DNA from: Lachnospiraceae bacterium
GTDB lineage: Bacteria; Bacillota; Clostridia; Lachnospirales; Lachnospiraceae
Assembly (NCBI GenBank): GCA_030527685.1
Contig: JAUNAG010000013.1
Coordinates: 1-32,067 of the forward strand
Direction: 5' to 3'
DNA: 32,067 nucleotides
Shown in pieces: positions 1 to 32,067 of this stretch; positions within the stretch are counted from its first letter, which is position 1, and every line of letters starts with the position of its first letter. The notes beneath the pieces were generated by a model. That model did not search any database. It was not told where the DNA came from and saw only the letters and a program-made list of their open reading frames with translations. A program made the position numbers and the translations under genes.

Positions 1-1058
1 AGACATTCCATACACTGATTGAAGGACAGAATATTTCTGATCAGATAGAAGGCAAGCGTAATAACCAGTGCCACCACAGAGCCGAAAACCAGTCCTGTTG
101 ATGCATTCGAATTCGCAAAGGCATCGATAAAACTCTTCCCCTCGAAGAAACCACCCGTATAAATCATACCGACAACGCAGCAGCCCACCAGTGAGATAAT
201 CGGCACCAGCATATCGATGACCTTGGCGGGCTTTCTGTTCAATGCCTGCTCCAAGTTTGCGTCACCTGCGCGGTCCTTCGTGGTGAACAGGTCATTTTTC
301 TTAATCGCATTGTTCTCATGAACTGCCATGGAACCGAAATCCACACGGAAGACGACCAGGCAGACCATCATGAGAATGGTGAAGATCGCATAATAGTTAT
401 ACGGAATAGTCTGAATAAACAGATGCATGCCGTTTTCCCCTTCAACGAAGCCGGACACGGCCGCTGCCCAGGAGGAAATCGGGGCGATAATACAGATCGG
501 TGCTGCCGTGGCATCAATCAGATAAGCCAGCTTTGCGCGGCTGATCTTATGCTGATCTGTTACAGGCCGCATAACGGAACCGACTGTCAGACAGTTGAAA
601 TAATCATCAATAAAGATCAGGCAGCCCAGAAGAATCGTGGCAAGCTGGGCACCGATGCGGCTTTTAATATGCTTTCCCGCCCAGCTGCCGAACGCAACGG
701 AGCCGCCTGCTCGATTCATCAGCTGCACCATCGCGCCGAGAATGACAAGGAAGCACAGGATACCTACATTCCAGGTATCCGACAGAACGGATATAACGCC
801 GTCTACCAGGACATGATTCATAGTTGCCTCAAAGTGATAGCCTGTATACAGCAGGGCCCCTGTCACTATACCGAAGAACAGTGAGCTGTAGACTTCCTTC
901 GTGATCAGCGCCAGTGCGATCGCTACAATCGGCGGCACAAGAGCCCAGAAGGACTGCTGCACCGTCTCCGGTGTTGTCAGAAACTTCGCGGCTATCAGAA
1001 AGATGATAACAATGGTCATGGCCGTAAGAGACGCGGCGCGGTTACTCTTTTCTTCCAT
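1..1058 (-). CDS. NhaC-family Na+/H+ antiporter, 3' end beyond the window
   Basis: Integral membrane secondary transporter of the NhaC/Na_H_antiporter family, which exchanges sodium or an organic acid for protons. About 352 residues are present, reading from ATG at 1056-1058 off the left edge. The start has a GGAGGG ribosome binding site just upstream. The N-terminus is MEEKSNRAASLT, followed by hydrophobic segments and a long hydrophilic loop containing TKDRAGDANLEQALNRK. The family signature is clear: an IDDYFNCLTVGSVMRP stretch, then KLAYLIDATAAPICI and PISSWAA, the intramembrane region associated with ion binding. An extended -10 element lies about 60 bases upstream. The exact substrate cannot be told from sequence; family members include Na+/H+, malate/lactate and other antiporters. 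The C-terminus is missing because the window ends. Confidence 0.88.
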   Translation of the reverse strand, partial: MEEKSNRAASLTAMTIVIIFLIAAKFLTTPETVQQSFWALVPPIVAIALALITKEVYSSLFFGIVTGALLYTGYHFEATMNHVLVDGVISVLSDTWNVGILCFLVILGAMVQLMNRAGGSVAFGSWAGKHIKSRIGAQLATILLGCLIFIDDYFNCLTVGSVMRPVTDQHKISRAKLAYLIDATAAPICIIAPISSWAAAVSGFVEGENGMHLFIQTIPYNYYAIFTILMMVCLVVFRVDFGSMAVHENNAIKKNDLFTTKDRAGDANLEQALNRKPAKVIDMLVPIISLVGCCVVGMIYTGGFFEGKSFIDAFANSNASTGLVFGSVVALVITLAFYLIRNILSFNQCMEC

Positions 1059-1117
1059 AATAAACTCCCTCCGTATGCTCGATGCTTTATAGCTTTACCA
1101 TGCTAATATTGTAAAGC

Positions 1118-1126
1118 ATTATAGCA
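1118..1126 (-). promoter_or_regulatory. Extended -10 promoter for the NhaC-family gene
   Basis: On the minus strand this reads TGCTATAAT, a perfect TATAAT with the TGn extension. There is no good -35 at 16-18 bases, which is tolerated with an extended -10. Between it and the ATG the leader holds a 7-base inverted repeat (GCTTTAC at 1092-1098 and GTAAAGC at 1111-1117) that could be an operator or small hairpin. Confidence 0.45.
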
Positions 1127-1284
1127 CGATCCGTCTTTTTATACGGATACTTATATCTTCTTTTCTTATTTTTCGGCATCTTGCATAAATCACAGATACA
1201 AAAATGCCCTGGCACATTCCGACATCAAGCACACTTGCAAAGCGACATCTTCATAATTGTGCGAGTGTATATCCTCGCGGAGCG

Positions 1285-1327
1285 TTTTTGGTTTAACAGG
1301 AACGAAGCTTCCTATTTAAACCAAAAA
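1285..1327. repeat. Second inverted repeat next to the terminator
   Basis: The arms at 1285-1296 and 1316-1327 pair perfectly over 12 bases, with an inner AGGAA/TTCCT pairing (1298-1302 with 1309-1313). The T-run of the neighbouring terminator forms one arm of this hairpin on the minus-strand transcript. It has no T-tract of its own, so it is not a second classical terminator. Confidence 0.55.
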
Positions 1328-1363
1328 CAGACAGGCACGAGTTTGTCTTTCGTGCCTGTCTGT
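1320..1363 (-). terminator. Intrinsic terminator of the flavoprotein operon
   Basis: A perfect 14-base-pair stem (1327-1340 with 1350-1363) encloses a 9-base loop. On the minus strand it is followed by TTTTTGG. It lies about 40 bases after the stop codon at 1401. Confidence 0.85.
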
Positions 1364-1400
1364 TCAGATCATTTATGATATTTCACATATTCTCTGCTTA

Positions 1401-2630
1401 TTACTGTGATCTCGCATTGTCAGAGACCTGAATATCAAGATGCAGCACCTCTGCCATATACTTCATTGCGCATCCGCTGAATGAAAGATGCGGATAACCC
1501 GGCTGTGCCTTGACCCACTTGAAGAAGTCCTTCATTACCTCTTCCTTGTTCAGCAGCTCATCACGGAACATACCGTTAAACTGCAGACCCGGATCAAGGA
1601 GCTCAGATGCCTGTGCCTGATAGCGATTCAGAGCCTCAAAGGAGAAGTCATTCTTTGCTGCGCAGTCTGCGATGACACCTGCTGCGACCTGGCCGCCGAT
1701 CATAGCGGACGGAATGCCGTATTCGAATGCGCACTCTGCTGCCGCAATGGCATCACCGATCAGGATGGCGCCCGGATAAACGCTCTGTGCCAGCTTTCTG
1801 GAACCCGGCAGTCTCCAGCCGCGGAACTTATCGATGAGGGTTGCATTTTTCAGACGTTCCTGTCCGAATTTCGTATTATTCTTCCAATATTCATAGAACT
1901 CCATGCTGGAAAGGCCTGTTGCGCGCAGTGCCTTCTCTGTGATGGTAAGTCCCAGAACAGCCTGCTTGCCTTCATAGTGAGGATTCAGCCAGGTTGTGCA
2001 AATCGGGCTCCAGGAATCAAGTCCCATCGGAACATAATACTCTTCAGCCTGATTCGGCTCCAGTCCCTCAACTCCGTCAACATAGGCACGGAAGCAGTAC
2101 ATCACCATGTCCGGATCATCATCGAATGCGCCGAGCTGGCGTGTAAGTTCACTGTGGGAACCGTTTGCAATGACAACAACATCTGCCTCAATATCCATCG
2201 GCTCATTGTGATACAGTCCGTGAACGCCCTTTACTACACCCTTCCGCATAATCAGGCTTGTCGCTTCATAGTTTTCCATAAAGTCAGCACCCTCGCGGAT
2301 TGCCGCTCTGCGAATCTGATCATCTGTGAAACGACGCGGAGCAATCATGAACGGATCTACGTCCAGGACAATGTAATCCTCGTCACGGTCAATCAGTCTC
2401 ATGGTCTGGATATTACATGCCTGCTGAGAATACATCTGCTCGAAGCAGCCCATATCCTTCAGGATCGGATATAAACTGGAAAGATAGACACCGCCGCAGA
2501 TCTTATCACGGGGCCATGTCTCTTTATCAACAAATAAAACATCCACTCCCTGTCTTGCAAGGTAAAATGCCGCCGTACTTCCGCCCGGGCCTGCGCCGAC
2601 AACAAGAGCGGTCCTTTTGATTTTTTCCAT
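1401..2630 (-). CDS. FAD-dependent oxidoreductase, geranylgeranyl reductase/FixC-like
   Basis: Flavoprotein of 409 residues in the geranylgeranyl-reductase/FixC superfamily, whose members reduce C=C bonds or pass electrons to quinone-like acceptors. The N-terminus ALVVGAGPGGSTAA is the FAD dinucleotide-binding loop; DKICGG, after the WPR, matches the family's PRxKxCGG motif; the second FAD-binding motif appears as GDAIAAAECAFEYGIPSAM. There is no Fe-S cluster motif and no membrane segment. I place the start at 2630 because an AGGAGG site sits 8 bases upstream. An upstream ATG at 2768 in the same frame would run antisense to nothing but would overlap the ferredoxin-coding stretch in another frame, so it is rejected. 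It follows the GltD-like gene by 34 bases and is probably its electron-transfer partner. The substrate is unknown. Confidence 0.85.
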   Translation of the reverse strand: MEKIKRTALVVGAGPGGSTAAFYLARQGVDVLFVDKETWPRDKICGGVYLSSLYPILKDMGCFEQMYSQQACNIQTMRLIDRDEDYIVLDVDPFMIAPRRFTDDQIRRAAIREGADFMENYEATSLIMRKGVVKGVHGLYHNEPMDIEADVVVIANGSHSELTRQLGAFDDDPDMVMYCFRAYVDGVEGLEPNQAEEYYVPMGLDSWSPICTTWLNPHYEGKQAVLGLTITEKALRATGLSSMEFYEYWKNNTKFGQERLKNATLIDKFRGWRLPGSRKLAQSVYPGAILIGDAIAAAECAFEYGIPSAMIGGQVAAGVIADCAAKNDFSFEALNRYQAQASELLDPGLQFNGMFRDELLNKEEVMKDFFKWVKAQPGYPHLSFSGCAMKYMAEVLHLDIQVSDNARSQ

Positions 2631-2664
2631 ATCTTCTGCCTCCTCTTCTTTGTCCAGCTTCAAT

Positions 2665-2793
2665 TTATTTCTTAACCATCGTGATGACATCACCGGCCGG
2701 GCAAAGCGTCTGGCAGACGCCGCAGCCGATACACTTGGATGCATCAACCGACTCGTAACCGCAGGCAAGGCATCTCAGTGCTTCCTGCTCAAA
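2665..2793 (-). pseudogene. Ferredoxin-type C-terminal extension beyond the UAG, same frame
   Basis: Directly after the TAG of the GltD-like gene the same reading frame stays open for 42 codons to a TAA at 2665-2667. It encodes two CxxC-type cysteines (RCLACG), then KCIGCGVCQTLCP, a classical C-x2-C-x2-C-x3-C 4Fe-4S motif, and a short tail ending VITMVKK. Related flavoproteins carry this kind of Cys-rich tail fused to the FAD domain. There is no in-frame start codon or ribosome binding site after the TAG that would let it be made alone. It is therefore either a disabled C-terminus (one CAG to TAG change) or is made by reading through UAG. What is seen is frame continuity and motif; readthrough is inference. 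Confidence 0.75.
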
Positions 2794-4356
2794 CTATTTT
2801 TCTTTATAAGTAAACTCAACTTCATCGAAATTGCGGATGCGCTGATCTGCATCAGCCATCGGACGCTCATGACGCTGTGTCTTTCTGCGGTTGCACGGGA
2901 AGATCTTCTCATCCCTCGGTGCCATTCCGATCGAATGCTCTGTCACCGCTTTGCGTACTGTGCGCTGCTGAATAGCAGAATCCGCTGCGAATGCAGCCCT
3001 GCGTCCGCTTGCAAGTGCATCGATGACTGAGCACGGGCCGCCTGCAATATCTCCGGCATAGAATACAGTTTCCTGATCTGCCGGCGGATAAATGTTGTCT
3101 GCATACTGTCCGATTGCAACGATGCAGAACTGTGTCGGAATATGAACAACCTGGTTTTCATCAGTCTCAAAATGAATCTTTCCTGCCTCATCCTTTTCGA
3201 AGGATGTGACCTTCATGAAATCGATGCCTTCCAGAGTATTGACTCTGCCGGTATATGCCTTGGGGCTGTAGCCTTCCATAAAGACAACGCCTTCTTCAGC
3301 TGCTTCTTCCTTTTCCCACTTATGGGCCGGAACATATTCGCCTTCTTCGACGCATACGACAGTAACCTTGGAAGCGCCCATACGAAGAGCAGCTCTTGCT
3401 GTATCCATCGCAACCGAACCGCCGCCGATGACAACGCCTTCTTTACCTTCCACAACAAAGTTCTGGTGAGGCATACGCATTGTGGCCTGATCGTTGTTCA
3501 TGAAATCCATGAACTGAATTGCAGTATAAACGGCATCGTAATTCCACTTCTTAACCCATGTAATTTCCTTGCCGTGAGGAGTTCCTGCTGCAACGATGAC
3601 TGCGTCATATTCATCTTTCAGCTCTTCAATCTGCTTCTTGCCGAGGCGGGAAGCACAGCGGATCTTCAGACCTGCCTGCTGAAGCTTCTCGATATCCTTC
3701 TTTACGGCACTGCGATCAAGTCTGAATTCCGGAATTCCGCGAACCAGCATGCCACCCGGTTCCGTATTTCCTTCAAATACAGTGACATCATATCCCATCA
3801 TGGACAGGAAATGTCCGGCGGAAAGGCCTGCCGGGCCTGCACCGATGACGGCAATCTTCTCATCATAGATATGCGGATAAGCCGGAAGCTTATAGTCAAC
3901 ATTCTCTCCGAGGAATCTCTTGATTCCGCGGATTGCCATCGGATCATCTACGAGAACACCGCGCTTACAGACCTGTTCACACGGATGATGGCAAATGTGT
4001 GAGCAGACGGAAGGAAGCGGATTCTTTTCCCAGATCAGCTTATAAGCTTCTTCTCTCTTACCGTTCCGTGCAAGACCGATATAGCCCTGCGGACTGATTC
4101 CGAGAGGACAGGCTGTTGTGCATGACTGCTTTGTGCAGAACGCATCAATATCGTCCAGACGCATAACCGGCTGTTCCGTACACTCCGGACATACGCGGCA
4201 GATCTGACGCTGCAGTTCAACAATTGCCTCCGTCGGGCAGTTCTCTCTGCAGGTTCCGCAGTTAACGCATTTCTTCGAGTTGATGTGGGCGACATAATCG
4301 CGCAGAGGCACAGCTGCTACGGGCTGTGTGTCCACATTGCCTTTGTTGCTATTCAT
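2794..4356 (-). CDS. GltD-like NAD(P)-dependent iron-sulfur flavoprotein, ending at an in-frame UAG
   Basis: Soluble oxidoreductase of 520 residues related to the glutamate synthase small subunit and other NAD(P)H:acceptor flavoproteins. In order: a 4Fe-4S motif C30-x2-C33-x2-C36-x3-C40; more cysteines at 53, 56, 59, 74, 79 and 83; the GltD-type cluster region C118/C122/C126/C130; the FAD loop AVIGAGPAGLSAG near 169-181; the NAD(P) loop GVVIGGGSVAMDTA; and the C-terminal FAD motif YAGDIAGG. Known relatives use NAD(P)H to reduce flavin and Fe-S clusters and then a partner. No glutamate synthase large subunit is nearby, so glutamate synthesis is unlikely. The frame stops at TAG (2794-2796), but without it would continue into a ferredoxin domain (see 2665-2793). 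It has its own promoter and a downstream FixC-like partner. Confidence 0.88.
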   Translation of the reverse strand: MNSNKGNVDTQPVAAVPLRDYVAHINSKKCVNCGTCRENCPTEAIVELQRQICRVCPECTEQPVMRLDDIDAFCTKQSCTTACPLGISPQGYIGLARNGKREEAYKLIWEKNPLPSVCSHICHHPCEQVCKRGVLVDDPMAIRGIKRFLGENVDYKLPAYPHIYDEKIAVIGAGPAGLSAGHFLSMMGYDVTVFEGNTEPGGMLVRGIPEFRLDRSAVKKDIEKLQQAGLKIRCASRLGKKQIEELKDEYDAVIVAAGTPHGKEITWVKKWNYDAVYTAIQFMDFMNNDQATMRMPHQNFVVEGKEGVVIGGGSVAMDTARAALRMGASKVTVVCVEEGEYVPAHKWEKEEAAEEGVVFMEGYSPKAYTGRVNTLEGIDFMKVTSFEKDEAGKIHFETDENQVVHIPTQFCIVAIGQYADNIYPPADQETVFYAGDIAGGPCSVIDALASGRRAAFAADSAIQQRTVRKAVTEHSIGMAPRDEKIFPCNRRKTQRHERPMADADQRIRNFDEVEFTYKEK

Positions 4357-4475
4357 GCTTTAACCTCCTTCATATGTACCCGCTTTCAGGCGGGGAGTGA
4401 TTGAAATAAATACTGACTGCAGCATAGAAGACTGCATTCACATATCCCAAACGTATACGCTTACCCTATACTTGG

Positions 4476-4504
4476 ATTCTATGCGCGTATATATTTATAG
4501 TCAA
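4476..4504 (-). promoter_or_regulatory. Sigma-70 promoter of the flavoprotein operon
   Basis: On the minus strand, TTGACT (4499-4504) and TAGAAT (4476-4481) are separated by exactly 17 bases. Transcription would begin near 4469, giving a leader of about 110 bases. An inverted repeat TATACGC/GCGTATA flanks the -10, and a CGTATACG palindrome lies at 4452-4459; either could bind the TetR-type protein encoded upstream. Confidence 0.65.
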
Positions 4505-4522
4505 GAGATTTTGTGCGTTTTC

Positions 4523-4536
4523 ATGATAATTATCAT
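4523..4536. promoter_or_regulatory. 14-base palindrome upstream of the operon promoter, Fur-box-like
   Basis: ATGATAATTATCAT is a perfect palindrome about 19 bases upstream of the -35. Its TGATAA/TTATCA half sites resemble Fur-type operators, although the single central base of the 7-1-7 consensus is absent. It could equally be the operator of the adjacent TetR regulator. Confidence 0.4.
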
Positions 4537-4625
4537 TTTTTATACCATTCCATCGTGTATATTGCATATATAATTCATGTAACAGAGTTTTTTGCATCAT
4601 GATCAATCCGGAATAATTTGGGGCA

Positions 4626-4667
4626 CAAAAAATGCACCTGCACACCAGACGGTATGCAGGCGCATTT
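4626..4667 (-). terminator. Intrinsic terminator of the TetR-family gene
   Basis: On the minus strand a 13-base stem with one mismatch (4630-4642 with 4655-4667) and a 12-base loop is followed by TTTTTT. It lies about 40 bases after the stop at 4708, separating the regulator from the flavoprotein operon. Confidence 0.8.
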
Positions 4668-4707
4668 CCCCGAAAATCACGATATTTACCTGTCCTGTGT
4701 CTTTTTC

Positions 4708-5367
4708 TCAGCTTTCCATCCAGCAAAGTTCTCTTTTGCAGTATCTGATAAAATCCTCCGCATCAAGCTGAGTAAGACTTCTGTTCGTTTCCGCACAGAT
4801 CTTCTCAATTGTCCCGGATGACTCTCTTAGATAGCCGAGAATCGACCGGATATGGTTCTCACAGATCTGAATATAGTCAAGACCAAGCTCATTCCGTCTT
4901 ATATACAGATGCATAGAACCTGCCATTGAGAAGGAAATGGCGGCCCGCACCTTCAGATAGCTGTATTTCCGGCTCCCCGAAAAGTCCCAGAGCCATGCAG
5001 TGATTGATTCGATCCAGATGTCCAGCAGCTCCGGAGAAGACACCGAAACTGTAATAAACTGCTCCAGAGTTTTGTCTGTAGACACGCCCGCAAAAAAGAG
5101 CGTATTGTAACAGCTGATCTTTTCAAACGGGTCCGCTGACAGCGTATGAAAATGCTCCATATAGGAATAGGAATTACGCAGAATATCACTGATCAGTTCT
5201 TTTATCAGATCGCTCTTCTTCCGGTAATAACTCTGCAAAAGGCTTTTACTGATATCTGCCTCTCCGGCAATCATACTCAGTGAAGTCGCTTCATATCCGA
5301 ATTCAGCAAACAGATGATAAGCCGCATGCAGTATATCCGTTCTTTTCTGAAGGTTTTTTGCAGCCAT
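4708..5367 (-). CDS. TetR/AcrR-family transcriptional regulator
   Basis: DNA-binding repressor-type protein of 219 residues. The N-terminal TetR domain is clear: RTDILHAAYHLFAEFGYEA, then the helix-turn-helix around residues 27-50 with TSLSMIAGEADISKSLLQ and YYRKKSDLI. The rest is a helical ligand-binding domain with no recognisable ligand class. The ATG at 5365-5367 has an AAAGGA site 8-10 bases upstream. It is transcribed alone, between serC and the flavoprotein operon, with its own terminator. Its position beside palindromes upstream of the redox operon suggests it controls that operon, but this is inference. Confidence 0.88.
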   Translation of the reverse strand: MAAKNLQKRTDILHAAYHLFAEFGYEATSLSMIAGEADISKSLLQSYYRKKSDLIKELISDILRNSYSYMEHFHTLSADPFEKISCYNTLFFAGVSTDKTLEQFITVSVSSPELLDIWIESITAWLWDFSGSRKYSYLKVRAAISFSMAGSMHLYIRRNELGLDYIQICENHIRSILGYLRESSGTIEKICAETNRSLTQLDAEDFIRYCKRELCWMES

Positions 5368-5451
5368 ATGCTGGTCCTTTCATCCTTTCTTTATTCGAGG
5401 CAGGACTTCTGTCATCAGGAAAATTCTCCTTTATTTTTAGAAACCGGATTT

Positions 5452-5460
5452 ATCATAGCA
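5452..5460 (-). promoter_or_regulatory. Extended -10 promoter of the TetR-family gene
   Basis: The minus strand reads TGCTATGAT, an extended -10. TTCGAT lies 17 bases upstream as a weak -35. The same GTGCTATGAT string occurs upstream of serC. Confidence 0.4.
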
Positions 5461-5484
5461 CAGATAACAGTCAAATCGAAAGTC

Positions 5485-5525
5485 AAAAAAACTCCCGGCG
5501 CATCCTTACGGATACAGCCGGGAGC
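5485..5525 (-). terminator. Intrinsic terminator of serC
   Basis: On the minus strand CTCCCGGC pairs with GCCGGGAG (5492-5499 with 5517-5524), with an inner ATCC/GGAT pairing, and is followed by a run of seven T. It lies about 50 bases after the serC stop. Confidence 0.85.
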
Positions 5526-5572
5526 TGCTGATTCGCTGTTTCGTTGTGCTCTATTCAGTCAAACCGCCTTAA

Positions 5573-6661
5573 TCAGTGAGCAGCTGCGAAATCTCTCATG
5601 TACTCAACGAGAGCTTCTACGCCTTCCTTCGGCATAGCATTGTAGATCGATGCGCGCATACCGCCGACCAGTCTGTGGCCCTTCAGGTTGGAGAAGCCGC
5701 GTGCTGCCTGGCCTGCAACAAATTCCTTATCCAGTTCATCGCTCTCTGTTCTGAAGGTGACGTTCATCAGAGAACGGTCTGCCGGATTGACAGTTGTCTT
5801 GAAGAAGTCCTGAGAATCAAGATAATCATAGAGAATCTTTGCCTTCTCTTCGTTGCGCTTCTTCATGACCTCAAGGCCGCCCTGCTCCTTCAGATAATCT
5901 GTAACGAGCTTCACAACATAGATCGGGAAGCACGGCGGAGTATTGAGCATGGAGTTCTTCTCTGCCTCTGTCTTGAAGTTCCAGATCTTCGGTGTAATCG
6001 GCATAACATCGCCGAGAAGGTCTTCACGAATGATTGCAAGTGTGACACCTGCCGGTGCAAGGTTCTTCTGAACGCCTGCGTAGATGATGCCGTACTTTGA
6101 TACGTCTACCGGCTCGGACATGATGCTGGATGACATATCAGCAACCAGCGGAACATTGCCTGTTTCCGGAATATAGCCGAACTTTGTACCGAAGATGGTA
6201 TTGTTCCAGCAGCAGTGGACATAGTCTGCATCCGGGTTCAGTGTCAGCTCATCCTGTGTCGGAATATGATTGAAGTTATCTGCCTCTGAGGAACCTGCAA
6301 GTCTTGCATCCTTCAGATACTTCTTTGCTTCTTTATAAGCGCCGCCGGAGAAGTTGCCGCTGACAATATAGTCTGCAGAACCGGTCTTCACACCAAGGTT
6401 CATCGGAAGTGCTGCGAACATGCCGGTTGCGCCGCCGTGTAAGAAGAGCACCTTGTAATTGTCCGGAACATTCAGGACATCCTTCACGTTCTGTACAGCA
6501 GCATTGATGATGTTGTCATACACTTTGGAGCGATGACTCATCTCCAGAACAGACATTCCGGATCCCTCGCAGTTAAGCATTTCGTCTCTGATCTTCAGAA
6601 GCACCGGCTCCGGAAGAATAGACGGGCCTGCCGAAAAGTTATAAATTCTGCCTTCAATCAT
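5573..6661 (-). CDS. serC: Phosphoserine aminotransferase
   Basis: PLP-dependent enzyme of 362 residues that converts 3-phosphohydroxypyruvate and glutamate to phosphoserine in serine synthesis. The N-terminal IYNFSAGPSILP is diagnostic of SerC, as are HGGATGMFAA, VADMSSSIMS and YAGVQKNLAPAG, where the lysine binds PLP. The length matches the family (about 360). I chose ATG at 6661 because AAGGAGG sits 8 bases upstream; an in-frame ATG nine codons earlier has no such site. The gene is monocistronic with its own promoter and terminator; serA is not adjacent as it is in many Clostridia. Confidence 0.95.
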   Translation of the reverse strand: MIEGRIYNFSAGPSILPEPVLLKIRDEMLNCEGSGMSVLEMSHRSKVYDNIINAAVQNVKDVLNVPDNYKVLFLHGGATGMFAALPMNLGVKTGSADYIVSGNFSGGAYKEAKKYLKDARLAGSSEADNFNHIPTQDELTLNPDADYVHCCWNNTIFGTKFGYIPETGNVPLVADMSSSIMSEPVDVSKYGIIYAGVQKNLAPAGVTLAIIREDLLGDVMPITPKIWNFKTEAEKNSMLNTPPCFPIYVVKLVTDYLKEQGGLEVMKKRNEEKAKILYDYLDSQDFFKTTVNPADRSLMNVTFRTESDELDKEFVAGQAARGFSNLKGHRLVGGMRASIYNAMPKEGVEALVEYMRDFAAAH

Positions 6662-6707
6662 GATACTCTCCTCCTTATCATAATACATTTAAACAAAAGA
6701 ACCAAAA

Positions 6708-6747
6708 ATTATAGTAGATTGCCTAAATATTTGTCATTATCATAGCA
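6708..6747 (-). promoter_or_regulatory. Two candidate serC promoters
   Basis: Promoter one on the minus strand has ATGACA (6732-6737), an 18-base spacer and TATAAT (6708-6713), which is close to consensus. An upstream extended -10, TGCTATGAT, lies at 6739-6747 with a poor -35. The first is the better candidate. Confidence 0.6.
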
Positions 6748-6787
6748 CTGCTATTGACAGAATGCAATCCTCTATCCTGTGAATATA

Positions 6788-6840
6788 ACAAAAACTCCCG
6801 GATTATCAGTCTTCTTGCAGCAAATCGGCGTGATCCGGGA
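6788..6840 (-). terminator. Terminator overlapping the end of the 211-residue gene
   Basis: TCCCGGAT (6796-6803) pairs with ATCCGGGA (6833-6840), and on the minus strand the stem is followed by GTTTTTG. The upstream arm lies within the last codons of the coding sequence and the stop codon (TGA followed by TAA) lies in the loop. The loop is long, about 29 bases. Confidence 0.65.
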
Positions 6841-7441
6841 ACATGCCGCACCATGCATCCGTAAGCGCATTCTTAAGCAGCTTACACTCCTCCTGCATCT
6901 GATAAAGCTCCGGAACATAGACTGCCACTGTGCGGAATTCACCCGCAATCTTCGCGACAAGTCTCTCATCCGACATCTTGCTGAAGCCCAGAATCAGTGA
7001 GCCGTACTGCTTATCCTCCTGGCAGAGTGCAATGTACAGCATACCCAGATGCTGCAGCTCCTGCGCCATCAGATTCCGCTCGCTCTGATTCTGCAGATCA
7101 AAGTAACCGATCTGATCCAGTACCTTTCTGAGTCGCTTCGGGTTCGGATTCTTTCTGAAGAAGCCGCCCCTGTTCTCATAGAGATAACGCATCTCGATCC
7201 AGAGTTTAATAAAGTTATCCAGCTTCTTCTTTCCGTCTGCCGCATCCGGATAGCGGACTGCGAACAGTTTTCTCCGGAAAATGTTGTCCTCTTCGGTCAG
7301 GTGCAGTCTGTCCGCCTCATCCAGCATAGCCAGACGCTTCTCCGGCTCGCGCTCTCTGTAATAGCAGTCCGGCCAGTTCAGCATCTTCTGCCGGATTTCA
7401 TCCATCGGATCCGCCTTCGGCGGTGCTGTTTTGAATTCCAT
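6806..7441 (-). CDS. Uncharacterised 211-residue protein downstream of ppk
   Basis: I do not recognise this protein. It is charged, apparently mostly helical, with no signal peptide, membrane segment or metal-binding motif. Features visible are an N-terminal proline-containing tail, a WPDCYYREREPEKRLAMLDEAD stretch, a basic GGFFRKNPNPKRLRK segment in the middle, and an acidic end (LLQED). It starts 30 bases after the ppk stop, shares its direction and ends in the terminator, so it is the last gene of the chorismate mutase-ppx-ppk operon. A role tied to polyphosphate is possible only by position. The coding quality and codon use match its neighbours, so the reading frame is likely real. Confidence 0.75.
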   Translation of the reverse strand: MEFKTAPPKADPMDEIRQKMLNWPDCYYREREPEKRLAMLDEADRLHLTEEDNIFRRKLFAVRYPDAADGKKKLDNFIKLWIEMRYLYENRGGFFRKNPNPKRLRKVLDQIGYFDLQNQSERNLMAQELQHLGMLYIALCQEDKQYGSLILGFSKMSDERLVAKIAGEFRTVAVYVPELYQMQEECKLLKNALTDAWCGMFPDHADLLQED

Positions 7442-7471
7442 CTTTCGATCACTTCTCCTTGCCGGGGACGA

Positions 7472-9739
7472 TTACTCGTCCTCTCCCACAACAGGCTCGG
7501 CCGGAATGAACCTCTTCTCTCCTGCCTGTGCCTTCTGCTTCGGCACCCATTCCCAGGCTTCCTTCATGAAGAGCTCCTGTGAATTGACCGGCTGTCTGCT
7601 GCGTCTGTTGACCTTCTCATAGGAGCCGTCCGGCTGCATGATGTGTGCCTTTACGTTGTCATCAAATTCTGTCATCAGGATTCTCTGAACTTCTGCCTTC
7701 AGATCCTCCTGCTCAACCGGGAACACGATCTCAACGCGCTTATCGAGATTTCTGGGCATCCAGTCTGCGGAACCCATGAACACCTCATCGTCTCCGTTAT
7801 TGTGGAACCAGAAGATTCTGGAGTGCTCCAGGAAATTTCCCACAATCGAGCGCACACGAATATGCTCCGAAACGCCCGGGATTCCGGTCTTCAGGCAGCA
7901 GATTCCGCGCACAAGCAGATCAATTTCCACGCCTGCCGCAGATGCCTGATACAGTGCACTGATTACGGCAGGGTCGCAGAGTGAATTCATCTTGGCACGG
8001 ATAAATGCCGGCTTTCCTGCAGCTGCATTTTCCGTCTCTCTTGCAATCATGTGCAGGAAGGACTTCTTCAGCCAGTACGGTGCCACCAGCAGCTTGTACC
8101 AGCGGTCCGGCTCAGAATAGCCTGAGAGCATGTTGAAGACAGCTGTTGCGTCCTGGCCGATTGCCTCATTGCAGGTAAACAGACCGAGGTCTGTATACAG
8201 CTTTGCAGTCGAATCATTATAGTTTCCGGTTCCCAGATGTACATAGCGGCGGATGCCGTCCTCTTCACGGCGTACCACCATTGTAATCTTGCTGTGCACC
8301 TTCAGTCCGAGCAGACCGTAGATGACGTGGCAGCCGGCTTTTTCAAGTGTCTTCGCCCAGGCGATGTTGTGCTCCTCGTCAAAGCGGGCCTTCAGCTCAA
8401 CCAGTACGGTTACCTGTTTGCCGTTGTCTGCAGCCTGTGCCAGCGCATGAATAATCGGCGAATTGCCGCTGACTCTGTAAAGTGTCTGCTTGATAGCCAG
8501 AACCTGCGGATCCTTTGCCGCCTGTTTGACAAAGCTGACAACCGGATCGAAGCTCATATACGGATGATGGACGAGAATATCCCGCTTTCTGATGGAGTCA
8601 AAGACATTTTCATCCTCTGCAAACTCCTTAACCGGAGCCGGCGTATAGCGCGGTGTCTTATAGGCATCAAAGCCGTCGATTCCATAGAGCTTCATGCAGA
8701 AGGTCAGATCAAGCGGACCGCTGATGTAGTACAGATCATCGTCGCCGATTGCAAATTCCTTGCGCAGAATCTTCAGCAGGCGCTTATCGATGCCTTCGCC
8801 TACCTCCAGACGGATGACTTCGCCCCACTGGCGTTTCTTCAGCTGACGCTGAATCTCGATCAGAAGGTCCTCAGCCTCATCCTCGTCAATGGTGAGGTCT
8901 GCATTTCTCATAACACGATAAGGGCAGGTGCAGATGACATCGTAGTGCTGGAACAGAGAATCGATATACTTTCTGATAACCTCTTCCAGAAGAATCACGC
9001 ATCTGACGCCGTCCTCGGCGTTCGGAAGCTCAATTACACGCGGCAGAACGGACGGAACCTGCACGGTTGCGAATTCGGCTGACTTCTTCTTTTTCTTTGA
9101 CTTGCCGCCGTCGCCTTCTTCCTTGACCATAATCAGAGCGCCGATGTTCAGCGATTTGTTGCGGACAAGCGGGAACGGACGGGATGAATCCATGGCCATC
9201 GGTGTGAGAACCGGATAAATCTCGCGCTCGAAGTAGCGGTCCAGATAGCGGCTCTGCGTCTCACTCAGAGTCTCATAGTCTGCAATAAAGCGAAGTCCTG
9301 CCTTCTCCAGAGACGGCACGAGCATACGGTTGAAGGTGTTGTACTGCTCTTTCACAAAGCTGTGCACCTGCTCGTTCAGAGCCTGCAGCTGCATCTCGGG
9401 AGTCATGCCGGCAATGTCTGTTCCTGTATAGCCTGCATGCACCTGATCCTTCAGGGACGCGATACGGACCATGAAGAATTCATCCAGGTTTGACTGCGTG
9501 ATCGACAGGAATTTCAGACGCTCAAAGAGCGGAACGATCTTCGAATCACGTGCTTCTCCGAGGCAGCGCTCGTCAAACTTCAGCCAGGACAGCTCGCGGT
9601 TATAGAAATACGCCGGATCTCTGAAATTCGGTGTTTCCTGTGCTGCTTCCTTTGCAGCATTTGCTTTCTGCTCCGCTGCCCTGCCCTGTGCCTTGCTGTT
9701 CACTTTTTCAGGAGTTTTATCGGATGCTTTTCCTGCCAT
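7472..9739 (-). CDS. ppk: Polyphosphate kinase 1
   Basis: PPK1 of 755 residues, which reversibly makes inorganic polyphosphate from the gamma-phosphate of ATP. The family start RDPAYFYNRELSWLKFDERCL is present after a low-complexity charged tail of about 40 residues. The autophosphorylated histidine is in VHLGTGNYNDST near residue 498, followed by KLYTDLGLFT; a second phospholipase-D-like motif occurs as FLEHSRIFWFHNN and GSADWMPRNLDKRVE. The length is somewhat above the usual 690-700 because of the N-terminal tail and a lysine-rich insert (GGKSKKKKKSAEF). The ATG lies 3 bases after the ppx stop, so the two are translationally linked. Confidence 0.96.
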   Translation of the reverse strand: MAGKASDKTPEKVNSKAQGRAAEQKANAAKEAAQETPNFRDPAYFYNRELSWLKFDERCLGEARDSKIVPLFERLKFLSITQSNLDEFFMVRIASLKDQVHAGYTGTDIAGMTPEMQLQALNEQVHSFVKEQYNTFNRMLVPSLEKAGLRFIADYETLSETQSRYLDRYFEREIYPVLTPMAMDSSRPFPLVRNKSLNIGALIMVKEEGDGGKSKKKKKSAEFATVQVPSVLPRVIELPNAEDGVRCVILLEEVIRKYIDSLFQHYDVICTCPYRVMRNADLTIDEDEAEDLLIEIQRQLKKRQWGEVIRLEVGEGIDKRLLKILRKEFAIGDDDLYYISGPLDLTFCMKLYGIDGFDAYKTPRYTPAPVKEFAEDENVFDSIRKRDILVHHPYMSFDPVVSFVKQAAKDPQVLAIKQTLYRVSGNSPIIHALAQAADNGKQVTVLVELKARFDEEHNIAWAKTLEKAGCHVIYGLLGLKVHSKITMVVRREEDGIRRYVHLGTGNYNDSTAKLYTDLGLFTCNEAIGQDATAVFNMLSGYSEPDRWYKLLVAPYWLKKSFLHMIARETENAAAGKPAFIRAKMNSLCDPAVISALYQASAAGVEIDLLVRGICCLKTGIPGVSEHIRVRSIVGNFLEHSRIFWFHNNGDDEVFMGSADWMPRNLDKRVEIVFPVEQEDLKAEVQRILMTEFDDNVKAHIMQPDGSYEKVNRRSRQPVNSQELFMKEAWEWVPKQKAQAGEKRFIPAEPVVGEDE

Positions 9740-9742
9740 AGT

Positions 9743-11284
9743 TTATACCCCTTTATTTCTGACTTTCAGAACCGGACGAAGATGATAGATTTCCTCGAAG
9801 AAATCAATATTTTCCCGGAAAATTCCCTGTTCCAGAAGATAACTGTCGTTGACGTCCACCGTAATCAGAAGCTCATGCTCCTTCTTTGTGACTGTCAGCC
9901 GGTCTACCTTCTGCAGGTAGCTCTGGTCCAGGCTGTTTGCAATACGCATGATAGCGGCGAGCTGGCTGACCAGCATATATTCGCTGACCGAGAGTTCCTC
10001 GTTGATTCCGGCTTCCTTATAGTAGCCGAGCTCCTGCGTATTGTAGCGGACGACATTGGCAATAATGCGGCGCTCTCTGACCGACAGACCGATGATTTCA
10101 GTTGACATAATAATATTATAAGAGCATTCCGCTACGTTGACCAGACTGATGTATTTGCCGCAGTCATGCAGATAGCAGGCTACTCTTAAAAGCAGTCTCG
10201 CTCTCGCATCAAGTCCTGCGGATTTCTTCAGCACCTCAAAGATCGCATCCGCTGCCTCCACCAGCTTTTCATTGTGCGGCTTGTAGCTTGCATAGCGTCT
10301 TGCGATGTTCTTGGCGGCCATCAGGATATCCTGTTCAAAATCATGAACCGGTCTGATGAACTTCTTCTTTTCCGCATAGTCGTAGGCGATGCCGTCCGTC
10401 AGCTGGATGCCCGGAAGCCAGATTGTCTGAATGTTCAGATCCTCAATCAGCTTGCGGTATACGGTTGCTGTCGGAATCAGCACGGAAGACATCTCTGCGG
10501 AGATGCCGAGCTCATCTGCCACATCACGCGGCGAGCTGTGTACGACATGCTTGTACCACTCCATGAATTCCGCCTTCGTCTCGGTCTTGTTCAGATCGTT
10601 GCGGTTCTGGAAGATCAGGTTGGTAAAGTAGTCACCGACCAGAATAATATTCTCGATGTTTCTGTTCTTCAGATACATTTTCCGCACATTGACAAGATCC
10701 TTATGGATCAGCTGCTCTACGAGCTCGTCGTAATGCACGGTATCATTCTGCAGGGAAGAAAGTCGTTCACGGACGCGCAGCGATCCAAGCAGAATATTCT
10801 GTGTCATGACCAGTACGTCGTTATCGAAGATGGAGATCTGTGTACTGCCGCCTCCGACGTCGATAATCGCCGTGCCTTTTTCGATGAATTTCTGGAATTC
10901 CTCGCCCTTTGAGGCAATCGACTTATAGCCTAAGAAACGCTGCTCCGAGTTTGACAGGACGTCAATCTCGATTCCCGCGGTACGCCGGATCATGTCCACG
11001 GCGAGATAGCGGTTGCGCGCCTCGCGAAAGGCCGACTTGGCGCAGGCACGGTAGTCACTGACACCGTACTCCTTCATAATGCGCTTATAATCTGTCAGAA
11101 TCGCGGACAGCTGCTGCAGCTTTTCCATTGTAATATGCTGCTTCGCATACGTGTCCTTGCCAAGCTCCAGACTCTGGCGCACGCGCGTCAGCGAACGGAG
11201 TCCGTTCTTTTTCGTCAGCTCAAAGATCTCCATTGAGACATCGTAGGACGCAATATCGATTGCGGCAAATGTTGTGACAGCCAT
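9743..11284 (-). CDS. ppx: Exopolyphosphatase, Ppx/GppA family with HD-type C-terminal domain
   Basis: Protein of 513 residues that hydrolyses terminal phosphates of polyphosphate or (GppA activity) pppGpp. The actin-fold ATPase-like N-terminal domain starts FAAIDIASYDVSMEIFEL and carries the phosphate-binding loop AIIDVGGGSTQISIF near residues 140-155. The C-terminal third is an HD-like helical domain with CYLHDCGKYISLV, as in E. coli PPX. The first loop reads DIAS where many members have DIGS or DLGS, a minor deviation. A GGGAGGGG site precedes the ATG. It is co-directional with and 3 bases from ppk, which makes the polymer it degrades. PPX versus pppGpp hydrolase cannot be settled from sequence. 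Confidence 0.92.
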   Translation of the reverse strand: MAVTTFAAIDIASYDVSMEIFELTKKNGLRSLTRVRQSLELGKDTYAKQHITMEKLQQLSAILTDYKRIMKEYGVSDYRACAKSAFREARNRYLAVDMIRRTAGIEIDVLSNSEQRFLGYKSIASKGEEFQKFIEKGTAIIDVGGGSTQISIFDNDVLVMTQNILLGSLRVRERLSSLQNDTVHYDELVEQLIHKDLVNVRKMYLKNRNIENIILVGDYFTNLIFQNRNDLNKTETKAEFMEWYKHVVHSSPRDVADELGISAEMSSVLIPTATVYRKLIEDLNIQTIWLPGIQLTDGIAYDYAEKKKFIRPVHDFEQDILMAAKNIARRYASYKPHNEKLVEAADAIFEVLKKSAGLDARARLLLRVACYLHDCGKYISLVNVAECSYNIIMSTEIIGLSVRERRIIANVVRYNTQELGYYKEAGINEELSVSEYMLVSQLAAIMRIANSLDQSYLQKVDRLTVTKKEHELLITVDVNDSYLLEQGIFRENIDFFEEIYHLRPVLKVRNKGV

Positions 11285-11308
11285 GACGATGACACCCCTC
11301 CCGGTGTT

Positions 11309-11599
11309 TTATGCCTCTTCGTCTGTGCGAAGTGCTTCCTGTTTGTTCCTGCTGATCGTGAAGATTGTGTCGTACAGCTTTGCAATGCCTTCAGCGTATT
11401 CCTGAGTAGATGCGCGCTCCTTTAATTCCGCGATCTTGCTTTCCTCACGCTTTGCATCGAAAACCGGCAGTCCTCTTGACGCCTTGTACGCACCGATTTT
11501 TCCGGCAACTTCCATGCGTCGCTCAAAGAGCTGCTGGAACTGCCTGTCAATTTCATCAATTTCTTTTCTGTAGATTTCCATTTCTGTCATGTCTTCCAT
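11309..11599 (-). CDS. Chorismate mutase, AroQ class
   Basis: Small all-helical enzyme of up to 96 residues converting chorismate to prephenate for Phe and Tyr synthesis. The family pattern is plain: YRKEIDEIDRQFQQLFERRMEVAGKIGAYKASRGLPVFDAKREE, with the conserved Arg, Lys and Asp/Arg-Glu active-site residues, and an ISRNKQ end. The start is uncertain: no Shine-Dalgarno site is seen before ATG at 11599; in-frame ATGs three and six codons later are alternatives. It precedes ppx by 24 bases and is not accompanied by other aromatic genes, an unusual partnership. Confidence 0.85.
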   Translation of the reverse strand: MEDMTEMEIYRKEIDEIDRQFQQLFERRMEVAGKIGAYKASRGLPVFDAKREESKIAELKERASTQEYAEGIAKLYDTIFTISRNKQEALRTDEEA

Positions 11600-11639
11600 T
11601 ATGACACAAATGCTCTGGAAAAACTACAGATATTCCTGC

Positions 11640-11668
11640 TTGCGATGACTCCCCGAATAGGATAGAAT
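11640..11668 (+). promoter_or_regulatory. Promoter of rnpB
   Basis: TTGCGA (11640-11645), a 17-base spacer and TAGAAT (11663-11668) lie immediately before the 5' end of the RNase P RNA. The predicted start is near 11674. Confidence 0.6.
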
Positions 11669-11673
11669 AGTGA

Positions 11674-12020
11674 CCGCGGCGGGGTATACGGTCGCGGGGA
11701 GTTTCCTTTGCGGAAACTTCACGAGGAAAGTCCGGGCTTCACAGGGCAGGATGCCGGATAACGTCCGGCAGGGGTAACCCTCGGGAAAGCGCAGCAGAAA
11801 ACAACCGCCTCTTTTGAGGTAAGGGTGAAAAGGCAGTGTAAGAGACTACCGCCTCGCTGGTAACAGGGAGGGCATATGCAAGCCCCATCCGAAGCAAGAC
11901 TGAATAGGAGCGCAGGCGGCCCGCTCATGCTCCAGGTAAGTTGCTTGAGCCGTTCGGCGACGGACGGCCTAGACAGATGACCGTACACGACAGAACCCGG
12001 CTTATCGCCCCACCGCATTT
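11674..12020 (+). ncRNA. rnpB: RNase P RNA, bacterial type A
   Basis: Catalytic RNA that matures the 5' end of tRNA precursors. The universal motifs are present in order: GAGGAAAGTCCGGGC near 11723, GGTAACAGGGAGGGC, GAAGCAAGACTGAATAG-like J regions, the CCA-binding loop segment around CCAGGTAAG, and AGACAGATGACCGT followed by GACAGAACCCGGCTTAT near the 3' end. The terminal P1 helix can be seen: GCGG-GGGG at 11676-11684 pairs with CCCC-CCGC at 12008-12016 with one mismatch. The A-type architecture fits Clostridia rather than Bacilli. A hairpin terminator follows about 50 bases on. Ends are approximate to a few bases. Confidence 0.95.
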
Positions 12021-12066
12021 TAAATTCATTACACACCAGTACTTCTTATACGCATAAAAGACGGTC

Positions 12067-12098
12067 GACAGCCTTTGGACTGATCGGCTGTCTTTTTT
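12067..12098 (+). terminator. Intrinsic terminator after rnpB
   Basis: GACAGCC (12067-12073) pairs with GGCTGTC (12086-12092), followed by six T. Confidence 0.85.
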
Positions 12099-12117
12099 AC
12101 TTTCCGCTACTTTCCGA

Positions 12118-12146
12118 TACTCATCGATGCAATAATGATGTATACT
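12118..12146 (+). promoter_or_regulatory. Candidate promoter of the pentose-phosphate operon
   Basis: TATACT (12141-12146) with a weak TACTCA 17 bases upstream. The leader that follows holds a 6-base hairpin, GGTTCA-CTTC-TGAACC at 12176-12191, just before the ribosome binding site. Confidence 0.35.
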
Positions 12147-12216
12147 GTAAAGATGGGTGGATAGCTCAAAAATCAGGTTCACTTCTGAACCGTTATAAAG
12201 GTTAGGAGATACTCTC

Positions 12217-12915
12217 ATGCTTGAAGAATTAAAAAAAGAAGTGTATGAAGCTAATATGCTGCTTCCGGAATACGGTCTTGTTACCTTTACATGGGGAAAT
12301 GTCAGTGGTGTCGATCGCGAGAAGGGACTTTTCGCCATCAAACCGAGCGGCGTTGATTATGATAAGCTGACACCGGATGATATTGTTCTGGTCGACTTTG
12401 ACGGCAACAAGGTGGAAGGTAAGATGAATCCGTCCTCCGACACTGCCACACATGCTTATCTTTATAAGATGTTCCCGACTCTCGGCGGCATTGTTCACAC
12501 ACATTCTCCGTATGCAACAAGCTGGGCTCAGGCCGGAAGAAGCATTCCGTGCTACGGCACAACTCATGCAGATTATTATTACGGCGAGGTTCCGTGCGTA
12601 CGCTGCCTGACAGCAGAGGAAATCGAGGAAGCTTACGAGTTCAACACCGGCAAGCTGATTGTCGATGAGTTCATCGCACAGGGCAAGGACCCGGATGCCG
12701 TTTCCGCAGTTCTCTGCACAAACCACGGCCCGTTCACATGGGGCAAGAATCCGGTAGCTGCAGTTCACAGTGCAGTTGTTCTGGAAGAAGTTGCCAAGAT
12801 GGCTTACAGAACCGAACTGATCAACCCGAAGGTACAGCCGGCTCCGCAGTGCCTCCAGGATAAGCACTACTTCCGCAAGCACGGTGCAAACGCTTATTAC
12901 GGTCAGGGAAATTAA
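12217..12915 (+). CDS. araD: L-ribulose-5-phosphate 4-epimerase
   Basis: Class-II-aldolase-like epimerase of 232 residues interconverting L-ribulose 5-phosphate and D-xylulose 5-phosphate. Visible family marks are FTWGNVSGVDR near the start, KPSGVDYDKL (phosphate binding), the zinc-binding SSDTATH and HTHSPYAT with two histidines, the third zinc histidine in CTNHGPFTWG, and the C-terminal YYGQ with the tyrosine used in catalysis by E. coli AraD. The start has GGTTAGGAG upstream. AraD, UlaF and SgbE are hard to separate; no arabinose or ascorbate genes are nearby. It heads the operon with transketolase and Rpe, so it probably serves as an entry to xylulose 5-phosphate. Confidence 0.92.
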   Translation: MLEELKKEVYEANMLLPEYGLVTFTWGNVSGVDREKGLFAIKPSGVDYDKLTPDDIVLVDFDGNKVEGKMNPSSDTATHAYLYKMFPTLGGIVHTHSPYATSWAQAGRSIPCYGTTHADYYYGEVPCVRCLTAEEIEEAYEFNTGKLIVDEFIAQGKDPDAVSAVLCTNHGPFTWGKNPVAAVHSAVVLEEVAKMAYRTELINPKVQPAPQCLQDKHYFRKHGANAYYGQGN

Positions 12916-12996
12916 TCTGAACAGGTCCCGAATAACGATTACGGGAGCAAAATGACACCGCAATCGATTTTCAAAATACACCAGGAGGAATATACA

Positions 12997-13824
12997 GTGA
13001 ATACACAGGATCTTAAGAAAGTTGCCGTTGAGGTCCGGAAGGGCATCATCGAAGCCACACATTCCGCAAAGTCCGGTCATCCGGGCGGTTCCCTCTCTGC
13101 TGCAGATATCTTTACCTATCTGTATATGGAAGAACTGAACGTGGATCCGCAGGATCCGAAGAATCCGGACAGAGACCGCTTTGTTCTTTCCAAAGGCCAC
13201 ACTGCTCCGGGCTACTACTCTGCTATGGCGCAGAAGGGTTACTTCCCGGTTGAAGAGCTGAAGACTCTTCGTCATACCGGCGCACGCCTGCAGGGTCATC
13301 CGTCTATGAATTATCTTCCGGGCATCGATATGAGCAGCGGCTCTCTCGGTCAGGGCATCTCCGCAGCCTGCGGTATGGCTCTTGCTGCCAAGATGCAGAA
13401 CAAAGACTACAGAGTCTATACTCTTCTCGGCGACGGCGAAATTCAGGAAGGCCAGGTCTGGGAAGCTTCCATGTTTGCTGCTGCAAAGAAGCTTGATAAC
13501 CTCGTTGTGATCGTCGACAACAACAACCTGCAGATCGACGGCACCATCGAAGAAGTCAACAGCCCGTACCCGATCGACAAGAAGTTCGAAGCCTTCAATT
13601 TCCATGTCATCAACATCGACGGTCATGACTTCGATCAGATCCGCGCTGCTTTTAAGGAAGCACGTGAAACAAAGGGTGTTCCGACAGCCATCATCGCCAA
13701 GACAATCAAGGGCAAGGATGTCAGCTTCATGGAGAATCAGGCTTCCTGGCACGGTGCTGCTCCGAACGACGAACAGTACGCACAGGCGATCGCAGAACTT
13801 GAAAGGATTGGTGAAGCATTATGA
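12997..13824 (+). CDS. Transketolase, N-terminal (thiamine-diphosphate-binding) subunit
   Basis: First half of a split transketolase, 275 residues, which binds thiamine diphosphate and moves two-carbon units between sugar phosphates. Motifs are HSAKSGHPGGSLS, FVLSKGHTAPGYYSAM, LPGIDMSSGSLGQGISAA, and the ThDP/Mg motif GDGEIQEGQVWEA through VVDNNNLQIDG. I chose the GTG at 12997 because an AGGAGG lies 8 bases upstream (12983-12988). An ATG at 12952 in the same frame would add 15 residues not shared with the family. It overlaps the C-terminal subunit by 4 bases (ATGA), so the two are translationally coupled. Confidence 0.93.
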   Translation: MNTQDLKKVAVEVRKGIIEATHSAKSGHPGGSLSAADIFTYLYMEELNVDPQDPKNPDRDRFVLSKGHTAPGYYSAMAQKGYFPVEELKTLRHTGARLQGHPSMNYLPGIDMSSGSLGQGISAACGMALAAKMQNKDYRVYTLLGDGEIQEGQVWEASMFAAAKKLDNLVVIVDNNNLQIDGTIEEVNSPYPIDKKFEAFNFHVINIDGHDFDQIRAAFKEARETKGVPTAIIAKTIKGKDVSFMENQASWHGAAPNDEQYAQAIAELERIGEAL

Positions 13825-14762
13825 GTGACGTAAAGAAGATTGCTACCAGACAGAGCTATGGTGAGGCTCTTCGTGATCTCGCCGAAGAATACCCGAACCT
13901 GGTCGTTCTGGATGCCGACCTTGCCGGCGCCACCAAGACCGGTATCTTCAAGAAGGCATATCCGGACCGCTTTGTTGACTGCGGTATCGCAGAAGGCAAC
14001 ATGATGACAATCGCTGCAGGTCTCGCTGCTTCCGGTATGATTCCGTTTGCAAGTACATTTGCCATGTTTGCTGCAGGCCGTGCATATGAACAGGTCCGCA
14101 ACTCCATCGGCTATCCGCATCTGAATGTCAAGATCGGCGCTACACATGCCGGCATCACTGTCGGTGAGGACGGTGCAAGCCACCAGTGCCTTGAGGATCT
14201 CGCTCTGATGCGTGCGATCCCGGGTATGGTTGTTATGTGCCCGGCTGATGATATCGAAGCCAAGAAGGCTGTTAAGGCTGCTCTTGATTATGTCGGCCCG
14301 GTTTATATCCGCTTCGGTCGTGCAGCTGTTCCGGTTATCTCTGATCCGGACGCAGAATTTGAAATCGGCAAGGGAACTGTTGTCCGCGAAGGCAGTGATG
14401 TCACCATCGTTGCAAACGGCATTGAAGTTGCCTATGCTCTGGAGGCAGCTGAGCTGCTGAAGGCAGACGGCATTGACGCAGAGGTCATCAATATCTGCAC
14501 CATCAAGCCGCTTGACGAGGATCTGATTATCGCTTCTGCAAAGAAGACCGGAAAGGTTGTCACCGCAGAAGAGCACAGCATCATCGGTGGTCTCGGCGGA
14601 GCAGTCGCAGAATGCCTCTCCGAGAAGCTTCCGACTCCGCTTTACCGCATCGGCGTCAGAGATCGCTTCGGCGAATCAGGCCCGGCCGGTGAACTCGTAA
14701 AGAAGTATGAGCTTGACGGCAACGGCATCTACAAGCAAGTGAAAGGATTTCTTAATAAATGA
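13821..14762 (+). CDS. Transketolase, C-terminal (pyrimidine-binding) subunit
   Basis: Second half of the split enzyme, 313 residues. It carries the pyrimidine-binding domain with FVDCGIAEGNMMTIAAGLA, where the glutamate activates thiamine diphosphate, then the THAGITVGEDGASHQCLEDLAL loop, the YIRFGR segment, and the C-terminal transketolase domain with AEEHSIIGGLGGAVAE. It overlaps the N-subunit stop and the rpe start by ATGA on both sides, so the three are a tightly coupled translation unit. The family also includes DXS-like and dihydroxyacetone synthase proteins, but the operon setting with rpe supports transketolase. Confidence 0.92.
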   Translation: MSDVKKIATRQSYGEALRDLAEEYPNLVVLDADLAGATKTGIFKKAYPDRFVDCGIAEGNMMTIAAGLAASGMIPFASTFAMFAAGRAYEQVRNSIGYPHLNVKIGATHAGITVGEDGASHQCLEDLALMRAIPGMVVMCPADDIEAKKAVKAALDYVGPVYIRFGRAAVPVISDPDAEFEIGKGTVVREGSDVTIVANGIEVAYALEAAELLKADGIDAEVINICTIKPLDEDLIIASAKKTGKVVTAEEHSIIGGLGGAVAECLSEKLPTPLYRIGVRDRFGESGPAGELVKKYELDGNGIYKQVKGFLNK

Positions 14763-15421
14763 ATATTTTAGCACCATCCATTCTTTCTGCTGATTTCGGA
14801 CACCTTACAGATCAGATCAAAGAAACTGAAAAGGGGGGCGCCCTCTGGTCACACATTGATGTAATGGACGGTCATTTTGTTCCGCAGATTTCTTTTGGCA
14901 TACCGGTCATCAAAAGCATTCGCCCGCAGCTTCCCGGTCTCTTCTTCGACGCCCATCTGATGGTGTTTGAACCGGAGACCATGATTGCTGACGTTGCCGA
15001 TGCCGGTGCCGATCTGATTACCTTCCATCTGGAAGCAACCGAACATCCGGAAAAATGCATCGAGCTGATCCGGAACGCCGGCAAGAAGGTCGGAATCTCC
15101 ATTAAGCCGAAGACTCCTGTCGAAACTGTATTGCCCTATCTGGATCAGGTGGATCTGCTTCTGATCATGACTGTTGAACCCGGTTTCGGAGGACAGAAAT
15201 ATATCGAAGCCTCCAATGACAGAATCCGGGAAGTCAGATCCTATATCGACCGGAACAGTCTTTCTGTACTGGTTGAAATCGACGGCGGTGTCACACTGGA
15301 CAATGTTGAAGTTCCCCTTGAGGCAGGTGCCGAGGTCATCGTATCCGGCTCAGCTGTCTATAAGGGTGACATCTGCAGGAATACAGCGGATTTCAACGCT
15401 GTTCTTGCGAAGTATTCATAA
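14759..15421 (+). CDS. rpe: Ribulose-phosphate 3-epimerase
   Basis: TIM-barrel metalloenzyme of 220 residues interconverting D-ribulose 5-phosphate and D-xylulose 5-phosphate. Diagnostic motifs are APSILSADF at the start, HIDVMDGHFVPQISFG (metal histidine and catalytic Asp), FFDAHLMV, MTVEPGFGGQ (phosphate loop), EIDGGVTLDN, and VSGSAVYKGD at the end. The ATG overlaps the transketolase stop by 4 bases. It closes the pentose-phosphate operon and is followed by a strong terminator. Confidence 0.97.
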   Translation: MNILAPSILSADFGHLTDQIKETEKGGALWSHIDVMDGHFVPQISFGIPVIKSIRPQLPGLFFDAHLMVFEPETMIADVADAGADLITFHLEATEHPEKCIELIRNAGKKVGISIKPKTPVETVLPYLDQVDLLLIMTVEPGFGGQKYIEASNDRIREVRSYIDRNSLSVLVEIDGGVTLDNVEVPLEAGAEVIVSGSAVYKGDICRNTADFNAVLAKYS

Positions 15422-15435
15422 CTGACAGATAGCCC

Positions 15436-15470
15436 AAAAATCCCTGCGGCGTTAAGCCGCAGGGATTTTT
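15436..15470. terminator. Bidirectional terminator between rpe and pyrI
   Basis: A perfect 15-base stem (15436-15450 with 15456-15470) encloses a 5-base loop and has an A-run on one side and a T-run on the other. It ends the plus-strand pentose operon and can also stop minus-strand pyrI transcription arriving from the right. Confidence 0.9.
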
Positions 15471-15572
15471 TAGGTTTATTAACTGTTATGAAATTGGCCG
15501 CACCGCGAAGGGGCTTACCTGTAAAAGTCCGATTGCTCCGTGCTTCGCACTCCCGCAATCGCCACAGTACTT

Positions 15573-16043
15573 TTATTTCTTAAGTTTTCCGTCCCACTTC
15601 TCTTCGCAGTATCTGCAGCGATAGAGTTCCTTTTCCGGATCTGCAAGGACGAAGATCTGATCCAGGCCTGTCTCGATCGATGTGATGCAGCGCGGGTTCT
15701 TGCAGCTGATGACATTGACGACGGATTCCGGAAGCTTCAGTTCCTTCTTCTCGATGATCTTGCTGTCCTTGATGACATTGACCGTAATGTTGTGATCAAT
15801 GAAACCAAGTACATCCAGGTCAAGATAATCAACCGGGCAGGCTACCTTGATGATATCCTTGCGGCCCATCTTGCTGGATGTGGCATTCTTGATGATTGCA
15901 ACGGTGCAGTCAAGTTTGCCGAGCTTCAGATAACGATAGATGGTCATGGCATGTCCTGCTTCGATATGATCGAGGACGAAGCCTTCTTCAAGAGCGCCGA
16001 TTGCAAGTGTGCTGCCTGCCTTAGACTCATTCATGTTTGCCAT
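15573..16043 (-). CDS. pyrI: Aspartate carbamoyltransferase regulatory chain
   Basis: Allosteric subunit of 156 residues that lets nucleotides tune aspartate carbamoyltransferase. The N-terminal effector domain has LAIGALEEGFVLDHI and AGHAMTIYRYL; the zinc domain carries CKNPRC and YRCRYCEEKW, the four cysteines that hold zinc at the interface with PyrB. I chose the ATG at 16043, 1 base after the pyrB stop, using the GGAGG inside the pyrB end; an in-frame ATG at 16064 lies within pyrB and adds 7 unlikely residues. The C-terminus is KKWDGKLKK-like (WDGKLKK). Confidence 0.95.
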   Translation of the reverse strand: MANMNESKAGSTLAIGALEEGFVLDHIEAGHAMTIYRYLKLGKLDCTVAIIKNATSSKMGRKDIIKVACPVDYLDLDVLGFIDHNITVNVIKDSKIIEKKELKLPESVVNVISCKNPRCITSIETGLDQIFVLADPEKELYRCRYCEEKWDGKLKK

Positions 16044-16044
16044 T

Positions 16045-16971
16045 TTATTCAACCTCCATTTCAAGAAGTGTAAGAATCAGAGCCATACGTGCGTATACAC
16101 CGTACTGAACCTGACGGAAGTAGCATGCACGCGGATCATCATCCACATCAACAGAGATCTCATTTACACGCGGAAGCGGATGAAGAACGATCATGTCTTC
16201 CGGAGCAACGCTCATCTTTTCCTTGTCCAGGATATAGAAGTCCTTCATTCTGACATAGTCTGCCTCGTTGAAGAAACGCTCTTTCTGAACACGTGTCATG
16301 TAGAGTACGTCAAGGCCTGCCATTGTGGTCTCATCCAGCTTGACGACCTCTTCAAACGGAATATTCTTTGCGCGCATGCCTTCGCGAACGTAGCTCGGAA
16401 CACGCAGCTCTTCCGGTGAAATCAGGACGAAGGAAACGCCCGGATATCTGGAAAGGGAAGAAATCAGAGAGTGAACAGTTCTGCCGAACTTCAGGTCGCC
16501 GCAGAGACCGATCTTCAGATTGTCCAGTCTGCCCTTGATGGAGCGAATGGTCATCATATCTGTCAGGGTCTGTGTCGGATGCTGGTGACCGCCGTCACCG
16601 CCGTTGATGACCGGAATACCGGACTTCAGAGATGCTACGAGCGGAGCACCTTCCTTCGGATGACGCATAGCACAGATGTCTGCATAGCAGGTAATCAGTC
16701 GAATTGTATCGGAAACGGACTCTCCCTTTGTTGCAGAGGAAGAATCTGCGCTGTGGAAGCCTAAAACTTTACCACCTAAGTTCATCATAGCAGCTTCGAA
16801 ACTGAGACGAGTTCTCGTGCTGGGTTCATAGAACAAGGTGGCAAGTATCTTTCCATCACATACGTGACTATATTTCTCGGGGTTTTTCTCGATATCAGCT
16901 GCGAGATCAAGCAGCTTCTCTGTCTCTTCGACTGAGAAATCAAGCGGGCTCATCAGATGTCTAAGTGCCAT
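16045..16971 (-). CDS. pyrB: Aspartate carbamoyltransferase catalytic chain
   Basis: Catalytic subunit of 308 residues, joining carbamoyl phosphate and aspartate, the first committed step of pyrimidine synthesis. Active-site signatures are [33 protein letters not shown] and [17 protein letters not shown] precedes the ATG. It is followed at once by pyrI. Upstream is a promoter and a roughly 75-base leader with two overlapping hairpins, which suggests control at the RNA level. Confidence 0.97.
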
Positions 16972-16992
16972 GTTTCCTCCTTTATTATCCGC

Positions 16993-17038
16993 ACTCGAAA
17001 GCAGCGCCCATGCGCTGCTTTCGAGTACGCAGTACTCG
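16993..17038 (-). promoter_or_regulatory. pyrB leader with two mutually exclusive hairpins
   Basis: A perfect 15-base stem with a 4-base loop (16993-17007 with 17012-17026) lies about 20 bases before the pyrB start. A 7-base hairpin (17022-17028 with 17032-17038) shares its bases 17022-17026 with the big stem, so both cannot form at once. Neither is followed by a T-tract, so it is not a plain intrinsic attenuator. A processing, stability or protein-binding role is possible. Confidence 0.55.
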
Positions 17039-17054
17039 TTTGACTGCCTTGCCT

Positions 17055-17083
17055 ATAGTAGTACATTCAGGCCCTGAAATCAA
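17055..17083 (-). promoter_or_regulatory. Promoter of pyrB
   Basis: On the minus strand TTGATT (17078-17083), a 17-base spacer and TACTAT (17055-17060). The start site would be near 17048, placing both leader hairpins in the transcript. Confidence 0.6.
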
Positions 17084-17109
17084 GCGTTCAGGCTCGTTTT
17101 CAGGAGTAT

Positions 17110-17147
17110 GCTCAATCTCCGTTCTATTGCGGACGGATTTTTTGAGC
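17110..17147. repeat. Hairpin downstream of the kinase gene
   Basis: GCTCAA/TTGAGC arms with an inner TCCGT/ACGGA pairing lie about 30 bases beyond the kinase stop. A shorter TTCCGG/CCGGAA hairpin spans the stop itself. On the minus strand neither has a T-tract, so termination here is uncertain. Confidence 0.4.
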
Positions 17148-17176
17148 GTATAGCAGACAGGCCTTATTTCCGGTTT

Positions 17177-18832
17177 TTACAGCCGGAAGCAGCCTCCTCC
17201 GATAAACTCCCTCACAATGGAATTCGTCGGAATTCCGTCTGTCGGAATCGCGATAAAATAATCCAGGAATTTCAGGAGTCTCTTAGCCTCATACCATGCC
17301 GGATCATCGCGTTCGACCTGGAACAGCAGCGGCTGCGCATATGTTTTCAGTGCTGCGATTTCATAAGGCAGAGCCGAATTAAAGAACACATCTGCGGACT
17401 CCTGATACGGGAAAATATTTTTCTCTTCTCCTGCTCTTACAGAGTCCCAGATTGCAAGCGTCTGAGATGCCGAATAGCCTCTAGTTCTCGCATCACGCAC
17501 AATGCGGCGCAGCAGTCTTCCGTCTGTTGTCGGAATTCTGTTGTGCTCATCGATATTCAGCTGTGTCAGTGCACTGATATAGATCCTGAATTTGCTCTCA
17601 TCCGGAAGGGAATAGCTCAGTCCCGCATTCAGACCGTGGATGCCCTCAATCACGAGAAGCTCTCCGTCGCCCGCCGAAAGTGTCTCTCCGTCATAGACAC
17701 GCTTGCCTGTCAGGAAATCATATTTCGGAAGACGAATCGTCTTACCTGCGAGCACGTCCGTCATATCGCGGTTGAACTGCTCCACATCAACTGCTTCAAG
17801 TGCTTCAAAATCCAGCTTTCCGTCCGGTCCCGGAATCAGCTGATCACGATTGACGAAATAGTTATCCGTTCCGATATAGTGCGTAACCAGACCCTGTGCC
17901 TGCAGCTGCACACACAGTCTCTGGGAAAATGTTGTCTTGCCGGAAGATGACGGGCCTGCAATCATGACGAACTTCACATTCTTTCGTGAAGCAATCGTCG
18001 CAGCCATCTGCGCAATCGCGCCTTCCTGCAGAGCTTCTGCCACAAGAACAGTCTGACGCACATCGCCTGCGATCATCCGCGCATTGAAGTCACCGACCGT
18101 TCCGATATTCTGTTTCTCAGCCCAGGACTCACCCTGCAGCTGCGCCCGGAACAGCTTCTCAGACGGATCGAAAGCGGGGATGACACCCGGTTTCTTCTTT
18201 GCCGGCATCAGCAGTGCGATACCGTCCTGATATTTCTCCAGACGGAAGCAGGTAAGTGCAGAGGTATCATACAGCATATAGCCGTAGTAATAATCCTCAT
18301 AGTCACCCAGTCTGTAGATATTGACTCTTGAAGCAATGCGGGTCCGGAAGAGCGCTACCTTATCCGGCATGCCCTTCTCTGTAAAGATCCGTCTTGCCTC
18401 ATCTGTCGAAACGGAGCGTTTTTCAAAACGAATGCCTGCCTTCTGCATGCGCTGCATCTCCTCTGTAATCGATGCAAGCAGTTCATCCGTCACCTCTGTC
18501 TCTTTTTTATTAAATGTAAAATAATAGCCGCAGCCGATCGAGAAGTGAAGGACTGAGCGTCCCATCTCCTGTCCGAGCACCTTCTCGCAGGCAGCAAGAT
18601 AAAGCATAGAGCAGCTTCGCCGATACGCATCATAGCCGATGCCGTCAGCGACCGTCTCGAAGGTTACTTTCGCTCCCTCCTTGATTTCATGGTAAAGCTC
18701 GCGCAGTCTTCCGTCTGCTACAGCAAGAGCAATCGGCACATCATACTCCGCAGCAGCATCTGCTGCCGCATCTGCATAGGACGCATGCTCCGGATACACT
18801 GCTTCTTTTTCATTCAGCATAAATCGGATCAT
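17177..18832 (-). CDS. Uridine kinase/phosphoribulokinase-family nucleoside kinase with tRNA-synthetase-like N-terminus
   Basis: Protein of 551 residues. The C-terminal half is a P-loop kinase of the uridine kinase/phosphoribulokinase family: Walker A GPSSSGKTTF near residue 290, GTDNYFVNRDQ, LPKYDFLTGKR, and VIEGIHGLN. It would phosphorylate uridine or cytidine, or a related substrate. The N-terminal half has a domain resembling the editing/second-additional domain of threonyl-tRNA synthetase (SMLYLAACEKVLG, then HFSIGCGYYF). This long fused form is known in Firmicutes and is about twice the size of classical Udk. It lies upstream of pyrBI in the same direction; both concern pyrimidines, but pyrB has its own promoter. 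Confidence 0.85.
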   Translation of the reverse strand: MIRFMLNEKEAVYPEHASYADAAADAAAEYDVPIALAVADGRLRELYHEIKEGAKVTFETVADGIGYDAYRRSCSMLYLAACEKVLGQEMGRSVLHFSIGCGYYFTFNKKETEVTDELLASITEEMQRMQKAGIRFEKRSVSTDEARRIFTEKGMPDKVALFRTRIASRVNIYRLGDYEDYYYGYMLYDTSALTCFRLEKYQDGIALLMPAKKKPGVIPAFDPSEKLFRAQLQGESWAEKQNIGTVGDFNARMIAGDVRQTVLVAEALQEGAIAQMAATIASRKNVKFVMIAGPSSSGKTTFSQRLCVQLQAQGLVTHYIGTDNYFVNRDQLIPGPDGKLDFEALEAVDVEQFNRDMTDVLAGKTIRLPKYDFLTGKRVYDGETLSAGDGELLVIEGIHGLNAGLSYSLPDESKFRIYISALTQLNIDEHNRIPTTDGRLLRRIVRDARTRGYSASQTLAIWDSVRAGEEKNIFPYQESADVFFNSALPYEIAALKTYAQPLLFQVERDDPAWYEAKRLLKFLDYFIAIPTDGIPTNSIVREFIGGGCFRL

Positions 18833-18868
18833 AAGCTTACCTCTCTTTCAGGCCTTATTCTCGACATT

Positions 18869-18897
18869 TAATTATCAGATATTCAGTTTCGTTTCAA
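18869..18897 (-). promoter_or_regulatory. Candidate promoter of the nucleoside kinase
   Basis: On the minus strand TTGAAA (18892-18897) and, 17 bases on, TAATTA (18869-18874); a better -10, GATAAT, lies at 18871-18876 but with only 15 bases spacing. Confidence 0.4.
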
Positions 18898-18922
18898 TAA
18901 AAGAGGGGCTTTTCTTACCCCT
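18896..18922 (-). terminator. Terminator overlapping the trmK stop codon
   Basis: AGGGG and CCCCT (18918-18922 with 18904-18908) pair around the TAA, followed on the minus strand by CTTTTATT. The stem is short. Confidence 0.5.
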
Positions 18923-19625
18923 GCAGCAGGTCCAGTGCTGTTTTCAGCAGAGTCTCCTCTGCTTCCAGCTCACCGTCCCTGATTCTGTTTCTCTCAGTTT
19001 CCTTCGAGATGGAGCCGCGAATCTTCTGCAGTTCCGCCAGACGACGTTCCAGCTGTTCCTTCAGTCCCGCATCCTTCTTTCGCAGAAGCACCGGTCCGAA
19101 ATGCAGCTCTGCCTCTGTAAGCGTGCTGATCTTTCCGGTATTCATCGCCTTAATCATGACATAGGGCTTGCCATCCTCCCGCAGGAAGCACTCCTCCGTG
19201 ATTCCGTAGCCGTTTGCCGCAAGCCAGGCACGTACCGCATCCTGATCTCTCTGCGGAGAAAGAACCAGCTCGGCAAAGCGGAAGCCCTTTTCAGATGCCT
19301 CCTCCAGAATCTGACGGATCAGGATGCCTCCCATTCCGCACAGAAGCACAGTCACCGGCCATTCTCCTGTATAATCGGCATACACATCCGGAATGCCGTT
19401 TGCAAGCACGGTCGTAATCCGGTCAGTCAGCCCTGCTTCCGCAATGGTCTCAGCTGCCTTCTTCAGCGGTCCCCGATTGACATCGGAGGCCACTGCACAG
19501 GGAGCTGTTCCGCGGCTGACAAGCTCGGCAGCTGCATATGCGTGATCACAGCCGACATCCAGAACTGCATGTCCCGGCGTCACAAGTCCAATCGCGCACT
19601 CCAGCCGTTTTGATAATACTCTCAT
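18915..19625 (-). CDS. trmK: tRNA (adenine(22)-N1)-methyltransferase
   Basis: SAM-dependent methyltransferase of 236 residues that modifies A22 in some tRNAs. The start MRVLSKRLECAIGLV is typical of TrmK, the SAM-binding loop is AVLDVGCDHAYAAAEL, and CGMGGILIRQIL and LSPQRDQDAVRAWLAANGY are recognisable family motifs. The C-terminal 60 residues are a charged coiled-coil-like tail. AAGGA precedes the ATG. It starts 19 bases after the rpoD stop, the usual place for this gene in Firmicutes. Confidence 0.92.
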   Translation of the reverse strand: MRVLSKRLECAIGLVTPGHAVLDVGCDHAYAAAELVSRGTAPCAVASDVNRGPLKKAAETIAEAGLTDRITTVLANGIPDVYADYTGEWPVTVLLCGMGGILIRQILEEASEKGFRFAELVLSPQRDQDAVRAWLAANGYGITEECFLREDGKPYVMIKAMNTGKISTLTEAELHFGPVLLRKKDAGLKEQLERRLAELQKIRGSISKETERNRIRDGELEAEETLLKTALDLLQG

Positions 19626-19644
19626 GTTGTCCAGTTCCTTTGTA

Positions 19645-20781
19645 TCAGTCCAGATAATCGCGCAGGATACGGCTCTTGGACGGCTGTCTCAGCTTTCTCA
19701 GTGCCTTTGCCTCGATCTGTCTGATACGCTCTCTGGTAACGTGGAATTCACGGCCGACCTCTTCAAGAGTTCTTGCACGTCCGTCATCCAGACCGAAACG
19801 AAGTCTGATAACCTGACGTTCTCTCTCTGTCAGAGTCTCCAGAACCTCATCCAGCTGCTCGCGGAGAAGCGTATAAGCCGCTGCCTCTGCCGGCACCTGT
19901 ACATTTTCATCCTGAATGAAGTCTCCGAGGTGGCTGTCCTCCTCCTCACCGATCGGTGTTTCAAGGGATACCGGCTCCTGGGAAACCTTCTGAATCTCGC
20001 GAACCTTTTCAACCGGGATATTCATCTCGGCTGCAATTTCTTCCGGGGTAGGTTCACGGCCGAGCTCCTGCAGCAGCTGACGCTGGATGCGGATCAGTCT
20101 GTTGATTGTCTCAACCATATGAACCGGAATACGGATCGTTCTTGCCTGATCGGCGATCGCACGTGTGATAGCCTGACGGATCCACCATGTCGCATAAGTG
20201 GAGAACTTGAAGCCCTTATGATAATCGTACTTCTCGACAGCCTTAATCAGACCGAGATTTCCTTCCTGAATCAGGTCCAGGAACAGCATGCCGCGGCCGA
20301 CATATCTCTTTGCGATCGAAACAACCAGTCGAAGGTTGGCCTCTGCAAGGCGCTGTCTTGCAATCTTTCCTGCCTCTCCGCCCTGTTCCATCTGCATGGA
20401 GAGCTGTACCTCTTCCTCTGCAGTCAGAAGCGGAACCTTGCCGATCTCTTTCAGATACATTCTGACCGGATCTTCCAGTGAGACACCCTCCGGAACAGAA
20501 AGATCGATATTCATCAGGTCAATCTCTGATTCACCTTCAGGAGCCTCGGAATCATCGTTCATCATCAGAACGTCATCATCATTCTGATTATCGCCGGTTT
20601 TCAGCACATCGATGCCGTTGTTCTCCAGAAAGTCCATGACCTTCTCGATATCGCCCTCTCCGAGCTCTACCTCTTTAAAATGCTCAGCGATCTCATCGTA
20701 CGTAAGAGTACTCTTGTTCTTCTTTGCATTCTTCAGAAGGATCGAAAGCTTTTCCGAAAAAATTGCTGCATTTTTGTCCAT
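19645..20781 (-). CDS. rpoD: RNA polymerase primary sigma factor
   Basis: Housekeeping sigma-70 factor (RpoD/SigA), 378 residues, directing polymerase to -35/-10 promoters such as those described here. Region 1.1 is short, followed by an acidic linker; region 1.2 reads [16 protein letters not shown]; region 2 has [20 protein letters not shown] and [16 protein letters not shown]; region 3 and region 4 end with [29 protein letters not shown] chose ATG at 20781 with an AGAGAG-rich, weak ribosome binding site; the frame remains open upstream to 20946 but that part has no family similarity. It lies between dnaG and trmK. Confidence 0.97.
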
Positions 20782-20808
20782 ATCTTTCTCTCTTTCTTTA
20801 TAACTCCC

Positions 20809-20942
20809 GCCCGCAAAACGGGCATTTGTATATATATTAAGCTGCATATGATGCAGCTGAACATATCTGTTGTCGTGCCGGCATGTAATAATCAGCCGGA
20901 CAGTCCTGCATCGTGTCGCCATGCAGTCATCAGCCGGACAGT
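20809..20942 (-). repeat. dnaG-rpoD junction: two hairpins and a 14-base direct repeat
   Basis: ATCAGCCGGACAGT occurs at 20891-20904 and again at 20929-20942, the second copy spanning the dnaG stop. Hairpins AGCTGCAT-ATG-ATGCAGCT (20840-20858) and GCCCG-CAAAA-CGGGC (20809-20823) lie between dnaG and rpoD without T-tracts. This could be an RNA processing site or internal promoter region; no convincing -35/-10 was found. Confidence 0.5.
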
Positions 20943-22726
20943 TCACCGTCCTGCCAGGACAGGTGCAGTAAGCGGCCTCTGCCGAATTCCTCGATCTGCT
21001 TTTTCCGCTCCATATAGCGGGTCAGATCCGAAAGATCAGCCGAGTCACCGGCAAGGGAGGCCTCGTTTCCGGTCTTCAGCATGCGCTCAACCGTATCGGT
21101 AAAGGCACGGTCCAGTTCCTCTGCGGAATGCACTGCAATCCGCTCGTGGAAGATCTGTGCAGCTCTCGTCTGCTCCTCTCCGTCCGGGAACATGGCAATC
21201 AGTCCCGCCTCGCTGACTCTGTCTTCCGCAAGCTCCTCATAAAGAGCCTCTGCGATCTTTCTGCACTGCTCGTCCGTGAAGTCCTTCGGACCGATCAGAT
21301 TTCTCGTCTGCAGATAAGCCTCCGGATAATTGGCAAGGTAGGTCAGCATCAGCTTCTGCGTCCGGAGAGACCGGTCTTCCTTTTTCGGAGCCGCGCTCTT
21401 TCCGGATTTCGGCGGCGTATAATGCTCTGCCGGTGTCCCGCGTGCTGCCGTCTTTCTGATCAGCGCACGCATGCCGTCACGCGGAATTCCGAATCTGGCA
21501 CAGGTTGCCTCCAGATAGTTTTCGCGCTCCAGCTCATCCGGGAAACGCATCAGCCTTGCAGCCGCCTCTCTCTGGAATGCGGTCCACTCAGCCGGATCAT
21601 CCCTCTTTACGCCTCTGGCCAGCTGTGTCAGTTCAAAGAGGAAGGCGTCGTCTGCTGCCGCCAGTCTCTTTTCAAACTCCTCAGCACCCTCATTGCGGAT
21701 GAACTCATCCGGGTCCTTATAAGGAGTCAGGCTGACAATCTTGGCCCGCAGTCCCGCATCCCGCAGAAGCGGAAGTGCGCGGAGTGCCGCATTGATACCG
21801 GCTTCATCGCTGTCATAGATCAGACGAACCTCATTGGTAAATCGCCTCATCAGCGCACACTGCTCTTCCGTCAGCGCTGTTCCGAGTGACGCACAGGCAT
21901 TGGTATAGCCTGCCTGATGCATCGTGATGACATCCATATAGCCCTCACAGAGAATCAGATAGCCCCGTCTGGATGCCCGCGCATAGTTCAGTGCGTAGAG
22001 ATGTTTTCTTTTATTGAATAAAAATGATTCCGGCGAATTCAGGTATTTCGGCTTGCCGTCTCCCATAACGCGGCCGCCGAAGCCGATCACGCGGCCCCTC
22101 TCATCCTGAATCGGATACATGACACGGTTCCAGAACCGGTCACTCACACCTTTCTGCTCATCAAAATGAAACAGCCCGGACTCCTGCAGGCGCACATCCG
22201 CATATCCCTGTTCCTTCAGATAGCGGTAGAGCGAATTGCCGTAGCGGTCCGAATAGCCCAGACCGAAGCGTCTGATTGTTTCATCGCTCAAGCCTCTGCC
22301 CTTCAGGTAGGCCAGTCCCTGTGCACCGCCCTCCTGCTGCAGGCGATAATAGTAAAATGCAGCCGCCTTCTTATAGATTTCCAGCAGTGTCTGCCGCTTC
22401 TCCGAAGCCTGCCGCTGTTCGCGGGAAAGTTCCTGTTCCGGCAGTGTCACGCCGGCTCTGTCGGCCAGATATTTCAGTGACTCGACAAATGTGAACTGGT
22501 TGTACTGCATCAGAAAGGTGACAACATTGCCTCCTGCATGGCAGCCGAAACAGTAATACATCTGCTTACGGCCGTCCACGTGAAAGGAAGGTGTCTTTTC
22601 ATTGTGAAACGGGCAGAGTCCCTTATAGTTGTCTCCCGTTCTCGAGAGCGAGACATGCTCCCCGATGATATCCACTATGTTGTTTCTTGCGAGCAGATCC
22701 TGAATCAGATCTTCTGAATATCGCAT
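20930..22726 (-). CDS. dnaG: DNA primase
   Basis: Makes RNA primers at replication forks, 598 residues. The N-terminal zinc domain has [13 protein letters not shown] and [13 protein letters not shown] (residues near 39-65), followed by the RNA-polymerase domain with [19 protein letters not shown] and the Toprim motif [17 protein letters not shown] near residue 260 plus YDSDEAG. The C-terminal third is the helicase-binding region and is poorly conserved. The ATG lies 3 bases after a possible small upstream frame and 94 bases beyond the dgt stop. Order dgt-dnaG-rpoD is typical of Firmicutes. Confidence 0.97.
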
Positions 22727-22729
22727 AGA

Positions 22730-22837
22730 TTAACCCTGATTCCTCTTCATATATTCCTGTAAATGTTCCGCAGAACAGCCGTCACGCAGCAGCAAATGCC
22801 GCGCCGGTATGCCTGCCCGGATTAATAGACCGACCAT
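22730..22837 (-). CDS. Possible 35-residue small protein bridging dgt and dnaG
   Basis: An ATG at 22835-22837 overlaps the last 16 bases of dgt in another frame and runs to a TAA three bases before the dnaG ATG. It begins MVGLLIRAGIPARH and ends EYMKRNQG. No Shine-Dalgarno site is clear, so it would rely on coupling to dgt. I do not recognise it. The exact fit between its neighbours and its ordinary-looking codons support it; the short length and lack of a ribosome binding site argue against it. Confidence 0.3.
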   Translation of the reverse strand: MVGLLIRAGIPARHLLLRDGCSAEHLQEYMKRNQG

Positions 22838-23835
22838 GATTTCGGAATAAAGATTTCCGCATATTTCACCATGGAATACTGGTCCGTCATACCCGAAATA
22901 TAGTCACAGACGATTCGCTCCTTCGGAGCACTTTCCTCCCGAACCATCCGCACATACTCCTCGCCCATCTTTTCCGGATGCGCAATGTAATATTCATACA
23001 TCTGCTTGATCATCGAGATTGCCTTTGACTCCTCGCTCTTTGCAGCAGGATTGGAATACAGATGATCAAACATGAACTTGCGGAGCTCCTTCATGCCTTC
23101 CGCAATTTCTTCCGACATCATGACCTCCGCTTTTCCGCGTGAGGTACTGACAATATCGTGAATAAAAGTATTCAGACGCTCTCTTGTCGAATTACCGAGA
23201 AGCGTTCGCAGATGCTCCGGTATGTCTGTCTCCCGCAGAATTCTGGCGCGCTCCGCATCATCCATATCATGATGAATATAGGAGATTTTATCGCACAGAC
23301 GAACCACCTGTCCCTCCAGTGTTGCCGGGTGGCGTGCCGTGCCGTGATTGAGAATTCCGTCCGTGACCTCATAGGTCAGGTTCAGTCCTCTGCCGTCCTT
23401 TTCCAGAATCTGGGCCGCACGGACACTCTGCTCATAATGGCGGAAGCCCAGCGGACAGATCTCATTCAGTGCACGCTCTCCCGCATGACCGAACGGCGTA
23501 TGCCCCAGGTCATGACCGAGAGCAATCGCTTCTACCAGATCCTCGTTCAGGCGCAGACATCTTGCGATCGTGCCTGCGGTCTGACTGACCTCCAGCGTAT
23601 GCATCAGTCTCGTCCGGTAGTGATCTCCCTGCGGTGCCAGAAAGACCTGTGTCTTATCCTTCAGGCGCCGGAAAGATTTGCTGTGAACAATGCGGTCTCT
23701 GTCTCTCATATAACAGGTACGGATATCGCAGGGCTCTTCTGCCCTCTCACGCCCCTTTGATTTCACAGAGAGCTGTGCATAAGGACTCAACGTCCTGATT
23801 TCATTCTGTTCAAGCTCCTCACGTATCTGCTGCAT
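22822..23835 (-). CDS. dgt: dGTP triphosphohydrolase-like HD-domain protein
   Basis: HD-superfamily nucleotidase of 337 residues, likely a dNTP triphosphohydrolase of the dGTPase type. Metal-binding motifs are seen as HSKSFRRLKDKTQVF, HYRTRLMHTLEVSQ, the HD pair GHDLGHTPFGHAGE, and LCDKISYIHHDMDDA. ACGAGG lies 8 bases before the ATG. It is first of the dgt-dnaG-rpoD-trmK series. Nucleotide specificity cannot be read from sequence. Confidence 0.9.
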   Translation of the reverse strand: MQQIREELEQNEIRTLSPYAQLSVKSKGRERAEEPCDIRTCYMRDRDRIVHSKSFRRLKDKTQVFLAPQGDHYRTRLMHTLEVSQTAGTIARCLRLNEDLVEAIALGHDLGHTPFGHAGERALNEICPLGFRHYEQSVRAAQILEKDGRGLNLTYEVTDGILNHGTARHPATLEGQVVRLCDKISYIHHDMDDAERARILRETDIPEHLRTLLGNSTRERLNTFIHDIVSTSRGKAEVMMSEEIAEGMKELRKFMFDHLYSNPAAKSEESKAISMIKQMYEYYIAHPEKMGEEYVRMVREESAPKERIVCDYISGMTDQYSMVKYAEIFIPKSWSVY

Positions 23836-24148
23836 GACAATACCTCGTCTGTATTTGTCGATTCCATCTCTGATTTTATTATTCCGTATCGAATTTCATT
23901 TTCCTTTTTTATTAAATGTTTTTTTTACAAAACATCCATATCCACACACTTCTGTAAATATCATGCCGCAACCGGCTCGGTTCTCTGGACCAATCCCGAG
24001 TTCGGCGGTTCCGTCCCGAAGGGAAGCGTCTGCACCCTGCTGACAGTCTTTCAGAATGGTTTCTACATAGATAAACCTGAAAACAGCAGGCACGGCCCTT
24101 AACGGCCGTGCCTGCTGCATCTTTATTATTCTTTTAACTTTTCAGGAA
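23836..24148. other. Intergenic region between gdhA and dgt, partly structured
   Basis: A 313-base gap. It holds the gdhA terminator at 24080-24117, and an AT-rich zone at 23870-23940 where a dgt promoter is expected but not clear. Between 23963 and 24033 is a GC-rich block whose minus strand can form nested helices (AACCG with CGGTT, CTCGG with CCGAG, and TCCC-TTC-GGGA). On plus, one frame through 23941-24108 looks coding-like (LWTNPEFGGS) but has no start codon. I cannot decide between a structured RNA and a gene remnant. Confidence 0.4.
24080..24117 (-). terminator. Intrinsic terminator of gdhA
   Basis: A perfect 14-base stem (24084-24097 with 24104-24117), 6-base loop, then TTTTCAGG on the minus strand; about 30 bases after the stop. 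Confidence 0.85.
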
Positions 24149-25498
<1,350 letters not shown>

Positions 25499-25535
25499 TC
25501 AAGATAAATCTCAATACGTTCTCCAAACGACTGTC

Positions 25536-25564
25536 ATTTTATCATCAGTTTTTTAATGAAACAA
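25536..25564 (-). promoter_or_regulatory. Promoter of gdhA
   Basis: On the minus strand TTGTTT (25559-25564), a 17-base spacer and TAAAAT (25536-25541) with a TG extension. Confidence 0.55.
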
Positions 25565-25738
25565 CGTCTCAGAGCAAACAAAACGCCCGAAATTGTTCTT
25601 TTTTCAGTACATCACCGTGATAAAGCGGAAAAATCCCGCAAAAACGCGGTTTTCGCACTTCCGGTTTCCGATGCAGTGAACGTATGCGCCCCGCACCTTT
25701 GTTTCGATGCAAAAACATTTCCAGTAAAATTGTATGGA

Positions 25739-25782
25739 TAAAAATGCACCCGAATTCCACCATATACCGGAATCCGGATGCA
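25739..25782 (-). terminator. Intrinsic terminator of the esterase operon
   Basis: A 14-base stem with two G-U pairs on the minus strand (25745-25758 with 25769-25782), then TTTTTAT. Confidence 0.85.
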
Positions 25783-25805
25783 CTCAGTTGCTGCCTGCCG
25801 CTCAG

Positions 25806-25859
25806 CCGGCATGCTTTTTCTTATGATGTCCGTCTTTGATGTCTTCAAAAGCATGCCGG
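25806..25859. repeat. 13-base inverted repeat in the esterase 3' region
   Basis: CCGGCATGCTTTT (25806-25818) and AAAAGCATGCCGG (25847-25859) flank a 28-base loop that holds two GACATCA copies on the minus strand. It has no T-tract. It lies between the esterase stop and the true terminator. Confidence 0.5.
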
Positions 25860-25872
25860 ACAAAAGCTTTCG

Positions 25873-27851
<1,979 letters not shown>

Positions 27852-27908
27852 CGCTTTTCCCTCTCTTATTGGTTTTTCGACCGGCTTTTCGCGCTGCTGT
27901 CAGCCGGA

Positions 27909-27937
27909 ATGACATCCTTTCTTTCTCATGCTATACT
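27909..27937 (+). promoter_or_regulatory. Promoter of the AraC-type regulator
   Basis: ATGACA (27909-27914), a 17-base spacer and TATACT (27932-27937) with a TGC extension. A CCGGCT/AGCCGG inverted repeat lies just upstream in the divergent region shared with the esterases, for which I found no clear promoter. Confidence 0.65.
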
Positions 27938-27966
27938 GTTTATAACATAAAAAGCAGGAGGAGATC

Positions 27967-28800
27967 ATGTCCCAGCTATATGAATCCATGAATGATGTCT
28001 TCACTTCACTGCCGGTCAAGATCTACAGACATCATATTCATGAAAAGTATTTTACGGTTCCGCTTCACTGGCATCGAAGCATTGAAGTCACCGTTACATT
28101 CTCCGGCTCTATTCTCTTCAATGTCAGCTCAAACAATTTCGACAGCAAGGAGTCCGACTGGATTATTGTCAACAGCGGTGAGCTGCACTCCTGCCGTTAC
28201 ATTAACGAAACAGACGATTTTGTCGGTGTCAGCATCATCATCTCTGTGCCGTTTCTGGAAAAATGGATCGGAAAGCACCTGTTTTACAATGCGCTTCCGG
28301 ATCCGGCTGTCTCTGAACAGATCAGAACAATCGCACACAATGTCTACGATATGGACACCTCGAAGGAAAACACGCCTCTGCTCCTGATGAGCGAAGTGTA
28401 TCACCTTCTTTATGTTCTGTCAGAGTACTGTGCCAAGTCCGATGTTCCGGAAAATACCTCGCAGAGCAAAAGCGACCTTCTGAAAACCTCAGAGGAATTT
28501 ACGGAATATATCGAAACACATTACCGGGAAGCCATCTCCCTGAATACCATTGCAGAACATTTTAAATATTCCGCAAGCTATTTCTCGCGCCTTTTCAAGG
28601 AGCTCTACGGAGTCAATTTCCACTCCTACCTGAACTTTGTCCGCTGCAACCATGCTGCACAGCAGCTCAGCTCCGGAAGAATCAATCTCACAAAATGCGC
28701 CTATGAAAACGGCTTCCCGAATACCAAATCTTTTATCACAACATTTAAGACCATCTACGGCTGTACGCCCAAGGCTTACTGGAACGAGATGAATCCTTAA
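27967..28800 (+). CDS. AraC/XylS-family transcriptional regulator
   Basis: 277 residues. The N-terminal domain looks like a cupin sugar-sensing fold (YFTVPLHWHRSIEVTV, then DWIIVNSGELHS). The C-terminal 100 residues are the double helix-turn-helix: TIAEHFKYSASYFSRLFKELYGVNFHSYLNFVR and CAYENGFPNTKSFITTFKTIYGCTPKAYW. GCAGGAGG precedes the ATG. Such proteins usually activate neighbouring sugar-uptake genes; here the esterases diverge from it and the ABC genes converge on it. Its TAA shares bases with the stop of the facing permease gene. Confidence 0.92.
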   Translation: MSQLYESMNDVFTSLPVKIYRHHIHEKYFTVPLHWHRSIEVTVTFSGSILFNVSSNNFDSKESDWIIVNSGELHSCRYINETDDFVGVSIIISVPFLEKWIGKHLFYNALPDPAVSEQIRTIAHNVYDMDTSKENTPLLLMSEVYHLLYVLSEYCAKSDVPENTSQSKSDLLKTSEEFTEYIETHYREAISLNTIAEHFKYSASYFSRLFKELYGVNFHSYLNFVRCNHAAQQLSSGRINLTKCAYENGFPNTKSFITTFKTIYGCTPKAYWNEMNP

Positions 28801-29627
28801 CCCTTTACGCTGCCTGCGACAACACCTTCAATAATATACTTCTGTCCGATCAGATAGAACAGCAGAACAGGAATAATGCTGAGAAGAAGACCTGCCATCA
28901 TCGGCGCATATTCTGCGGAATGGTTGGTCAGGAAGGTCTTGATCGCAAGTGCAAGTGTTCTCGTCTCCTGTTTCGTCAGGAACAGGCTTGTCATCAGATA
29001 ATCATTCCACACACCCATCGCAACAAATACTGTTACTGTGATGATAATCGGCTTCAGCAGCGGAAGAATAATTCTGAAGAAGGTACCCGTGAAGCTGCAG
29101 CCGTCGATCTTCGCAGCCTCATCCAGTTCTACCGGAATTCCCTCAATAAATCCATTATACAGGAAAACAGCAAACGGAATATTAAGACCTGCCGCAATAT
29201 AGATGACTACCGCCAGTGTGTTGGACAGTCCGAGACGGCCTCCGTAGATTTTTACCAGCGGAATCATGTAAACCTGGAACGGAGCAACCATGGATGCAAG
29301 GAAGGCGCCGAAGATGAATTTATTGATCTTCCACTTTCTTCTTGCGAAGAAGTAGCCCGTCATTGTGGAAACAAGTGTGTTGATGACTACGGTCATTACC
29401 GTGATCACAGCGGTATTCTTTAATGCTACCCAGAAATCCATTCTGCGGATTGCAACCGTAAAGTTCTCCAGAAACAGAGTCTTCGGAAGCGCAAACGGTG
29501 TCTTAATGAATTCCTTTGTCGGCTTCAGTGTGTTAATTACAAGAATAAAGAACGGCACCATGAAGATGATCAGCACCAACAGGGTCAGGATAAATACAAG
29601 ATTCGTTGTTGTTGAACGCTTTTTCAT
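28797..29627 (-). CDS. ABC sugar transporter permease, MalG-type
   Basis: Inner-membrane subunit, 276 residues, about six membrane helices starting LVFILTLLVLIIFMVPFFILV. The EAA loop that docks the ATPase is ELDEAAKIDGCSFTGTFF followed by RIILPLLKP. The ATG overlaps the previous permease stop by one base (TGATG). It is the last gene of the transport operon; no ATP-binding gene is found here, as is usual for Firmicute carbohydrate transporters of this type, which share a common ATPase such as MsmK. Confidence 0.93.
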   Translation of the reverse strand: MKKRSTTTNLVFILTLLVLIIFMVPFFILVINTLKPTKEFIKTPFALPKTLFLENFTVAIRRMDFWVALKNTAVITVMTVVINTLVSTMTGYFFARRKWKINKFIFGAFLASMVAPFQVYMIPLVKIYGGRLGLSNTLAVVIYIAAGLNIPFAVFLYNGFIEGIPVELDEAAKIDGCSFTGTFFRIILPLLKPIIITVTVFVAMGVWNDYLMTSLFLTKQETRTLALAIKTFLTNHSAEYAPMMAGLLLSIIPVLLFYLIGQKYIIEGVVAGSVKG

Positions 29628-30502
29628 CAGTCATTTGCTCCTTTACGCGTGAAATATACCTGCAGCAGAGAGATCGTGGCGACGATAACAAAAAGTACCA
29701 TTGCCATTGCCTGTCCTTCACCGAAGTCCATGCTTGTGAATGCCTTCTGGTAAATCTTGTACGCAATCAGCTCTGTGCTCTTGAACGGTCCGCCCGCTGT
29801 CAGAGAGAGGTTCATATCGAAGGACATGAAGGTTCTTGTAATAGACAGGAAGACGCAGATCGCAATTGTATTTTTAATCAGAGGAAGCTTTACTCTCAGA
29901 ACAGTCTGCAGAGAAGTTGCACCGTCTACCTTGGCTGCTTCTACAAGCTCAGAGGAGATATTGGAAAGGCCTGCGATATAGATGACCATCAGGTAGCCGC
30001 TCATCTGCCAGGAGCTGACAACGATCAGTGCAATCAGTGCTCTGGTCGGATTGGTCAGCCAGGAAGTCTTCATCCAGTCCACATTGATCAGCTTGCCGAA
30101 TGCCGTAAATGCATAAGTGAAGATGAAGTTCCAGATATAACCGAGGATAATACCGCCGATGATATTCGGTGTGAAGAATCCCGTTCTGAAGAGTCCCTGT
30201 CCCTTAATGCCGCTTGTCAGTGCAAGTGCCAGAACAAAGCCGAGCAGGTTGCTTGCCGCAACAGTAAAGACTGCATAGATAACGGTCTTCTGAAATGCCG
30301 TGATGAATGTCGGATCCTTCAGCACGTTGACATAGTTCTGAAGACCGACACTGTGAATCTCAATTGCCAGACCGTTCCAGTCTGTAAATGTGATCCACAC
30401 GCCGTAGATAAACGGGATAATCACGACCGTCAGCCAGATGAATGTCGCAGGTACTACAAATCCTGTGAACTGTAAAATGTTAGAGCGCTTTCTCCGATTC
30501 AC
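29627..30502 (-). CDS. ABC sugar transporter permease, MalF-type
   Basis: Inner-membrane subunit of 291 residues from a GTG at 30502 that has GGAGG 9 bases upstream. An ATG 21 codons earlier in this frame lies in the intercistronic hairpin and adds residues that are not membrane-like, so it is rejected. Hydrophobic start ILQFTGFVVPATFIWLTVV; EAA loop ELVEAAKVDGATSLQTVL then RVKLPLIK. Works with the MalG-type partner and the solute-binding protein. Confidence 0.93.
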   Translation of the reverse strand: MNRRKRSNILQFTGFVVPATFIWLTVVIIPFIYGVWITFTDWNGLAIEIHSVGLQNYVNVLKDPTFITAFQKTVIYAVFTVAASNLLGFVLALALTSGIKGQGLFRTGFFTPNIIGGIILGYIWNFIFTYAFTAFGKLINVDWMKTSWLTNPTRALIALIVVSSWQMSGYLMVIYIAGLSNISSELVEAAKVDGATSLQTVLRVKLPLIKNTIAICVFLSITRTFMSFDMNLSLTAGGPFKSTELIAYKIYQKAFTSMDFGEGQAMAMVLFVIVATISLLQVYFTRKGAND

Positions 30503-30523
30503 GTAAATAGTCCTCCATGTGCA

Positions 30524-30555
30524 GACAGAAGATGCAATTGCTCGCATCTTCTGTC
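30524..30555 (-). promoter_or_regulatory. Intercistronic hairpin between binding protein and permease genes
   Basis: A perfect 12-base stem (30524-30535 with 30544-30555) with an 8-base loop, without a T-tract, lies 30 bases after the binding-protein stop. Such stem-loops typically protect the upstream mRNA and give the binding protein more product than the permeases. Confidence 0.6.
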
Positions 30556-30584
30556 CCAAACACACATTATGCGTTTATTTTTTG

Positions 30585-31892
30585 TTATCTTTCTTCCTGG
30601 TTGCCCCAGTAAGCATCGATGTTGCCTGCCAGTGTCTCGCGATCGCAGTTTCCGGACAGGTACTCGCACATATATGCACCGCACTCATACCAGATGTCAG
30701 ACGGGCAGAGGTTAGCTGTGCCGTAGAAGTCGAAAGTCTTGCCTGCAGCAACATAAGCGGAAGTAGATGCACCCAGCGGGCTCAGCTTGTCTGCTGCATC
30801 GAAATCGTTGTACGGAAGAGCCTGGCCTGTTACGACTGCAGTCTGCTCCTGTGCATAGCTGTCATTAACAATGTAGTCGATGAACTTCAGACCAGCTGCC
30901 TGCTGAGCCTCTGTATTCTGGCTCTTGTCAACGCAGTAGCCCTTAGCATAGGAAGTAGCGATGCACTGGTTGATTGTATCGTTCTCATCATCTGAATACG
31001 GAACCGGAAGCAGACCGAACTCTGCGCCTTCTTCTACAAGGCTTGCAAGGTATGTCCATGCCCAGTCACCCATGAACCATGTGCCGCAGTCGCCGTCTGC
31101 AAGAGACATTGCGTCGATGTTGACGTCGCCGACAAGCGGATCTTCCTTATTCAGGTTGTACTTAGCCATCATGTCAAAGGTGTCCATGTAGCCGTTGAAG
31201 ACATCACTCTCGATTTCCTTGGTCTCACCCTTAATGATGCTGTTGACGTAAGCAACGCGTGCATCAACATCGCCGTTTGCTGCGCCGTATGTCTGGCAGA
31301 GGAAGTGAGCACCTAAGGACCAGTTTACGCCTGTGAAGCAGGTGCCTGCCTTGCCGATTGCTTCGATCTTCTGGAAGAGGTCCTCAAGATCGGATCTTGT
31401 CTTGATGGATGCCGGATCAAATTCGCCGCCGACTGCTTCATCGCAGACAGCCTTGTTGTACAGGATGCCGACGCCTGCAGCACTCATCGGGATGCCGTAA
31501 ACATCGCCGCCGAAAGTAAATGTGCTCAGTGCGGACTCATTGACGTTGCTGACGAAGCCCTGATCTGTCAGAGAAAGCATACGCTCCTGGTTCTCATAGA
31601 TGTTGATCGGGTCCATCAGAGATACTGTCGGGCCTGTCTCGCCTGCGTACAGAGCCATCCATGCCTGCAGCTGATCATCGCCTGCCGGAATGTACTCAAC
31701 AGTGATGCCCGGGTTCTTCTCCTCAAAATCTCTGATCAGATCCTGGAAATAATCATCCTTGCCCGTCTCAGTTGTATAGAAAGAAATGGCAACTTCTTCT
31801 GCAGCATCTGCGCTGACTGCAACTGCTGCTGTGGATAATGATCCCATCATCATGGCACTGCAAAGAACAACACTTAAAGCTTTTTTTCTCAT
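30585..31892 (-). CDS. Extracellular sugar-binding protein of an ABC transporter
   Basis: 435 residues, family 1 solute-binding protein. The mature part begins EEVAISFYTTETGKDD and has LIRDFEEKNPGITVEYIPAG and DGDCGTWFMGDWAW, typical of carbohydrate-binding members. The start at 31892 has GGAG upstream; an ATG six codons earlier is rejected. The signal peptide MRKKALSVVLCSAMMMG is followed by VSADAAEE, a signal-peptidase-I site with no lipobox cysteine. The Cys at residue 11 is too early and preceded by Leu. It would be secreted or anchored in another way, which is unusual for a monoderm. It is first in the operon. Confidence 0.92.
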   Translation of the reverse strand: MRKKALSVVLCSAMMMGSLSTAAVAVSADAAEEVAISFYTTETGKDDYFQDLIRDFEEKNPGITVEYIPAGDDQLQAWMALYAGETGPTVSLMDPINIYENQERMLSLTDQGFVSNVNESALSTFTFGGDVYGIPMSAAGVGILYNKAVCDEAVGGEFDPASIKTRSDLEDLFQKIEAIGKAGTCFTGVNWSLGAHFLCQTYGAANGDVDARVAYVNSIIKGETKEIESDVFNGYMDTFDMMAKYNLNKEDPLVGDVNIDAMSLADGDCGTWFMGDWAWTYLASLVEEGAEFGLLPVPYSDDENDTINQCIATSYAKGYCVDKSQNTEAQQAAGLKFIDYIVNDSYAQEQTAVVTGQALPYNDFDAADKLSPLGASTSAYVAAGKTFDFYGTANLCPSDIWYECGAYMCEYLSGNCDRETLAGNIDAYWGNQEER

Positions 31893-31973
31893 AATTGCTC
31901 CTTTTCCCATTTGTAAATGTTTTGATGTTGTTTCAGTAGCTTTCGGTTCCGTTCCGAACCATTTGATGTGTTT

Positions 31974-31995
31974 ATTTTAGCCCTGCCATATGGCA
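31974..31995 (-). promoter_or_regulatory. Promoter of the transport operon with a palindromic operator
   Basis: A TAAAAT -10 (31974-31979 on minus) lacks a -35, and the spacer contains TGCCATATGGCA, a perfect 12-base palindrome at 31984-31995. This fits a promoter controlled by a DNA-binding protein. A GGTTC/GAACC repeat (31945-31960) lies in the leader. Confidence 0.5.
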
Positions 31996-32067
31996 TTTTC
32001 TTTCCTTAATTTGTGGATTATCAGGCACTTTTTTTACATCCAAAATTGCAATAACAAGTTGCACACT

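What the first reader, a model, noticed from the sequence alone, without database searches (positions are those of the whole stretch)
2665..2830. In-frame UAG followed by an intact ferredoxin domain in the GltD-like gene
The frame ends TTT ACT TAT AAA GAA AAA TAG, then continues open for 42 codons with a full 4Fe-4S motif. The UAG falls in the linker just before the Cys-rich tail, where related proteins (as I recall them) often have Gln, so CAG to TAG is the simplest change. All of the other complete coding genes identified here end in UAA or UGA; this is the only UAG. That is what one expects if UAG is rarely a stop, or reassigned to Gln or pyrrolysine, but it also fits plain rarity of UAG plus a nonsense mutation.
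Basis: partly seen in the sequence, partly recalled or inferred. Interest (0 to 1): 0.72.

Follow-up and report, generated by a model that had tools for sequence, protein, structure and literature searches.

The report
Nonsense codon before a ferredoxin tail
A redox-enzyme gene of an unnamed bacterium carries a UAG stop codon just before its last iron-sulphur segment; the evidence points to one recent nonsense change (or a strain or assembly variant), not to a changed genetic code, although this genome and its genus use UAG unusually rarely.

Summary
On the minus strand, TAG at 2796-2794 interrupts a GltD/NfnA-type FAD/Fe-S oxidoreductase; the frame then stays open for 42 codons, carrying CxxC plus CxxCxxCxxxCP, to TAA at 2667-2665. 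The four orthologues found have no stop there: three have Gln (CAG), one Arg (CGG).

Reassignment is not supported. RF1 is intact, PylS absent, no CUA tRNA found (tRNA set incomplete). Among 301 TAGs tested in 815 kb, none clearly lies between coding-like flanks (the window's own just misses the cut). UAG also ends other genes here: a DUF5711 protein whose domain ends just before the TAG, and a RecF-like gene.

Best reading: one recent nonsense change, or a strain or assembly variant, that removes the tail. Low-level read-through is possible but unshown.

UAG ends 0.4 to 1.8% of called genes in the sampled 31% of this genome (2 of 498 to 9 of 515, by caller setting), about 3 to 6% in 22 congeners and 14 to 23% in 12 other family members, although TAG is 13% of stop triplets in its own non-coding DNA. 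The cause is not known.

The parts
2797..4356 (-). 520-codon 5' part of a GltD/NfnA-type oxidoreductase: N-terminal 4Fe-4S, Fer4_20, FAD/NAD(P) domain
   Evidence: solved relatives include NfnA/NfnI, dihydropyrimidine dehydrogenase and glutamate synthase small subunit
2794..2796 (-). in-frame TAG, codon 521
   Evidence: orthologue codons CAG, CAG, CAG, CGG
2668..2793 (-). 42-codon in-frame tail with CxxC and CxxCxxCxxxCP; no in-frame ATG/GTG/TTG before codon 560, so with standard starts it needs read-through to be made
   Evidence: Fer4_2/Fer4_6 hits
2665..2667 (-). TAA that ends the tail frame
1401..2630 (-). next gene of the pair: intact FAD oxidoreductase of the geranylgeranyl-reductase/FixC superfamily, ATG start and TAA stop; a relative follows the orthologue in all four loci

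Best explanation
A single nonsense change in the linker before the C-terminal Fe-S segment; a C-to-T change in a CAG Gln codon is the simplest, judging by three of four orthologues. RF1 is present and UAG ends other genes of this genome, so most ribosomes should stop here and give a 520-residue protein that keeps its N-terminal cluster and FAD/NAD(P) domains but lacks the terminal Fe-S segment. The downstream FAD gene has its own start and is intact. The change is recent, or is a strain or assembly variant, because the frame holds no second lesion and all six tail cysteines remain. Shown: sequence, homology, RF1, UAG as a stop elsewhere, rarity of UAG. Inferred: direction and age of the change, truncation of the protein, loss of the tail's electron-transfer role.
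For: Orthologues without a stop, with CAG (3 of 4) or CGG (1 of 4) at the column. Gln is almost only CAG here (5,553 CAG, 77 CAA in 187,033 codons), so C-to-T changes at Gln codons nearly always give TAG. RF1 present with GGQ and a PxT-type motif (PET, as in 20 of 29 congeners compared). UAG ends a DUF5711 gene whose domain match runs to the model's last position at residue 389 of 390, and a RecF-like gene. PylS absent. No CUA tRNA found. 0 of 301 TAGs tested have coding-like flanks above the cut on both sides. No unusual RNA fold after the TAG, z = -0.17. Tail, window versus G022: 14 nonsynonymous and 8 synonymous codon differences against 69 and 116 in the body (Fisher 0.02), as relaxed constraint would give.
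Against: The relaxed-constraint signal is weak: the other two window pairs are not significant (0.22 and 0.18), the private-change test gives p = 0.085, and the pairs are not independent. All six tail cysteines are kept. UAG is rare here, so weak termination at UAG cannot be excluded. No reads were available, so a base error cannot be told from a real variant.
Confidence: 0.7

Rival explanations
1. Leaky or regulated read-through: UAG terminates poorly in this lineage and a share of ribosomes inserts an amino acid (probably Gln by near-cognate tRNA-Gln CUG), giving some full-length enzyme.
For: UAG ends only 2 of 498 to 9 of 515 called genes here, far below the 13.4% share of TAG among stop triplets in its own non-coding DNA (p below 1e-20 for 8 of 620 and for 9 of 515), so it is avoided as a stop. 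The tail frame, its cysteines and its TAA are intact. The tail cannot start on its own with standard start codons.
Against: RF1 keeps its motifs. UAG ends other genes, among them a RecF-like one. No special RNA fold. No second clear case in 815 kb. No orthologue has the stop. Across 31 genomes the CAG share of Gln correlates only weakly with UAG rarity (rho -0.37, p 0.04), and two family members with about 0.9 CAG use UAG freely: 11 of 43 and 6 of 12 genes.
Confidence: 0.11
2. Base-calling, assembly or minority-strain artefact in a draft assembly (203 contigs, 90.8% complete).
For: Draft assembly; one substitution suffices; no other damage in the gene.
Against: The surrounding frame is clean; window GC is 0.499 against 0.497 for the other sampled loci of this genome, so no sign of a foreign contig.
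Confidence: 0.17
3. Genome-wide reassignment of UAG to Gln or pyrrolysine.
For: UAG is rare as a stop; Gln at the site in 3 of 4 orthologues.
Against: UAG ends other genes of this genome; 0 of 301 TAGs tested have coding-like flanks above the cut on both sides, the window's own just missing it; RF1 present; no PylS; no CUA tRNA found, though 7 of 20 isotypes are missing from the tRNA set.
Confidence: 0.01

Closest known systems
In-frame nonsense substitutions in bacterial protein-coding genes (PMC7918605; outline and abstract seen)
   Same: One stop codon in an otherwise conserved frame, with coding sequence kept downstream.
   Different: Here in a genome that uses UAG very rarely; only four orthologues could be compared and none has the stop.
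GltD / NfnA / YgfK-type FAD-Fe-S oxidoreductases (NCBIfam PRK12771, gltA, Se_ygfK; PDB 9n5u, 5jca, 2vdc)
   Same: Fer4_20 plus Pyr_redox core; best sequence matches.
   Different: None of the 25 NCBIfam models shown reaches its cut-off (best 336.8 of 516 bits; 34 further matches not shown); paired with a geranylgeranyl-reductase-like FAD gene; rare distribution.
Pyrrolysine-using or UAG-reassigned codes
   Same: UAG rare as a stop.
   Different: RF1 kept, PylS absent, UAG still ends several genes, no other clear sense UAG found.

Membership tests
UAG-reassigned or pyrrolysine-using genome | many conserved genes with in-frame UAG | tested here: not met
   of 6,617 TAGs in 815 kb (of 2.63 Mb), 301 are open on both sides and outside called genes; 0 have coding-like flanks above the cut on both sides (window TAG 0.18 and 0.10, just under)
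UAG-reassigned or pyrrolysine-using genome | UAG no longer ends genes | tested here: not met
   DUF5711 gene (domain match to the model's last position at residue 389 of 390) and a RecF-like gene end in TAG
UAG-reassigned or pyrrolysine-using genome | CUA-anticodon tRNA (and PylS for pyrrolysine) | tested here: inconclusive
   PylS not met. 27 tRNA matches, no CUA anticodon; pattern gives one tRNA-Trp and two places without a tRNA. The tRNA set lacks 7 of 20 isotypes and the pattern asks for A37
UAG-reassigned or pyrrolysine-using genome | RF1 lost or altered | tested here: not met
Nonsense mutation / pseudogene | orthologues without the stop, with a sense codon one step away | tested here: met
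   CAG in 3 of 4 orthologues, CGG (two steps) in 1
Nonsense mutation / pseudogene | relaxed constraint after the stop | tested here: inconclusive
   one of three window comparisons p = 0.02; private changes p = 0.085
Programmed read-through | stop and signal conserved between species | tested here: not met
   none of four orthologues has a stop there; fold z = -0.17
Programmed read-through | full-length protein made | not testable with these tools
   needs proteomics
GltD/NfnA-type oxidoreductase superfamily | Fer4_20 + Pyr_redox core | tested here: met

The most novel reading that the evidence does not exclude
This lineage is on the way to losing a stop codon: UAG has become very rare while RF1 is still present, termination at UAG is weak, and the in-frame UAG is tolerated because it is partly read as Gln. 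That would be an early stage of codon capture in a bacterium of ordinary genome size (2.6 Mb).
Probability: 0.06. Interest if true: 0.8.

Novelty: new member of a known kind. Interest (0 to 1): 0.28.

Why it matters
As a nonsense change it is ordinary. What deserves a follow-up is that UAG makes up about 0.4 to 1.8% of stops in the sampled part of this genome and about 3 to 6% in its genus with RF1 intact, whereas passages of a review (PMC9348620) give about 20% for bacteria, little affected by GC. If the low use holds in closed genomes, the genus would be a natural test bed for theories of stop-codon loss and of demand for RF1.

Tried and rejected
Frameshift instead of a nonsense codon: rejected, the tail is in the same frame. 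Pyrrolysine or Gln reassignment: rejected as above. Separate translation of the tail: no in-frame ATG/GTG/TTG until codon 560. RNA read-through signal: none seen. Foreign contig: GC of the window and of the other sampled loci match. Heavy CAG use with abundant tRNA-Gln(CUG) as the cause of UAG rarity: weak, some relatives with similar CAG bias use UAG freely. PF01406 was searched by mistake; it is a tRNA-synthetase family that says nothing here. Plasmids gave only matches under 60% identity by protein and none by DNA; viral contigs gave none. The word Lachnospiraceae in the paper search was my guess. No structure was predicted.

Looser settings give 4 of 581, 8 of 620, and 9 of 515 with a longest-ORF caller, and some of the added TAG-ended genes are plainly real.

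Rows dropped before counts: loci of 3,000 bases or less (4 of 60 in G000, 3 of the family set); L159 of one family genome was left out and counted both ways (no material change); one search left out loci under 6,000 bases in its per-genome table and gave 11 of 288 (20 genus genomes) and 27 of 149 (11 family genomes). Gene calls are from my own simple callers, not a standard annotation.

Full report
Observation. The window is contig C102 of a draft genome (2.63 Mb, 203 contigs, 90.8% complete). On the minus strand an ORF starts at ATG 4356 and meets TAG at 2796-2794 after 520 codons. Read with X at that codon it runs 42 codons further in the same frame to TAA 2667-2665 and ends RCLACGYESVDASKCIGCGVCQTLCPAGDVITMVKK. 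Pfam finds an N-terminal 4Fe-4S segment, Fer4_20, Pyr_redox domains and C-terminal Fer4-type matches at 536-555; the 520-aa product alone loses only the C-terminal Fe-S matches. The best NCBIfam model is PRK12771, NAD(P)-binding protein, at 336.8 bits against a cut-off of 516, and none of the 25 models shown (of 59 matched) reaches its cut-off. The nearest solved chains are NfnA, molybdopterin oxidoreductase and formate dehydrogenase subunits, dihydropyrimidine dehydrogenase and glutamate synthase small subunits. The following gene (1401-2630) is an intact FAD oxidoreductase of the geranylgeranyl-reductase superfamily, and a relative of it follows the orthologue in all four loci found.

Orthologues. 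The gene is rare. Of 42 same-genus genomes 3 have it, the own one included (G022 at 78% over residues 19-563; G432, a partial copy at 74% over 218-563). Of 392 genomes of the order only the own one reaches E 1e-120. Of 391 genomes of the class the own one and G519, at 57%, reach E 1e-100. One scan of genome contigs gave one locus at 80%, L047, filed under a Brocadia MAG. None of these four is interrupted in the part seen. At the TAG column they have CAG (G022, G432, G519) and CGG (L047). All six tail cysteines are shared by the four. In one search (61 genomes, 58 with a match; not all matches are listed) no other listed match carries an internal TAG; three listed ones carry a TGA or a TGA and a TAA.

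Is UAG a stop here, and how often? With a strict codon-usage caller on 60 stretches (815 kb, 31% of the genome) the stops are 245 TAA, 240 TGA, 2 TAG; on the 56 stretches over 3 kb, 252, 244 and 2 of 498. That filter is too strict: looser settings give TAG in 4 of 581, 8 of 620 and 8 of 586 genes, and a longest-ORF caller 9 of 515 and 6 of 362, at least one of which looks like a spurious frame. Of five TAG-ended ORFs scanned against Pfam (the window gene was not among them), three are clearly real: a CotH protein (L107), a DUF5711 protein whose domain match runs to the model's last position at residue 389 of 390 (L106), and a RecF-like protein (L132); one has only a sub-threshold match (L119) and one none (L065). 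So UAG is a working stop, but a rare one. In 22 other same-genus genomes the same settings give 15 of 494 to 31 of 537 (3.0 to 5.8%; 6.0% with 300-codon ORFs), in 12 family members of other genera 14 to 23% over all settings (for example 27 of 119 and 27 of 147). At the 0.0 threshold the own genome is below its genus (8 of 620 against 25 of 660, p 0.005) and the genus below the family (25 of 660 against 33 of 181, p 1e-9). The genus is not uniform: G027 has 0 of 55 and G017 0 of 46, but G013 5 of 39. TAG is 13.4% of stop triplets in the non-coding DNA of the same loci. TAG and CTA triplets are under-represented throughout (observed/expected 0.44), but that does not explain the gap.

Is UAG sense? 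RF1 (prfA) is intact with GGQ; its PET tripeptide is found in 20 of 29 congeners compared, and GGQ in 29 of 29. Of 42 genus genomes, 37 (own included) gave an RF1 match, all without internal stops. PylS has no match at E 0.001; the control rings in 13 of 14 genomes but passes the cut-off in one only. The 27 tRNA matches include no CUA anticodon, but seven isotypes (Asn, Asp, Cys, His, Ile, Phe, Tyr) are missing. A CUA-loop/T-loop pattern found three places: one lies in tRNA-Trp, two hold no tRNA. Of 6,617 TAG triplets in the 815 kb, 301 are open for 25 codons on both sides and outside called genes; 0 have coding-like flanks above the cut on both sides, the window's own just missing it (0.18 and 0.10), against 7 TGA and 9 TAA. 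This is not what a reassigned codon looks like.

What happens at this TAG. Gln codons in the sampled genes are 5,553 CAG and 77 CAA, so a C-to-T change at a Gln codon nearly always creates TAG; three orthologues have CAG here. A single nonsense change is the simplest account. Constraint on the tail is ambiguous: window against G022 gives 14 nonsynonymous and 8 synonymous codon differences in the tail against 69 and 116 in the body (p 0.02); against L047 and G432 p is 0.22 and 0.18; private changes are 5 of 30 in the tail against 15 of 211 in the body (p 0.085). Predicted RNA structure after the TAG is no stronger than in shuffles (z -0.17). The base after the stop is U; from recall, that is not a weak-termination context in bacteria.

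Literature. The paper searches, seen as listings, showed no title or abstract start about UAG loss in such bacteria; most subscription papers are not held, so absence from print is not claimed. Passages of PMC9348620 give TAG usage as about 20% and unresponsive to GC in bacteria. Passages of PMC8789281 say the same trend holds in 3' UTR sequence. The abstract of PMC7918605 reports that in-frame stops in bacterial genes are widespread and that many keep dN/dS below 1, which is also a point for the read-through rival. Passages of PMC8629427 say its screen does not model termination, and blame stops in pseudogenes for false calls in some yeasts. Passages of PMC12421855 concern prfB.

Verdict. A true in-frame UAG in this assembly, most likely one recent nonsense change or a strain or assembly variant, in a genome and genus that use UAG rarely but still as a stop. 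The first is ordinary; the second is unusual and unexplained.

Noticed in passing
56 sampled loci of the window's genome, 44 loci of 22 congeners, 14 loci of 12 family members: UAG stops are rare in this genome (2 of 498 to 9 of 515 by caller setting) and low in the genus (15 of 494 to 31 of 537) against, for example, 27 of 119 and 27 of 147 in other family members, with RF1 intact.
   Followed up: partly
sampled genes of the window's genome: Gln is encoded by CAG 5,553 times and CAA 77 times, while GAG is only 0.555 of Glu codons; the CAG share is also high in congeners and several family members.
   Followed up: partly
L097, minus strand, upstream of 2466: prfB carries a CTTTGA site about 49 bases before the first downstream ATG of the ORF, as expected for the RF2 frameshift.
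   Followed up: no
L047 (PHFX01000042.1): A contig filed under a Candidatus Brocadia MAG carries this gene pair at 80% and 91% identity, so it may be misbinned.
   Followed up: no
window 1401-2630 versus L047: The downstream FAD gene is 91% identical to L047 while the upstream gene is only 80%, though both genes are about equally far from G022.
   Followed up: no
window 11676-12020, + strand: Bacterial class A RNase P RNA (305.2 bits).
   Followed up: no
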